Shown in pieces: positions 1 to 64,000 of a DNA stretch of 64,000 nt. The position numbers and the translations under genes are program-made. This stretch comes from Pelagibacteraceae bacterium AG-390-L03. Its GTDB lineage: Bacteria > Pseudomonadota > Alphaproteobacteria > Pelagibacterales > Pelagibacteraceae. The notes under the pieces were generated by a model. The model did no database searches. It had not been told where the DNA came from and was given only the letters and a program-made list of their open reading frames with translations. The stretch spans positions 1 through 64,000 of the forward strand of contig QCHA01000001.1 of NCBI GenBank assembly GCA_003279685.1, read 5' to 3'. Each line of letters opens with the position of its first letter. Within the stretch, counting starts at the first letter, position 1.

Positions 1-2242
1 CAAAATATTCGATAAAATGTTTCGTGATAAAGGCTTAATTTTATCTGATCATAAGAAAAATAAATTAGATAGAAATTTAAAGGAAATTTATGAGGAGACC
101 CCTGTAATTTCATCATTTATTTCTGAAGATAATAAAATTTATTGCAAAATACCTATGGATGTAAAGTTAAATCTCATAAACGAAAAAGAGATAAAATTAA
201 CAAATTATAAAATTGAACATCATGATCTTGGAAGCATGTTATCTATCTGTGTCAATCAGATAGTAAAAAAAGAGGATGGATACTATTTAGATTTAATCTC
301 TAATATTGTTATACCTTGTAATGAGAAATTATTTAATATTATAAGTCCAAATAATATTGAATTTAATTTAGTTAATGCTGGCCTAGTTTACAAAAAGTTT
401 AATTATATTAACAATGAAAAAACTTTAGTAGATACTTTTAAAAAGATTTATCTTAAACATAATTTAACGAATTTTTATGGACCATTAATTTTTTTAAAAA
501 CCCAATCATTACAAAATAATAATTACGAAGGTTTAGCAAAAGACTATAGATATCAATTAATTTACGGAGTAACTAAATCAGGAATTTTTGATGATAGATT
601 TTATATTTGGGATTCTCATGATCTTGATTTTACAAGAAAAACATTAAACAAAATTGGTCTGACTGATAAATTCTTACAGTACTGTGAGGCTTATTTGAAT
701 CAAGATTATCAGAAAATTATAGAATTTTTTAGAAAATTACTATTAGATAAAAATTCTGTTCTCTTGTTTCTTAAAGAAATTGATATTTTAGATAAATATA
801 TTGAACAAGAAAAATTGAGCAAATACCATGATAATGAAAAATTTGTAACAGGTTTATGTTTGCCAGATAAGTTTATTTCATTAACATTAATTATTTTTTA
901 CAGTGACAATGGTCAATTTTTGCCATCTATAGATAGTACTTCTGGTAAGATTTATAAAACTGAAATTGATTTAGCCTCAATAAAAGAATTTAAAGTTGGT
1001 GGTGTAGAATCTCTTATAGATCAATTTTGGTATCCCTTTACTGAAAATGTATCACCATTTGATTTACACCATGTCTATGAACCTAACACAGTTTTAGCTA
1101 ATCAGTTTGATATACAAGATAGCATGATGCAAGGTGATGAAAGTAAAAGATTATTTGATAACATAAGTTTGGAAGGTGATTTAGATAAGGCAATTAAAAT
1201 GGTCACTGACATTATAGATGAAGCAAATAATAATAAAATTTGGACGATCCCTTATAAGGCAAAAGTTCAAATTCAATTTGGAAATTTCCAATCTTTAGTT
1301 ATTTCAGAGTACAAAAATAAAATACATTTTTTGTTATATAATTCTAATTATTTATCATTTTATGGAAATCTAGATATTGATAAAAAAGAGTGGAATATAG
1401 GAATGCTAGATCATCTACCAGACGATTTTAATGGAGATAGTGATATTAGAATAAGAGTTGCTTTACAATTATTAATTGCAAGTATCATTAGAGATTTTTG
1501 GGTTGTTGAAGTGAGAGAGTCTATATTTGATTATTCTAAAAAAAGAATAAAATTAAAAATTGCTGGTGAAAAAATAATAAAAGAAACAGTTAAATACATC
1601 CCTAGAATAAAATATGTTAGAAAAATGTTAACTCATAATGTTGAAACAGGATTAAATTATACTGAAAGAAGAGCACATTGGGTGGTAGCTCATTTAAGAA
1701 AAATTCAAGGTAAACCCTCTAATACAGCAGTCGCTTTAGCAAAAAATTATAATTTTGAGATAAAGGAAAATTATACATTTGTTAAACCACACGAAAGAGG
1801 AAGTCTTAAAGGTAAAAATGTTATGTATAGAAGTAAATCAGCTTTAAAATTACTTTTTCAGGAAAATATCACAGTTTCTCCTGGTTCAGAAACCCCTGAA
1901 TGGTTTAAATTTGAATTGGATGTTAATAAATGGTTAATAAAAAATAAATTTGAAACTATTCACACAGGTGGTTCTGGTGATGGTGGTAAAGATATAATTG
2001 CAACTAAAATAATTGATAAGGAAATACAAACTTTTCTTTTTGAATGTAAATGTTGGAAAACACCAGTAGGTATTGGCATTGTGAGAAATTTAGTTGGTAC
2101 TTTAACTGATTATCCGCCAGGAACAATTGGAGCAATAATTACAACATCAAATTTTACATCTGATGCAATCGAATACGCTGAAAAAAAAGATATAATGTTG
2201 ATAGATGGTCAACAACTATTGAATCTCAATTTTTTAAATTAG
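1..2242 (+). CDS. Mrr-like restriction endonuclease-domain protein (5' end uncertain)
   Basis: The last ~110 residues look like an Mrr_cat/PD-(D/E)XK nuclease domain: a GGSGDGGKDI block, then FECKCW (the D...ExK metal site) and an ITTSNFTSDAIEYA block before a final ID-GQ-L segment. In Mrr proteins this domain cuts modified or foreign DNA. The upstream ~600 residues match nothing I recognise; a conserved-looking stretch RRAHWVVAHLRK...TFVKPHERG precedes the nuclease part and may be a separate binding domain. The first ATG is at 17, but the frame stays open to base 1 (codons for KIFDK), so the true start may lie outside the window. It could be a solitary defence nuclease or a piece of a larger defence island; no methylase is visible here. 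Confidence 0.6.
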   Translation, partial: KIFDKMFRDKGLILSDHKKNKLDRNLKEIYEETPVISSFISEDNKIYCKIPMDVKLNLINEKEIKLTNYKIEHHDLGSMLSICVNQIVKKEDGYYLDLISNIVIPCNEKLFNIISPNNIEFNLVNAGLVYKKFNYINNEKTLVDTFKKIYLKHNLTNFYGPLIFLKTQSLQNNNYEGLAKDYRYQLIYGVTKSGIFDDRFYIWDSHDLDFTRKTLNKIGLTDKFLQYCEAYLNQDYQKIIEFFRKLLLDKNSVLLFLKEIDILDKYIEQEKLSKYHDNEKFVTGLCLPDKFISLTLIIFYSDNGQFLPSIDSTSGKIYKTEIDLASIKEFKVGGVESLIDQFWYPFTENVSPFDLHHVYEPNTVLANQFDIQDSMMQGDESKRLFDNISLEGDLDKAIKMVTDIIDEANNNKIWTIPYKAKVQIQFGNFQSLVISEYKNKIHFLLYNSNYLSFYGNLDIDKKEWNIGMLDHLPDDFNGDSDIRIRVALQLLIASIIRDFWVVEVRESIFDYSKKRIKLKIAGEKIIKETVKYIPRIKYVRKMLTHNVETGLNYTERRAHWVVAHLRKIQGKPSNTAVALAKNYNFEIKENYTFVKPHERGSLKGKNVMYRSKSALKLLFQENITVSPGSETPEWFKFELDVNKWLIKNKFETIHTGGSGDGGKDIIATKIIDKEIQTFLFECKCWKTPVGIGIVRNLVGTLTDYPPGTIGAIITTSNFTSDAIEYAEKKDIMLIDGQQLLNLNFLN

Positions 2243-2327
2243 GAATTCTGTGGACGTCTCAAGTATGTCCTAAGTTTTGAAGTTTAGACAATTCAATAAT
2301 AAAATATTTTAGCTTTATTGAATATTG

Positions 2328-2370
2328 TTATAGGATTTTATAGGATAACTCGATTTAAACTCGATTTAAA
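2328..2370. repeat. two pairs of short tandem repeats in the 154-bp gap
   Basis: Two adjacent direct repeats lie between the nuclease gene and the next small gene: TTATAGGAT at 2328-2336 and 2338-2346, and CTCGATTTAAA at 2349-2359 and 2360-2370 (exact, 11 bp, head to tail). Paired repeats just upstream of a gene can be operators or slippage products; nothing here tells which. No convincing terminator was seen after the nuclease gene. Confidence 0.6.
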
Positions 2371-2396
2371 AGATATAAAACAATGACTGGACTAGT

Positions 2397-2624
2397 GTGA
2401 ATAAAGAAAACGCAAGTAAACTGTGGAAAATCATACAGGAAGCTGGCGATTATTTGGTAGGTCAACTACCTGATCACTCAAATCATCCTAAAGGCAGAAA
2501 CTCCTATGCTCATGTTGCTATATGTGTGAAAGATCATTTTAATGCTAGTTATAAAGATATTCCTGACGAAAAGTTTGAGGAAGTTGTAAAATATATTGAA
2601 TTTTTAAAACAAAATCCTAATTAG
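2397..2624 (+). CDS. small conserved-looking protein, possibly ORF6C-like fold
   Basis: A 75-residue protein beginning with GTG (MNKENASKLWK). It has a RNSYAHVAICVKDHFNASYKDIPDEKFEEVVKYI core that reminds me of the C-terminal ORF6C-type domain of phage and toxin-linked proteins (pattern R..Y..v...ik..f..sYkdIp...f.e...yi). Function unknown. A five-codon ATG frame (2383-2400) runs into the GTG start and could act as a leader, or the start could differ. Its 3' end overlaps the convergent threonine aldolase gene by 8 bases. The link to the nuclease gene upstream is only by position. Confidence 0.55.
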   Translation: MNKENASKLWKIIQEAGDYLVGQLPDHSNHPKGRNSYAHVAICVKDHFNASYKDIPDEKFEEVVKYIEFLKQNPN

Positions 2625-3669
2625 AATTTTTTAAAGTCTCTAGCAAGCCATCAACGTCTTGTTCTTGAGTGTTCCAAGCAGCAACCAATCTTACAGATTT
2701 ACCATCAAGTTCTTCTTCATTCATTTTATAACCTTCTGAATTTAAATGTTCGATCATTTTTCTTGGAAACTTTGCAAAAACTTCGTTTGCTTCTGTTGGA
2801 TATGAAAGTTTAATATCTGAATAAAGGGCCAATCCATCACTTAATTTTTTTCCCATCTTATTTGCATGCTTTGCATTTCTAAGCCATACATCATTTGAAA
2901 TATAAGCATCTAATTGAGCTGAAACAAAACGCATTTTAGACAATAAGTGCCCTGCTCTTTTCATTAAAAATGCAATATTACCTACTAAATCTTTCTTAAA
3001 AAAAATTATTGCTTCGGCTGCAAGACAACCATTTTTAGTTGCACCAAATGACAATACATCAATACCAGATTTCCAAGTCATCTCAGCAGGAGTTGCATCA
3101 AGAGAAACTAATGCATTAGCAAATCTTGCCCCATCCATGTGCATATTAAGATTATGTTTATGAGCAACATCTGAAATCTCTTTAATTTCATCTAGTTGAT
3201 AAACTTCTCCGGTTTCACAAACTTGTGTGATACTAACTGATGAAGGTTGTGTATGATGAACAATTCCTTTTCCACCAATTGCTTCGTCTAATTCTTTAGC
3301 AGTTATTTTTCCATTAATTCCTTTTAATGTAACTAGTTTTCCGCCTCCTGTATAAAACTCAGGAGCACCACATTCATCTGTATTTATATGAGATAACTTA
3401 TGACAATAAATGTTTCCAAATGATGGTGTCATTGTTGATAGTGCCAAGGCATTAGCTGCAGTGCCTGATGCAGTAGGAAAAACTATCACTTCTTTTTCAA
3501 AAATTTCTGAGAACTTTTCTTGTAATTCAGTAGAAATTTGGTCATTTCCATATGGAGTGCTGTCACCATCATTTGCTTTTATAATTGCGTCCAAAACTTC
3601 TGGACAAGCACCTGCAACATTGTCTGAAGCGAATTTTACCCGCTCCCTTTTTGTTTTAATTTTAGCCAT
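2617..3669 (-). CDS. ltaE: low-specificity L-threonine aldolase
   Basis: PLP enzyme of fold type I splitting L-threonine into glycine and acetaldehyde. Seen: FASDNVAGACPEVLDAI at the N-terminus, the active-site HMDGARFANALV motif, and the Schiff-base lysine in SFGATKNGCLAAEA. I chose MAKIKTKRERVKF at 3669 as start, giving 350 residues, the usual family length; an upstream extension to 3762 in the same frame would run into the amidinotransferase gene and has no family similarity. It is the last gene of the EamA-creatinase-amidinotransferase operon, one base after the preceding stop. In SAR11, which is known to depend on external glycine or serine, such an enzyme is a plausible glycine source. 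Confidence 0.9.
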   Translation of the reverse strand: MAKIKTKRERVKFASDNVAGACPEVLDAIIKANDGDSTPYGNDQISTELQEKFSEIFEKEVIVFPTASGTAANALALSTMTPSFGNIYCHKLSHINTDECGAPEFYTGGGKLVTLKGINGKITAKELDEAIGGKGIVHHTQPSSVSITQVCETGEVYQLDEIKEISDVAHKHNLNMHMDGARFANALVSLDATPAEMTWKSGIDVLSFGATKNGCLAAEAIIFFKKDLVGNIAFLMKRAGHLLSKMRFVSAQLDAYISNDVWLRNAKHANKMGKKLSDGLALYSDIKLSYPTEANEVFAKFPRKMIEHLNSEGYKMNEEELDGKSVRLVAAWNTQEQDVDGLLETLKNSN

Positions 3670-3670
3670 A

Positions 3671-4783
3671 TTATTGTTTTGGAAAGTAATCTTTGAGAGT
3701 TCCTTCTCTATTAACATCAGCCGTACAGCAATGTAAGCCTCCTCCAAATGCATAAGCGTCACGCAATTCTACAGGGATGACTTCCATGCCTAATTTATCT
3801 AATTGCTCTTGCTGATAAACTTCACTTTTTTCAACACAAACAGTTTTAGGATCTAGAACTAGTACATTCATTGATAACCAAGTTGATGAATAACATAAAG
3901 GTGGTGGTTCATTATGAGCAGGTTGTGCGCTATCAACAATTTCCCACCCATTATCTTCAAATAATTTTCTCTGTTCTTTTGGCAATCTTCTTTGAGGGTT
4001 ATTAATTATTAATCCTTCTTTAATTGGAGTAAATGTTGCATCAATATGAATTGGGTATGGATCACCTGGAAAATTAACAGCATGAACTCTGTGTTCTTTA
4101 TAATGTCGTTTTAACCAATCAATTCCTTTTAAATTTGTTGTAAAACCATGCTGAACTACAAGATCTTTACCAAATCTAAGCACATCTGCTGCATCGAATA
4201 AAGGTTCTTCTTCAGTAGTTACAAAAAATTTATCCTCAGTCCATTCTAATCTTTTTTGAATACCAATTTTATCTGATAAATAATCTTTTCTATAATCTTT
4301 GTCTGTAAGTCTTGGTTTTGGTGCTGACTCATGTCTCATATTTGGGTCTTGGTTATAATATTCTTGAAGCAACGGTCTGTAGCAAAGATATTCAAACCAT
4401 CTACAACGGTAACTCATTGTAGCCTCTAAAATTTCATTTCCTACTGTAAGCAAAACATCTCTTGGAGGCATACAACCAAACATCGTCTCAGCTTCCCAGT
4501 CTGGTGTTGAAGTTTTTTGATTAAAATCAATTGGAGAAGGACGATCTACTTTAACTCCTCGTTTAATAAGCATATTTGAAAAATCATCTAGTAGTTGGTT
4601 TGCTTTATCGACAGTGTCTTTAATTCTTGGGCCAAACTGACCCCGCATATCACTATCTTCAGGAACTTTAGCATCAAGTGCTGGTTCAGGAGCTGGTATG
4701 CAAGTTCCATCTGCTCTTCCAACAATCACATGCTTTAATGGATCCCATTCATTCCAGCTATTTACGATAGTTTTATCAGTCAT
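3671..4783 (-). CDS. glycine amidinotransferase (AGAT family)
   Basis: Transfers the amidino group of arginine to an acceptor amine, classically glycine, giving ornithine and guanidinoacetate. The 370-residue protein keeps the catalytic set of human AGAT: the Asp in FDAAD (residues 197-200), His246 in PIHIDATF and the nucleophile Cys352 in GGGLHCCTADVNREG. It begins VNSWNEWDPLKHVIVGRADG as the family does. It lies 8 bases after the creatinase-like gene and 1 base before threonine aldolase. No guanidinoacetate methyltransferase is present in the window, so creatine synthesis is not implied. The acceptor could be glycine or another amine; the reverse reaction on imported guanidinoacetate is also possible. 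Confidence 0.88.
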   Translation of the reverse strand: MTDKTIVNSWNEWDPLKHVIVGRADGTCIPAPEPALDAKVPEDSDMRGQFGPRIKDTVDKANQLLDDFSNMLIKRGVKVDRPSPIDFNQKTSTPDWEAETMFGCMPPRDVLLTVGNEILEATMSYRCRWFEYLCYRPLLQEYYNQDPNMRHESAPKPRLTDKDYRKDYLSDKIGIQKRLEWTEDKFFVTTEEEPLFDAADVLRFGKDLVVQHGFTTNLKGIDWLKRHYKEHRVHAVNFPGDPYPIHIDATFTPIKEGLIINNPQRRLPKEQRKLFEDNGWEIVDSAQPAHNEPPPLCYSSTWLSMNVLVLDPKTVCVEKSEVYQQEQLDKLGMEVIPVELRDAYAFGGGLHCCTADVNREGTLKDYFPKQ

Positions 4784-4791
4784 AAAATATA

Positions 4792-6009
4792 TCAGTTTTT
4801 TATTATATTATGCTCAGGCCCGAAAGGAAATTTTGTAATATTCTCTGCACTATCTTTACCAATCAACAATATATCGTGCTCTCTATATCCCCCTGCTCCA
4901 GGATTTCCTTCTGGAATCATAATCATTGGCTCCATTGAGACCACCATATTTTCTTCAAGGACTGTATCAATATCCTCTCTAAGTTCTAGTCCAGCTTCTC
5001 TTCCATAAAAATGTGAAAGAACTCCAAACGAATGTCCATATCCGAATGTTCGATATTGTAAGTAACCAAGTTCAGCAAATAATTCATTAAGTTCATGGCA
5101 AATATCAGAACATTTAATACCTGGCTTAATTAATTCTAATCCACGTTTGTGGACTTTGACATTTGCTTCCCAGGCTTTAAGGCTTTCGTCATCAGCATGA
5201 TCTAAAAATAATGTTCTTTCTAAAGCTGTATAATATCCAGAAATCATTGGAAAAGTATTTAAAGATAAAATATCTCCTTTAATTAACTTTCTATTAGTTT
5301 TTGGATTATGAGCTCCATCTGTATTAAGACCAGACTGAAACCAAACCCAAGTATCCATATATTCAGCATCAGGATAAGTTTTAACAATTTCTCGTTCCAT
5401 ACAATCACGTCCGGCTATAGCAATCTCAATTTCAGTATTTCCTTCTTTGATATTTTTAACAATTTCTTCACCCCCTAAATCAGCAATTCTTGCTCCATTT
5501 TTAATAATTTCAATTTCCTCATTAGATTTAATCATTCTAAGTTCCATTAAATTTTTTGAGACATCGCTAAAAACAGAAAAAACAAAAATAGATCCTATTT
5601 TCTCTCTCATATCTAAGGTGACATGATCATTTTCAAGTCCAATTGTTTTTGGGGGATCATCTCTACCAATAATTGAAACTATAGCTTTTAGAAAATTGTC
5701 TCTTTTCCAATCCGTATAAATTACATTCTCACAATGAGATCTTCTCCAAGGTTGACTTGAATCAATATTGGCTGAAATTGTTGAAATCTTATTTTTAGTA
5801 ACAACACAACCATAAGGTCTACCAAACGAACAATAAATAAACCCTGTATAATAAGCAATATTATGCATTGATGTTAAAATGACCATATCAAGATTGTTCT
5901 TATCCATTATTTTTCTTAGATTATTTACTCTCCTATCGTATTCTGAATTTGAAAAAGGAAGCTTAACCTTCTCTCCATTTTTTAGTGAAAAAAAATCTGG
6001 TCTTTCCAT
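4792..6009 (-). CDS. creatinase-like M24 amidinohydrolase
   Basis: Strong match by eye to creatinase (creatine + water to sarcosine + urea): the NIAYYTGFIYCSFGRPYG, ISANIDSSQPWRR and VIYTDWKRDN blocks, catalytic-type His234 in NTDGAHNP (His232 in the Pseudomonas putida enzyme), GYYTALERTLFLDH, QYRTFGYGHSFGVLSH and GREAGLELREDIDTVLE. Length 405 against 403 for the Pseudomonas enzyme. Other M24 members are aminopeptidases or prolidases, but the metal-site pattern here is the creatinase type. Because it sits directly before an amidinotransferase that makes guanidinoacetate, the substrate may be guanidinoacetate instead of creatine. The urea product links to the urease operon at 55-59 kb. Confidence 0.85.
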   Translation of the reverse strand: MERPDFFSLKNGEKVKLPFSNSEYDRRVNNLRKIMDKNNLDMVILTSMHNIAYYTGFIYCSFGRPYGCVVTKNKISTISANIDSSQPWRRSHCENVIYTDWKRDNFLKAIVSIIGRDDPPKTIGLENDHVTLDMREKIGSIFVFSVFSDVSKNLMELRMIKSNEEIEIIKNGARIADLGGEEIVKNIKEGNTEIEIAIAGRDCMEREIVKTYPDAEYMDTWVWFQSGLNTDGAHNPKTNRKLIKGDILSLNTFPMISGYYTALERTLFLDHADDESLKAWEANVKVHKRGLELIKPGIKCSDICHELNELFAELGYLQYRTFGYGHSFGVLSHFYGREAGLELREDIDTVLEENMVVSMEPMIMIPEGNPGAGGYREHDILLIGKDSAENITKFPFGPEHNIIKN

Positions 6010-6013
6010 AAAA

Positions 6014-6919
6014 TTAATTTAATCCAATATATCTTTTATTCCATCTCATTACTAAACTGTAGTAGGTAAGGGATATAAAAAGAAAAAAACCACCAATAAT
6101 AGTATTTGTTGTTGGTATCTCATTAATACCAAATAAAGGTAACCAAACCCAAAAAATTCCACCAATTACCTCGGTCAAAGATAGTAATGTTAATTCAGCA
6201 GCTGGAATAGCTTTTGAACCGATTGAGTACAAAATTAATCCCAAACAAACTAATGTTCCATGTAAAGAAAATAATGAACTGTTGTAGCTTGTTGAAAAGA
6301 AATTTAAATCTTTATAAAAAATCATTATAGTTGCAAAAACTACACAGAACAAACCAGCGAATGCAGTTGTTGTAAACTTTGGTGTATCTTTACGCCATCT
6401 AAGTGATACAGAAAAAACTGCAAAACCAACAGATGAAGTCATACCAAAGACAAATCCAATTAAAGAAGTTTCCGAGTTGTTACCCACCGCCATTATTCCT
6501 ATACCAACAGTCGCAATAATTATTGATATCCAAACATTTAAAGAAATTTTTTCTCTTAAAAATAAAAAAGCCAATAATGCAGTAAAAAATGGCATAGCTG
6601 CTAAACATAATAAAGTAATAGCAGCACTAGTATTAGTAATAGAAAACATAAAAGAAATCATTGCAACACCTAAGCCTGACCCTCCTATTAAGCCAGATAA
6701 ACCAATCTTAAAATAATTTTTGTAAAAATTCTTTCCTTCTTCAAAAAACAAATATAAATTTAAAAGAATAAATATTGTAAGGCCTCTCCCAAAAATATAC
6801 TGCCAAGGAATTAATTGAGGATCATTCATATATCTAACAACCAAAGGACCAAAGGACCATACTAGGCCAGCAAATAATACTACTGGTACCGCTATTCTAG
6901 GATTTTTAAGCTCAATCAT
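6014..6919 (-). CDS. EamA-family (DMT) transporter
   Basis: A 301-residue membrane protein with about ten hydrophobic segments and the two-EamA-repeat layout (GLVWSFGPLVVRYM near the start, ALLAFLFLREKISLNVW closing the first half, LLSLTEVIGGIFWVWL in the second). EamA proteins move amino acids and other small metabolites. As the first gene of the operon with creatinase, amidinotransferase and threonine aldolase (spacing 4 bases to the next gene), it is the likely importer or exporter for a guanidino compound or a related amino acid; substrate not readable from sequence. Confidence 0.8.
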   Translation of the reverse strand: MIELKNPRIAVPVVLFAGLVWSFGPLVVRYMNDPQLIPWQYIFGRGLTIFILLNLYLFFEEGKNFYKNYFKIGLSGLIGGSGLGVAMISFMFSITNTSAAITLLCLAAMPFFTALLAFLFLREKISLNVWISIIIATVGIGIMAVGNNSETSLIGFVFGMTSSVGFAVFSVSLRWRKDTPKFTTTAFAGLFCVVFATIMIFYKDLNFFSTSYNSSLFSLHGTLVCLGLILYSIGSKAIPAAELTLLSLTEVIGGIFWVWLPLFGINEIPTTNTIIGGFFLFISLTYYSLVMRWNKRYIGLN

Positions 6920-6970
6920 ATCCAGATGTTTAATTGTAAATAGTTTTAACTACAACAAAAATGAGATGTA

Positions 6971-8215
6971 TTAGATTAAAGATTGATTAATATGATTTGG
7001 AAAAAAACAATCAACAATCTGACCTTTTTTAAACTTAGATTTACCAGCTGGTAATAGCGTCCAAATATTTGATTTAACAAATGATTTAATTCTAAAAGAC
7101 TCTTGTCCTTTTAAAATTTCAACTTGGATTTTTCCATTTTTAGTTGTGTTTAATTTACTCTTAGCAAATCTTGTAAAATTCTTCTTTTTAATAAAATCAT
7201 TTTTTAAAATAGCCTTAACTGGTTTTTCCTCACTAATACCCATCACATTAGCAATATAAGGATAAACAAAAAATCTAAAACAGGCTGCTGAGGACATTGG
7301 ATTTCCTGGTAAGCCAAAAATTACTTTTTGTTTGTTTTTAATCTTTGCAAACAAAACTGGCTTGCCTGGTCTAATTGCTACACTTTTAAAATAATTAGAT
7401 AATTTAAATTTTTTAATAACGTTCGGAACAAAATCAAATTTACCCGCAGAAACAGCTCCCGATGTAATAATAATATCTGTTTTAGAATTCATCATTTTAG
7501 ATATTTTTGATCTAAATATATTCTCATGATTATCTTTTAAAATTCCACCATCTTTAAAATTGAATAAAAGATTTTCATTTAAATTATTGATGTAGTGACT
7601 ATTTGAATTTCTAACTTTCCAACTAGGGACATTGTCACTATTAGATATTTCATTGCCTGTAGAAAAAAAAAGAATATTAATCTTTTTTTTAACAGTAATA
7701 TTTTTAATGCCCAATGTCTTAAAAGCTAAAACATGATTTGGCTGAATGATTGTATTCTTTTTAACAACTATTTCTTTTTCTTTAAAATCAGATCCAGCAA
7801 ATCTAATGTGATTATATTTAGTTATTTTTTTATTTATTAAAATATTTTTCTTATCTGGATAAAAAATAATCTTTTCAATTGGAATAATGGTATCAAAACC
7901 TTTTGGAATGATGCCACCCGTCATGATTTCTACAGTATCATATTTTTTAATTTTCTTTTTGAAGGGCTTATTACCTGCTGCAATTAACCCTATAATCTTA
8001 AATTTCTTTGGAAAATTTTTTTTTATACTTTTAGTGTCATTTGAATTAATAGCATATCCATCAAAAGCAGCGTTATCTTCTGATGGGTAATTAATTTCAG
8101 AATAAACATTTTTTGAGACAACTCTATTTAAAGAATTTATACTTTTAATATCTTCATGTTTAATTTTGATAGTTGCTTTTTTTAAAATTCTTTTTGAATA
8201 TTGATAACTAATCAT
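6971..8215 (-). CDS. moeA: molybdopterin molybdenumtransferase MoeA
   Basis: Inserts molybdate into molybdopterin. The 414-residue protein shows the MoeA hallmarks: NYPSEDNAAFDGYAI, VEIMTGGIIPKGFDTIIPIE, the FFSTGNEI block, IIITSGAVSAGKFDFV and the FGLPGNPMSSAACF motif. It follows mobA by one base on the minus strand and stands divergent to the formate dehydrogenase genes, which need the molybdenum cofactor it makes. Base composition is particularly AI/AT-rich with many Lys and Ile codons, typical of this genome. Confidence 0.93.
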   Translation of the reverse strand: MISYQYSKRILKKATIKIKHEDIKSINSLNRVVSKNVYSEINYPSEDNAAFDGYAINSNDTKSIKKNFPKKFKIIGLIAAGNKPFKKKIKKYDTVEIMTGGIIPKGFDTIIPIEKIIFYPDKKNILINKKITKYNHIRFAGSDFKEKEIVVKKNTIIQPNHVLAFKTLGIKNITVKKKINILFFSTGNEISNSDNVPSWKVRNSNSHYINNLNENLLFNFKDGGILKDNHENIFRSKISKMMNSKTDIIITSGAVSAGKFDFVPNVIKKFKLSNYFKSVAIRPGKPVLFAKIKNKQKVIFGLPGNPMSSAACFRFFVYPYIANVMGISEEKPVKAILKNDFIKKKNFTRFAKSKLNTTKNGKIQVEILKGQESFRIKSFVKSNIWTLLPAGKSKFKKGQIVDCFFPNHINQSLI

Positions 8216-8216
8216 T

Positions 8217-8816
8217 TCACAAATTTTCTATAGCTTTTTTTAAATCTTCTTTAGTATTTATATTAAAGAAAGGATCTTTATTTTCAAACTTCATATTAAT
8301 ATTTTTAACTCCTATGCTATTTGCCCAAACCTCTACTTTTCGCTCTCCTTTATCTAAATCTTCTTCTAATTTATCTATTAAATCTATAGACCATAGACCA
8401 AATATATTATGTCTAGTATTATTTGATTTGATAAAAAAAAGTTTACCTTTTTCCATATTTATTTTATTTAAAAAATCTTTTAATAATTGATTTTTAAAAA
8501 AGGGAGTATCTACAGGAAAAGTTGAAATCCATTGATAATTTTTATTATTTTCTTTTACCCATTTCATTGCAGTCAAAACTCCACCTAATGGTCCTAGGTC
8601 TTTCTTAAAATCTTTAATTAATGAAATCTTTTCAGATTTTTTAAAATTAATTAAGTTGTTAGAAACCAGTAATACTTCATTAAATTCGTCTAAGATTTCA
8701 GACAAAATATAATCAATCAATAATTTATCACCTAATTTAACTTGTGATTTATCTTCACCAAATCTTTGTGACTTTCCGCCTGCTAGTACTACGCCTAAAA
8801 TATTGTTATGCTGCAT
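8217..8816 (-). CDS. mobA: molybdenum cofactor guanylyltransferase MobA
   Basis: Adds GMP to molybdopterin to give the bis-guanylyl cofactor used by formate dehydrogenases of the DMSO-reductase class. Seen: the nucleotidyltransferase start GVVLAGGKSQRFGEDKS, DLGPLGGVLTAM, and FPVDTPFF. 199 residues, normal for MobA. It is the first gene of a mobA-moeA pair and lies 43 bases from the divergent NifU-like gene, so the promoters of the cofactor genes and of the formate dehydrogenase locus must share this short gap. Confidence 0.93.
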   Translation of the reverse strand: MQHNNILGVVLAGGKSQRFGEDKSQVKLGDKLLIDYILSEILDEFNEVLLVSNNLINFKKSEKISLIKDFKKDLGPLGGVLTAMKWVKENNKNYQWISTFPVDTPFFKNQLLKDFLNKINMEKGKLFFIKSNNTRHNIFGLWSIDLIDKLEEDLDKGERKVEVWANSIGVKNINMKFENKDPFFNINTKEDLKKAIENL

Positions 8817-8859
8817 TTATCAAAATATAAAACATTAAAGATTGAATTAAAGAAATATA

Positions 8860-9258
8860 ATGGATTTAAGAATTTTAGAAATAGCGTCCCATACAGAGAA
8901 TAATAAGATTCTTGAAAATTTTACTCATAAGTCAAAAAACAAAAATCCATTATGTGGGGATGTAATGGAAATAAGCTTAATAGTAAAAAATGATGTAATT
9001 GAAGATATGGGATATCAATGTAAATCATGTGTTTATTGCCAAGCATCAGTCAGTTTACTTTCTAGAAAAATAAAGAATAAAAAGATTAATGAAATAAGGG
9101 ATTTTGTAACTAATGGTGAAAAATTATTTGAAGATGTTAAGGTAACCATGGAAAAACATTGGAAAGATTTTAAAATAATTTTAGATAAAAAAAATCTAGC
9201 TAGAAAAGAATGTTTGTTACTTCCTTTGAGAACTATCTCAAAGGCCTTAAAAATTTAA
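8860..9258 (+). CDS. NifU/IscU-type Fe-S scaffold-like protein
   Basis: 132 residues with the three-cysteine arrangement of IscU/SufU scaffolds: NPLCGD, then CKSCVYCQASVSLLS, and a late Cys in KECLLLPLRT. These bind or pass on nascent Fe-S clusters. It opens the formate dehydrogenase locus and ends one base before the HPP gene, so it may serve assembly of the many clusters in the two dehydrogenase subunits. The general suf/isc system is not in this window. A role specific to formate dehydrogenase is inferred from position only. Confidence 0.75.
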   Translation: MDLRILEIASHTENNKILENFTHKSKNKNPLCGDVMEISLIVKNDVIEDMGYQCKSCVYCQASVSLLSRKIKNKKINEIRDFVTNGEKLFEDVKVTMEKHWKDFKIILDKKNLARKECLLLPLRTISKALKI

Positions 9259-9735
9259 ATGATTAAAATTACAAAACCTATATTAGAAAAAGCATTAATC
9301 GCTGGTTTTTTTTCAGCGTTTACTATTGGTGTGTTAACAGTTCTTACTTACAAAAGTACTTTAGGTTATTTTTTGGCAGGTTCTTTTGGTTCATCTATGG
9401 TATTATTGTTTGGCTTTCCCGAAAGCCCGTTTGCTCAACCTAAAAATGTTTTTTTTGGTCATTTATTAACTGCATTTGTTGGGGTAGTTTTTGTAAATTA
9501 TATTCCGCTACCGATTTATATTAATATTGCGCTTGCTGTTGGAGTTGGAGTTTTTTTAATGATTTTATTAAATGTAGTTCACCCGCCTGCAGGTGGAAAT
9601 CCCATAATGGTAATAATAGGAAGTGTTTCCTATGAGTATTTGATTAATCCAATTATTTTTGGTTGTATAATAATTTTATTACTTGCAATAATAGTTAACA
9701 AATACATTTTAAAAAAAAATTATCCTTTGAAATAA
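9259..9735 (+). CDS. HPP-family integral membrane protein
   Basis: 158 residues with four or five hydrophobic segments and the family signatures FGFPESPFAQPKN and the name-giving NVVHPPAGGNPI. Members have been linked to nitrite transport in plastids and cyanobacteria, but bacterial functions are mostly untested. Lying between the NifU-like gene and fdhD, it could move an anion connected with the formate dehydrogenase (formate, molybdate or nitrite); this is a guess. Start ATG directly follows the upstream stop. Confidence 0.82.
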   Translation: MIKITKPILEKALIAGFFSAFTIGVLTVLTYKSTLGYFLAGSFGSSMVLLFGFPESPFAQPKNVFFGHLLTAFVGVVFVNYIPLPIYINIALAVGVGVFLMILLNVVHPPAGGNPIMVIIGSVSYEYLINPIIFGCIIILLLAIIVNKYILKKNYPLK

Positions 9736-9739
9736 TTTT

Positions 9740-10579
9740 ATGAATTCTAAGTATAAAGTTTTAAAATTCAACTCTAGTAAATTTGAAAATGTAGAAGATT
9801 TAGTTTCAATTGAAGAACCTTTAGAAATTTCTTTAAAATTTAAAGAACAAGATAAATGGATTACTCAAAATTTATCAATCACTATGAGAACCCCAGGTAA
9901 TGATGAAGATCTTGTAAGAGGTTTTTTGTTTAATGAGCAAATTATTCAAAATATTAAAGATATTGACACTATTGAAAGTTATGGGGATAAAGTTGGTCAA
10001 TACAATATTCAAAATAAGATTTTAGCCTCACTTAATAATTCTCAGAATGTTAATATTTCAAAAATCAAAAGAGATTTTCTAACTAATTCATCTTGTGGTG
10101 TTTGTGGTAAATCATCTTTAGATGCACTAGAGATTATAAAAAAGAATAAAACTAACGCTTCAGAACCAAAAATTACAAAAGAAATAATTATTCAATCTCC
10201 AAATATTTTGCAAAAAAACCAATCTGAATTTGGTAAAACAGGCGGTATACACGCTAGTGGTTTATTTAACAGTGCTGGCGAACTTATTAGTTTAAGGGAA
10301 GATGTTGGAAGACATAATGCTTTAGACAAGCTTATTGGAAATGCTTTAATTAATGATCTATTAGAGCCTAAAACCCAATTTATTACCTGTTCTGGTAGAC
10401 TTAATTTTGAATTAGTTCAAAAGGTTTTAATGACAGACATAGGTATAATGATCGGTGTTGGTGCGCCAACTAGCCTAGCTATTGACCTAGCGAATAAGTT
10501 TGACATGACCCTCATAGGTTTCGTAAAGAGGGACAGTTTTAATATTTACACAAATAACAAAAAAGTTATTGTAAACTAA
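9740..10579 (+). CDS. fdhD: formate dehydrogenase sulfurtransferase FdhD
   Basis: Passes sulfur from a cysteine desulfurase to the molybdenum cofactor of formate dehydrogenase, without which that enzyme is inactive. Seen: the CxxC pair in SSCGVCGKSS, GGIHASGLF, REDVGRHNALDKLIG, and the C-terminal GVGAPTSLAIDLA. 279 residues, family-typical. It sits 18 bases before the formate dehydrogenase structural genes in the same direction. Confidence 0.95.
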   Translation: MNSKYKVLKFNSSKFENVEDLVSIEEPLEISLKFKEQDKWITQNLSITMRTPGNDEDLVRGFLFNEQIIQNIKDIDTIESYGDKVGQYNIQNKILASLNNSQNVNISKIKRDFLTNSSCGVCGKSSLDALEIIKKNKTNASEPKITKEIIIQSPNILQKNQSEFGKTGGIHASGLFNSAGELISLREDVGRHNALDKLIGNALINDLLEPKTQFITCSGRLNFELVQKVLMTDIGIMIGVGAPTSLAIDLANKFDMTLIGFVKRDSFNIYTNNKKVIVN

Positions 10580-10597
10580 TTAAATAAAAGGGTAATA

Positions 10598-12253
10598 GTG
10601 TCAAAAAATATAAGCAATTTATCAGGTAGAATAGGTCTAAAAGATAATCTATTTAAACAGATCTCTGAAAATACTCTAAGTGACTCACCAAAAGATATTA
10701 ATGATATTGCAAAAGAACACAATTTAGGTGTCTCAACACTTCATGGAGCAGAGTCCTTTTACGAATTTTTAAGACCTTCACACAGAGAAAAGAAAGCTTT
10801 TGTTTGTAATGGAAGTGCTTGTATGTGTGCTGGCACTCAAGAAAAATTAAAAGATACTCTTAAAGAAAAATTAGGTGATGATAAAGTTGGAGAAATGTTT
10901 TGCCTTGGACATTGCTATGAAAACAATGCATTCCATTATGATGGTGAAAATTATGCTGGTAAAGATATTGAAAAAATTGACCAAATTTTAAAAGGTGAAA
11001 ACATTATTCAAGATAAATTTTTTTCTAAAAGTCATGCAACTACTAGTTTTTTAATGGATGATAAACTTTCTTCTACAGAACAATTCAAAGATCAATTAAG
11101 TAAATTTTTAAAAACTGATAAACAAGAAATTATTAAATCACTACTAGACTCTAATCTAACAGGTAGAGGTGGTGCAGGATTTCCTACAGGAATGAAATGG
11201 GATTTTTGTAGCAAGGCAAAAGGTGATAAAAAATATGTTATTTGTAATGCTGACGAAGGAGACTCAGGTGCTTTTTCTGATAGATACTTATTAGAAGATC
11301 AGCCATTAAAAGTAATCTTTGGTATGGTTCTTTGTGGAATGGTCATTGGAAGTGATGAAGGTGTTTTATATATTAGAGGTGAATATCCAAAATCTATTGA
11401 AGCAATTAACGGTAGTATTAATGAACTTAAAAAATTAAATTTATTAGGTGACAATATATTAGGAACAGATTTTTCTTTTGATTTAGGTATTTGTATTGGT
11501 CAAGGTGCTTACATTTGTGGAGAAGAAACTGCTTTGATCGCATCTATAGAAGGTAGACGTGCAGAAGTAGATGTTAGACCTCCATTTCCAGTAACTGAAG
11601 GCTTATATAAAAAACCTACAGTAGTTAACAATGTTGAAACTTTAGCTGCTGCAACTGGTATTTTATTAAATGGACCTGAAAAATTTGCAGCGATAGGAAA
11701 TAAAAAGTCTGCAGGAACTAAACTTGTTTGTCTTGATAGTTTTTTTAATAATCCTGGTGTTTATGAAATAGATATGGGAACACCTATGAAAAAAATATTT
11801 AATGAAATTGGTGGAGGGTATAAAGAACCAGTTAAAGCATTTCAAGTTGGTGGTCCATTAGGTGGTGTAGTACCATTAAGTGAAATTGATAATTTAAATT
11901 TAGATTTTCAAGAATTTACAGCTAAAGGTTTTATGTTAGGGCATGCAAGTGTTGTTAGTATTCCAAAAGATTTTTCAATGTCTGAATATATTCATCATTT
12001 ATTTGAATTTTCAGCAGAAGAATCATGCGGTAAATGTTTTCCTGGAAGACTTGGTTCATACAGAGGAAAAGAAATGTTTGATCAAGCAAAGAAAGGAACT
12101 GCTAAAATACCCCTTAAATTACTTAACGAATTGCTTGTAACAATGCAAAAAGGCTGTTTATGTGCTCTTTGTGGTGCCATTCCTACTCCAATAATGAATA
12201 TTCTTAAGTACTTTGGAGACGAAATGAAGAATGATATGATGAAAGATAATTAA
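10598..12253 (+). CDS. formate dehydrogenase beta subunit, NuoE-NuoF fusion (FdsG-FdsB)
   Basis: A 551-residue electron-transfer subunit with two parts. Residues ~1-130 are NuoE/FdsG-like with the [2Fe-2S] ligands Cys70, Cys75, Cys102 and Cys106. The rest is NuoF/FdsB-like: the NADH/FMN site GRGGAGFPTGMKW, ICNADEGDSGAFSDR, and the [4Fe-4S] motif ESCGKCFPGR with a further Cys in CLCALCG near the end. It takes electrons from the alpha subunit to NAD. In many bacteria gamma and beta are separate genes; here they are fused. Start is GTG at 10598; an ATG alternative lies well inside the domain. Overlaps the next gene by one base (TAATG). Confidence 0.9.
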   Translation: MSKNISNLSGRIGLKDNLFKQISENTLSDSPKDINDIAKEHNLGVSTLHGAESFYEFLRPSHREKKAFVCNGSACMCAGTQEKLKDTLKEKLGDDKVGEMFCLGHCYENNAFHYDGENYAGKDIEKIDQILKGENIIQDKFFSKSHATTSFLMDDKLSSTEQFKDQLSKFLKTDKQEIIKSLLDSNLTGRGGAGFPTGMKWDFCSKAKGDKKYVICNADEGDSGAFSDRYLLEDQPLKVIFGMVLCGMVIGSDEGVLYIRGEYPKSIEAINGSINELKKLNLLGDNILGTDFSFDLGICIGQGAYICGEETALIASIEGRRAEVDVRPPFPVTEGLYKKPTVVNNVETLAAATGILLNGPEKFAAIGNKKSAGTKLVCLDSFFNNPGVYEIDMGTPMKKIFNEIGGGYKEPVKAFQVGGPLGGVVPLSEIDNLNLDFQEFTAKGFMLGHASVVSIPKDFSMSEYIHHLFEFSAEESCGKCFPGRLGSYRGKEMFDQAKKGTAKIPLKLLNELLVTMQKGCLCALCGAIPTPIMNILKYFGDEMKNDMMKDN

Positions 12254-15021
12254 TGAGTTCTGAAAAAAGAAAAATAGCTTATATCGATGGCAAACCATAT
12301 GAAATTGGTGCTAATCACACATCTATATTAAAATTTGTTAAAAGTTATGTTGGAGAAAAAAAAGTTCCAACTCTTTGTGATGATCCAAATTTAGCTCCTT
12401 ATGGTGCTTGTCGGGTTTGTTCAGTTGAAGTTGCTTTGGAAAAAGATGGCCCAACAAAAATGGTTGCCTCATGTCATACGCCAGTTGCTGAAAACCAACA
12501 TATCTTTACATCTAACGAAGCAATAACAAGTCTTAGAAAAAATATTGTTGAACTAGTTTTAACAGACCACCCTATGGAATGTGATAGTTGTGAAGTAAAT
12601 AATAATTGTGAACTTCAAACAGTTGCTAATGATTTAGGTATCTCGGATCACAGATATAACAGTCCAAAACAGCATAAAGGAATTCCAAGAGATACTTCTC
12701 ATGATTACATGAGAATGAACTTAGATAATTGTATTAATTGTGGAAGATGCGTTAGAGCATGTGATGAAATACAAGGATCGTTTGTTTTAACAATGAGCGG
12801 AAGAGGATTTGAATCTAAAATTACAACAGACAATGATATGATGTTTGGAGACTCTTCATGTGTTTCATGTGGTGCATGTGCACATACTTGTCCTACAGAT
12901 GCTATCTCTGATGTATTTCAATCTAAATCAGCAGCTGTAGATAAAAAAGTTAGAACCACATGTTCTTATTGTGGTGTTGGATGTAATTTAGAAGCATCTA
13001 TTAAAGATGAAAAAGTTGTGGCGATTGATACTCCTAAAGAAACTGAAGTTAATGCAGGACACACTTGTATCAAAGGCAGATACGCATTTAGTTTTTATGA
13101 TCACCCAGATAGACTTAAAACACCATTAATTAAAAGAAATGGTAAATTTGAAGAAGCATCATGGGATGAGGCGTATGATTTTATTAAAAAAGAAATGAAT
13201 AGAATAGTAAAAGATAATGGACCAGATGCATTTGCTGGAATTTCATCTGCTCGATGTACTAATGAAGAAAATTATATATTTCAAAAGATGATTAGAGCTG
13301 CTGTTGGAACTAATAGTGTTGATTGTTGTGCACGTATATGTCATTCACCTACAGCATGGGGAATGCAACAAACATTTGGAACGGGTGCTGCAACAAATTC
13401 TACTGAAGATATTTATCATGCAGATTGTTTTATAGTTATTGGAGCAAATCCAACTAATGCACATCCTGTAACTGGAGCAAAAATAAAACAACAAGTAATG
13501 AAGGGAAAAAAATTAATTGTCCTTGATCCTGTAACTACTGAATTAGCTAAACTTGCAGACTATCATATCAAATTAAGACCAGGGACTAACGTTGCTGTGC
13601 TAAATATGATGTTACATTTTATTGTTAAATCAAAACTATATAATGCAGATTTTGTTAGAGATAGAACTGAGGGATTTGATAACTTTCTCAAGGAAATTGA
13701 GAGACAAGACGTAGATCATCTAGCAAAAGTTGCAGGTGTTGATAAACAAATGGTTAAAGAAGCGGCCATAGCGTATGCAACAGCTAAAAACTCAATGGAA
13801 TTCCATGGATTAGGAGTTACTGAGCAAGAACAAGGATCTAAAACAGTCATGTTGATTGCAGACCTCGCTATGATTACTGGAAATATTGGAAGAAAAGGAG
13901 TTGGTGTAAATCCACTCCGAGGTCAGAATAATGTTCAAGGAGCAGCTGATATGGGTTGTCAACCACATCAAGGAGCTGGCTACTTTGAGGTTGCTGATGA
14001 AAAAAATCAAAAATTTTATACAGAAAAATATGGTGTAACTCATCCAACAAAACCAGGTTTAAAAATTCCACAAATGTTTGAGGCAGCAATTGATAAAGAA
14101 TTAAAAGGTTTGTGGATTATTGGAGAAGATATTGTGCAAACAGATCCAAACAGTGCTCATGTTGTTGAAGCAATGAATTCATTAGAACTTTTAGTGGTCC
14201 AAGAAATATTTATGAGTGAAACCGCAAAACTTGCAACTGTTGTATTGCCAGGAACTACTTTCCTTGAAAAGGATGGTACTTTTACAAATACAGAGAGAAG
14301 AATTCAAAGAGTAAACAGAGCCGTTCCACCATTACCAGGTACAAAACCAGATGGTGTTATTGTAACTGACATGATGCAAAAATTAGGCTTTGACCAACCT
14401 ACATATGATGCAGATCAAATGCTTAAAGAAATTGCAGATGTGGTTCCTTTCTTCAAAGGTGTTACAAGAGAAAGACTTGGTAAACTTGGTCTACAATGGC
14501 CAGTTCAAGAGGATGGAACTGATACACAAATACTTCATACAGAAACATTTAAATTAGGAAAAGGAAGACTTAAAAACTTTGACTGGAAAGAATCTAGTGA
14601 GATTGAGGCTAATCAAAAAGAATATCCTTTGATTTTGACAACTAGTAGAGTTTTACAACACTACAATGCAGCTACCATGACAAGAAGAACTAAAAATATT
14701 AATATTGTTGATGAAGATGTACTTTTGGTGCATCCTAAAGATGCTGCGCTTAGAGAACTTAACACAGGGGATATTGGAAGACTTTATTCTGGTAGAGGTG
14801 AAGTTGCTTTAAAAGTTGAAGTGACCGATAAAGTTAAAGAGGGAATTGTATTTACAACATTCCATTTTCCAGAACATATGGTTAATATGGTGACCGGTCA
14901 TGGTAAAGATGAAGAAACAATGTGTGCAGAATACAAAGTATCTTCTGTTGAAGTTCAAAAAATTTCAAACCAGTTTAGAACTGAAATTGAACCAAAAGAA
15001 AATCAAGCAGAAGTTAGTTAA
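12253..15021 (+). CDS. NAD-dependent molybdenum formate dehydrogenase alpha subunit
   Basis: Oxidises formate to CO2 at a bis-MGD molybdenum site. Order of domains in 922 residues: NuoG-like [2Fe-2S] domain (Cys42, 53, 56, 74), His-Cys cluster (His106, Cys110, 113, 119), two [4Fe-4S] ferredoxin motifs (Cys160-170 and Cys203-213), a MopB [4Fe-4S] site (Cys237, 240, 244, 272), and the catalytic domain with the Mo ligand Cys363 in DCCARICHSPTA (cysteine, not selenocysteine). The C-terminus is a molydopterin-dinucleotide-binding domain. Cytosolic: no Tat signal is seen. Translationally coupled to the beta subunit by a one-base overlap. Confidence 0.94.
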   Translation: MSSEKRKIAYIDGKPYEIGANHTSILKFVKSYVGEKKVPTLCDDPNLAPYGACRVCSVEVALEKDGPTKMVASCHTPVAENQHIFTSNEAITSLRKNIVELVLTDHPMECDSCEVNNNCELQTVANDLGISDHRYNSPKQHKGIPRDTSHDYMRMNLDNCINCGRCVRACDEIQGSFVLTMSGRGFESKITTDNDMMFGDSSCVSCGACAHTCPTDAISDVFQSKSAAVDKKVRTTCSYCGVGCNLEASIKDEKVVAIDTPKETEVNAGHTCIKGRYAFSFYDHPDRLKTPLIKRNGKFEEASWDEAYDFIKKEMNRIVKDNGPDAFAGISSARCTNEENYIFQKMIRAAVGTNSVDCCARICHSPTAWGMQQTFGTGAATNSTEDIYHADCFIVIGANPTNAHPVTGAKIKQQVMKGKKLIVLDPVTTELAKLADYHIKLRPGTNVAVLNMMLHFIVKSKLYNADFVRDRTEGFDNFLKEIERQDVDHLAKVAGVDKQMVKEAAIAYATAKNSMEFHGLGVTEQEQGSKTVMLIADLAMITGNIGRKGVGVNPLRGQNNVQGAADMGCQPHQGAGYFEVADEKNQKFYTEKYGVTHPTKPGLKIPQMFEAAIDKELKGLWIIGEDIVQTDPNSAHVVEAMNSLELLVVQEIFMSETAKLATVVLPGTTFLEKDGTFTNTERRIQRVNRAVPPLPGTKPDGVIVTDMMQKLGFDQPTYDADQMLKEIADVVPFFKGVTRERLGKLGLQWPVQEDGTDTQILHTETFKLGKGRLKNFDWKESSEIEANQKEYPLILTTSRVLQHYNAATMTRRTKNINIVDEDVLLVHPKDAALRELNTGDIGRLYSGRGEVALKVEVTDKVKEGIVFTTFHFPEHMVNMVTGHGKDEETMCAEYKVSSVEVQKISNQFRTEIEPKENQAEVS

Positions 15022-15027
15022 TCATTA

Positions 15028-16473
15028 ATGACCATAGGCTGGCATTTTGATAATACATATTCAAAATTACCTGATACGTTTAAAGAAGATATCAAACCTA
15101 CTCCAGTCCATGACCCAGAATTATTAATCTTGAATGATAAATTATCTAAAGATTTAAATTTAGATTTTTCAAAAACAGATAAAGGAGAGCTATCCAAAAT
15201 TTTTTCTGGAAATAGTTTGCCAAAAGGTTCAACGACTATAGCACAAGCTTATGCTGGCCATCAATTTGGGCACTTTACAATGTTGGGCGATGGAAGAGCA
15301 GTACTTTTAGGTGAGCATTTAGTTAATAATACCAATAGATTTGATGTTCAATTTAAAGGTTCTGGCAGAACATCATTTTCAAGAAGTGGTGACGGTCGTG
15401 CTGTTTTAGGTCCAATGCTAAGAGAATACATTATTAGTGAAGCTATCCATGCCTTAAATATTCCAACAACTAGAAGTCTTGCGGTAGTGAAAACAGGAGA
15501 AAAAGTTGTCAGAGAAAATTTATTACCTGGTGCTATTTTAACTCGTGTTGCATCAAGCCATATAAGAGTTGGAACTTTTCAGTATATTGCAGCTAAACAA
15601 AATATAGATGATTTAATCACTCTAGTTGATTACACAATTCAAAGACATTACCCAGAAATTAAATCTTCTAAAAATAAAGCATTAGATTTATTAAATCTTG
15701 TAATGGAAAGACAATGCAAATTAGTTGTCAACTGGATGCGAGTAGGTTTTATTCATGGAGTGATGAATACAGATAATATGGCTATATCAGGTGAAACTAT
15801 TGATTATGGTCCATGTGCATTTATGGATCATTACGATCCAAAAACTGTTTTTAGCTCAATAGATAAATTTGGAAGATATTCCTTTTCAAATCAGCCTCCT
15901 ATTACAAAATGGAATTTGGCAAGATTGGCTGAATGCTTAATCCCTCTGATAGATAAAAATGAAGATGCTGCAATTAAGATTGCAACTGAAACTATAGATA
16001 ATTTTCAAAATATTTATGAAAACAAATGGTTAAATATGATGAGAGATAAGCTTGGTTTATTTGGAAAAGATAAAGATGATCTAAAATTGATCAATGACTT
16101 ATTACATTGGATGGAGTCTAATCAAGCTGATTATACAAATACTTTTATTCATTTAATGAATATAAATTCTAACAATAACTCAATATATAAAGATACAAAT
16201 TTTATAAATTGGTTTAAGCAATGGGAAAGTAGAGTTTTGATAAATAATGGATCAAAAGAAAAATCAATCGATCTTATGAAAAAAAATAATCCTATTATTA
16301 TTCCAAGAAATCATAAAGTTGAAGAAGCCTTAGAAGCTGCAAATAATAGTGATTTGAATTTAACTAATAAGTTATTATCAATTTTAAATAAACCATATGA
16401 TAATCAAAATGATATTGATGACTATCAATCTCCTTCAAGCAATAGTGAATATCAAACTTTTTGTGGAACCTAA
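15028..16473 (+). CDS. selO: SelO/YdiU protein adenylyltransferase
   Basis: Pseudokinase-fold enzyme that AMPylates proteins and is tied to redox stress in other bacteria. Seen: AQAYAGHQFGHFTMLGDGRA, FDVQFKGSGRTSFSRSGDGR, the metal-site segment HGVMNTDNMAISGETIDYGP and the C-terminal redox cysteine in YQTFCGT. 481 residues, family length. It starts 7 bases after the formate dehydrogenase alpha gene, so it is probably co-transcribed; whether it modifies that enzyme is unknown. Confidence 0.92.
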   Translation: MTIGWHFDNTYSKLPDTFKEDIKPTPVHDPELLILNDKLSKDLNLDFSKTDKGELSKIFSGNSLPKGSTTIAQAYAGHQFGHFTMLGDGRAVLLGEHLVNNTNRFDVQFKGSGRTSFSRSGDGRAVLGPMLREYIISEAIHALNIPTTRSLAVVKTGEKVVRENLLPGAILTRVASSHIRVGTFQYIAAKQNIDDLITLVDYTIQRHYPEIKSSKNKALDLLNLVMERQCKLVVNWMRVGFIHGVMNTDNMAISGETIDYGPCAFMDHYDPKTVFSSIDKFGRYSFSNQPPITKWNLARLAECLIPLIDKNEDAAIKIATETIDNFQNIYENKWLNMMRDKLGLFGKDKDDLKLINDLLHWMESNQADYTNTFIHLMNINSNNNSIYKDTNFINWFKQWESRVLINNGSKEKSIDLMKKNNPIIIPRNHKVEEALEAANNSDLNLTNKLLSILNKPYDNQNDIDDYQSPSSNSEYQTFCGT

Positions 16474-16474
16474 A

Positions 16475-17578
16475 TTATAAAACGTAAGGTTCAGGTCTAG
16501 CACTATTTCCAAGTACTCTTTCAACTGCAAAATCACTAATATCGATGGTTTGATATGCGCCTGTCGTAATTAATTCGGTTAAAGCTCTGCCAATTCCTGG
16601 AGCTTGCATTAATCCTCTTCCAGTAAATCCTGAAGCCATATAAACATTATCAAACTTTGGATGCTTACCTACAACAGCATTGTTATCTAGTTTATTACAA
16701 TCGTAGTAACCTGCCCAACCACCAGTAAGTTTTAATTCTTCAAACGCTGGTATTCTTTGTGCTAATGCAGGCCATACTAGTTCTTCAAAATCATTCCAGG
16801 CTGGTTCTAAATCCGCAGCATCAAATACTGAATTTGGTGATCCAGCTAAATACTCTCCACCTTCTGGTCTCCAATAAACTCCTGTTGTCAAATCACCTGT
16901 TAAAGGCATTTCTTTTATATATTTTGGGCATTTAACTCTGAAAACCGTGTGTTTTTGAGGAACTACTGGAATATCTTCTAGCAACTCTTTAGTCCAACAT
17001 CCTGCTGCTGACACTATTGTTTTAGCTTTAATTTCAGAAATACTTTTTACTTCACCTTTTATAAATTCAGCTCCAAGTTCTATTGCCTTGCTTTTAAGTG
17101 CACCATGAAACATAAATGGATCAATCCATCCTTCGCTTTGATTATCTGTATAAGTTGCTGTTTCGATACCTTCACTGTTTATATATGGAAAAACTTTAGA
17201 TAATTCCGAACCTTTAATATTTTTTGTTCCAGCTTCACACTCTTTATGATTTTCTAGAGCTCTGTATTGTTCTTCAGCATGTTCGGGACCAAACATCAAC
17301 AAATAACCATTAGTTACCATACTTGCAGTTGGGTTAGGATTTTTTTCAGTTTTTAAAAGATCTGGAATTTGAAAGATAAATTCTCTAGCAAACTTACCAA
17401 GTAAAATGTTTTCTTTTTGAAAAAATTGTCTTCTAAATCCACCTAATGATAAAGGAAAAGATGCAGTTTTATAAGTTGGGTCTCTTTCAATTACTTTTAC
17501 TTTTCTGCCCTCTTTAGATAAAAAATAGGCTGTAGCTGCCCCTATTATACCACCACCAATTACTACTACATCATCCAT
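16475..17578 (-). CDS. FAD-dependent oxidoreductase, DAO family
   Basis: 367 residues, N-terminal Rossmann motif VVVIGGGIIGAATAYFLSKEG for FAD, then SLGGFRRQFF, YWRPEGGEYLAGSPN and the C-terminal VYMASGFTGRGLMQAPGIG typical of D-amino acid/sarcosine oxidase-like enzymes. Such enzymes oxidise N-methyl or amino groups of small amino acids. A sarcosine-type substrate would connect with the creatinase at 4.8 kb, but the residues that would fix the substrate cannot be read by eye. Convergent with selO (1-base gap). Confidence 0.8.
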   Translation of the reverse strand: MDDVVVIGGGIIGAATAYFLSKEGRKVKVIERDPTYKTASFPLSLGGFRRQFFQKENILLGKFAREFIFQIPDLLKTEKNPNPTASMVTNGYLLMFGPEHAEEQYRALENHKECEAGTKNIKGSELSKVFPYINSEGIETATYTDNQSEGWIDPFMFHGALKSKAIELGAEFIKGEVKSISEIKAKTIVSAAGCWTKELLEDIPVVPQKHTVFRVKCPKYIKEMPLTGDLTTGVYWRPEGGEYLAGSPNSVFDAADLEPAWNDFEELVWPALAQRIPAFEELKLTGGWAGYYDCNKLDNNAVVGKHPKFDNVYMASGFTGRGLMQAPGIGRALTELITTGAYQTIDISDFAVERVLGNSARPEPYVL

Positions 17579-17580
17579 AA

Positions 17581-18048
17581 TTAATTTAAAAAAATTAAGC
17601 TAATATTGAGGATTAGTGCAAAGCAACACCAAAGTAAATATGGAATCATTAAATAAGCACTAATCATCTTGACGCGTCTAAAACTTAAAATAAGATTGAT
17701 AATCAATGCTATTAATATGATTATCACTGCTAAAGCTAAAATCATGTTATGAAATGCAAAAAAAGTTATACTCCAAGTTGCATTAAAAACTAAGTGAATA
17801 AAATAGATATAAATCGTATTCATTTCTTTATTTTTTGTATGCCAATAAAGCCATATTGAAATAGTCATCATTAAGTACAAAATAGTCCAAACAGGACCAA
17901 ACACCCAATCTGGTGGATTAAATATTGGCTTATTCAATAATGAATACCAAGGATTCATAAAGTTAATTGTGGCCAAACCTCCAATTAAGGAAGCTGAAAA
18001 AGTAATGAGAAGAAACAGTATAAATGTTAATAATTTATTTTTAATCAT
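17581..18048 (-). CDS. tspO: TspO/MBR-family membrane protein
   Basis: 155 residues and five hydrophobic helices with the family motifs NPWYSLLNKPIFNPPDWVFGPVWTILY and FNATWSITFF. TspO proteins bind tetrapyrroles and affect stress responses and, in photosynthetic bacteria, pigment gene expression. Start MIKNKLLTF at 18048 is preferred over an upstream in-frame codon at 18066, which would overlap the divergent gene start region. The gap to the divergent short-chain dehydrogenase is only 21 bases. Confidence 0.9.
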   Translation of the reverse strand: MIKNKLLTFILFLLITFSASLIGGLATINFMNPWYSLLNKPIFNPPDWVFGPVWTILYLMMTISIWLYWHTKNKEMNTIYIYFIHLVFNATWSITFFAFHNMILALAVIIILIALIINLILSFRRVKMISAYLMIPYLLWCCFALILNISLIFLN

Positions 18049-18069
18049 GTTAATAATACATAACAAAAA

Positions 18070-18828
18070 ATGAACAAAAAAACTATTTGGATAACTGGCG
18101 GAAGTACTGGAATTGGTAAAGCTTTAGCAATTAAATTTGCAAGCAAGGGTTGGAATGTAGCTATATCTGCAAGAAGAGTAGAATTATTAAACGAGCTTTC
18201 AAATTCATATGAAAATATCTCTGCTTTTCCACTTGATGTCACTGACAAATCTAAATGCAAAGAAGTGTTTAATGAAATTAAAAATAAGTTTGAAAATATA
18301 GATATATGCTTTTTTTCAACTGGTACATGGAACCCTAAAAAAGAAAAAGATATAGATGTTGAACAAATGGAAGAAGTATTTAAAGTAAATTTTTTTGGAA
18401 CCGTAAATAGCATTAAGGCTGTAGAAGAATACTTCAGAAACAAAAAGAATGGTATTATTACAATAGTTTCATCAATAGCTGGATACAGAGGATTGCCAAA
18501 CTCTACAGGTTATGGACCATCCAAATCTGCTTTAAATAATTTATCCGAAAGCTTATATTTTGATTTTAAAAGATATAATGTGCGTATTTGCTTAGTTTCT
18601 CCAGGTTTTATTAAGACACCGATGACAGATAAAAATGATTTTAAAATGCCTTTTTTAAAAACACCAGAATATGCTGCAGATCAAATTTATAATGGTTTAA
18701 TTAACAAAAATATATTTGAAATACATTTTCCTAAAGCATTAACAATTACATTAAAACTTTTAAGTTTTTTACCTAGTAAAGTTTATTTTAGTTTAATTGG
18801 TAAAATGACAAAATATCAAAAAAAATAA
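18070..18828 (+). CDS. short-chain dehydrogenase/reductase
   Basis: 252 residues with the classical SDR features: nucleotide motif TGGSTGIGKALA near the N-terminus, the NFFGTVNSIKAV segment, catalytic Ser in VSSIAGYRG and YGPSKSALNN (YxxxK). It reduces or oxidises a carbonyl/alcohol with NAD(P). It faces the lipid-modification cluster (convergent, 0-base gap to the DUF3833 gene); SDRs are common next to such clusters and could act on a lipid, but the substrate is not known. Confidence 0.85.
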   Translation: MNKKTIWITGGSTGIGKALAIKFASKGWNVAISARRVELLNELSNSYENISAFPLDVTDKSKCKEVFNEIKNKFENIDICFFSTGTWNPKKEKDIDVEQMEEVFKVNFFGTVNSIKAVEEYFRNKKNGIITIVSSIAGYRGLPNSTGYGPSKSALNNLSESLYFDFKRYNVRICLVSPGFIKTPMTDKNDFKMPFLKTPEYAADQIYNGLINKNIFEIHFPKALTITLKLLSFLPSKVYFSLIGKMTKYQKK

Positions 18829-19377
18829 TTAATCTTTAACAAATACAACTGTTAACTCTGCGACTTTAAATCCAAACTTAGTCATAGTAGCTCTATTAAT
18901 AGCAACTCTGTCATCTTGTTTAAAAATCCAGTCATCAAATGTAATTTTCATTTCTTTACCTTTAACTGGAACTAATAAAACATATTCAAATTTAAATGCA
19001 GGTCCATAAGAGTAACCTTTAGCTTTTCCAACAACGTCACCCGCTGTTCCCTCATAATTATGTTCATCTATTTTATTGATTATCCATTCCCTATCTTGAA
19101 CTTCGCCGTCATCCCAATTAAATTTTTCTTTTAAAATTAATTGTTTTCCATCCCAAGCACCATTTAAATTAGCAGAAAACTGTCTTGTAACTTTTCCTGA
19201 TCTATTTTGTAAAACACCCCAAGCTTTAACATTTCCAGTCATATACTCTTCTATGACTAATCTTGGTTCTTTATTTTTAAAATCTTCTGGTTTCATGGCA
19301 CTATTATTTGAACAACTTGTAATTAAGAATATTGAAATTATCAATAAAATAGATCTAATTATATTTATATGACGCAT
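18829..19377 (-). CDS. DUF3833 lipoprotein
   Basis: 182 residues with a lipoprotein signal (hydrophobic LLIISIFLITSC, lipobox Cys at about 22), so likely anchored in the membrane facing the periplasm. The mature part (RLVIEEYMTGNVKAWGVLQ, GKVTRQF, NWDDGEVQDREW) matches the DUF3833 family, whose function is unknown. It is the last gene of the cyclopropane synthase cluster, the usual neighbourhood of DUF3833 in proteobacteria. Confidence 0.82.
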   Translation of the reverse strand: MRHINIIRSILLIISIFLITSCSNNSAMKPEDFKNKEPRLVIEEYMTGNVKAWGVLQNRSGKVTRQFSANLNGAWDGKQLILKEKFNWDDGEVQDREWIINKIDEHNYEGTAGDVVGKAKGYSYGPAFKFEYVLLVPVKGKEMKITFDDWIFKQDDRVAINRATMTKFGFKVAELTVVFVKD

Positions 19378-19395
19378 TTATATCTCCTATAAGTA

Positions 19396-20574
19396 TTATT
19401 TGCTCTGAAGTGAAAATTGAATTAAATCAATATTTTTTGATTTAAAACCCGCTTCACAATATGAAAGATAAAACTCCCACATTCTCTTAAAAGTTAAATC
19501 AAAACCTTGTTCTTTAATTAAACTCCACTTTTTGTTAAATTCATCTCTCCATATAGCAAGTGTGTCAGCATAATGATCAGCATATGAAATATATGAATTT
19601 ACACTTAGCCCGTTCTTAGAAACAAGTTTATTTATAGTATTTTTATTTGGTAAAAAACCACCTGGAAAAATATATTTTTGAATAAAATCCTCTTTATTTC
19701 TATATCTATCATAAAGACTATCATCAATTGTAATAGCTTGTATGGCTGCTTTGCCTCCATCAGATAAACTATCTTTAATTGTTTTAAAATAACTTTCTAA
19801 ATAATTTTGTCCAACAGCTTCAATCATTTCAATTGATGCAATAGAATTATACTTGCTGTTTAAATCTCTATAATCCTTAATTTCAATATTTACTTTTTCA
19901 TTAAGACCACAATTATAAATTCTCTCTTTAGCATATTCGAATTGCTTTTTTGAAATGGTTATGCAATCTAATTTAACATCATAATTTTTGCCTAAATATT
20001 CAGCAAATCCACCCCAGCCACAACCGATCTCTAAAACTTTATCACCACTGTTTGGTTGAATTAAATTAATTAATTTTTGGTATTTATTATTTTGAGCCAT
20101 TGATAAATCTTTATTTTGTTCATCAAATATAGCACTGGAATAAGTAAGAGTTTTATCTAGCCAAAGTGAAAAGAAATCATTTCCAAGATCGTAGTGTTTT
20201 GCGATATTTTCTTTGCTTCTGCTTTTTGTATTTTTAATAAATTTATTTTTAATAAAATTTAAAAATTTTAAATCTAATATTCCTGCAAACTTATGAATAA
20301 TATTAATATTTCTTGCTGCTAATTCAATTAGATTAGACAAATTGCTGGTTTCAAATTCATTTTTCATATAACACTCAGCTAAACCAACACTTCCACCTTT
20401 AATTAAATTATAGCTTAAAGCAGAAGATTTTATTCTTAAATCAGCTTTTAGTTTATCATTATAATTTCCAAATTTAAAAAGTTCACCTGACGTTGAAGTA
20501 ATTTCTAAATAACCAACATTTATTTTTTTAAGAATATTAAAAATAATTTTGTCAGCAATTCTGTATAAAATCAT
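19396..20574 (-). CDS. cfa: cyclopropane-fatty-acyl-phospholipid synthase family methyltransferase
   Basis: Uses S-adenosylmethionine to methylate or cyclopropanate unsaturated acyl chains of membrane lipids. Seen: SKENIAKHYDLGNDFFSLWLD, TYSSAIF, the SAM site VLEIGCGWGGFAEYL, SIASIEMIEAVGQ and KYIFPGGFLP. 392 residues, normal for the family. It overlaps the DUF1365 gene by one base. Paralogues in similar clusters make methylated or furan fatty acids, so the exact product is open. Confidence 0.92.
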   Translation of the reverse strand: MILYRIADKIIFNILKKINVGYLEITSTSGELFKFGNYNDKLKADLRIKSSALSYNLIKGGSVGLAECYMKNEFETSNLSNLIELAARNINIIHKFAGILDLKFLNFIKNKFIKNTKSRSKENIAKHYDLGNDFFSLWLDKTLTYSSAIFDEQNKDLSMAQNNKYQKLINLIQPNSGDKVLEIGCGWGGFAEYLGKNYDVKLDCITISKKQFEYAKERIYNCGLNEKVNIEIKDYRDLNSKYNSIASIEMIEAVGQNYLESYFKTIKDSLSDGGKAAIQAITIDDSLYDRYRNKEDFIQKYIFPGGFLPNKNTINKLVSKNGLSVNSYISYADHYADTLAIWRDEFNKKWSLIKEQGFDLTFKRMWEFYLSYCEAGFKSKNIDLIQFSLQSK

Positions 20575-21338
20575 TAATTCTCAATTGTTATATTATTTTT
20601 AATTTTTATTTTCCTTCTGATAAATTTAATTCCTTTTGCCCACAATTTAAACGCTTCAAAATGTATCGCTAAAATTATTTTAAATGTCATTATTGGGTGT
20701 TTTAAGTAAGATTTAATTAAATGCTTGGTATTAAAGTCACTTCTAAAACCATCTTGAGAAGCGTATAAAATTTTATCCTCATTATCATATTGATCAATTA
20801 TAACTGAAATCTTATTTCCTGGTTTTAATAATCTAAAAAAATAAGTGCAATTCATTTCAATAAATGGTGATACATGAAATTTTTTAGAACAATTATTTTG
20901 TATTAAATTTGAGTCTTTTGTTACTTTAAAAATATAAGTATGCTGCTCTCCAAATGTATTTTTGACTTCATACAAAATTGAAATTAACTGATCCTTTATA
21001 TTATATACATAAAACACACTTAATGGATTAAAAACAAATCCAAATATTCTTGGATAACATAAAATTTTAATTTTAATATCTTTTGTCTGAATATTATTTT
21101 TTTCTAAATTTTGATGTACCCATAATTTTAGTGAAGATCCATTTCTTTCTCCATGATCTTTTTCATGAAAACTTATTAAATTAAATTTATTAAAAGAGAA
21201 AAAATTAACTTTTTTGTCTAAAGTTTCTAATTCAGAAAGATCTATTAGCAAGGAAAAAACTTTGTATTTAAAATAGTGAACCTTAGGTTTAAACCTTTTA
21301 TGAATTACTTGTCCATTATAAATAGCAGAGTTAATCAT
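20574..21338 (-). CDS. DUF1365 protein
   Basis: 254 residues; starts NSAIYNGQVIHKRFKPKVHYFKYKVFSLLIDLSELE, with RIFGFVFNPLSVFYVYN and a KKFHVSPFIEMNCTYFFR block, all DUF1365 signatures. The function is not established. It overlaps both neighbours (oxidoreductase upstream by 8 bases, cyclopropane synthase downstream by 1), so the three are translated as a unit, suggesting one lipid-modifying pathway. Confidence 0.88.
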   Translation of the reverse strand: MINSAIYNGQVIHKRFKPKVHYFKYKVFSLLIDLSELETLDKKVNFFSFNKFNLISFHEKDHGERNGSSLKLWVHQNLEKNNIQTKDIKIKILCYPRIFGFVFNPLSVFYVYNIKDQLISILYEVKNTFGEQHTYIFKVTKDSNLIQNNCSKKFHVSPFIEMNCTYFFRLLKPGNKISVIIDQYDNEDKILYASQDGFRSDFNTKHLIKSYLKHPIMTFKIILAIHFEAFKLWAKGIKFIRRKIKIKNNITIEN

Positions 21339-22575
21339 TTAAGGATTTGAGCATTTCTATAGAAGATTTTATTCCATCTTCATGAAATCCGTAACCAAAA
21401 TAACTTCCAGTAAATAAAGTATTATTAACGTTTTGAATAGATTTTAAATTTGTCTGATTTTGTAAAGCATTTTCATCATAATATGGATGAGTAAAGTCGA
21501 TTTCATTGAATACTTTATTCTGATCTATTTCAAAAAATGGGTTTATGGTTAAGAAGATATCTTTATCGATTTTCAAATTCTGTAATTGATTAAGCCAATA
21601 TGTAACTGATGATTGTTCTTTGTTGTCAGGGTTTAGCGATGAATTCCAGGAGCACCAAGCCTTTTTATTTTTTGGCATCACATTTTCATCATAATGGATA
21701 ATCGCCTTGTTTGGTCTATATTTAAAGTTACCCAAAATCTCTTTTTCTTTATTTGTAATATCTGAGATAATTTTTAAACTTTCGTCTGCATGTGATGCTA
21801 GAACAACTTTGTCATAGATGAAAAATTCATTTTCTGAACCATAATAAATTTTAACACCATTGTTGCTTCTAATTATTTTATTAATTTCATAATTTTTAAA
21901 ATATTCTCCACTAATTTTAGAAAGTATTTTAGCAACATAAGTTTTACTTCGATTTGAAACTGTAAACCATTGCGGTCTATTTTTAAGTTTGAACAATCCA
22001 TGATTTTTAAAAAAATTCAAAAAAAATACTAATGGCATTTGTGAAGCTTCATAAGGTGGCATTGACCATATAGCTGAAACCATTGGTATTATATGATAAT
22101 TAATAAAATATTTGGACTTTCCTATTTTATTTAAAAATTCACCTAATGTAATTTTTTCTATAGTATTTGAATTTAAATTCTCACATTTTTTATAAAAATT
22201 AATAATTTCAAAAAACATTTTTACAAATTTATAATTAAACAAATTTCTTCTATTTGAAAAAATACCATTTAATCCTTTACCACAGTATTCAATATTTGTG
22301 TCTTTGACACTTACTGAAAAAGACATATCACTTTTCTCAATTTCAATTTCATTTTCTTTAAAAAAATTAATTAAATTTGGATAAGTAACTTTGTTGAAAA
22401 CCATAAAACCAATATCAACTGCAATTTTTTCTTTATTATTAAGTCTGATATCTAGTGTGTATGAATGACCCCCAAATCGGTCTTGTTTTTCAAATAAATC
22501 AACCTTGTGTTTTTTTGATAAATAATACGCTGAACTTAATCCAGATATACCTGATCCAATTACAGCAATTTTCAT
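21331..22575 (-). CDS. NAD(P)/FAD-dependent oxidoreductase, COG2907 type
   Basis: 414 residues; dinucleotide motif IAVIGSGISGLSSAYYLSKKH, then DLFEKQDRFGGHSYT and VDIGFMVFN, MPPYEASQMPLVFFLNFF in the middle and FTGSYFGYGFHEDGIKS near the end, as in flavoproteins next to DUF1365 and Cfa. Probably a lipid desaturase or oxidase. First gene of the four-gene minus-strand cluster, starting 12 bases after gcvP ends, so it may receive read-through from the glycine cleavage operon. Confidence 0.88.
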   Translation of the reverse strand: MKIAVIGSGISGLSSAYYLSKKHKVDLFEKQDRFGGHSYTLDIRLNNKEKIAVDIGFMVFNKVTYPNLINFFKENEIEIEKSDMSFSVSVKDTNIEYCGKGLNGIFSNRRNLFNYKFVKMFFEIINFYKKCENLNSNTIEKITLGEFLNKIGKSKYFINYHIIPMVSAIWSMPPYEASQMPLVFFLNFFKNHGLFKLKNRPQWFTVSNRSKTYVAKILSKISGEYFKNYEINKIIRSNNGVKIYYGSENEFFIYDKVVLASHADESLKIISDITNKEKEILGNFKYRPNKAIIHYDENVMPKNKKAWCSWNSSLNPDNKEQSSVTYWLNQLQNLKIDKDIFLTINPFFEIDQNKVFNEIDFTHPYYDENALQNQTNLKSIQNVNNTLFTGSYFGYGFHEDGIKSSIEMLKSLND

Positions 22576-22587
22576 TAATAAATTATT

Positions 22588-25446
22588 CTATGCAGCAGTA
22601 TCTTTATATTCATCAATTGATGGACATGAACATACTAAATTTTTATCTCCATAGACATTATCAACTCTAGCAACAGGTGGCCAGTATTTAATCTGTTTTA
22701 AAAACTCTGATGGATAAGCAGCTTCCTCTCTTTCATACTTGTGTTCCCATTTGTTTGCAATTAGCTCAACATGAGTATGAGGCGAGTTTTTAATTGGATT
22801 GTCAATCTTATCGTATTCTCCCGATTTAACTTTATCAATTTCTTCTTTAATTTTTTTTAATGTATTACAGAACCTATCTATTTCTTGTAAACCTTCGCTC
22901 TCAGTTGGTTCTATCATCATAGTTCCAGCTACCGGCCATGACATAGTTGGAGCATGAAAACCAAAATCAATTAATCTCTTTGCTATATCTTCTTCAGTAA
23001 TACCTACTTCTGATTTAATTTTTCTAATATCAATAATGCATTCATGAGCTACATTTCCATTTTTACCTTTGTATAATATCGGGAACGCATCTTTTAATTT
23101 ATGAGATACATAATTTGCATTTAAAATCGCAACTTGTGAAGCTTTTTTAAGTCCTTCTGAGCCCATCATCTTTATATACATCCAAGATATAGATAAAATA
23201 CTAGAGCTTCCCCACGGTGCTGCAGAAACTGCACCCATTCCTGTTACGGGTCCACAATCTTTAATTACGGAATGATTGGGTAAATAAACTTCTAAATGTC
23301 TTTTACATGCGATAGGTCCCATGCCTGGTCCTCCACCACCATGTGGAATACAAAATGTTTTGTGTAAATTTATATGACAAACATCAGGGCCAAACTTTCC
23401 TGGTTTTGCTATTCCAACAAGAGCATTTAGGTTGGCTCCATCCATATAAACTTGACCACCATTATCATGAATATGCTCACATATTTCAGAAATTTTTTCT
23501 TCAAAAACTCCATGCGTAGATGGATATGTAACCATTAATGCTGCAAGATTTTCTGAATGAGTTTTTGCTTTTTCTTTTAAATCTTCAATATCAACATTTC
23601 CATGTTCATCACAATTTATAACCACCACTTTCATGCCAACCATTTGTGCACTAGCTGGGTTTGTTCCATGTGCCGAACTTGGTATTAGACAAACATTTCT
23701 ATTTTTATCACCATTATTGTCATGAAATTTTTTGATGACCATCAAACCTGCAAACTCTCCCTGAGCACCAGCATTTGGTTGCAAAGACACTCCTGAAAAC
23801 CCAGTGATAGATCTAAGCCAATTCTTTAAGTCAGTAAACAACGTTCTATATCCTTCCATTTGCTCTACTGGAGCAAAAGGATGGGGTTCAGAAAATTCTC
23901 TCCAAGTAACTGGAATCATTTCTGCAACTGCATTTAGCTTCATTGTACAAGAACCTAAAGCTATCATAGATCTGTTAAGAGCTATATCGGCGTCCTCTAA
24001 TTTTTTAAGATACCTAAGCATATCTGTTTCTGAGTGATAACTATTAAAAACAGGATGGGTTAGATATTCAGATGTTCTTAGTAAATTCTTAGGTAAATTA
24101 TTTAAATTTTCATTTAAATTTTCTTTAATTGCCTCTGAACAATTAAAAATTTTTAATAACTGGTTAGCTCTATAAACATTTTTTCTTTCATCAAATGCAA
24201 CTGAAAGCATATCAGAATTGACTTTTCTTATATTTACATTTTGTCGAAGTGCATTTCTAAAAATAGAGTCTGTTTTATCTAAAGTTTTAATTGTAACAGT
24301 ATCAAAGAAATGATCTGAATATAGCTCATAACCAGATTGTTTGATCTTATCTGCGAAATTTTTTGCTAATTGAGATGTGTTTTCTGCAATTTTTTTTAAA
24401 CCAGCAGGTCCATGATAAATTGCATATGCAGCAGACACAATTGCAAGTAAAGCTTGAGCTGTACAGATGTTACTTGTAGCTTTATCTCTTCTTATGTGTT
24501 GTTCTCTTGTTTGAAGAGAAAGTCTGTAAGCTTTATTTCCATGTCTATCAACTGAAACACCTATAATTCGGCCAGGCATAGATCTTTTAAATTCATCTTT
24601 TGTTGCAAAGAAACCTGCGTGTGGACCTCCATATCCCATTGGGATTCCAAATCTTTGTGAGCTACCGACTGCAATGTCAGCTCCTAATTCAGCTGGTGTC
24701 TTTAATTTAGCTAACGCTAATAAATCACAAACCAATACAGCTTTCCCATTATTTTTATGAATTTTACTTATAGCTTCACTTGGATCTTTAATATCTCCTA
24801 GAGTTCCGGGATACTGCAAAATTCCACATACAATATCTTCATTAATATCACTAGCTTCATCTCCTACCACAACTTTGAGGCCTAAAGGCTCTGCTCTAGT
24901 TTTTATGACATCAATAGTTTGTGGATGACAATCTTTTGAAACAAAAACTATATTAGAATCATTTTTGCAAATTCTATAACTCAAGCCTACAGCTTCTGCT
25001 GCAGCTGTTCCCTCATCTAGTAAAGAGGCATTTGCGATATCTAAACCTGTAAAATCAATTATCATTTGTTGAAAATTTAAAAGCATTTCCAATCTTCCTT
25101 GGGCCACCTCTGGCTGATAAGGAGTATAAGCTGTGTACCATCCAGGATTTTCTAAAATATTTCTTAAAATTACGTAAGGAGTATAAGTACCATAATATCC
25201 CATTCCAATAAAATTTGAATATATTCTATTTTGTTTTGAAATAACTTTTAACTTTCTCAAAGCTTCATATTCAGAATTTGGTTCACCAATTCCAAGATCT
25301 TCTTTTAGTAATATTTTTTCTGGAACAGTTTTTGAGATTAAATCATCTAAGCTATCAAAACCTAGCTCCTTTAACATTTTTTGTTGATCAATTTCTGATG
25401 GACCAATATGTCTTTTTATAAAATCTTTTTGAGAACTTTTAAGCAT
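22588..25446 (-). CDS. gcvP: glycine dehydrogenase (decarboxylating), P protein
   Basis: PLP enzyme that decarboxylates glycine and loads the aminomethyl group on the H protein. The single-chain 952-residue form has both halves: GMGYYGTYTPYVILRN and YTPYQPEVAQGRLE in the N-terminal half, and the PLP lysine in NLHKTFCIPHGGGGPGMGP in the C-terminal half. I place the start at 25446 (MLKSSQKDF), one base after the gcvH stop; a longer frame to 25470 would lie inside gcvH. Last gene of gcvT-gcvH-gcvP. Confidence 0.96.
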   Translation of the reverse strand: MLKSSQKDFIKRHIGPSEIDQQKMLKELGFDSLDDLISKTVPEKILLKEDLGIGEPNSEYEALRKLKVISKQNRIYSNFIGMGYYGTYTPYVILRNILENPGWYTAYTPYQPEVAQGRLEMLLNFQQMIIDFTGLDIANASLLDEGTAAAEAVGLSYRICKNDSNIVFVSKDCHPQTIDVIKTRAEPLGLKVVVGDEASDINEDIVCGILQYPGTLGDIKDPSEAISKIHKNNGKAVLVCDLLALAKLKTPAELGADIAVGSSQRFGIPMGYGGPHAGFFATKDEFKRSMPGRIIGVSVDRHGNKAYRLSLQTREQHIRRDKATSNICTAQALLAIVSAAYAIYHGPAGLKKIAENTSQLAKNFADKIKQSGYELYSDHFFDTVTIKTLDKTDSIFRNALRQNVNIRKVNSDMLSVAFDERKNVYRANQLLKIFNCSEAIKENLNENLNNLPKNLLRTSEYLTHPVFNSYHSETDMLRYLKKLEDADIALNRSMIALGSCTMKLNAVAEMIPVTWREFSEPHPFAPVEQMEGYRTLFTDLKNWLRSITGFSGVSLQPNAGAQGEFAGLMVIKKFHDNNGDKNRNVCLIPSSAHGTNPASAQMVGMKVVVINCDEHGNVDIEDLKEKAKTHSENLAALMVTYPSTHGVFEEKISEICEHIHDNGGQVYMDGANLNALVGIAKPGKFGPDVCHINLHKTFCIPHGGGGPGMGPIACKRHLEVYLPNHSVIKDCGPVTGMGAVSAAPWGSSSILSISWMYIKMMGSEGLKKASQVAILNANYVSHKLKDAFPILYKGKNGNVAHECIIDIRKIKSEVGITEEDIAKRLIDFGFHAPTMSWPVAGTMMIEPTESEGLQEIDRFCNTLKKIKEEIDKVKSGEYDKIDNPIKNSPHTHVELIANKWEHKYEREEAAYPSEFLKQIKYWPPVARVDNVYGDKNLVCSCPSIDEYKDTAA

Positions 25447-25447
25447 T

Positions 25448-25828
25448 TTAGTTTCCACTCTCCTTTGCAAATTTGTCGTATTCTTCTTTATTCATTAAGC
25501 TATCTAACTCACTGCTATCTTTTATTTTTAATTTAAAAAACCAAGCTTCATTTTCTGGATCAGAGTTTATCTTTCCTGGATCATCAACAATAGACTGATT
25601 ATTTTCCATTACTTCACCTGATATAGGTGTATAAACATCACTTGCAGCTTTAGTAGACTCTACAACCCCAGCATTACCATCTTTTTCAACAGATGAACCC
25701 ACATCCGGTAGTTCAACAAAAACTATGTCTCCAAGCATTTCTGTTGCATGTTGCGTGATACCTATTGTGCCAACATCTCCCTCTACTTTAATCCACTCAT
25801 GTTCTTTAGAATATTTAACTTCACTCAT
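25448..25828 (-). CDS. gcvH: glycine cleavage system H protein
   Basis: Lipoyl carrier of the glycine cleavage complex. 126 residues: [29 protein letters not shown], and the lipoylation lysine in [20 protein letters not shown]. Overlaps the gcvT stop by one base (TAATG), which couples their translation. Confidence 0.97.
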
Positions 25829-26931
25829 TAATTTGCTCCTTTCACATAACTTTTTTTATAAAATGGTAATCCACAAATATTTGCTGGATATTTTTTTCCT
25901 CTTACTTCCAACAAAATTTTTGTTTCTTTTTTTGAAAACTCTTGATCAACAAAACCCATTGCTATTGGTCCATTAACGCTTGGCCCATATGTGCCACTAG
26001 TTACTTCCCCAATCTTTTGTTCGTTACTATTATAAATTTTAGTCTTTTCTCTAGCAATTAGTCTTCCCTCTGGCTTGATGCCAACTCGAATTTTTTTAGC
26101 TCCATCTTTAATTTGGTTTATGACATTGTCAGATCCAATAAAACCACCATTACTTAGTCTTTCTTTAGAAATTGCCCACTTAAGGTTTGCCTCGATAGGA
26201 GTTGTTTCAGTGCTAAGTTCGTGGCCATACAAGCATAGGCCAGCTTCAAGTCTCAATGTATCTCTTGCACCAAGACCAATCAATTTAGCACCATTATCTA
26301 ATAATTCTTTTGTAAATCCTTCAGCTAATTCATTAGAAATTGAAATTTCAAATCCATCTTCTCCAGTATAACCAGATCTTGTCACATATAATTTTTGATC
26401 TCTATATGTAAACCAATTACCCGACATAAAGTTCAAATTAGCAACTGATTTTAAAATTTTATTTAAAATTTCAACAGATTTAGGCCCTTGTATAGCTATT
26501 AATGATCTTTGGTCATCCAAAATCATTTTGTATTTATCTTTTAGTAAACTAGACAAAATCTTAAAATCATTATGTTTACACGCAGCATTTAATATTATTA
26601 AAAATCCTTCTTCTAATTTAGTGATAATTAAATCGTCATATACGCCAGCTTTATCATTCATTAAAAAACTGTATTTAGATGAATTCAACTTTAAATTTTT
26701 TAAATCTAGTGGAAAAATCTTTTCTAAATCATTGGTCAAATTATCATCACCGTAAATAAATAATTGCCCCATGTGTGATACATCAAAAATTCCAGAATTT
26801 GATCTTGTAAATTTATGTTCTTCAATAATTCCTGTGTTGTACTGAATTGGCATTTCATAACCAGCAAACTCTACAAACTTAGCTTTATGATCTTGGTGAA
26901 GTTTATTTAAAGATGTTTTTTTTATTTCCAT
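25828..26931 (-). CDS. gcvT: glycine cleavage system T protein (aminomethyltransferase)
   Basis: Moves the methylene group from the H protein to tetrahydrofolate and frees ammonia. 367 residues: [52 protein letters not shown] and the C-terminal [16 protein letters not shown] block. Start ATG at 26931, with a GAG Shine-Dalgarno-like element five bases before it. Both lie in an 11-base segment that is exactly complementary to the riboswitch linker, so initiation here is the probable point of glycine control. Confidence 0.96.
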
Positions 26932-26947
26932 ATTAACTCATTGTACC

Positions 26948-27092
26948 CATCTGTATATTTGCCTGAGAGTTTTGCTCCTTCGGCGAGAATTTAATCTCTT
27001 TCCAGAGTTAATATGTTACGGTCCTTTTTACCTGAGAGTTTCCTGGGCGGTTGCTCCTTCGGTGCTACAAAAATTGTAGTCTCTCCCGTTGA
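26948..27092 (-). promoter_or_regulatory. tandem glycine riboswitch upstream of gcvTHP
   Basis: Read on the minus strand, two glycine aptamers stand in a row. Aptamer 1 (about 27089-27018) has the P1 pair ACGG/CCGT, GGGAGAGAC, CCGAAGGAGCAA and ACTCTCAGG. Aptamer 2 (about 27008-26950) has GGAAAGAGA, CGCCGAAGGAGCAA and ACTCTCAGGC. The CGAAGGAGCAA and CTCTCAGG blocks are the hallmark of the glycine class. SAR11 gcvT riboswitches are known and described as glycine-activated. No terminator hairpin lies between aptamer 2 and the start codon; instead the linker between the aptamers can pair with the gcvT start. Confidence 0.95.
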
Positions 27093-27097
27093 AGTGT

Positions 27098-27125
27098 AAT
27101 TTACCAATTATTTAAGAATGGTCAA
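27098..27125 (-). promoter_or_regulatory. candidate promoter for riboswitch-gcvTHP
   Basis: On the minus strand a TTGACC (27125-27120) and TAAATT (27103-27098) are 16 bases apart, just upstream of the first aptamer. The -35 box overlaps the stop codon of the EamA gene. Fits a sigma-70 type promoter; not proven. Confidence 0.5.
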
Positions 27126-28000
27126 TGAGAAATACTTTTTTTATTCTTAGATAACAACAAATAAAACTGTATTAAAACGGCAAAAAGAATTATTGCTCCT
27201 CCAATCAATCCATACATTGAAGGTCTTTCACTTATAAATATGAAAGCCCAAATAGGGCCAAGGACAGATTCTGATAGCATAATTATTCCTACCATTGCAG
27301 AGGGTGTAGTTCTTGCTCCTGTAGTAATGAAAATAAAACCTAAACCAATTTGAAAAAAGCCAGCCAAAAAACCTAAAAAAATATCATGCGGTGAAATCAT
27401 TATCTTTGATGACAAGAAATAACCAACCAAACAACAACTTATTCCAGCAATAAATTGTGCCGGAACCATATCAACAGTTGGAAATTTTCTAACAATTATT
27501 ATTAAAATTGCAAAAGTAATCGGCATTGAAAAAGCTGCTAAGTTTCCAGACAATTCTCCAGGAGTTAATGAATTACCAACCATTAATAATACCCCTGCCA
27601 TAGCAAGAATAATTGAGGTTAGAGTAATTACTGAAATTTTTTCTTTTAAAAAAAAATATCCTAATATGGCTAAAAATAAAATTTGAAGAGATATAATAAA
27701 ATTCGTGTTAGCGACTGTTGTGTTATACATTGCAAAAACATAACCACAGAAACCAAAAGACAAAATAATTCCACCTATAAAACCTGGTAATCCTGAGTCT
27801 TTAAAAGCTTTAAAAGTTTTTTCTCTGTAGCTAATGATTAAGAAAGCTAAAACTGTTAATGAAAAAAATAATGATCTCCAAAACAATATTTGCCATAAAG
27901 TTGATCCTTCAAAAGATTTTACAATTACCCCACCAAAACTTAAACAACACGCCCCAAAAAGTATCAATAAAGGTCCAGGGATTTTTGCGATTATGTTCAT
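27122..28000 (-). CDS. EamA-family (DMT) transporter
   Basis: 292 residues, about ten hydrophobic helices, with the EamA layout (LLILFGACCLSFGGVIVK at the start, LAILGYFFLKEKISVITL closing the first half, GPIWAFIFISERPSMYGL in the second). It overlaps the pxpC stop by one base, so it belongs to the 5-oxoprolinase operon and probably carries 5-oxoproline, glutamate or a related compound; the substrate is inferred from the neighbours only. Its 3' end holds the -35 box of the gcv promoter. Confidence 0.8.
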   Translation of the reverse strand: MNIIAKIPGPLLILFGACCLSFGGVIVKSFEGSTLWQILFWRSLFFSLTVLAFLIISYREKTFKAFKDSGLPGFIGGIILSFGFCGYVFAMYNTTVANTNFIISLQILFLAILGYFFLKEKISVITLTSIILAMAGVLLMVGNSLTPGELSGNLAAFSMPITFAILIIIVRKFPTVDMVPAQFIAGISCCLVGYFLSSKIMISPHDIFLGFLAGFFQIGLGFIFITTGARTTPSAMVGIIMLSESVLGPIWAFIFISERPSMYGLIGGAIILFAVLIQFYLLLSKNKKSISH

Positions 28001-28944
28001 TAAATTTGTGAAAGTAAATTCTGAGTTTCCATCTCATACAATTTAAATAAAGTTTCTGCATCTGATAATTCAATTTCTTTAAACTTTATTTTTGATCCTG
28101 GTGATATTTGAACTAATCTATCGTAATCAACACTAGCGACGACTGCAATTTTTGGATACCCACCTATTGTTCCATGATCTGATAGCATTATAATAGGATT
28201 ACCATCTGCTGGAACTTGAATAACCCCTTTTAACAAACCTTCAGATTTAATATTAGTATTTACAATATTTTCTATTTTTGAACCTTCTAATCTCATACCC
28301 ATCCTGTCAGATAATTTTGATACAGTAAATTCTTTTTCTAAAAAATTTTTTTTACCTTTGTCAGAAAAATAATTAAAATTAGTTCCTTTCATTATTCTAA
28401 TATTTTCTATTTTTGAATTCAGATAATTAATTTTTTTGTTTACTATATTTTCATTAATCTCAGCAATTTTAATTTTCTGTTCATTATCTAATTTTTTACC
28501 CTCGTTAGAACCAATATTTGCTTTTGTATTAGTTGAGCAACTACCCCATTGTAATTTTAAATCAAATCTGCCTGAAATTGCTAAGTAACCATAAACAGAT
28601 TTATTTGTAGATAGAATGTTAATCTCATCCTCATTTTCTAATTGATAAGTTTCATAACAATTTCCATCAATTTCCTTATCTTTTTGTTTCAATTTAAAAA
28701 CAACGTCTCCAGTGATAACTATGTTAATTTTATCACCATAAAATCTTAACAAAGGGCCTTGATAAGCAAACTCAATAACTGGTAAATCTAATTTATTTCC
28801 CACCAACTTGTTAGCTAATAAATAATTTCTATTATCCATCGCTCCACTAAATGGAATACCTATATGATATAAATTATTTCGACCTTTATCTTGAAAAGTT
28901 GTATTTATGCCTGCTCTTAATATTTTAAAAAAATTGTTACTCAT
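28000..28944 (-). CDS. pxpC: 5-oxoprolinase subunit C (KipA family)
   Basis: 314 residues: INTTFQDKGRNNLYHIGIPFSGAMD, VIEFAYQGPLLRF and SDRMGMRLEG, LSDHGTIGGYPKIAVVAS. These are the signatures of the biotin-dependent carboxyltransferase/KipA family. With PxpA and PxpB it forms the ATP-driven enzyme that opens 5-oxoproline to glutamate. Overlaps pxpB by 8 bases. Confidence 0.9.
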   Translation of the reverse strand: MSNNFFKILRAGINTTFQDKGRNNLYHIGIPFSGAMDNRNYLLANKLVGNKLDLPVIEFAYQGPLLRFYGDKINIVITGDVVFKLKQKDKEIDGNCYETYQLENEDEINILSTNKSVYGYLAISGRFDLKLQWGSCSTNTKANIGSNEGKKLDNEQKIKIAEINENIVNKKINYLNSKIENIRIMKGTNFNYFSDKGKKNFLEKEFTVSKLSDRMGMRLEGSKIENIVNTNIKSEGLLKGVIQVPADGNPIIMLSDHGTIGGYPKIAVVASVDYDRLVQISPGSKIKFKEIELSDAETLFKLYEMETQNLLSQI

Positions 28945-29611
28945 TATAACTTTTATATTCTTCTAGTGAAATCTGCTTAAATTTCACAGTATCACCTGGA
29001 TTAATTAAATTTGGTTCTTTTTCTTTAGAGCTTTCAAATACTTCTAGTGGAGTATTACCAATTATGTTCCAACCACCTGGACTTTCAAATGTATAAATAT
29101 TAGCAAATTGTTCTGTCATACCAATTGATCCTTTTGGAACTTTTACTCTTGGGGTTTCCAAACGTTGAACTCTCATTTTTTCATCTAAATCACCTAAAAA
29201 AGGCATTCCAGCAATAAATCCTGTCATGTAACAAAAAAATTCTTGGTTAAAAAAATTTTCTAAAATTTCATCTTTATCTAGGCTTAATTTTTTTTCTAAC
29301 CTTTTAATATCTAAAGAGAAAGATGTGTCACAACAAACCGGGATTTCTAAATTTTTATTAGTTATCTTTTGTATTTCACTCTCATTAATTTTTTCAATTT
29401 CATCTTTAACATCCTTAAAATTTGTCACTTTAAGATCATAGGAAATTATTAGTTTATTATAAGAAGGAGTAAGATTATTAACTCCTCTAATTTTTTTTTT
29501 TCTTATATTGTTAAAACACTTTATTACTTCAGAGTTAATTTGTTTATTAACCTCTGTTCCAAAATCACAGTAAAGAGCTGAGTCCCCAAGATTTGATATA
29601 TTTTTTATCAT
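28937..29611 (-). CDS. pxpB: 5-oxoprolinase subunit B (KipI family)
   Basis: 224 residues: NLGDSALYCDFG at the N-terminus, IPVCCDTSFSLDI, CYMTGFIAGMPFLGDLDE and the RVKVPKGSIGMTEQFANIYTFESPGGW block. Partner of PxpC; its B. subtilis relative KipI inhibits a sporulation kinase, but the conserved role is in 5-oxoprolinase. Its start lies 28 bases from the divergent pxpA start. Confidence 0.9.
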   Translation of the reverse strand: MIKNISNLGDSALYCDFGTEVNKQINSEVIKCFNNIRKKKIRGVNNLTPSYNKLIISYDLKVTNFKDVKDEIEKINESEIQKITNKNLEIPVCCDTSFSLDIKRLEKKLSLDKDEILENFFNQEFFCYMTGFIAGMPFLGDLDEKMRVQRLETPRVKVPKGSIGMTEQFANIYTFESPGGWNIIGNTPLEVFESSKEKEPNLINPGDTVKFKQISLEEYKSYNE

Positions 29612-29639
29612 GACATGTTATACTTCAACAATTAAGACT

Positions 29640-30413
29640 ATGGAAATTAATATAAATTGTGATTTAGGTGAAAAATCTAAATATCATTCTAACAAGTATG
29701 ATCCAGATTTACTTGAAATAGTAAATTCAGCTAATGTTGCATGTGGATATCACGCAGGTGATGTTTCAACAATGCACGATGTAGTTCAAATCTCTAAAAA
29801 AAATGGTGTAAGTATAGGTGCTCACCCATCCTTTAATGATCCTGAAAATTTTGGAAGAGAAAGAATGAACTTAAATAATTCTGAAATTAAAAAATTAATT
29901 TATGATCAGTATGATATTTTACAAAATATTTCAATTCAACATGGTCAAAATGTAACCCACATGAAGCCACATGGTGCGCTAAACAACATGGCTTGTGAAG
30001 ATATTGAGTTAGCAATGACTTTAGCTAATGCAATAAACGAGATTAGTAAAGATTTAATATATCTAGTTCCAACTGGATCAAAAATGGAAGAAGCAGCTAA
30101 AAAACTGAACATGCATATAGCATGCGAAATTTTTGCAGATAGAAACTATGAAGACGATGGAAATTTAGTTTCCAGAAAAAAACCTCACGCATTAATTACT
30201 GATCCAAATGAAGCTAAAAAACATGTTTTAAATATGGTAAAAAATCAGGCACTTAATTGTCACAGTGGAAAGCAAATACCTTGTGAAATAGACTCTGTAT
30301 GCATACATGGAGATAATGAAAGTTCATTATCTACAGCGCAATCGATAAAAGAAAATTTAATAGAAAATGGACTTAAATTAAAACCATTAAACCAAATGAA
30401 AAAATTTATATGA
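29640..30413 (+). CDS. pxpA: 5-oxoprolinase subunit A (LamB/YcsF family)
   Basis: 257 residues from MEININCDLGEKSKYH, the usual start of the family; an in-frame start at 29610 would add ten unrelated residues and collide with pxpB. Seen: NVACGYHAGDVSTMHDVV, GAHPSFNDPENFGRE, THMKPHGALNNM, EIFADRNYEDDGNLVSR and CIHGDN. Divergent from pxpB-pxpC, which completes the enzyme, so both arms probably share one control region. The stop overlaps the next gene (ATGA). Confidence 0.92.
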   Translation: MEININCDLGEKSKYHSNKYDPDLLEIVNSANVACGYHAGDVSTMHDVVQISKKNGVSIGAHPSFNDPENFGRERMNLNNSEIKKLIYDQYDILQNISIQHGQNVTHMKPHGALNNMACEDIELAMTLANAINEISKDLIYLVPTGSKMEEAAKKLNMHIACEIFADRNYEDDGNLVSRKKPHALITDPNEAKKHVLNMVKNQALNCHSGKQIPCEIDSVCIHGDNESSLSTAQSIKENLIENGLKLKPLNQMKKFI

Positions 30414-30922
30414 TGATTAAAAAAACTTTTTTTACAATTATAACGTTAGTTTTGTTGTCAACAAATTTATATTCTGCAGGTACAGAGAGTACCAGCTCTG
30501 CAGGTACAGAGAGTACCAGCAAAGTAAAATCTGATTATGTCAAAGCTGTAGAGTCTATCAAATGGGCAAAAAAATATGAGAAAAAGGGTAAAACTGAAAA
30601 AGCAAATAAAAGATATCAAAAAGCTCAAGAGTTATTAATTAAATCAAATAAAAAAAAACCTCTTCAAGCTGATACTTTAAACTATTTAGGTTTTACAACT
30701 CGTAAGCTTGGTGATTTTGAAAATGGAGAAAAATATTATCTTTTAGGTTTAGAAATAGAACCTAACCACATCGGTATAAATGAGTATTTAGGTGAACTTT
30801 ATGTAGTTACAAACAGAATCGATTTAGCAAAAGAAAGATTAAAAGTATTAGAAAGTTGTAATTGTGAAGAGTATGATGATCTTAAAAAAATTATTGAAGG
30901 TACAAAAAAATCTAAATACTAA
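30410..30922 (+). CDS. secreted TPR-repeat protein with tandem SAGTESTS insert
   Basis: 170 residues with an N-terminal signal peptide ([20 protein letters not shown]), then two copies of SAGTESTS, then TPR-like helices ([65 protein letters not shown]). TPR proteins bind partner proteins; this one probably works in the periplasm. It overlaps the pxpA stop and precedes the D-glutamate cyclase-like gene by 5 bases. Partner unknown. Confidence 0.75.
30473..30520 (+). repeat. 24-bp exact tandem duplication with internal inverted repeat
   Basis: Two identical 24-base units lie head to tail (30473-30496 and 30497-30520). Each contains GGTAC-AGAGA-GTACC, a five-base inverted repeat, and encodes SAGTESTS. 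The pair sits right at the signal peptide cleavage area of the TPR protein. Confidence 0.9.
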
Positions 30923-30927
30923 AACTG

Positions 30928-31713
30928 ATGCTCAATATTCAAGATCCCATTGAAGCTAGAAGAATAATAAGAGAAAATAAATACACAGAACAAACTGCAG
31001 GTTCAGCTAATAGATATGTGCAGGGTAATCTCTGTATACTGCCAAGTAAATACGCTATGGATTTTGCATCTTTTTGTCAAAAAAATCCTAAACCTTGTCC
31101 ATTAATAGGATTTGGTACTAAAGGTGATCCGTCATTAAAGGATTTAGGTGAGATTGATATTCGAACAGATGTTCCTCAATATAGAATTTGGGAAAAAGGA
31201 GAAATTATAGATGAGCCATATGATATTAAAAAATATTGGAATGAAGATCTAACAACATTTGTTTTGGGTTGCTCAATGTCTTTTGAACTTCCTTTGATAG
31301 AGGCTGGAATACCTATTCAACATATTGAAAATAATACCATTGTTCCAATGTATCGTACATCTATTGATTGTGAGCCTGCAGGACAGTTTTCAGGCAAGCT
31401 TGTTGTTTCAATGAGACCTTTAAATTCAAAAGACGCAATTAGATCAATACAAATTAGTTCTAGATTTCCAGCAGTTCATGGAGCGCCTATTCATTTAGGA
31501 GATCCTGCTGAAATTGGAATAACCGATATAATGAAGCCTGAATATGGTGATGCTCCGAGAGCTTTTAGGAATAATGAAATACCAGTTTTTTGGGCATGCG
31601 GTGTAACTCCACAATCAGTCTTAGAAAACTCAAAACCAGATTTTTGTATAACGCATAGTCCAGGTAAAATGCTTATAACTGATAAATTAAATAATGATCT
31701 AGCAGCTTTATAA
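30928..31713 (+). CDS. D-glutamate cyclase/DUF1445 (YcsI) family protein
   Basis: 261 residues: [73 protein letters not shown] and WACGVTPQ. Family members are annotated as D-glutamate cyclase or hydro-lyase; a mitochondrial relative turns D-glutamate into 5-oxo-D-proline. In B. subtilis ycsI lies next to the pxp genes, as here. A link between D-glutamate/5-oxoproline turnover and PxpABC is therefore reasonable. Convergent with livF (0-base gap). Confidence 0.82.
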
Positions 31714-32421
31714 TTAGCTTCCTAAAAAAACTTTTGTAACTTTTTCATTATCAATTAAATCCTCAGATTTTCCATGTATCACAAGTCTTCCACTTTCAAG
31801 AACATAGCCTCTATCAGCCATACTTAAAGCTAATCTAACATTTTGTTCAACAAATAGAATTGATATTCCTTCACTAACTATATTCTTAAAAATCTTAATC
31901 AAATCTTTCATAACCATTGGCGAAAGCCCTAAAAAAGGTTCATCAACCATTAGAAGTTTTGGTAAGCCCATCATACCTCTTGCAATTGCAAGCATTTGCT
32001 GTTCTCCACCTGACATAGTTCGTGCAAGTTGATTAGATCTAGCTTCTAGTTTTGGAAAAATTTTATAAATCTTACTCAAAGAAATATCTAATTGTTCTTT
32101 TGCTTTAGGATGCCAAGCACCAAGTAATAAATTTTGCATTACAGATAAATGAGGAAATACCCTTCTTCTTTCAAGGACATGTGAGATACCAAGCTCTGTT
32201 CTTTTGTAAGTAGGTATTTCTGAAATCAAATCGTTTTCAAAGTGAATGCTACCATTTTTATGATGCGCTAAATTACTAATCGTATTTAAAATAGTGCTTT
32301 TTCCTGAACCATTTGGTCCTAACAATGCTACCATTTCTGCTTTATTTACATTAATTGAAACATCCCAAATAACTTGAAAATCATCATATAAAACATCAAT
32401 ATTTTTTACATCAAGCAGCAT
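31714..32421 (-). CDS. livF: Liv-type ABC transporter ATP-binding protein LivF
   Basis: 235-residue ATPase: Walker A GPNGSGKST, signature MSGGEQQM, Walker B LLMVDEPFLGLSP, His switch LFVEQN typical of LivF. Start ATG at 32421 (MLLDVKN); a TTG one codon upstream is less likely. It overlaps livG by 11 bases. Last gene of livH-livM-livG-livF; energises uptake of branched-chain amino acids or amides. Confidence 0.94.
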   Translation of the reverse strand: MLLDVKNIDVLYDDFQVIWDVSINVNKAEMVALLGPNGSGKSTILNTISNLAHHKNGSIHFENDLISEIPTYKRTELGISHVLERRRVFPHLSVMQNLLLGAWHPKAKEQLDISLSKIYKIFPKLEARSNQLARTMSGGEQQMLAIARGMMGLPKLLMVDEPFLGLSPMVMKDLIKIFKNIVSEGISILFVEQNVRLALSMADRGYVLESGRLVIHGKSEDLIDNEKVTKVFLGS

Positions 32422-33133
32422 CAAACGTTCCTAAATAAGAGTCTATTACTTGTTTATTTTGTTGAATTTCTTTTGGTGAACCATAGGCAATACTTTTACC
32501 TTGATCTAAAGCTAAAACGTTATCTGAGATTTCCATTATAATATTAATGTTATGTTCAATGGTGATAATAGTAACACCTGATTTTTTCAGCTTTTTTATT
32601 AAATCAACTAAACCAGGTATAGTTTTTTGATCAACACCACCTGTAACCTCATCCATTAAAAGTAATTTAGGTTCAATAGCCATTGCTCTAGCCATTTCTA
32701 ATCTTTTTCTTTGCCCTGTTGATAATTCTTTTGCAAAATGATGCCTTTTTTCAATTAAATCAACAAAATCAATAATCTCTAAAGCTCTGTCTCTCGCTTT
32801 TTTTATATTTTTTTCATTAACAAAAGATCCAATCATAACATTTTCAAGCAATGTTTGATCTGCAAATGGTTTTAATTTTTGAAAAGTTCTACCAACTCCA
32901 AGATTGCTTATTTTATCAGGACTTAATCCAAAAATATTTTTATTAAAAAATTCTACTTTTCCACTATCTGCCTTTGTATAACCAGTAATTAAATCAAATA
33001 AAGTAGATTTACCTGCACCATTGGGTCCAATCACACCTAAGATAGTTCCTTCTTCGACTTCAAATGAAATATTGTCATTTGCTTTAATTCCTCCGAAAGA
33101 TCTACTTAAATTTTCAACTGATAATACTTTCAT
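32411..33133 (-). CDS. livG: Liv-type ABC transporter ATP-binding protein LivG
   Basis: 240-residue ATPase: Walker A GPNGAGKST, GRTFQKLKPF, signature LSTGQRKRLE, Walker B LLLMDEVTGG with a TIEHN His switch. The B-site Asp-Glu pair is intact. Overlaps livM by 4 bases (ATGA). Partner of LivF in the same complex. Confidence 0.94.
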   Translation of the reverse strand: MKVLSVENLSRSFGGIKANDNISFEVEEGTILGVIGPNGAGKSTLFDLITGYTKADSGKVEFFNKNIFGLSPDKISNLGVGRTFQKLKPFADQTLLENVMIGSFVNEKNIKKARDRALEIIDFVDLIEKRHHFAKELSTGQRKRLEMARAMAIEPKLLLMDEVTGGVDQKTIPGLVDLIKKLKKSGVTIITIEHNINIIMEISDNVLALDQGKSIAYGSPKEIQQNKQVIDSYLGTFDAA

Positions 33134-34143
33134 CTTTGTTTTTTTCTCTCTAAAATATCTTTGGGAACAAATGATATGAGTCCATCTGGTCTAAAAATAC
33201 AAATTATCATTAAAATTAGGCCATATAGAATTAGATCTACAGCACCACCTGTACCACCTAAATAAATTCTTGAGTATTCTGAAATAGGAATAAGTATTGA
33301 GGCACCTATTATTGGACCCCAAACATTTCCTATACCACCAAGAACAGTTATTAATAAAACAATAATTGAAATCTCAATATTAAAAACTCTGTCTGGATCT
33401 ATGATTAAAATATATTGAGCAAACAAACTACCCATTGGTGCCATTATCATAGCGGAGATTACATAAGCAATTATTTTATAATTTGAAACATTAATGCATA
33501 AGCTTAATGCTGCTTGAGGATCATCCCTGACAGCTCTTAGTCTATATCCTAATTTTGACCTACTTAAGAGCCATACAATAAAAAATGTTATAATAAAAAA
33601 TACTAAAAATATATAATAGTATGAAACTTTGCTGCTATGAAACTGTAATGCTGACCAAGAATCTTCTGAGGTCATTGGAACCCATAAACCTGATGCAGCA
33701 CCAACTAAATCCCATCTTTGAAAAACTACTTGGAAACTTATGCCTATTAACAAAGTAGCAATTGCAAAATAATGTCCACTCAACCTTAACATTGGTATTC
33801 CAATTAAAATTGCAAAAAATCCAGATACTAATATTCCAAAAGGCATACTAATCCAGGGAGAAATTCCATATTCAATATAAAAAAATGAGGTCGCATAAGC
33901 ACCTATCCCAAAAAAGGCGCCATGACCTAAACTAATTTGACCAGAAAATCCTGCAATAACATTCCATGACTGTGCCATAACTGCATGCATAAAAATCATT
34001 ATAAATAAGTGAAGATAAAAAGAATTTAATCCAAATAATGGTAAGGCGAATAATAAAATTATTAAACTACTAATTAAAAAAACAACTCTATTGTTTGTAT
34101 TCCAAAGAGGTTCTGATTTTGCAATTATTAACTTATTGTCCAT
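33130..34143 (-). CDS. livM: Liv-type ABC transporter permease LivM
   Basis: 337 residues with about ten hydrophobic segments: AQSWNVIAGFSGQISLGHGAFFGIGAYATS, GYRLRAVRDDPQAALSLC and TVLGGIGNVWGPIIGA, all LivM signatures. Translation starts at the ATG at 34143, five bases after a GGAAGG Shine-Dalgarno (34154-34149). The first ten residues lie inside the 110-bp repeat array that now separates livM from livH. Confidence 0.94.
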   Translation of the reverse strand: MDNKLIIAKSEPLWNTNNRVVFLISSLIILLFALPLFGLNSFYLHLFIMIFMHAVMAQSWNVIAGFSGQISLGHGAFFGIGAYATSFFYIEYGISPWISMPFGILVSGFFAILIGIPMLRLSGHYFAIATLLIGISFQVVFQRWDLVGAASGLWVPMTSEDSWSALQFHSSKVSYYYIFLVFFIITFFIVWLLSRSKLGYRLRAVRDDPQAALSLCINVSNYKIIAYVISAMIMAPMGSLFAQYILIIDPDRVFNIEISIIVLLITVLGGIGNVWGPIIGASILIPISEYSRIYLGGTGGAVDLILYGLILMIICIFRPDGLISFVPKDILERKKQR

Positions 34144-34253
34144 TAATACCTTCCGAACAAACCTTGTGGCCTATAAATCACAACTAATAGATAAATTGCA
34201 AAAACATATAATAGCTTAAAATCTGATTTTGCAATTATTAACTTATTGTCCAT
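34143..34253 (-). CDS. micro-ORF 2, identical copy of micro-ORF 1
   Basis: Same 36 codons, same Shine-Dalgarno and same TAATG links as micro-ORF 1, because the repeat period (110) equals the length of the frame (111) minus the one-base stop/start overlap. Its stop overlaps the true livM start at 34143. It would encode a short hydrophobic single-helix peptide. No independent function can be argued. Confidence 0.5.
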   Translation of the reverse strand: MDNKLIIAKSDFKLLYVFAIYLLVVIYRPQGLFGRY

Positions 34254-34363
34254 TAATACCTTCCGAACAAACCTTGTGGCCTATAAATCACAACTAATAG
34301 ATAAATTGCAAAAACATATAATAGCTTAAAATCTGATTTTGCAATTATTAACTTATTGTCCAT
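34253..34363 (-). CDS. micro-ORF 1, LivM-head/LivH-tail fusion created by the repeat
   Basis: 36 codons plus stop. It begins at the ATG that overlaps the livH stop (TAATG at 34365-34361), has a GGAAGG Shine-Dalgarno five bases upstream, and reads MDNKLIIAKS (LivM start) joined to DFKLLYVFAIYLLVVIYR...LFGRY (LivH end, one membrane helix). Its own stop overlaps the start of micro-ORF 2. Whether the peptide is made or matters is unknown; it may only keep ribosomes moving toward livM. Confidence 0.5.
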   Translation of the reverse strand: MDNKLIIAKSDFKLLYVFAIYLLVVIYRPQGLFGRY

Positions 34364-35229
34364 TAATACCTTCCGAACAAACCTTGTGGCCTATAAATCA
34401 CAACTAATAGATAAATTGCAAAAACATATAATAGCTTAAAAGATGGATCTATTAACAATCCACCCAATGATTCTACTAATCCAATAATTACTCCTGCATA
34501 TAAGCAGCCAATAATACTTCCAAAGCCTCCAAGGGCTACAGCAACAAAGGCAAATAACGCGAAATTTATTCCAACATCAGTAAAAATAAAAAAATAATTA
34601 GCCATCATACCACCTGCAACTCCAACACATCCAAGTCCTATAGCCCAACCTATTGCAAACATTTTATTTGAAGGTATGCCTAAAATTTCAGCTGCATGTC
34701 TGTCTTGAGCAGTTGCTTGAAGAGCTAAACCAGTTTCAGTTTTCGTTACAAATAAATATAAACCAATAAAAGCAACTAAACATACCAGACTTGCTATTAA
34801 TTGTGGCTGACCAATAAAAACAGAGCCGATTTCTAGCCTACCTTCTAACAGAGGTTTATCTACATTTCTAAAATCTGGTGTCCAAAGTAATTGAGCGATT
34901 GATCTAATAAATATTGATAATCCAAATGTTGCACAAATTTGAATTAACATTTTAGCTTTTAAAATATATCTTATTAAAAAGTAGTGTGTAATTATTCCAC
35001 AAAAAGCCATTAACAAAATTGTTATTGGAATAGAAAAAATTGGATCCAAACCAAATAAAGACCATAACCAAAAAGATGAAAACATAGATAACATTAAATG
35101 CTCTCCATGGGCAAAATTAACAATTTCCATTAATCCAAATATTAAACTTAATCCTGCAGCTATTAATGCATAAATTAATCCCATCATTAATCCAGTTACT
35201 ATAGCTTGAAGAATTATTTCAGAGGTCAT
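34363..35229 (-). CDS. livH: Liv-type ABC transporter permease LivH
   Basis: 288 residues, about eight hydrophobic segments: GLMMGLIYALIAAGLSLIFG, EIVNFAHGEHLMLSMF, GLALQATAQDRHAAEILGI and FVAVALGGFGSIIGC, as in LivH. The last 26 residues are also present twice more in the repeat-born micro-ORFs downstream. First gene of the livHMGF operon, divergent from the binding-protein gene. Confidence 0.94.
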   Translation of the reverse strand: MTSEIILQAIVTGLMMGLIYALIAAGLSLIFGLMEIVNFAHGEHLMLSMFSSFWLWSLFGLDPIFSIPITILLMAFCGIITHYFLIRYILKAKMLIQICATFGLSIFIRSIAQLLWTPDFRNVDKPLLEGRLEIGSVFIGQPQLIASLVCLVAFIGLYLFVTKTETGLALQATAQDRHAAEILGIPSNKMFAIGWAIGLGCVGVAGGMMANYFFIFTDVGINFALFAFVAVALGGFGSIIGCLYAGVIIGLVESLGGLLIDPSFKLLYVFAIYLLVVIYRPQGLFGRY

Positions 35230-35237
35230 TTTAATAA

Positions 35238-35316
35238 TTTTGTAATGTATATATAGATAAGTATATATTATATATATAAATCTTATCTAAAATAATTCTA
35301 ATAAATCATTACAAAG
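35238..35316. promoter_or_regulatory. divergent control region with nested inverted repeats
   Basis: The 157-base gap between livH and the binding-protein gene holds two inverted repeats, one inside the other: TTTGTAATG (35239-35247) with CATTACAAA (35307-35315), and AGATAAG (35255-35261) with CTTATCT (35282-35288). Between them lies a run of TATA steps. They may be operators for a shared regulator or form a cruciform/hairpin. No regulator gene is nearby. Confidence 0.45.
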
Positions 35317-35386
35317 TAAATGTTGAATTGGTATCTCAGATAGTATTAAAATATTATTTTTAAAAAACAAATATGAGGGGAAATAA

Positions 35387-36643
35387 ATGAAAAAATTAAT
35401 ACTTTCAGTATTTACTTTTTTATCATTGGTTTGTGCGCCAGTTATAAGTTCTGCACAAGATGTTAAAATTGGAGTACTGTATCCATTAACTGGTCCTGTA
35501 GCTCAAGTTGGTAAGGACGCAGTTGCAGCAGTTCAAACTGCTTTAGATATTATTAATAATAGCCACAATATTCCTGGAATGCCTTTAGCAAAAGATGCTG
35601 GTCTTAAAGGATTAGGTGGTGGAAAAATATCTATCGTTGTAGGTGACCATGGTGGAAAACCTGATGTTGGTGTTGGTGAAACCGAAAAGATGTTAAATTC
35701 TGATAAAGTTCACGCGATGTTTGGAGCTTATTACTCATCTGTTACTGGTGCAGCTAGTCAAGTATCTGAAAGAGCAGGAATTCCTTGGGTTAATGGAGAA
35801 TCTACATCTCCAAAATTAACTACTAGAGGATTTAAATATTTCTTTAGAGTTACACCTCATGATGGAGAGTTTACTCAATTAATGTTTGAATTTATGAATG
35901 ACTTTAACAAGAAAAATAGCAATAAGCTAAACACTCTTGGTATAATTCATGAAGACACTTTATGGGGATCAGATAGCGGTGGAACTCAAAACAAAATGGC
36001 TAAAGATCAAGGTTATAAAGTTATAGAAAAGATAAGTTATAAAGCGAAAACAACAACTTTAAGTTCTGAAGTTCAAAGATTGAAAGCAAAAAACCCAGAT
36101 GTTTTGTTGCCTTCATCTTATACTGCTGATGCTTATTTATTTTTAAATACAGCAAAAGAACTTGATTATAACCCAAAACTTTTGGTTGCTCAAAATGCTG
36201 GTTACACAGATCCTAAATTTATAGCTACAATGGGAAGCAAAGCAGAAGGTGTGATTACAAGATCGCCTTTTAATACTGACTTAGCAACTACTATCCCAAT
36301 GATAGGAACTGTAAATGATCTTTTCAAAACACATTCAGGTGGAAGAGATTTGTCTGATGTACCTGCTAGAGCATTTACTGGTTTTATGGCTTTAGCTAAT
36401 GCAATTAATAATGCAGGATCAACTGACCCTGAAAAAATTAGACAAGCATTGGTTAATCTAGATATGTCATCAGAATCTTTAATTGTTCCTTATAGAGGAA
36501 TTAAATTTGGTGCTGATGGTCAAAATGAGAAAACAAGAGGTATTTTAATGCAAGTTCAAGGTGGAAAATACTGTACTGTTTATCCATTTGAATTGGCTGC
36601 ATGTAAATTGCAGTACCCAATGCCTACTTGGGCTCAAAAATAA
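35387..36643 (+). CDS. livK: periplasmic binding protein of the Liv-type ABC transporter
   Basis: 418 residues with a signal peptide (LILSVFTFLSLVCAPVISSA) and the Peripla_BP_6 fold: VKIGVLYPLTGPVAQVG, MFGAYYSSVTGAASQVSERAGIP, FRVTPHDGEFTQL, IIHEDTLWGSD, YKAKTTTLSSEVQRLK. Binds the ligand for LivHMGF, probably a branched-chain or other amino acid or an amide; the ligand is not readable. A strong GAGGGG Shine-Dalgarno (35375-35380) marks it as highly expressed, usual for binding proteins in SAR11. Confidence 0.88.
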   Translation: MKKLILSVFTFLSLVCAPVISSAQDVKIGVLYPLTGPVAQVGKDAVAAVQTALDIINNSHNIPGMPLAKDAGLKGLGGGKISIVVGDHGGKPDVGVGETEKMLNSDKVHAMFGAYYSSVTGAASQVSERAGIPWVNGESTSPKLTTRGFKYFFRVTPHDGEFTQLMFEFMNDFNKKNSNKLNTLGIIHEDTLWGSDSGGTQNKMAKDQGYKVIEKISYKAKTTTLSSEVQRLKAKNPDVLLPSSYTADAYLFLNTAKELDYNPKLLVAQNAGYTDPKFIATMGSKAEGVITRSPFNTDLATTIPMIGTVNDLFKTHSGGRDLSDVPARAFTGFMALANAINNAGSTDPEKIRQALVNLDMSSESLIVPYRGIKFGADGQNEKTRGILMQVQGGKYCTVYPFELAACKLQYPMPTWAQK

Positions 36644-36660
36644 TTTTAAATAAAATTATT

Positions 36661-36693
36661 AAAGGCGATCATTAATTTGATCGCCTTTTTTTT
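36661..36693 (+). terminator. rho-independent terminator after the binding-protein gene
   Basis: Eleven-base stem AAAGGCGATCA / TGATCGCCTTT (36661-36671 and 36678-36688) with a six-base loop, followed by T's to 36693. Confidence 0.9.
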
Positions 36694-36740
36694 ATACTTT
36701 TGATTGAATTATTGAAAATTTAAAATATTATTCAACTATC

Positions 36741-37355
36741 TTGATAGAAGAAGGCATAATATTACTCCAAATTATATTCATAGATATTATCTTAGCAGCA
36801 GATAATGCAATTATAATTGGTTTAATAGCTGCTAACTTTGTTCCAAAATATAGAAAACAAATAATTTTATGGGGCGTTGCTGGAGCTCTTGTGTTTAAAG
36901 TTATTTTTGCAATATTTGCTACTTATCTTTTTGAATTCTACTTCATAAAAATTTTAGGAGGATTGCTTCTAATTTGGATTGTTAACGATCTTAGAAAAGA
37001 TTTAGTTGAGATGAAAAATAAAGTTAAAACTCCAATAAAGAAATCAAAATCACCATCCTATATAAACAGTATATACAAAGTATTGTTTGCTGACATTACG
37101 ATTAGTTTTGACAACGTGATTGGAGTTGTCGGTGCAGCTAAAGGTTATTTTGGTTTTATGATTTTTGGCCTTGTTTTATCTGTTGTTTTGACTGGAGCAC
37201 TTGCAACCTATATGGCAAATTATATACAAAAACACATCTGGATTGCCTATGTAGGTTTAATCTTTATTTTAATAGTCGGCTTACAATTAATAATTGGTGG
37301 ATTAGTTGATTTAGAAATACTTAAAATTAATGAGGAATTTATTAAATATTTTTAG
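36741..37355 (+). CDS. TerC-family membrane protein
   Basis: 204 residues, about seven hydrophobic segments: IIFIDIILAADNAIIIGL and VLFADITISFDNVIGVVGAA, the paired acidic membrane motifs (DN) of TerC/YjbE proteins, which are linked to metal (manganese) export and loading of secreted enzymes. No ATG fits; translation appears to start at TTG (36741), just before the first helix. Convergent with panB (0-base gap). Confidence 0.85.
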   Translation: MIEEGIILLQIIFIDIILAADNAIIIGLIAANFVPKYRKQIILWGVAGALVFKVIFAIFATYLFEFYFIKILGGLLLIWIVNDLRKDLVEMKNKVKTPIKKSKSPSYINSIYKVLFADITISFDNVIGVVGAAKGYFGFMIFGLVLSVVLTGALATYMANYIQKHIWIAYVGLIFILIVGLQLIIGGLVDLEILKINEEFIKYF

Positions 37356-38129
37356 TTAATAAGAGTGTTTTTTTAACGGAAACTTTTTATTTCTAACATC
37401 TTTAGCATAAACATTTACAGCTTTTGTTATCTCGTTTCTAATATTTGAATATTTTCTAACAAATCTAACATCTATTGGATTTAGACCTATTAAATCATCA
37501 AATACTAAAATTTGCCCATCACAATTATTTGATGCCCCTATCCCTATAGTTGGAATATTTATTTTTTTAGTAACTATTTTTGCCAAAGATGTTTCCACGC
37601 ATTCTAATACAATTGAAAAAACTCCAGCTGACTCTAATAATTGCGCATCTTTTAAAATTTTATTTCTTTCTGAAATTTTTTTACCTTTAAATTTAAATGT
37701 TTTATCTGTTTGCGGTAAAAGACCCAAATGTCCCATAACAGGGATTTTATTTTTAACTAACATTTTAATTATTTGACAAATTTTCTTACCTCCCTCTAAT
37801 TTTACAGCATCAGATTTTGTTTCAGACATAATTTTTTTTGCATTTTTTAAAGCTTCTTTTGGATTTCTGTATGTGTTATGAGGCATATCAACTACCATTA
37901 AACTCTTTTTAACACCCATCCTTACACTTTTTGAGTGTTCTATCATTACATCCAAACTTACCTGTCTAGTTGATTTATAATTGTATAAAACTGAGCCTAG
38001 AGAGTCTCCTACAAGTATTACATCACAAAGATTATCTAAAATTGTAGCAATATTTTTTGAGTAAGCTGTTAAGCTTACGATCTTAGATTTGTTTTTCTTA
38101 GCAATTAATTCAAGAATTTTTTTTTTCAT
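37356..38129 (-). CDS. panB: 3-methyl-2-oxobutanoate hydroxymethyltransferase
   Basis: First step of pantothenate synthesis: adds a hydroxymethyl group from methylene-tetrahydrofolate to 2-oxoisovalerate. 257 residues: VSLTAYSKNIATILD, metal-site ILVGDSLGSVLY, VVDMPHNTY, DAVKLEGG and GHLGLLPQ. Length is family-typical. It ends exactly after the TerC gene, convergent. Other pan genes are not in the window. Confidence 0.92.
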   Translation of the reverse strand: MKKKILELIAKKNKSKIVSLTAYSKNIATILDNLCDVILVGDSLGSVLYNYKSTRQVSLDVMIEHSKSVRMGVKKSLMVVDMPHNTYRNPKEALKNAKKIMSETKSDAVKLEGGKKICQIIKMLVKNKIPVMGHLGLLPQTDKTFKFKGKKISERNKILKDAQLLESAGVFSIVLECVETSLAKIVTKKINIPTIGIGASNNCDGQILVFDDLIGLNPIDVRFVRKYSNIRNEITKAVNVYAKDVRNKKFPLKKHSY

Positions 38130-38133
38130 CGAC

Positions 38134-38553
38134 TTACCAAGAGCCGGTATTTTCCATCGAGGCCCATGGTTCTTTAGGCTCTAAGTTTCCTTCTTGAAGA
38201 ATTTCTATTGATATTTTGTCTGGAGATCTAACAAATGCCATGTGACCATCTCGTGGCGGTCTATTGATAGTATAGCCCATATCCATCAGTCTTTGACAAG
38301 TTTCATAAATATTATCAACTCTATAAGCTAGATGACCAAAATTTCTTGAACCCTCTCCAAGTTCATCGCCATCCCAGTTATATGTTAGTTCAATTTCTGC
38401 TTTTTCATCATTTGGAGCAGCAAGAAAGATTAAAGTAAACCTACCCTTTTCATGTTCCATACGTCTTGTTTCTTTTAAACCCAATCCTTCACAAAAAAAT
38501 TTTAAAGAATCCTCGACATTTTTAATTCTGATCATTGTGTGTAAATATTTCAT
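38134..38553 (-). CDS. gloA: lactoylglutathione lyase (glyoxalase I)
   Basis: VOC-fold metalloenzyme converting the methylglyoxal-glutathione adduct to lactoylglutathione. 139 residues; metal ligands by comparison with E. coli GloA: His5 (LHTMIRI), Glu55 (AEIELTYNW), His74 (FGHLAYRV) and Glu117 (ISIEILQ). Four bases upstream of panB in the same direction. Confidence 0.9.
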   Translation of the reverse strand: MKYLHTMIRIKNVEDSLKFFCEGLGLKETRRMEHEKGRFTLIFLAAPNDEKAEIELTYNWDGDELGEGSRNFGHLAYRVDNIYETCQRLMDMGYTINRPPRDGHMAFVRSPDKISIEILQEGNLEPKEPWASMENTGSW

Positions 38554-38576
38554 ATAATTAATTTATAGTTATAAAA

Positions 38577-40139
38577 CTATTCTAATTCAATAGTGCTTGG
38601 TGGTTTTGAGGTAATATCATACACAACTCTATTAATGCCTCTTATGCTATTCACTATTTGATTGGAAATTGTTTCCATAAAAGACTTTTTAAACTCATAA
38701 AAATCTGCAGTCATTCCATCTTCTGATGTAATTGCCCTTAACAAACATAGATATTCATAAGTGCGGTTATCACCCATAACACCTACTGTTTTCACTGGTA
38801 GTAAAGCAGCATAAGCTTGCCAAATCTTGTGGTAAAGACCATGATCCTTCAAAGCTTGAATAAAATAATAATCAGCTTCTTTTAGAATTTTAATTTTATC
38901 ATTAGTTATTAAACCAGGCATTCTAATTGCCAAACCAGGTCCTGGGAAAGGATGTCTAGAAATAATATCTTTACTTAAATTTAATTCTAAGCCTAGTTTT
39001 CTTACTTCATCTTTAAAAAGAAACTTTAAAGGTTCTATAAGTCTTAATTTCATATTTTTAGGAAGTCCGCCAACATTATGATGAGATTTAATTTTTGATG
39101 TTTGACTTCCTGTCACGGATTTACTTTCAATTAAATCTGGGTAAAGAGTTCCTTGAGCTAAGAATTTTACATTTTTTATTCTTTTTGCATATCTTTCAAA
39201 TATTTTAATAAAAAGATTACCAATAATTTTTCTTTTTTTCTCAGGATCAGAAACATTGTGTAGTTTTTTTAAAAACTCTTTTTCTGCATTTACATAAATT
39301 AAATTCATTTTTAGGCGCTTCTTAAAAGTCTGCACAACCTGCACCTCTTCATTTTTTCTCAAAAGACCCGTATTGACAAAAATACAATATAGTTTTTTAC
39401 CAATCGCTTTATTGAGTAATTGAGCTACTACACTGCTATCAACGCCCCCTGATAAAGCACAAATAACTTTTTCTGATCCAACTTGATTTTTAACTTCTTT
39501 AATAAGTTGAATTTTTTGATCCTTAGAAGACCAATTACGTTTAATTTTACATATTAAAAAAATAAAATTACTTATCAATTTTTTACCATTTTCTGTATGT
39601 GTTACTTCTGGGTGAAATTGAATCCCATAAAATTTTTTTAACTTGTTCTCTACAATTGCAAATTTTGAATTAGTACTGGAAGCTATTACTTTAAAGTTTT
39701 TTGGAAGTCTAGATACTTGATCAGCATGACTCATCCAAACTTTTTTTGATTTTTGTTTATTAAAAAAATTCTTTATTAAAAGACTTCCATTTTTTTTATA
39801 TATATTTGCTAATCCAAATTCTCTGTGTTTTGATTGTTTTACCCTTCCACCATTCAGTTTAGAAAGGATTTGATGACCAAAACAAATACCTAAAATAGGA
39901 ATATTCAAATTTATAATTTTTTTATCAAAAGAATATTTGTTTATTTGATAAACATTTAGTGGGCCTCCAGATAGAATTATTCCTTTAATAGTTTGATCAA
40001 TATCTTTTAGCTTTATTTTTTTATGACTTATAATTTCAGAAAAAACACCTAATTCTCTTATTCTTCTTGCAATTAACTGGGTAAATTGAGAACCAAAATC
40101 TATAATTAAGATTTTATTAAGATTTTGATCAAGACTCAT
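38577..40139 (-). CDS. guaA: GMP synthase (glutamine-hydrolysing)
   Basis: Makes GMP from XMP. 520 residues: class I amidotransferase half ([25 protein letters not shown] with the nucleophile Cys, and FHPEVTHT), the PP-loop [15 protein letters not shown], and the C-terminal dimer domain ([31 protein letters not shown]). The usual GICYG is GICFG here. Overlaps the TPR gene by 11 bases in the guaB-TPR-guaA set. Confidence 0.96.
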
Positions 40140-40566
40140 TTTTTGGTTCTATATTTTTAAGGGACTCTTGAATTTCATCGTTTTCATCACATAATTTTTT
40201 ACAAACTTTTACAAATGTTTCAGAAAGATCTTTAACTTTTGCATAATTTGATTTCTTTAAAGCTATTTTCATCAACATTAAAATGGCTTCTTCATTATTT
40301 GGCTCTATCAACAATGCTGTATCTAAATTATATTCTTCTTTTCTTTGATTTTCCTCATGATTATATATTTTTGCTAAATATAAATATGATTTTGCATCCT
40401 TTGGATTAAAGACTATATTTCGCTCTAAAAGAAAACGCGCATCATCATACTCTTTATCTTGATACATTTTTAATGCTTCATCAAAAAAGTTTTCTTTGCT
40501 TGATACTATGTTTGCAGAAAAAACTAGAAATAATATTAAAGTAATTATTTTAAAAATGTTTTTCAT
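40129..40566 (-). CDS. secreted TPR-like protein between guaB and guaA
   Basis: 145 residues with a signal peptide ([20 protein letters not shown]) and two to three TPR-like units ([57 protein letters not shown]). Probably periplasmic; function unknown. It overlaps the guaB stop by one base and guaA by 11, so it is translated with the GMP genes, which looks accidental for its job rather than functional. Confidence 0.75.
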
Positions 40567-41642
40567 TAATATTTGCTATCGTTTTTAACCATATCTACAT
40601 TATGAACCATACTTTCATAAAACCCTGCTTTAGTAATCTTAACAAAGTTTGGTTTTACTCTTAGTTTTATAATATTTCTTGAGCCAAGATAGCCCATAGA
40701 TGATCTTAGTCCACCAATCAATTTATAAATAATGCTCTCAACATCGCCTTTGTATTTTGCAAATCCTTCAACACCTTCAGGAACATATTTGGATGAGTCT
40801 TTTTGTTTGGTTTGAAAATATCTATCTGCTGATCCTTTATTCATAGCTCCTACTGAACCCATTCCTCGAAAGCTTTTAAATAATTTTCCATTTTTGTTAA
40901 TTAATTTTCCTGGTGCCTCATCTGTGCCAGCAAATAATGATCCTATCATAATAGCATCAGCTCCTGCTGCAAAGGCTTTTGCTAGATCTCCTGAATATTT
41001 TATTCCTCCATCTGAGATAATTTTTACATTTTTATTTTTTAATCCATTCCTTACTGACAAAATTGCACTTAACTGTGGAACACCAATTCCAGCAACTAAT
41101 CTTGTTGTGCAAATTGAGCCAGGTCCAATTCCAACTTTAATAATATCGACACCTAATTTAATCAAAAATTTAGCAGCTTCGGGTGTTGCTATATTTCCAG
41201 CACATAAAGCAGCTTGTTTGTTTTTAAATTTTTTAATATATTTAATTATCTCTCCCACTTTTTTTGTATGTCCATGAGCTGTATCGACTACTATTAAATC
41301 GACACCTTCTTTAATTATTGCTTCAGCTCTCTTAAATTCATTTGGTCCAGCGCCAACTGCAGCACCTACTAATAATTTTTGTTTTTTTACCTTTTTAATC
41401 TCTAAAATTTGGTTTTTAATATCTAAATTTCTATGAATAACCCCTATTCCTCCTGATTTAGCTATTGCAATTGCCATTTTGCTCTCCGTTACCGTATCCA
41501 TTGCAGATGACAAAAGTGGGATTTTAAGTTCAAGATTTTTTGTTAATTGAACACCTGTATTAACCTCAGAAGGTAGTATTTCAGAGTATTTTGGAGCTAA
41601 TGTGACATCATCAAAGGTAAGTGCTTCTTTTATAGGAACCAT
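40566..41642 (-). CDS. guaB: IMP dehydrogenase lacking the CBS domains
   Basis: Oxidises IMP to XMP with NAD, the committed step to GMP. 358 residues instead of the usual ~490. The catalytic barrel is intact: LTFDDVTLAPKYSEILP, SSAMDTVTESKMAIAIAKSGGIGVIHRN, VDTAHGH, the active Cys178 in GIGPGSICTTR, and FRGMGSVGAMNKGSADRYF. The regulatory CBS pair that normally sits between MSIE...EVKK and GAAVG is gone (the chain runs from KKVKKQK straight to LLVGAAVG at residues 84-96). Likely active but without CBS-mediated nucleotide control. Confidence 0.93.
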   Translation of the reverse strand: MVPIKEALTFDDVTLAPKYSEILPSEVNTGVQLTKNLELKIPLLSSAMDTVTESKMAIAIAKSGGIGVIHRNLDIKNQILEIKKVKKQKLLVGAAVGAGPNEFKRAEAIIKEGVDLIVVDTAHGHTKKVGEIIKYIKKFKNKQAALCAGNIATPEAAKFLIKLGVDIIKVGIGPGSICTTRLVAGIGVPQLSAILSVRNGLKNKNVKIISDGGIKYSGDLAKAFAAGADAIMIGSLFAGTDEAPGKLINKNGKLFKSFRGMGSVGAMNKGSADRYFQTKQKDSSKYVPEGVEGFAKYKGDVESIIYKLIGGLRSSMGYLGSRNIIKLRVKPNFVKITKAGFYESMVHNVDMVKNDSKY

Positions 41643-41679
41643 AATCTTTTATATACGATTCCTTTCAAAATTAAAGTCT

Positions 41680-42291
41680 CTATCTAAGTTTACAACAGAT
41701 TATAAAACTTTCTTTAGAGTCTTTTCTGCTAGATTTTGGTTTAAAAACCTTAACTTCTTTAAAATATTTTTTTCCTTCTGCGACTATTTCGTTAAATGTT
41801 CCACCCATAAAAATTTTTGAAATGAAGTAACCGTTATCTTTTAATTGATCTTTTGCAAAAAACATCGCCTCCTTACAAAGCTCACCTGTTTGAATAGAAT
41901 CTATATTTTTAATACCTGTCGTATTCACAGCCATATCTGACATAACGACATCTATTTTATCTTTTATATGTTTTTTAATTTCATCTTGAACACTTTCATC
42001 AGTAAAATCACCTTGGATTTGAACAGTATTCCCAATAGGGTCCATTTCTTTTAAATCAATTGAGATTAATCTACCACTTTTTGCAGTTTTTGCTGCATAT
42101 TGAGACCAGCTACCTGGAGCTGCTCCTATATCAATAATTGAAATACCACCTTTAAAGATCTTAAATTTTTCATCTATTTCAATTAATTTATATGCTGATC
42201 TTGCTCTATATCCATCAACTTTTGATTGCCTAACAAAGGCATCTCTTCTTTGTTTATTTACCCAATTTTTAGAAATCTTATTTTTTTTCAA
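41680..42291 (-). CDS. rlmE: 23S rRNA 2'-O-methyltransferase RlmE (FtsJ)
   Basis: Methylates U2552 of 23S rRNA. 203 residues: RSAYKLIEIDEKFKIFK, SAM site IDIGAAPGSWSQYAA, VVMSDMAVNTTGI and the KPKSSRKDSKESFIICCKLR C-terminus, all RrmJ/FtsJ hallmarks. Starts one base after the glycosyltransferase-like gene stop; 37 bases from guaB. Confidence 0.93.
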   Translation of the reverse strand: MKKNKISKNWVNKQRRDAFVRQSKVDGYRARSAYKLIEIDEKFKIFKGGISIIDIGAAPGSWSQYAAKTAKSGRLISIDLKEMDPIGNTVQIQGDFTDESVQDEIKKHIKDKIDVVMSDMAVNTTGIKNIDSIQTGELCKEAMFFAKDQLKDNGYFISKIFMGGTFNEIVAEGKKYFKEVKVFKPKSSRKDSKESFIICCKLR

Positions 42292-43197
42292 TTAATTATT
42301 AAATCTGAGTTTTTTTTTTATGATTTCACCGTCTAGACATTCAATTCTGCTAAGAAAATTTTTATTATTTCTTATCTTATCATTATGTTTTCCCGCAAAA
42401 TGTACAATTCCAATTTCATGATTTGGTAGGTATGGTTCAACTAAAGTATTTCTTTTTTTATCGTACTTCATTCCATTAAAACCAATTTGTGTCCAATTGC
42501 AATAAGCTGGGAGTATCTCTACAGGTAATTTATTATGATAAATTGTTATATTAAGTGCAATTTGATCTGAACCCCAAACTTTTCCTGACTTTAATGATTC
42601 TTCTAAATTTTTTCTCCAAACTTCCCAATGAGGGGCATCATATGCTAAAGCAAAAACACCAGCGTTTAAATGAGGTTTTAATGCTACCTCTCTTGCAATT
42701 TTTTCAGAAAAACCTGAAGCTTTTGCGTGTTTATAATTTTGAGATTTAATTCTTGCAAAACTTCCAATTACCCATTCTGCTCTTAGGACTCTTCCATAAG
42801 ATCTATCAGCAGATGTTGATATTGATAATTTTTTATTTTCACAGCCTGTGAAATATAATTCTACTGCTTCCCAAGAATTTACCCAAGCATCTGCGTCTAT
42901 CCACATATACTTTTCATAATTTGGAAAATATTCTGTAAGAAATGCTCTTGTTATTAGACTTTTGAGCCATTTTTTACCCATTGTTCTAAATTGACTTATT
43001 TTGATATCCCAATCAGAAGATTTTATTTCATCAACTTTAGGTTTTAAAATTTTTTTTTGTTCTTCTGTCAATCCACCATCTAAAATGCAAATTGCTGTAT
43101 TGTTACTCTTTTTAAAACGCTTTATAGAATCCACTAATTCATTAAGTAATTCAAAATAATTTGAGTCTGCAAGAGATATAATGACATTTTTTTTCAT
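42292..43197 (-). CDS. putative glycosyltransferase, GT-A type
   Basis: 301 residues resembling nucleotide-sugar transferases: a DADAW (DxD-type) metal motif in YEKYMWIDADAWVNSWEA, a preceding ICILDGGLTEEQKKIL stretch, and downstream PHLNAGVFALA and SDQIALNITIY blocks like GT8 and related families. Acceptor and sugar unknown. It overlaps the pssA stop by one base and touches rlmE, so it lies in a dense housekeeping cluster with phospholipid genes. Confidence 0.6.
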   Translation of the reverse strand: MKKNVIISLADSNYFELLNELVDSIKRFKKSNNTAICILDGGLTEEQKKILKPKVDEIKSSDWDIKISQFRTMGKKWLKSLITRAFLTEYFPNYEKYMWIDADAWVNSWEAVELYFTGCENKKLSISTSADRSYGRVLRAEWVIGSFARIKSQNYKHAKASGFSEKIAREVALKPHLNAGVFALAYDAPHWEVWRKNLEESLKSGKVWGSDQIALNITIYHNKLPVEILPAYCNWTQIGFNGMKYDKKRNTLVEPYLPNHEIGIVHFAGKHNDKIRNNKNFLSRIECLDGEIIKKKLRFNN

Positions 43198-44003
43198 TAT
43201 AATACATCTTCTAAATCATCATCATCTTCTGCTAAGTTTTTATCTAAATTTTGTCTTTTTAATTTTTGATAATGAAAAAAACTAATTGGTAGCATGAATA
43301 AATAAATAATTGAGCTTATTGCTATAACGTTAAAAGGAAAAATTAATAGTAATCCAAAAAATAAAACAATTCCAAATAATAAAAAGATAGTAGCTTTTCT
43401 TTGAATAACAATTTTTTTAAATGAATAACTTGGAAATTTACTTATCAAAAGTAAAGAGGTTGCGATAAAAAAAGTTGGTACAACAATATCATAGTTAATC
43501 GTGATAATATTAAAATCTGTTGAACTTATAATTAAAGGTGTCAAAACTAAAATCCCACCAGCTGGTGACGGAACACCTTCAAAAAAATTGTCCCTCCAAG
43601 AAGGTTCCTGGTTAGAATTAACATTAAATCTTGCTAACCTTAAAGCTACGCAAATTACATAAATTAAGCATACCAGCCAGCCAAATCTACCCAAGGTATT
43701 TAGCTTCCAAAAATACATGATAAATGCTGGTGCTACACCAAAACTAATCATATCAGTCAAAGAATCTAATTCTTTACCGACTTTTGATGTCCCTTTAATT
43801 AATCTTGCAATTCTACCATCCAGCCCGTCTATAAGAGCAGCAAAAATTATTGCTATAACTGCAAATTCAAATTTACCATCTAGTGCAAATCTAATTGACG
43901 TTAACCCAATACAAACTCCAATTAAAGTAAGCATATTAGGTAAAATTACTCTAGCTTTTTTTTTATCTGTTATAATTTTTAAATTATTTTTAGGTTGTTC
44001 CAT
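43197..44003 (-). CDS. pssA: CDP-diacylglycerol-serine O-phosphatidyltransferase
   Basis: Makes phosphatidylserine in the membrane. 268 residues, about eight hydrophobic segments, with the CDP-alcohol phosphotransferase motif (DGLDGRIARLIKGTSKVGKE followed by LDSLTD). Followed upstream by psd, the next enzyme of the pathway, so the pair makes phosphatidylethanolamine. Acidic C-terminal tail (EDDDDLEDVL). Confidence 0.93.
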   Translation of the reverse strand: MEQPKNNLKIITDKKKARVILPNMLTLIGVCIGLTSIRFALDGKFEFAVIAIIFAALIDGLDGRIARLIKGTSKVGKELDSLTDMISFGVAPAFIMYFWKLNTLGRFGWLVCLIYVICVALRLARFNVNSNQEPSWRDNFFEGVPSPAGGILVLTPLIISSTDFNIITINYDIVVPTFFIATSLLLISKFPSYSFKKIVIQRKATIFLLFGIVLFFGLLLIFPFNVIAISSIIYLFMLPISFFHYQKLKRQNLDKNLAEDDDDLEDVL

Positions 44004-44005
44004 TT

Positions 44006-44653
44006 TTATTTTTTAGCTAAAAGAGTTTCACCTGAAATTGTTTTTTGCCCAACTTTAACTAATGGTTCATAGTTTTCATAATAAACATCTGCGCGACTTC
44101 CAAATCTAATCATTCCAATTCTATCGCCTTGATTAAGTTCTTGACCATTATCTGTTTCACAAACTATCCTTCGTGCAATTAATCCAGCTATTTGAACTAC
44201 AATTATATCATTTCCACTTTTATCTTTTATTTTATAATAATTTCTTTCATTATCCTTGCTTGCTTTGTCTAATGATGCATTAAAGAATTTTCCTGGTTTA
44301 TATAAAATTTCTTCAACTTTTCCTGAACATGGTGTTCTGTTGACATGACAATCAAAAACATTCATAAATATACTTATTTTTTTAAATCTTTTATTTTCTA
44401 AACCAACTTCCTTTGGTCCATCTACTTCTTCAACTTTTATTACTTCACCATCAGCAGGACTTACTAGATAATTGTCATCTTCAATTATAACTCTTACAGG
44501 ATCTCTGAAAAAATAATAAACCCAAACAGTCAATAGCAAACCGATTGTTCCTAAAAAACCACTTATGAATAATAAAACAAGTGTAACAAATCCTGCTATG
44601 ACTAAAAATTTATAGCCTTCTGTATGTATCGGTGGAAATATCTTGCTAAACAT
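44006..44653 (-). CDS. psd: phosphatidylserine decarboxylase
   Basis: Converts phosphatidylserine to phosphatidylethanolamine. 215 residues of the short type; two N-terminal hydrophobic segments, YLVSPADGEVIKVE, FMNVFDCHVNRTPCSG and the self-cleavage Gly-Ser in MIRFGSRADVYY that yields the pyruvoyl group. First gene of psd-pssA, 2-base gap. Confidence 0.93.
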   Translation of the reverse strand: MFSKIFPPIHTEGYKFLVIAGFVTLVLLFISGFLGTIGLLLTVWVYYFFRDPVRVIIEDDNYLVSPADGEVIKVEEVDGPKEVGLENKRFKKISIFMNVFDCHVNRTPCSGKVEEILYKPGKFFNASLDKASKDNERNYYKIKDKSGNDIIVVQIAGLIARRIVCETDNGQELNQGDRIGMIRFGSRADVYYENYEPLVKVGQKTISGETLLAKK

Positions 44654-44731
44654 ATTCTTCTATTTGCTAATTTTTGATTAATATGTATATAAACCAATCA
44701 AATTCAATTAATAAGATAATTTTTTATTTTA

Positions 44732-45946
44732 ATGAGTAAAATCAAGGTAAATAACCCAGTCGTTGAACTAAATGGTGATGAAATGACTCGTATTATATGG
44801 GAGTTCATTAAGAATAAGCTAATCCTACCGTATATAGATCTTGGAATAGAATATTACGACCTCGGTATGAAAAGTAGGGATAATACAGACGATCAAATCA
44901 CAATAGACTCAGCAAATGCTATAAAAAAAATTGGTGTTGGAATTAAATGTGCAACAATTACTCCTGATGAAGCTCGAGTTGAAGAATTTGATTTAAAGAA
45001 AATGTGGAGATCTCCTAATGGAACTATAAGAAATATTATAGGAGGTACAGTTTTCAGAGAGCCTATCATTTGTAAAAATATTCCTAAACTTGTGCCGTCT
45101 TGGACTGATCCAGTAATTATTGGAAGACATGCTTTTGGAGACCAATATAGAGCAACAGATTTTAAAGTGCCTGGAAAAGGTAAGATGGAAATTAAGTGGA
45201 CATCTGAAGATGGAAAAGATGAATTAAAATACGAAGTATTTAACTTTACAGGTCCAGGCGTTGCACTTTCAATGTACAACTTAGATAAATCTATTGAAGA
45301 CTTTGCAAGGTCTTGTTTTAGTTATGGATTAATTAAAAAATGGCCTGTTTACATGTCTACAAAAAATACAATTTTAAAACAATATGACGGTAGATTTAAG
45401 GATATATTTCAAGAAATTTTTGAAAAAGAATATAAAACAGATTTTGAAAAAAATAACCTTACATACGAACACAGATTAATTGATGATATGGTTGCATGTG
45501 CAATGAAGTGGAGTGGTAAATATATTTGGGCATGTAAAAACTACGATGGTGATGTTCAGTCTGATACAATGGCACAAGGTTATGGCTCTTTAGGATTAAT
45601 GACTAGTACATTATTAACACCTGATGGAAAAGTTATGGAGGCTGAAGCTGCCCATGGAACAGTTACAAGACATTACAGAATGTATCAACAAGGTAAAGAG
45701 ACTTCAACTAATCCAATCGCATCTATTTTTGCTTGGACAAGAGGATTAGCTCACAGAGGAAAACTTGATAATAATGATGAGCTAATTAAATTTGCACAAA
45801 CTATTGAGAAAGTTTGTATTGAATGTGTTGAAAATGGTGCGATGACAAAAGATTTAGCAATTCTTATAGGTCCTTCAAGCAAATATTTAACTACTAATCA
45901 ATTCTTAGATGAAATTGATGGTAATCTTAAAAAGAAATTAAATTAA
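44732..45946 (+). CDS. icd: NADP-dependent isocitrate dehydrogenase
   Basis: Oxidative decarboxylation of isocitrate in the TCA cycle, giving NADPH. 404 residues of the eukaryote-like homodimeric type: [16 protein letters not shown], the substrate segment [47 protein letters not shown] and [12 protein letters not shown]. Its 3' end overlaps the convergent alaS stop by 9 bases. Confidence 0.96.
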
Positions 45947-48604
45947 AGTTTTAAGTTTTTCAAATGCTTGATCAATTTTAGATTGATCTTGTCCACCTGC
46001 TTGGGCAAAATCTTTTCTACCCCCACCGCCTTGACCTCCAATAATTTCTGATCCTACTTTTACAAATTTAACTGCATCAAACTTTTCTGTAAAATTCTCA
46101 GTAACACCAACTGCAATTCCTACTTTGTCATCTTTGCTTGCAAAAACTATTATAACACCTTCTCCTAATTCTTTTTTTCCTTTGTCAACAAGTTTTCTTA
46201 ATTCTTTAGGTGGTAATCCATCAACTTTTTGAAGTCTCAGTTTAACTCCATTTATTTCTTCATCTTGAATGATATTTTTTGATTTATCTTCTAAAATTGA
46301 ATTAACTGAAATTGTCTCTAACTGCTTTGATAAATTTTTGATTAATGTTTTTTGATCTGATTGATCTAAATTTGGCTTACCACCTAACTTAGTTATTTGT
46401 TCACTTAATTCTTTAATAAGGTCATCATTCTTTTCAGAGGAAATATTAGATAATTTCTCTTTATTATTTAAATAATTCTCTAATTGCTTATCTCTTAAAG
46501 CTTCAATTCTTCTAACACCTGCTGCAATTGAGGATTGGCTAATTATCTTAAATTTACCAATGTCACCTGTATTTTTAACGTGAGTACCTCCACAAAGTTC
46601 TGTTGAAAAATATTTTCCCTCTTCATCGCCCATCGAAAGAACTCTAACCTCGTCTCCATACTTTTCTCCAAATAAAGCCAAAGCACCATTTTCAACAGCT
46701 TCATCAGGTGTCATCAAACGTGTTTTAACATCTGATTTTTTTGAGACCATTTTGTTTACAAAACCTTCTACTTTATCAATTTCTTCTTTTGGTATTGGTT
46801 TCATGTGACTAAAATCAAACCTTAAACGACTTGGTTCAACTAATGAGCCTTTTTGTGTAACATGATCACCTAAAACTCTTCTTAAAGACTCATGCAATAA
46901 ATGAGTTGCGGAATGGTATGCTCGAGTATCATCCCTTCTCTTGATATCAATTTTTAACTCTACATTATCATTTGTCTTTATAGATCCACTGATTACTTTT
47001 CCATAATGTACAAATAGATCACCTAATTTCTTTTGAACATCTGTTACTTCAAATTTAAAATTATTTCCAATAATTTCACCTGTATCTCCTACTTGACCTC
47101 CAGACTCTCCATAAAAAGGTGTCTGGTTAACAATGATCATACCCTCATCATTTTTTTTTAACTCATTAACTTCTTTATTGTTTGAAAGAAGTGATAAAAC
47201 TACTCCTTCTGCGTAGTTGCTCTCATAGCCTAAGAATTCTGTAGCACCTAACTTATCCTTAATTCCAAACCAAATATCTTCAACAGCAGCATCACCTGAA
47301 CCTTTCCAATTTTTTTTAGCAAGTTCTCTACTTTCTTTCATCAAGGATTGAAATTTTTCTGTATCAATTGACATTGATTTATTTCTTAAGATATCTTCCG
47401 TAAGATCCAATGGAAATCCATAAGTATCATATAATTTAAATGCTATATCTCCTGGTAAAACTTTATCTATTTTTGAAATTTCATCATTTAAAATTTTAAT
47501 TCCTCGATCCAAAAGTACTAAAAACTTTTCCTCTTCCATTTTTAAAGTTTCTTTAATTAAAGACTCTGCCCTAACTAGCTCAGGATAGTTTCCTGACATT
47601 TCATTTTTGAGTGTATCAAATAAATTAAAAAAAACTGGGTCTTCAGATCCAAGTAAATGTGAATGTCTCATTCCTCTTCTCATTATCCTTCTAAGCACAT
47701 AACCTCTACCTTCGTTAGAAGGAAGAACACCCTCAGCAATTAAAAAAGCGCTAGCCCTTAAATGATCTGCTATAACTCTAAAACTTGATTGATTACTTTC
47801 ATCTTGTTTAATTTTAATAATTTCAGAGGCAGCACTTATAATTTTTTTAAAATGGTCTGTTTCATAATTATCGTGTGTCCCTTGTAGTAAAGCTGCAATT
47901 CTCTCTAGACCCATTCCAGTATCAACTGATGGTTTTGGAAGATCTATTCTTTTATCTTTAGAAATTTGTTCAAATTGCATAAATACCAAATTCCATATTT
48001 CAATAAAACGGTTTCCATCTTCTTCTTTAGTTCCTGGCAAACCTCCTTCTAGATGATCTCCATGATCATAAAAAATCTCTGAACATGGGCCACATGGACC
48101 TGTCTCCCCCATCGACCAAAAGTTGTCAGATGTTGCTATTCGAATAATCTTATCATCACTAAAACCAGCTATTTTCTTCCAAAAATTGAAGGCTTCATCA
48201 TCTTCATGATAAACAGTCACATAAAGTCTGTTTTTTTCTATGCCAAAATCTTTAGTAATTAAACTCCAAGCATAGTGGATTGCTTCCTCTTTAAAATAAT
48301 CTCCAAATGAAAAATTTCCCAACATTTCAAAGAATGTATGGTGTCTTGGTGTGTAGCCAACATTTTCTAAATCATTATGCTTTCCACCTGCTCTTACACA
48401 TTTCTGAGAAGTGGTGGCTCTTTGATAGTCTCTTTTTTCTAAACCTGTAAATACATTTTTAAACTGCACCATCCCTGAATTTGCAAACATTAAGGTTGGA
48501 TCGTTATTTGGAACTAAATTACTAGACTCAACAATCTTATGATCATTCTTTTCAAAATATTTTAAGAATGTACTCCTTATTTCATTTAAAGATTTGTCAG
48601 CCAT
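45938..48604 (-). CDS. alaS: alanyl-tRNA synthetase
   Basis: Charges tRNA-Ala. 888 residues: class II core ([43 protein letters not shown]), editing domain with HSATHLLH and [13 protein letters not shown] metal sites, and the C-Ala domain ending [16 protein letters not shown]. Starts with [13 protein letters not shown]. The recA gene lies upstream with a terminator between them. Confidence 0.97.
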
Positions 48605-48652
48605 ATTTTTAAAATACAGCTTTTTTATTCTATGTCTAGATAACAGTAAGGG

Positions 48653-48681
48653 AAAAAAGGCGCTTATATTAAGCGCCTTTT
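48653..48681 (-). terminator. rho-independent terminator after recA
   Basis: Eleven-base stem AAAAGGCGCTT / AAGCGCCTTTT (48655-48665 and 48671-48681) with a five-base loop; on the minus strand it is followed by a T run. Separates recA from alaS. Confidence 0.88.
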
Positions 48682-48704
48682 AATAATTAAAGATGACTTT
48701 TTAA

Positions 48705-49853
48705 CTAATTCTTTTTAGTAGGAACTACTTCCTCTTTAACTTCTGCTTTTGGATCTTCTATTTGATCTTTTGCAGCTTTTTCAGGATCTAAAGGGTTTCC
48801 TTCAATTTTTTTTTGAATTACGCCTGCTTTTTCTCTTATTAACAGTTCTATTTCAGCAGCAACTTTAGGGTTCTGAGCAAGATAAGTTTTCGCATTTTCT
48901 CTACCTTGGCCTATTTTTTCACCCTTATAAGCATACCATGCTCCTGATTTTTCAATAATATCCGCTTTAGAACCGAGATCAACGAGTTCCCCCATCTTAC
49001 TAATTCCTTTTCCATACATTAAATCAAATTCAACAACTTTAAATGGTGGTGCTACTTTATTTTTAACTACCTTAACTCTTGTTGAGTTTCCAATAATTTC
49101 ATCTTTGTCTTTAATTGCACCAATTCTTCTAATATCCATTCTAACAGATGAGTAGAATTTTAACGCATTTCCACCTGATGTTGTTTCTGGACTTCCAAAC
49201 ATTACTCCAATTTTCATTCTAATTTGGTTGATAAAAATCATCATTGTGTTTGTATTTGAAATTGAACTTGTTAGTTTTCTTAAAGCCTGACTCATTAATC
49301 TAGATTGAAGACCTACATGATGGTCTCCCATCTCACCTTCAATTTCAGCTCTTGGAGTTAAAGCTGCAACTGAGTCAATTACAATAACTGAGATAGATCC
49401 TGATTTAACAAGAGTGTCAGCTATTTCTAAAGCTTGTTCACCAGCATCTGGCTGAGAAATTAAAAGTTCTTCTGTATTTACTCCTAATTTTTTTGCATAA
49501 ACTGGGTCTAATGCATGCTCTGCATCAACAAACGCACAAATTCCACCAGCTTTTTGAGCTTCAGCAACAACTTGTAGTGCTAATGTTGTTTTTCCTGAAG
49601 ATTCTGGTCCATAAACTTCAACAATTCTTCCTTTTGGTAATCCACCTATTCCTAATGCTAAATCAAGACTTAATGATCCTGTGGATACAGATTCAATGTC
49701 CATTGCTCTTCTTTGGCCAAGCTTCATCACTGAACCTTTTCCAAAATTATCAGTAATTTGAGCTATTGCTGCATCTAATGCTTTGTTCTTTTCTTTAATA
49801 TCCATTTCTTGATCTTTAGTAGATTTAACTACTTTTAGGTTACTTTTCGTCAT
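48705..49853 (-). CDS. recA: recombinase RecA
   Basis: Strand exchange and SOS co-protease. 382 residues: Walker [46 protein letters not shown], loop segments [20 protein letters not shown] and [20 protein letters not shown]. Acid-rich C-terminal tail ([10 protein letters not shown]). An SOS-type operator lies 50 bases upstream. Confidence 0.97.
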
Positions 49854-49902
49854 TTTTAGCCTCTTTTTTTAATTTTTTTAACACTCGAATCATGAATTAA
49901 AT

Positions 49903-49917
49903 GTACACATTTTGTTC
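49903..49917 (-). promoter_or_regulatory. candidate SOS (LexA) box upstream of recA
   Basis: GAACAAAATGTGTAC on the minus strand is a 7 of 8 match to the alphaproteobacterial GTTC-N7-GTTC consensus (reverse form). It lies directly downstream of a promoter-like TTGATC-N18-TAATGA (49947-49918), the same arrangement as at umuDC. Confidence 0.55.
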
Positions 49918-49960
49918 TCATTAGCAATATATTTATTTATAGATCAAAAAAACCAAATAA

Positions 49961-51259
49961 TTACTTAAGATTTAAGTAGTCGCTATTCAGTAAACCTACT
50001 GATTTAAGTACTCTATATTGAGATAATAAATAGCTTCTTTCAGCTTCAGCAAGATTAATTTTTGCACTGATTAAATTAGATCTAGATTGAAGAACGTCAA
50101 AAGTTGATCTTCCTGAGCCATTTTCATACTCAAAGCTAATTCCTTCCGTTGCAATCTCTGAAGCCTTAACCTGAGATTGAACTGCTTGTAAAAAACTTCT
50201 TGAAGATTGTAATGTTGACCAAGCTGATGTGACTGATTGAGTATTATTTTTTTGAGCATTTTCTAACAATAATCTTTTCATTCCTTTTGCTTCAAGATTT
50301 TTATTAACTATTGATTTGTTCTTTCCACCAAATTGAAACGGCCAAGAAACTGTTGCTTGTAAAACATCTTTTTCTCTTTCGTCATAAGTTGCACTTAAAT
50401 CATCGGTATAAGTTCTCTCTAATGAAATCTTTGCAGTAGGTGAAAGATCTGATCTTGCTATTTTCACATCCAATTCTGATTGACCATATTCTATTTCAGC
50501 AATAATTAGTTCAGGACTTTTTTTCAAAGATATTTCTTTTGCCTCGTTTAAATTTGATGGAATTGTTAATCCAGTTTTATATATTTTTCTCAAATTTTCT
50601 TCAGCTGTAATAATTCCAATTACATTTTCATAATTTAATTTACTAGTTACTATATTATTTTGAGCTTCAATATATCTGGCTTGTGCTCCAGCTAAAGACG
50701 ATTGAGATTGTGCTAGATCAGATGCTGTAATTTGACCTCTACTTAGTCTAGCATTGTCTAATTCAAATTGTCTTTGAAGTAAATTTACGTTTTCCTCATT
50801 AATATTTAATTTTTCATAAGCTAAAATTAATCCAGTATAAGTTTCTATCGCTTTTAAAAAAACCTCTTGTTCTTTTTTAATAAGTTTTGCTTCGGAGATA
50901 TTTAATCCTAATTTACTTTTTTCATATTCTGTTTTTCTTCCTTGGCCATCCAGTAAAGTTTGTTCAATTTTTATCGAAGATGTCATTGAATTGGTATCAG
51001 TTATCGATGCATCTCCCCCACTCTGGTTTGTAAGTTTATTTGTTTCTTCGAAGTTTTTTGTGCCCTTTAAAGTCATTGTTGGAAAAAGATCACTTTTAGA
51101 AATATTTAAAACTTCTTTTTGAATTTCTAAGTTTCTTCTTTCCGCCTGAAGTTCTAAATTATTTTCATAAGTTTGCTTTAAAGCATCTTTTAGTGTTGCT
51201 GAAAAAGCACTTAATGGAAAAATTAAAATACAGAAAATAATTAAGAAAATATTTTTCAT
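49961..51259 (-). CDS. tolC: TolC-family outer membrane channel protein
   Basis: 432 residues with a signal peptide (IFLIIFCILIFPLSAFSA) and TolC-like repeated helical halves (TLKDALKQTYENNLELQAERR; ARLSRGQITASDLAQSQSSLAGAQARYIEA; NGSGRSTFDVLQSRSNLISAKINLAEAERSYLLSQYRVLKSVG). Trimeric outer membrane exit duct for type I secretion or efflux. Inner-membrane partners are not in the window. It overlaps the next upstream gene's stop by 4 bases. Confidence 0.88.
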   Translation of the reverse strand: MKNIFLIIFCILIFPLSAFSATLKDALKQTYENNLELQAERRNLEIQKEVLNISKSDLFPTMTLKGTKNFEETNKLTNQSGGDASITDTNSMTSSIKIEQTLLDGQGRKTEYEKSKLGLNISEAKLIKKEQEVFLKAIETYTGLILAYEKLNINEENVNLLQRQFELDNARLSRGQITASDLAQSQSSLAGAQARYIEAQNNIVTSKLNYENVIGIITAEENLRKIYKTGLTIPSNLNEAKEISLKKSPELIIAEIEYGQSELDVKIARSDLSPTAKISLERTYTDDLSATYDEREKDVLQATVSWPFQFGGKNKSIVNKNLEAKGMKRLLLENAQKNNTQSVTSAWSTLQSSRSFLQAVQSQVKASEIATEGISFEYENGSGRSTFDVLQSRSNLISAKINLAEAERSYLLSQYRVLKSVGLLNSDYLNLK

Positions 51260-52182
51260 TTATTATATTTTATTGTCTTAATTTGATGATTGCTATTTAA
51301 ATTTAAAATTATTGAAGAATATTTTGGCGCATATTTAAACATATTTTGAGTAATTCTTTGGTAAGTTTGCATAAAGTTAATAACTTTGCCTTTGCTCATG
51401 ATTTTATGACTAGATTTGTTTTTAGTTTTTAACCATAGCTTTTTCTCTTGCTTTAATCTCCATTTTTGGAGCAAACCAAAGTTTTTAGCCTTTAAATATA
51501 TTAAACAATTAAGTTGAGCATATAATTTCTTATATCTCGTCTTTAATTGTTGATTAACATATTTTCTCCAAATAAGTTTTTGATCATTTACTTTTTCAAG
51601 TGAATTGATAGATTTTTTAAGAGTTTTATTTACTTCAGCTTTTGCCCCTACACACCAGCCCTCAAATATTATCACATCTGGCTGCTGTTTTATCTTATAC
51701 CAATTCTTTTTAGGGAATCTGTCGTCAACTGCTTTATTAAAATTTGGTAAATCAATTTTTTTAAAGTTCTTACTTTTCACTTTTTTAAAAAAGTTTAACA
51801 TTATTTGAATATCATGAGTTCCGGGCACTCCTCTTGTTGCAAACATTGGGTGAATTTTTTTTGATAAATTTAATCTTTCTTTTCGAGTTTTATAAAAGTC
51901 ATCTATTGAAATTTTAAATACTTTTAATTTAAAATACTTTTCTAATATAATTTTTATAATTGAACTGATGGTCGTTTTACCTGTTCCTTGTCCACCTGCT
52001 AAACCTACAAAGTAAGGTTTTTTACTATTTGTTTTTTTTGCAATCCAAAAACACATTGGAATCAAAAAAGACTTCAGCATTCCCTCTTTATTACCAAATT
52101 TTTCTGTGGAAGTTTCTTGTGATTTAATAAATTTAAAACAATCTTTTTTAACTTTACTAAAACACTCTTCAGTAATTTTCAT
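51256..52182 (-). CDS. glycerate kinase-like P-loop kinase
   Basis: 308 residues with a Walker A motif GLAGGQGTGKTTIS, ISIDDFYKTRKERLNLSKK, HPMFATRGVPGTHD and VIIFEGWCVGAK, the pattern of the D-glycerate 3-kinase/COG4240 family related to phosphoribulokinase and uridine kinase. It would phosphorylate glycerate, linking glycine/serine and glycolate metabolism to glycolysis. Substrate assignment is by family only. Confidence 0.75.
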   Translation of the reverse strand: MKITEECFSKVKKDCFKFIKSQETSTEKFGNKEGMLKSFLIPMCFWIAKKTNSKKPYFVGLAGGQGTGKTTISSIIKIILEKYFKLKVFKISIDDFYKTRKERLNLSKKIHPMFATRGVPGTHDIQIMLNFFKKVKSKNFKKIDLPNFNKAVDDRFPKKNWYKIKQQPDVIIFEGWCVGAKAEVNKTLKKSINSLEKVNDQKLIWRKYVNQQLKTRYKKLYAQLNCLIYLKAKNFGLLQKWRLKQEKKLWLKTKNKSSHKIMSKGKVINFMQTYQRITQNMFKYAPKYSSIILNLNSNHQIKTIKYNK

Positions 52183-52187
52183 TGAAC

Positions 52188-52556
52188 TTATTGCTTTTTT
52201 TGATCCATTGGATGGTTTTGACCATCTATCAAAGTTATATCTTTTAAGTTTGCTACATCAACTTCATCAACACAACCTAAATTAAATCCAGTCATAGTAG
52301 GAGCGCTTCTTGGATTATGATGTGTATAAATCCCACACTCTGAACAAAAATAATGTTTAGCGACTTTTGTATGAAATTGATAAAGTTTTAATTTGTCTTC
52401 TCCTTTAGTAATTTTAAACTCTTCATTTTTAACCATACCCATTATAGCACTTTTTCTTTTACAAATAGAGCAATTGCATTTTACAATTTTTACTAATTCA
52501 TTTATTGGAACACTAATTTCAGCTTCAACAGATCCACAATGACAATTTAATCTCAT
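52188..52556 (-). CDS. GFA/CENP-V-family zinc protein
   Basis: 122 residues with the zinc cysteines of the GFA family: CHCGSVEAEI, KCNCSICKRKS and HYFCSECGIYTHH. Members include the glutathione-dependent formaldehyde-activating enzyme, but most have no proven reaction. It ends 5 bases before the glycerate kinase-like gene on the same strand. Confidence 0.85.
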   Translation of the reverse strand: MRLNCHCGSVEAEISVPINELVKIVKCNCSICKRKSAIMGMVKNEEFKITKGEDKLKLYQFHTKVAKHYFCSECGIYTHHNPRSAPTMTGFNLGCVDEVDVANLKDITLIDGQNHPMDQKKQ

Positions 52557-52616
52557 ATAACTCTTCTATCAGATTTAATACAAATCATTAATCATTCTTT
52601 AATTATGTTTGTATTA

Positions 52617-52967
52617 TTATTCTCCCCATTTTCCATGAAATTCATAAACAACTGCTGGCTCATTACCTACTACCCAACCATCATGACCTGGATCTATTGA
52701 ATACGCATCACCAGCTTTATATGTTAATTCTGTTCCATCATCATGTTTGGCACAAACTGCTCCAGCAACTATTACACCAAGATGTTTTGCTTTACAGCTA
52801 TCAGTACCTACAGTTGGTTTGATATCTTGAGACCATTTCCAGCCTGGTTGTAAAGTTAATCTCATTACTCTTTGGTCTCCTATTTTTACAATATCCATTT
52901 TAGCATTGTTAAAGCTGGTATTACTTTCATCTGGATTATCAAAAGTTTTAACCTCTATTGAGCTCAT
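52617..52967 (-). CDS. cupin-domain protein
   Basis: 116 residues with a small cupin barrel: LTLQPGWKWSQDIKP, HLGVIVAGAVCAKHDDGTELTYKAGDAYSIDPGHDGWVVG. His and Glu positions fit a metal-binding beta barrel, but no substrate can be named. Alone between two gaps, minus strand. Confidence 0.75.
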   Translation of the reverse strand: MSSIEVKTFDNPDESNTSFNNAKMDIVKIGDQRVMRLTLQPGWKWSQDIKPTVGTDSCKAKHLGVIVAGAVCAKHDDGTELTYKAGDAYSIDPGHDGWVVGNEPAVVYEFHGKWGE

Positions 52968-53019
52968 ATTTTTCTCCTTTTATAATTAAATTAGAATTAC
53001 AGACTACTAATGGTTTAAG

Positions 53020-53080
53020 TTATCCACAAGCATACAAAATGTAGTTTCGATGTTCACGTTTTGATTCACTTTTGATTCAG
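53020..53080. other. DnaA box plus 11-bp tandem repeat upstream of umuDC
   Basis: The 183-base gap has a perfect TTATCCACA DnaA box (53020-53028) and, at 53059-53080, the tandem pair TTTTGATTCAC / TTTTGATTCAG. Only one box was found, so an origin is unlikely; DnaA-responsive control is possible. Confidence 0.5.
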
Positions 53081-53103
53081 TTACAGACTCAAAATACAAC
53101 CTC

Positions 53104-53132
53104 TTGAGTGTATTGTATAAATAGTCTATAAA
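53104..53132 (+). promoter_or_regulatory. candidate umuDC promoter
   Basis: TTGAGT (53104-53109), 17-base spacer, TATAAA (53127-53132). The SOS box begins 4 bases after it, so a bound repressor would block initiation. Confidence 0.6.
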
Positions 53133-53135
53133 TTA

Positions 53136-53150
53136 GAACAAAACAAGAAC
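53136..53150 (+). promoter_or_regulatory. SOS (LexA) box at umuDC
   Basis: GAACAAAACAAGAAC is an exact GAAC-N7-GAAC (GTTC-N7-GTTC on the other strand), the alphaproteobacterial LexA site. It ends immediately before the umuD start codon. Confidence 0.8.
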
Positions 53151-53546
53151 ATGAAACTAACAATCCCTTATTATCTACATAAAGCAGGCGCTGGTTTTCC
53201 CTCTCCTGCAACTGATTATATCGAAGAAGATATCGATTTAAATATGCATTTAATAAGAAATGTTCCAGCTACTTTTATCATCCGTGTTCAAGGTAAATCG
53301 ATGGTGGATGTTGGAATTAATGATGGAGATTTATTGGTGGTTGATAAAAGTTTAAAACCAAAAAACTTTTCAACCGTGATTGCAAACGTTCATGATGAAC
53401 TTGTAGTTAAAAGTTTAGTTCAAGAAAGAGATAAAAAGTTTTTAACGTCAGGATCTAAAGAATTTACTGATAGAATTTTAATTAACGAAGAACAAGATAT
53501 TTTTATCTGGGGAGTTGTAACTTATGTCATCCATTCTACGTACTAA
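53151..53546 (+). CDS. umuD: SOS mutagenesis protein UmuD (S24 peptidase)
   Basis: 131 residues. Self-cleaving LexA-like protein that, after trimming, joins UmuC as translesion polymerase V. Seen: cleavage site AG-FPSPA (Ala14-Gly15 against Cys24-Gly25 in E. coli), nucleophile Ser50 in GKSMVDVGINDGD and general base Lys87 in LVVKSLV. The N-terminal arm is about ten residues shorter than in E. coli. The start falls right after the SOS box; overlaps umuC by 23 bases. Confidence 0.92.
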   Translation: MKLTIPYYLHKAGAGFPSPATDYIEEDIDLNMHLIRNVPATFIIRVQGKSMVDVGINDGDLLVVDKSLKPKNFSTVIANVHDELVVKSLVQERDKKFLTSGSKEFTDRILINEEQDIFIWGVVTYVIHSTY

Positions 53547-54801
53547 AAAAATAGCATTAGTTGATTGTAATTCTTTTTACGTTTCTTGTGAAAGATTATT
53601 TAATCCTAAAATAAGAAGAAAACCTGTTGTTGTTTTATCTAATAATGATGGTTGTATCATTTCAAGATCTAATGAAGCAAAAGCTTTAGGAATTAAAATG
53701 GGTGAACCTTATTTTAAAGCAAAAGATATTATCGTTAAAAATAATGTAAATGTATTTTCATCAAACTATTCTTTGTATGGAGATTTATCTAGAAGAGTAA
53801 TGCGTACCCTTAAAAGATTTAATTCTGAAATAGAAGTTTATTCAATTGATGAAGCATTTTTAGATTTAACAAACTTTAAAGATCAAGATGTAGAAAAAGT
53901 TGGAAAAGAAATTAGAGAAACAGTTTTGCAATGGACAGGTATTCCAACTAGTATTGGGATCGCAAAAACAAAAACTTTAAGTAAAGTTGCAAATCATATT
54001 GCAAAGAAAAAACAATCAGGGGTAACAAGTTTAATTGGAATAGATAATTTAGATCCTATTTTAGAAAAAGTTGAAATCAATGATGTTTGGGGAGTTGGCA
54101 GACAACTTACTAAATTTTATCAAAAGCATGGAATTTATAATGCAAAGCAATTAAAAAATAAATCTAACACTTGGATTAAGAAAAGTTCCAATGTTTTAAG
54201 TTCAAGAACAGCGATGGAACTTAGAGGAATTCCTTGTATTGATTTAGAAACAACTACTACTAAAAGAAAGAGTTGTGTTGTTTCAAGATCATTTGGGAAA
54301 AGAATTGAAACTTTTCAAGAATTAAAAGAAGCAGTTGCAAACTATTGTTTAAATGCATCTGAAAAAATTAGATCAGAATCTTTAGTTGCAAAAGCAATTA
54401 CAGTATTTGTTAGAACAAGCCCTTTTCATAGAAACTTTGGATATTATTCAAATACAAAAACAGTAGATTTTCCAATTGCAACAAACAACAGTATAGAAAC
54501 AGTTAAGACAGCAGTTTCAATATTAGAAAGTATTTTCAAAAATGGTTATCGTTATCAAAAAGCAGGCGTAATGCTAACAGGATTGTCGAATGCAAGTAAT
54601 AAAACAAATTTATTTACTTCTGAAAAAGATGAAAAAATAAATAGCTTAATGAGATCAATTGATAATACTAATCATAAATATGGAAGATCTACTTTAAGTG
54701 TTGCTAGTGCTGGTGTTCATAAAAAGTGGAATATGAGAAGGCAATACTCATCTAAAATAGATACAGCTGATTTTTATTGTTTACCAACGATTAGAGCTTA
54801 G
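53524..54801 (+). CDS. umuC: DNA polymerase V catalytic subunit UmuC
   Basis: 425-residue Y-family polymerase: LVDCNSFYVSCERLFNP, VVVLSNNDGCIISRSNEAKALG, VYSIDEAFLDL with the catalytic acidic pair, and ISTS-like GIPTSIGIAKTKTLSKVANHIAKK. It bypasses damaged template bases. Co-translated with umuD. Convergent with ureG, 10-base gap. Confidence 0.94.
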   Translation: MSSILRTKKIALVDCNSFYVSCERLFNPKIRRKPVVVLSNNDGCIISRSNEAKALGIKMGEPYFKAKDIIVKNNVNVFSSNYSLYGDLSRRVMRTLKRFNSEIEVYSIDEAFLDLTNFKDQDVEKVGKEIRETVLQWTGIPTSIGIAKTKTLSKVANHIAKKKQSGVTSLIGIDNLDPILEKVEINDVWGVGRQLTKFYQKHGIYNAKQLKNKSNTWIKKSSNVLSSRTAMELRGIPCIDLETTTTKRKSCVVSRSFGKRIETFQELKEAVANYCLNASEKIRSESLVAKAITVFVRTSPFHRNFGYYSNTKTVDFPIATNNSIETVKTAVSILESIFKNGYRYQKAGVMLTGLSNASNKTNLFTSEKDEKINSLMRSIDNTNHKYGRSTLSVASAGVHKKWNMRRQYSSKIDTADFYCLPTIRA

Positions 54802-54811
54802 ATCAAAAAAT

Positions 54812-55423
54812 CTATAGTCCACCTGATGTAAATAAAAATTTAGCAACATCTTCAACACCAATTTGTTTTTTCATCTGACAAAAAACATAAGGTAAGCCAT
54901 TTCGGGCCTTTTTTACGTCTTCTTTCATGGTTTCAAGATTAACTTCTACATGGGGAGCTAAATCTGTCTTATTAATAATTAACAAATCTGACTTTTGAAT
55001 AGCAGGACCACCTTTTCTAGGAATATCTCCACCCATACCAACGTCAATAACATAAATTGATAGATCGACTAGTTCTGGACTAAAAGTTGCTGCTAAATTA
55101 TCTCCACCAGACTCTATTAAAATCAAATCAAGATCAGGAAATTTTTTTTTCATATTTTCAACAGCAAGCATATTAATTGAAGCATCTTCACGAATTGCAG
55201 TATGTGGACATCCTCCTGTTTCAACTCCTTTAATTCTCTCGAGAGGTAACGCTTGAACCTTCATTAAAAATTCCGCATCCTCTTTAGTATAAATATCGTT
55301 TGATATTACAGCCATAGAAATTTTATTAGACAAAAACTTACAGAGTTCTGCAGTCAGACTTGTCTTACCTGCACCAACCGGTCCACCTATTCCAACTTTT
55401 AATGGTCCATTTATATTTTTCAT
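54812..55423 (-). CDS. ureG: urease accessory GTPase UreG
   Basis: 203 residues: P-loop [46 protein letters not shown] (the CPH nickel site) and [25 protein letters not shown]. Drives nickel insertion into urease by GTP hydrolysis. Overlaps ureF by 4 bases (ATGA). Last gene of the operon. Confidence 0.96.
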
Positions 55424-56100
55424 GTTTTATAAATTCTTGTTTTCAAATTTTCATGCTTGATACTATAGATATCGCTATTAAAACAAATTCCACCTAGGTC
55501 TTCTAAATTTAAATTTTCGCTTTCTTTTTCTATTTCTCTAATTAAATCATAAGTTTGAATTATACAGTCTTGTCCAATTTTTTGTCCAATTGGTATGTGT
55601 TTGATACAAACATTTATTAGATTTGATACAAAAGATTGCAGATAAGATACAATCGTTAAATTTAAGGGTATATCAAAATGTTTGGCTGCTTTAGCAACAG
55701 CAATTGGATAAGCAGTGTTTTCTTGAATATTAAAATCCCAACTATCAGCTAAAACTTTTCTAAATGCATTACCTATCTCTATGGATTCTATTTTTCTTTC
55801 CTTGCTTGGACAAAGCGATAATGCAAGTTCATTTAACTCTTCTCCCTGATAGGTATATTTCATTAAAATTACATCATTTTTACCAGTTCCATATTTTAAT
55901 ATACATTTTAAATAATCCAAAATATCTTCTTTTGACTTAATAAAATTATCATTAATCATTGCCTCTAAACCATGAGAATATGAAAAACTTCCAACAGGAA
56001 ATGATGGTGAAAACCAAGTTTGAAGAATTTGTAAAGCTTCTTTTAAATCTTTTTTACTTTTTATTTTAGTGTTTATGGCTATGGGTTCTACCAATTCCAT
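55420..56100 (-). CDS. ureF: urease accessory protein UreF
   Basis: 226 residues from the ATG at 56100, chosen because a GGAGGAG Shine-Dalgarno stands just upstream; the same frame runs open to 56151 with unrelated residues. Seen: [24 protein letters not shown] and the helical all-alpha body. Part of the UreDFG complex that activates the apo-enzyme. Its 5' end overlaps ureE by 35 bases. Confidence 0.92.
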
Positions 56101-56509
56101 ATGCTCCTCCCTCTGGTTTAAAAGGTCTTGAAACTTTCTTAACCTTTCCACCTAATTTTAATATCATTTTTTTTATTACTTCATCATACTGAATAAAAAT
56201 TCTATCTTTTTCAATTTGGCATGGCATATGCCTATTTCCAATATGCCAAATTAATTGCATTAAATTTTTTCCTTTTATTTCTAATAAATTTTCTTTTTTG
56301 TTTTTGATTAAAATCAAATTTCCACTTTGAAGCCTGAACGCTTGATTTTCTGACAGTGATTTTGTCTCTGGTAAATTGACTAAAAATTCAAAACCATTAT
56401 CTGAAACAAGTTTTTTTCTTCTTAAAAATCGTTCATCATAAGATAAAGATATGTGATCTTTTGCTTTATTTTTGGCTATTTTATTTACTATTAAAAAACA
56501 ATTATCCAT
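56066..56509 (-). CDS. ureE: urease accessory nickel chaperone UreE
   Basis: 147 residues: the UreE N-domain (SLSYDERFLRRKKLVSDNG, FLVNLPET) and C-domain with WHIGNRHMPCQI and a short His-bearing tail (GRTHSHKH) for nickel. The tail is short compared with E. coli/Klebsiella UreE, so it may carry little stored nickel. Three bases after ureC. Confidence 0.92.
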   Translation of the reverse strand: MDNCFLIVNKIAKNKAKDHISLSYDERFLRRKKLVSDNGFEFLVNLPETKSLSENQAFRLQSGNLILIKNKKENLLEIKGKNLMQLIWHIGNRHMPCQIEKDRIFIQYDEVIKKMILKLGGKVKKVSRPFKPEGGAYGIGRTHSHKH

Positions 56510-56512
56510 AAG

Positions 56513-58219
56513 CTAAAACATAAAATATCTTTGTGCCAAAGGAAGCTCTTTAGCCGGTTCACAGGTAATTATTTCACCATCTGCTTTTACCTCGTATGTC
56601 TCAGGATTAACCTCAATCTTTGGACACTTATTATTTAAAATCATGTCTTTTTTTGAAATAGCTCTTGTATTTTCTACAGGCAGTAAATCTTTTCTTATAC
56701 TTGCATCTTTTAATGAATTCTTTTCAAGAGCTAATTTACTTGTGAAAATTACTGAAGATTTCTCTAAAGAAGTTCCAAATGATGAAAACATTGGTCTAGT
56801 ATATACTGGTTGTGGAGTTGGAATTGATGCATTTGGGTCTCCCATTTGTGCACAAGCTATACTTCCACCTATTAATATCATCTCTGGCTTTGCGCCAAAG
56901 AATGCTGGGTCCCATAAAACTAAATCTGCACGTTTATTTTTTTCAATGCTACCAATATGTTTCGAAATTCCATGAGCGATTGCTGGATTAATTGTGTATT
57001 TTGCTAAATATCTCTTAACTCTAAAGTTATCATTGTCTCCTTTTTCCTCTGGTAAACTTCCTCTTTGAACTTTCATTTTATGTGCAGTTTGCCAAGTTCT
57101 AATGATAACTTCTCCAACTCTACCCATAGCCTGACTATCTGATGCAATGATTGAAAAAGCTCCCATGTCATGAAGAATGTCTTCCGCTGCAATTGTTTCT
57201 CTTCTTATTCTACTTTCAGCAAATGCTACATCTTCTGGGATAGATTTATCAAGATGGTGACAAACCATAAGCATATCCAAATGCTCCTCTATAGTATTGA
57301 CTGTATATGGTCTGGTAGGATTTGTGGAAGATGGAATAACATACTCTTCTCCACAAACTTTAATTATATCAGGTGCATGTCCACCGCCTGCACCTTCTGT
57401 GTGAAAAGCATGAATGGTTCTTTTATTTATTGCTTTGATAGTATTTTCTACAAACCCACTTTCATTTAAAGTGTCTGTGTGAATCATTACTTGAACATCA
57501 TTTTTGTCAGCAATATTCAAACAATTATCAATTGCTCCAGGAGTTGTTCCCCAATCCTCATGTAATTTTAAAGCTGAAGCTCCGGCTAGAATTTGTTCTT
57601 CAAGACCTTCTGGTAATGAAGAATTGCCTTTCCCAGCAAAAGCTAAATTCATAGAAAAACCATCTGCAGATTGAATCATTCTTTGTATGTGCCATGGTCC
57701 AGGTGTACACGTTGTTGCAAGTGTACCATGAGCAGGTCCAGTTCCTCCTCCAAGCATGGTTGTGATACCTGAGTGCAAAGCATCATCAATTTGTTGGGGA
57801 CATATATAATGAATATGACTGTCAAAACCTCCAGCTGTTAAAATTTTTCCTTCTCCAGCAATTATCTCTGTTCCTGGACCAATAATAATATTTACTTTAG
57901 ATTGAGTATCTGGATTACCAGCTTTACCAATTTCTAATATTTTTCCATCCTTTAAACCTACATCAGCTTTATAAATTCCATTTACATCAACTATTAAAGC
58001 ATTGGTAATAACAGTATCAGCAGCGCCTTTTTCTCTGCTTATTTGAGATTGACCCATCCCGTCTCTAATTACTTTTCCGCCGCCAAACTTTACTTCCTCA
58101 CCATAAGTAGTTAGGTCGTTCTCAACCTCAATAAATAAGTCAGTATCTGCAAGCCTTACTTTATCTCCTGTAGTAGGCCCATACATATCTGCATAAGCAG
58201 CTCTAGAAATTTTAGCCAC
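56513..58219 (-). CDS. ureC: urease alpha subunit
   Basis: Catalytic subunit, urea to ammonia and carbamate. 568 residues, near the 567 of Klebsiella. Active-site residues: His135 and His137 (DSHIHYI), carbamylated Lys218 ([12 protein letters not shown]), His247, His273, the flap Cys320-His321 ([13 protein letters not shown]) and Asp361 ([11 protein letters not shown]). All nickel ligands are present, so it should be active if nickel is available. Confidence 0.97.
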
Positions 58220-58533
58220 TATAAATTACCCATAACCTTCTTATTGAACCCGTATATTTTTTTTAATCCATTTATTTCTATAAGCTCAACATCTTTAGAT
58301 TGACCTGGCTCAAATCTTACAGCAGTTCCTGATGGTATATTTAATCTTTTTCCATATGATAATTTCCTATCAAAAATTAAATACTCGTTTGTTTCAAAAA
58401 AATGATAATGACTTCCAACTTGTACGGGTCTATCTCCAGAATTAGAAATTTTAATTTTAGTAACTTTGGAGTCTTTATTTAAGTCTATTTTATCGTTTTT
58501 TGTAATTACTTCACCTGGATTCATAATTATCAC
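58219..58533 (-). CDS. ureB: urease beta subunit
   Basis: 104 residues: [57 protein letters not shown]. Structural subunit of the urease trimer. Overlaps ureC by one base and ureA by 4. Separate from ureA as in the three-subunit enzymes, not fused. Confidence 0.96.
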
Positions 58534-58832
58534 CTAATAGGTTTGTGTACTGTTACTAACTTGGTTCCATCAGGAAAAGTAGCTTCTACTTGAACTTCCT
58601 TGACCATATCTGGAATGCCTTCCATACAATCCTTTTTTTTAACAACATGAGCTCCAGCCTCCATCAATTCTGCAACACTTTTACCTTCTCTTGCTCCCTC
58701 GACTACAAAATCTGTTATTAAAGCGATAGCCTCTGGATAATTCAATTTTATACCTTTTGATAACCGATTTTTAGCAACAATTGCTGCAAGGCTTATTAAA
58801 AGTTTATCTTTTTCTCTAGGAGTTAGTTTCAT
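58530..58832 (-). CDS. ureA: urease gamma subunit
   Basis: 100 residues: [55 protein letters not shown] and [24 protein letters not shown]. The smallest structural subunit. Starts immediately after the ureD stop. Confidence 0.96.
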
Positions 58833-59642
58833 TTATATGTTCCATACTTTTGGTATTTTTGAATCTTCAAAAAAATAAGATAAAATTTTATCAATTGCAA
58901 ATTTAAGATTATAACTATCTTTAGATAAAAGTCTTAGGATCAATTTATTATCCCAGTGAGAATAATTTGAAGTTGTATTTTCATTATTTGTTAGAGTTTC
59001 AGATAAATTATTCACATTATTCAAAAATTTTTTTCCTACAATAATAATTGTCGCAACTGCAGAATTATTATTTAATGTAGAAAAGCTATTCAAATATTTT
59101 TTCTCAAAAAAATTTGTATTTATTGCCTCTGTATGAATTAATTTATTATCTATATTAATATTCCAAAAATCTGAAAAATATCCTTTTTCAAATACCTCCT
59201 TCATTGAAGTACGTCCAAAAATAATATTTTCACAAAGTAGTAAATTTGAATCTTTAGATAAATTAAAATTTATTTTTCTTTTTAAATTACAATTATTAAA
59301 TAAAATTAATTCTTTAGGTAACCAAAATAAACTTGAATTATTTAACAAATTTAAATTAATTTCTAAGTTGGCTGGATTACCAAACCCACTGTAAATTTTT
59401 TCTGCCGCCTGGGTTGAAATACAAAGATTCGATTTATCAATCTTTATATCGTAATTGTATTCATCTCCGCTGGTAATTCCACCAGCAGTATTTATAAGCA
59501 TTAATTGTTTTAAATTTTCATGAAAATCTGGCATCAAAGCTTTTAAAGATCCTTGTTGATAAAGTTTTTGTAAATTTTGATCTTTAATTTTTATTTCTAA
59601 TCTACCTTTTGATTTTTCTAGTTTTTTTTGACTTATATTCAT
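58833..59642 (-). CDS. ureD: urease accessory protein UreD
   Basis: 269 residues: GRLEIKIKDQNLQKLYQQGSLKALMPDF, TAGGITSGDEYNYDI (the family's GG..GD block), ISTQAAEKIYSG, and FFEDSKIPKVWNI at the end. First gene of the operon; with UreF and UreG it loads nickel. The sequence is rich in Asn and Lys, more so than the neighbours, which fits low constraint rather than recent transfer. Confidence 0.9.
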   Translation of the reverse strand: MNISQKKLEKSKGRLEIKIKDQNLQKLYQQGSLKALMPDFHENLKQLMLINTAGGITSGDEYNYDIKIDKSNLCISTQAAEKIYSGFGNPANLEINLNLLNNSSLFWLPKELILFNNCNLKRKINFNLSKDSNLLLCENIIFGRTSMKEVFEKGYFSDFWNINIDNKLIHTEAINTNFFEKKYLNSFSTLNNNSAVATIIIVGKKFLNNVNNLSETLTNNENTTSNYSHWDNKLILRLLSKDSYNLKFAIDKILSYFFEDSKIPKVWNI

Positions 59643-59728
59643 CCCTTTATCCTAGCACAAAAAAACTTTTTTATTATTTGTCAATTATTAGAGCTTGAAT
59701 TATGTGGCCTTTTTAATAAAAAAGAAGC

Positions 59729-59950
59729 ATGCAAAACCAAGAAATAGTCAAAATAATTGATAACCTTAAAGGACGAAGAGGTTATGAGGAAAAAAGAGCG
59801 TCTAAATTAGGTTTTTCATCTCTTTATGCTTATTTTGAAGACAAAATTTCAAAGAAACAAAAAGCTATTGAAGACGAGCAAAAAGAATTAGAAGCTGCAA
59901 AAATTGAAGACCAACCAAAAGCAAATAAAAAAAGCTGCGGTTGTTGTTAA
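59729..59950 (+). CDS. small Cys-tailed protein of unknown function
   Basis: 73 residues, charged and helical in the first half (NQEIVKIIDNLKGRRGYEEKRASKLGFSSLYAYFEDKISKKQ), then a coiled-coil-like EDEQKELEAAK stretch and a C-terminal KKSCGCC. A CGCC tail could bind a metal or be a redox or lipid-attachment site. No family recognised. Divergent from ureD; the next gene follows 4 bases later. Confidence 0.55.
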   Translation: MQNQEIVKIIDNLKGRRGYEEKRASKLGFSSLYAYFEDKISKKQKAIEDEQKELEAAKIEDQPKANKKSCGCC

Positions 59951-59954
59951 ATAA

Positions 59955-60740
59955 ATGAGTTTTTATAAACCGGAAAAGTTACCTAAATTAATGGTAGCTC
60001 CAAATGGAGCTAGAAAAGTAAAAAAAGATCATCCAGCTGTTCCTTTAACAATTAGCGAGACAGTAGCAACAGCAAAATCTTGTTATAAAGCTGGTGCAGG
60101 TGCAATACATTTGCATGTAAGAGATAAAGAAGGTCAACACGTATTAGATGCAGGACTTTATAAAGAAGCACTAAATGAATTAGAGCATCAAGTACCAGAA
60201 ATGCATATACAAGTTACAACTGAGGCTATTGGAAAATATTCTCCAGCAGATATGCGGAAGCTTGCATATGATGTAACTCCTCCCGGTACATCAATTGGAA
60301 CATCAGAATTAATTCCTTCTAGAAAACCTGAAGAGGAAGATATCAAACTTTATAAATATTTAACTGAAGCAGGTACAAAAGTTCAACACATACTTTATAA
60401 ACCTGAAGATATAGATTTATTAGTTGAATTACTAAATAAAGCAGAAATTCAAATCAATGATGCTTGGTGTTTATTTGTTATTGGTCATTATAGTGGAAGA
60501 ATAAGCTATCCAGAAAATATTTCACTGTTTGTAAAAAAAATGGAAGAGCATAAAGTAAATCTTGATTGGGCAATATGTGCTTTTGGAAAAGAAGAAATGA
60601 GTTGTTTAGAAAAAGCTATAAGTCTAGGAGGAAAAATAAGAGTTGGATTTGAAAATTCATTATTTATGCCTAATGGAGAAATTGCTCCAGACAACCACAT
60701 CAAAGTTGATGCTGTTAATAAATTGTTTCAATTAAACTAA
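59955..60740 (+). CDS. beta-keto acid cleavage enzyme family protein (DUF849)
   Basis: 261 residues: APNGARKVKKDHPAVPLTISETVATAKSCYKAGAGAIHLHVRD (zinc His pair of the TIM barrel), PGTSIGTSELIPSR, WCLFVIGHYS, and GGKIRVGFENSLFMPNGE. BKACE enzymes condense acetyl-CoA with a beta-keto acid to give acetoacetate and a CoA ester; substrate specificity varies widely. Its 3' end overlaps the convergent flavin hydroxylase gene by 9 bases. Confidence 0.85.
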   Translation: MSFYKPEKLPKLMVAPNGARKVKKDHPAVPLTISETVATAKSCYKAGAGAIHLHVRDKEGQHVLDAGLYKEALNELEHQVPEMHIQVTTEAIGKYSPADMRKLAYDVTPPGTSIGTSELIPSRKPEEEDIKLYKYLTEAGTKVQHILYKPEDIDLLVELLNKAEIQINDAWCLFVIGHYSGRISYPENISLFVKKMEEHKVNLDWAICAFGKEEMSCLEKAISLGGKIRVGFENSLFMPNGEIAPDNHIKVDAVNKLFQLN

Positions 60741-62192
60741 AATAGATAAATTCTTATTTAAATAAGATTTAAAATCCTTAACTGATTTACATGAAGAAAG
60801 AATAAATCTATCTGGTCTTACTATTATAGCTTTTGAATTAGAATTTTTAAAAAATTTTTCTAAATCTTTATTATTTTTGGATTGTATTGAATTCAATTTA
60901 CCAGAGATGTTATTTTTAATCTCTTTTGATAATATTAAAATTGGTTTTAATGAAAATTCATCATCTAATGATTTGCCATTTCTTATTTTAAATTGAGGAA
61001 ATATTTTTCCTCGATTTTTATCTTGACCCTTTCCTAGACCTTTACCTAGTTTAGGTTTAATCGATTTCATACTCTTTTGACCATCAGGTGTAGAAGAGAC
61101 TTTTCCAGTTATATTTGAAGTTCCAACTGCATTGACAAATTCCCCCATTTTAGCTGTTGTTTTTATGTATTCTTTAACATTTGAATATCTCTCAGATTGA
61201 TACGTTTTAAGGAGTTTATCACTATGATTATTTTTTAAACAATATGCTATTTTCCAGGATAGATTTGATGCATCTCTAATTCCAGCACACATTCCTTGAC
61301 CCATAAAAGGGGGCATTAAATGTGCGGCGTCCCCAGCAAGAAAAACTCTACCTTTTTTCCAATTTTTTGAAATTGCAGATTGAAATGTATAAATGGTCTT
61401 TCTTTCCATAAAAGCATCACTGGGTTTTAACCATGGTTTTAAAAAATTCCAAATATATGAATTAGATAAGACTTTTTTTTCACTTTCATTGTCATGGATT
61501 GCAAACTCCCACCTCCTTCTTTTACCCACATTTCGACAATAAGTGGCTGGACGTTTTGGATTAGAATATTGAATGGTTCTATCTGGTAGTTCTTTTTTAT
61601 CTTTTTTTAAAATTAAATCTACTACAGCCCATTTTTGAGTAAATCCTAGATTTTGAAATTTTGCTTTTATCTGTTCTCTTGTTGTTGAATTAGCACCATC
61701 ACATCCGACAACATACTTAGAACTTATTTCTTTAAATCTTTTATTATTAACATTTTCAATAATTATTTTTACTGAATTTTTATCTTCTTTAAGATTAACA
61801 ACTTTTGTATTTTGCATTATTGTTACTTTTTTAAAGTCTTTTAGTCTTCCCCTAAGTTTTCTTTCTAGGTCTGGCTGATGAAATCTATAACTTGGATACC
61901 AACCATTCTCAGTTACTGATCTTGGTCTTGGCCAATCTAATACTTCTTTATTTTTAGAATTAACAAATTTTGTTCCTTTATTAATTATTGTATGTTTTAA
62001 AAATTTATCTGTAATACCAATTGTTTGAAAAACTCTCATAATCTCATCATCAAAATGAACGGCTCTGGGTAAAGGATAAAAACTTTTTTCTTTTTCAACT
62101 ATCAAAATTGAAAAACCATGTAACGCTAATAGATTAGCTAAGGTACCTCCTGTGGGGCCAAAACCTATAATTACAACGTCATACTTTTTCAT
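60732..62192 (-). CDS. FAD-dependent aromatic hydroxylase (MhpA-like)
   Basis: 486 residues of the class A flavin monooxygenase type: VVIIGFGPTGGTLANLLALHGF (FAD dinucleotide motif), PRAVHFDDEIMRVFQTIG, YVVGCDGANSTTRE, and GRVFLAGDAAHLMPPFMGQGMCAGIRDASNLSWKI (GD motif). Resembles 3-(3-hydroxyphenyl)propionate or similar phenol hydroxylases. Next to an extradiol dioxygenase gene (17 bases), so it probably makes the catechol that enzyme opens. Confidence 0.82.
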   Translation of the reverse strand: MKKYDVVIIGFGPTGGTLANLLALHGFSILIVEKEKSFYPLPRAVHFDDEIMRVFQTIGITDKFLKHTIINKGTKFVNSKNKEVLDWPRPRSVTENGWYPSYRFHQPDLERKLRGRLKDFKKVTIMQNTKVVNLKEDKNSVKIIIENVNNKRFKEISSKYVVGCDGANSTTREQIKAKFQNLGFTQKWAVVDLILKKDKKELPDRTIQYSNPKRPATYCRNVGKRRRWEFAIHDNESEKKVLSNSYIWNFLKPWLKPSDAFMERKTIYTFQSAISKNWKKGRVFLAGDAAHLMPPFMGQGMCAGIRDASNLSWKIAYCLKNNHSDKLLKTYQSERYSNVKEYIKTTAKMGEFVNAVGTSNITGKVSSTPDGQKSMKSIKPKLGKGLGKGQDKNRGKIFPQFKIRNGKSLDDEFSLKPILILSKEIKNNISGKLNSIQSKNNKDLEKFFKNSNSKAIIVRPDRFILSSCKSVKDFKSYLNKNLSILV

Positions 62193-62209
62193 TTAAAAAA
62201 TAATAATTT

Positions 62210-63184
62210 TTATTTTTTGTTAATAGTATTTGAGTATAGCCAAGGACAATCAATAAAAAGTGGTGCTTGTTTTCCTTCAGAGGCTGTTTCTAATCTTTTG
62301 TTTCTAAACTTCATTCTTTCTTCATCAGGTAAATATAATCTTTCATGTCCCCAAAAACTTGGTCCTTCAAATGTCTCTATTGGCTTCCATGTTTTGGGAT
62401 CAATAATTCTTCCACCCCAACCATTTTCAATAAAAAATCCTGACGGTGTTATAGAATAAAATGATGTCATATAATCATTAGTGTGCCTTCCAAGAGTATA
62501 AGCTATTTTATTATCTTGATATTGAAGTAAGTCATACCCTTGACCAACATCATCTAAACTATTGTACTCAACCATGAAATGATGAAAACCAGTTCTACCA
62601 GACCCAAATAGTGCTAAACTATGATGTCTTCCATTTACATGAAAAAAACATAGAGAAATTGGTGTATGACTATAATCGCTTATTTTAAAGCCCAAAACTT
62701 CAGTGTAAAATGGTATTAAATCATCAATTTTTTTAACATGAATTACTGCATGACCCATTCCAAGAGCGCCTGTTTTAAACCCCGAAATTGGACGACTTGG
62801 TTTAAATGGATCCGTATCATTCATAGGATTATAAACTAGCTCAATTCTATTTCCTTGAGGATCATTAAAATAAATTAAATCTTCAACAAACCTTTTATCA
62901 GCAAAAGATGTTTTGCCTTGTTGAACTTGAATTTTATTTTCTTCTAATTTTGATGCAAAGAATAATAAATCTTCTTTCTCATCAACTTCCCAACCCATAA
63001 ATCCAAGACCATCACCCGTATCACCTGTTATTGTTAATCTTTGTTTTTGATCGTCCATTCTAAAAGATAAAATATCTTTTCCTCGATCAACTTGCTGCAT
63101 GCCTAAACTTTTTTGAGTATAGTCTGACCAATCTTCAAATTTATCTGAGTTTACTCCAATGTAACTAAGAGCTTTTATAGCCAT
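62210..63184 (-). CDS. type I extradiol ring-cleavage dioxygenase (VOC)
   Basis: 324 residues, two VOC halves. By comparison with BphC, iron ligands are His145 (GMGHAVIHV), His202 (FHHFMVEY) and Glu253 (FFIENGWGG); the supporting His234 (LGRHTND) and Tyr243 also match. Such enzymes open catechols next to the two hydroxyls. The substrate (biphenyl-diol, hydroxyphenylpropionate-diol or another) is not readable. Confidence 0.85.
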   Translation of the reverse strand: MAIKALSYIGVNSDKFEDWSDYTQKSLGMQQVDRGKDILSFRMDDQKQRLTITGDTGDGLGFMGWEVDEKEDLLFFASKLEENKIQVQQGKTSFADKRFVEDLIYFNDPQGNRIELVYNPMNDTDPFKPSRPISGFKTGALGMGHAVIHVKKIDDLIPFYTEVLGFKISDYSHTPISLCFFHVNGRHHSLALFGSGRTGFHHFMVEYNSLDDVGQGYDLLQYQDNKIAYTLGRHTNDYMTSFYSITPSGFFIENGWGGRIIDPKTWKPIETFEGPSFWGHERLYLPDEERMKFRNKRLETASEGKQAPLFIDCPWLYSNTINKK

Positions 63185-63206
63185 CTAAATTTTTCCTAAA
63201 TAAAAT

Positions 63207-63228
63207 GAGCCCACAAAGACGTGGGCTC
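63207..63228 (-). terminator. hairpin terminator between TRAP binding protein and dioxygenase
   Basis: Eight-base stem GAGCCCAC / GTGGGCTC (63207-63214 and 63221-63228), six-base loop. On the minus strand a T-rich ATTTTATTTA follows, so it probably ends the TRAP transcript. Confidence 0.7.
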
Positions 63229-63245
63229 AAAAGTATATATTATTA

Positions 63246-64000
63246 TTAACCTTCTACTGCAGTAATGATTTGTCTAGCTCTGTTTAGAACTGCATCACCA
63301 TCAAGGCCTTTACCACTCATTTCTTTTAACCAATTAGATTCGATTGGTGCTAATATTTTTTTATATTCAGCAATAACGTCATCTGATGCAATTATGATTT
63401 CATGATCTGCTCTTTTTGAGATTTCATTTTTCATTACCGCATTTTGATTATCAATTAAGTTTGAAGCCCAATCACCAAAAGCATGACCACTGTATTTATT
63501 GATACAAGCTTGTGCACCTGATGATAAGCTATTAAACTTATCTTCATTCATGATCAAACCAAATGTAGCGTTAGTGATGTTAACTTCTGTATGGTATTTG
63601 GTTACGTCAAATAATCTGAAAGATCCAACAGCAGTATATGGAAAAGGTGTTCCATCAACTACGCCTTTGCTTAAAGCTTCTGAAGTTCCTGGTGCAGGTA
63701 CTTTTACTCCAGTTGCTCCTAAAGTTTTTAAAATTGTTCCAGCGATTTTACTTGGTACTCTCATTTTTTTACCTTTAAAATCTGCAGGATTTACAACTTT
63801 AGTATCTTTCATATGAATTTGATATCCAGGATTAGAGTGAAGACCTATCACTTTAATTCCTGCCATTTCTTTATCCAAATAACCTTCTTTAAATAAAGAA
63901 TTTAAAGCCGTTGTTCCAGCTTTAGAAGTTTTTGTAAGAAATGGTAATTCAATTACTGAACTTAAAGGAAATTGACCTCCAATGTATCCTAATACAGTCC
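63246..64000 (-). CDS. TRAP transporter solute-binding protein DctP, 5' end outside window
   Basis: At least 251 codons, open at the right edge; the apparent start at 63878 is an internal TTG, since the same frame continues upstream (IGGQFPLSSVIELPFL...). Seen: KGKKMRVPSKIAGTILKTLGATGVKVP, LSKGVVDGTPFPYTAVGSF and an ATFGLIMNEDKFNSL stretch, the DctP family pattern. It brings a carboxylic acid, here perhaps an aromatic one, to its membrane partners, which would lie to the right. Confidence 0.85.
   Translation of the reverse strand, partial: TVLGYIGGQFPLSSVIELPFLTKTSKAGTTALNSLFKEGYLDKEMAGIKVIGLHSNPGYQIHMKDTKVVNPADFKGKKMRVPSKIAGTILKTLGATGVKVPAPGTSEALSKGVVDGTPFPYTAVGSFRLFDVTKYHTEVNITNATFGLIMNEDKFNSLSSGAQACINKYSGHAFGDWASNLIDNQNAVMKNEISKRADHEIIIASDDVIAEYKKILAPIESNWLKEMSGKGLDGDAVLNRARQIITAVEG

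Follow-up and report, generated by a model that had tools for sequence, protein, structure and literature searches.

The 64,000-nt stretch of DNA analysed here (the window) carries on its minus strand two intact permease genes, one of livH type (34363-35229, 288 aa) and one of livM type (33130-34143, 337 aa), followed downstream in the same operon by genes for a livG-type ATPase (32411-33133) and a livF-type ATPase (31714-32424), both also on the minus strand. A substrate-binding protein gene (35387-36643, plus strand) diverges from this permease operon, and a PRK05463-type putative hydro-lyase gene (30928-31713, plus strand) and the livF-type gene adjoin end to end. Both permeases score above the Pfam threshold for BPD_transp_2. 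Because they fall below the NCBIfam equivalog/subfamily cut-offs for two components of the high-affinity branched-chain amino acid transporter, LivH (98.6 vs 379 bits for the livH-type permease) and LivM (118.4 vs 366 bits for the livM-type permease), and, in both cases, for the urea permeases UrtB/UrtC, we use livH and livM as type names only, with no substrate implied. The distribution of the gene pair is patchy, with matches at E 1e-20 or better in 19 of 399 genomes of the genus (this one included), which suggests an accessory transporter; many of the genus genomes are incomplete.

Where the two permease genes meet, positions 34112-34441 consist of three head-to-tail units of 110 nt that are identical letter for letter, an arrangement far beyond what chance would produce. 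The array spans the end of the livH-type gene and the start of the livM-type gene and leaves both intact. In reading order, the first unit (34332-34441, minus strand) contains the genuine 3' end of livH, stop codon included, along with a first livM-like start, the second (34222-34331, minus strand) is an exact extra copy, and it is in the third (34112-34221, minus strand) that the full-length livM-type gene begins. Between the genes lie two micro-ORFs, at 34253-34363 and 34143-34253 (both minus strand), that encode the same 36-aa sequence, a LivM head fused to a LivH tail. Every link in the series from the livH-type gene through the two micro-ORFs to the livM-type gene is a 1-base overlap of stop and ATG, in the form TAATG. 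The three identical units and the chained micro-ORFs had both been read correctly in a preliminary description of this DNA, the latter being confirmed by the minus-strand ORF coordinates.

A protein search with LivM, taking one genome per species, returned 48 named loci, nearly all of them from SAR11 (Pelagibacterales) genomes by title and many of these single-cell genomes by title. The unit matched exactly once in 47 of the 48; the remaining locus (L062) ends short of the junction and is unreadable there. Alignment ran unbroken across the junction in 46 loci, and in one other (L078) the gene pair gave no alignment, yet the unit still matched once. A second set, drawn from 398 sampled genomes of the genus other than this one and overlapping the first in its genomes, contained 18 that match at least part of the gene pair (E 1e-20 or better), of which 17 have one copy at the junction and one (G103) falls short of it. 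The nearest relative, SAG-MED50 (L032), shares 94.1% DNA identity across the two genes and has one copy. Since every readable junction among these relatives holds a single copy, the triplicated state is derived and, to date, confined to this assembly, and an inherited array can be rejected. The 1-base overlap between livH and livM is itself common, occurring in 34 of the 47 readable relatives (23 as TAATG, 11 as TGATG), with other spacing in the remaining 13.

The array also appears to be young. No substitution separates the copies in 330 bases, and 10-14 changes would be expected had they dated from the split with SAG-MED50. The corresponding 95% upper limit on their age is 0.21-0.30 of the time since that split, provided that the copies have undergone no homogenisation or exchange with one another.

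Translational coupling is known for overlapping genes with TAATG or ATGA, and the livH-livM boundary resembles such pairs in its 1-base overlap but differs from them in having two additional 36-codon frames in between. Both genes would survive a duplication of any length here, because the first copy keeps the end of the first gene and the last copy keeps the start of the second. The preliminary description had pointed out that the unit is one base shorter than the micro-frame, but a meaningful design is not supported. The frame arithmetic is unremarkable, because the identical TAATG chain arose in 3050 of 9488 simulated triplications, 60-160 bases long, placed across the livH-livM boundary (32%), matching the one in three expected from reading frame. 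Nor did the idea that each unit has its own Shine-Dalgarno sequence hold up: the GGAAGG ahead of each ATG is formed by the last Gly-Arg codons of LivH, carried along with the unit, and relatives have GGCAGG, GGTAGG or GGAAGG once at the same place. The micro-ORFs would be passive by-products of the duplication.

Repeats were also sought elsewhere in the genome, which comprises 1,352,095 bases in 19 contigs and is 93.3% complete. In 298,088 bases (the window and 12 further stretches), the livH-livM array was the sole one with a unit longer than 24 nt at a match of at least 90%, and a further 60,843 bases yielded none with a unit longer than 27 nt; the two scans together cover about 359 kb, roughly a quarter of the genome. 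The same match level gave no array with a unit of at least 18 nt in 306,960 bases from relatives, a non-random sample taken entirely from around the same locus. Shorter repeats accompany two other genes. An exact 2 x 24-base tandem repeat at 30473-30520 lies in frame inside a gene at 30410-30922 (plus strand), whose product is a predicted secreted, repeat-bearing protein, and doubles the sequence SAGTESTS near its N-terminus. Outside the window, at 70623-73145 of contig C1 (6623-9145 of stretch L110), is a gene for a protein of 840 aa that begins with a signal-like segment and has a very high content of Met, Gly and Ala. Its C-terminus is a collagen-like Gly-X-Y tail; an 18-base repeat of 4.4 copies (6652-6730 of the same stretch) goes with that tail.

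On balance, we think it probable that 110 bp spanning the livH-livM boundary were recently duplicated in tandem, and then triplicated, in a single SAR11 lineage, and that the array is effectively neutral and probably unstable. Short tandem duplications in bacterial genomes are known in the form of join-point duplications and their amplification. The array resembles them in its exact head-to-tail copies, in its restriction to one lineage and in the whole genes at its ends; adjacent, direct and exact copies, together with a single copy in close relatives, are what a recent event of this kind would leave. A neutral recent duplication was the second of two options in the preliminary description, and the single copy in relatives supports it. 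The array differs from the typical case in having three copies rather than two, and in its join: many known examples have short direct repeats there, whereas the livH-livM array has none. The junction that separates the array from the one-copy state is marked by the boundary AAATCAGA/TTTTAAG, and microhomology at the unit join amounts to 0 bases on both sides, which bears out the earlier statement that the junction lacks homology and leads us to reject an origin by slippage between short direct repeats. We know of no slippage route that easily yields a first copy with zero microhomology, and this counts against the duplication reading.

A perfect 10-base inverted repeat, TTTTGCAATT/AATTGCAAAA, occupies unit positions 19-28 and 96-105, near both unit ends. 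It predates the duplication, because the one-copy locus of SAG-MED50 has it too. An equally good and equally placed pair occurs in 68 of 33,890 overlapping 110-nt stretches (0.2%) in the first 34 kb of the window, by limits that were chosen after seeing the case. The first join may have been made without homology, perhaps aided by this inverted repeat; one could imagine a folded strand bringing the two unit ends together. Identical adjacent copies exchange easily, so that further copies follow, and the third copy would have been gained by slippage or unequal exchange between the first two. Such an array would be expected to gain and lose copies easily, and its effect on fitness is probably slight. 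A mobile or phage origin was rejected, as the exact 22-base junction pattern was found in none of the IMG/VR contigs searched (near records may be omitted), and the titles and abstract openings of literature on SAR11 and tandem duplication held nothing on such an array.

An alternative that we take seriously, although we would put it at somewhat less than an even chance, is that the cell had one copy and that the extra copies originated in genome amplification or in assembly. The array is seen in this single draft genome and in none of the relatives read, its copies are exactly identical and its join is blunt, all as an artefact might have it. Since many relatives bear the titles of single-cell genomes, the source genome may be one as well. 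In addition, the ends of 18 of the 19 contigs show no overlap with another contig (contig 19 reads N), which suits coverage gaps more than breaks in a repeat graph. These same ends speak neither for nor against a contig-overlap artefact of fixed k-mer size. Against the artefact, a failed merge of overlapping contigs would yield two copies, and three would require the same blunt join twice; furthermore, no other array with a unit longer than 27 nt turned up in the roughly 359 kb scanned. MDA chimeras resemble the array in that nearby segments are joined and the join is absent from relatives, but in the portion of the chimera study consulted most are inverted, with complementary bases at the join (PMC1855051), whereas the livH-livM array is direct and blunt. 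That portion counts 337 of 475 chimeras as inverted within 10 kb and just 11 of 475 as direct within the same distance, and threefold exact direct copies are not among the chimeras it reports (PMC1855051).

We consider it very unlikely that the array has been selected, with the two micro-ORFs lowering or buffering the amount of LivM made per LivH, or with copy number acting as a reversible dial. In its favour stand the unbroken chain of 1-base stop/start overlaps, with the initiation region present three times, and the general expectation that exact repeats as long as these change in copy number; the coupled pair of micro-frames might reduce the output of LivM. Yet the relatives read have a single copy, so that neither array nor micro-ORFs are conserved, and the same chain is expected in a third of such duplications. 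Moreover, the permeases are expected to work as a pair, and unequal output would bring no clear benefit. Repeated sequence by itself can raise the strength of an RNA fold, and the fold of the array is just mildly stronger than that of shuffled sequences (z -2.25, with 3 of 100 shuffles equally good), so we rejected a special RNA fold. We likewise rejected a promoter or terminator inside the repeat, which has 12 promoter-like sites, fewer than the 16.3 in shuffles, and no terminator-like site. A related proposal, to which we give hardly any credence, is a translational attenuator of variable copy number, in which an unstable boundary repeat places n-1 coupled micro-ORFs between two transporter subunits; were it true, copy number would set the subunit ratio across members of a SAR11 population, and loss of units would regenerate single-copy cells.

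The livH-livM junction illustrates clearly how duplication across an operon boundary spares both genes and yet, about one time in three, yields new in-frame small frames accessible to ribosomes. If the copies are artefactual, the locus is a caution against inferring function from repeats in one draft assembly. If instead they are real, as recent tandem duplication would have it, the array provides a natural setting in which to study copy-number change in a streamlined genome.
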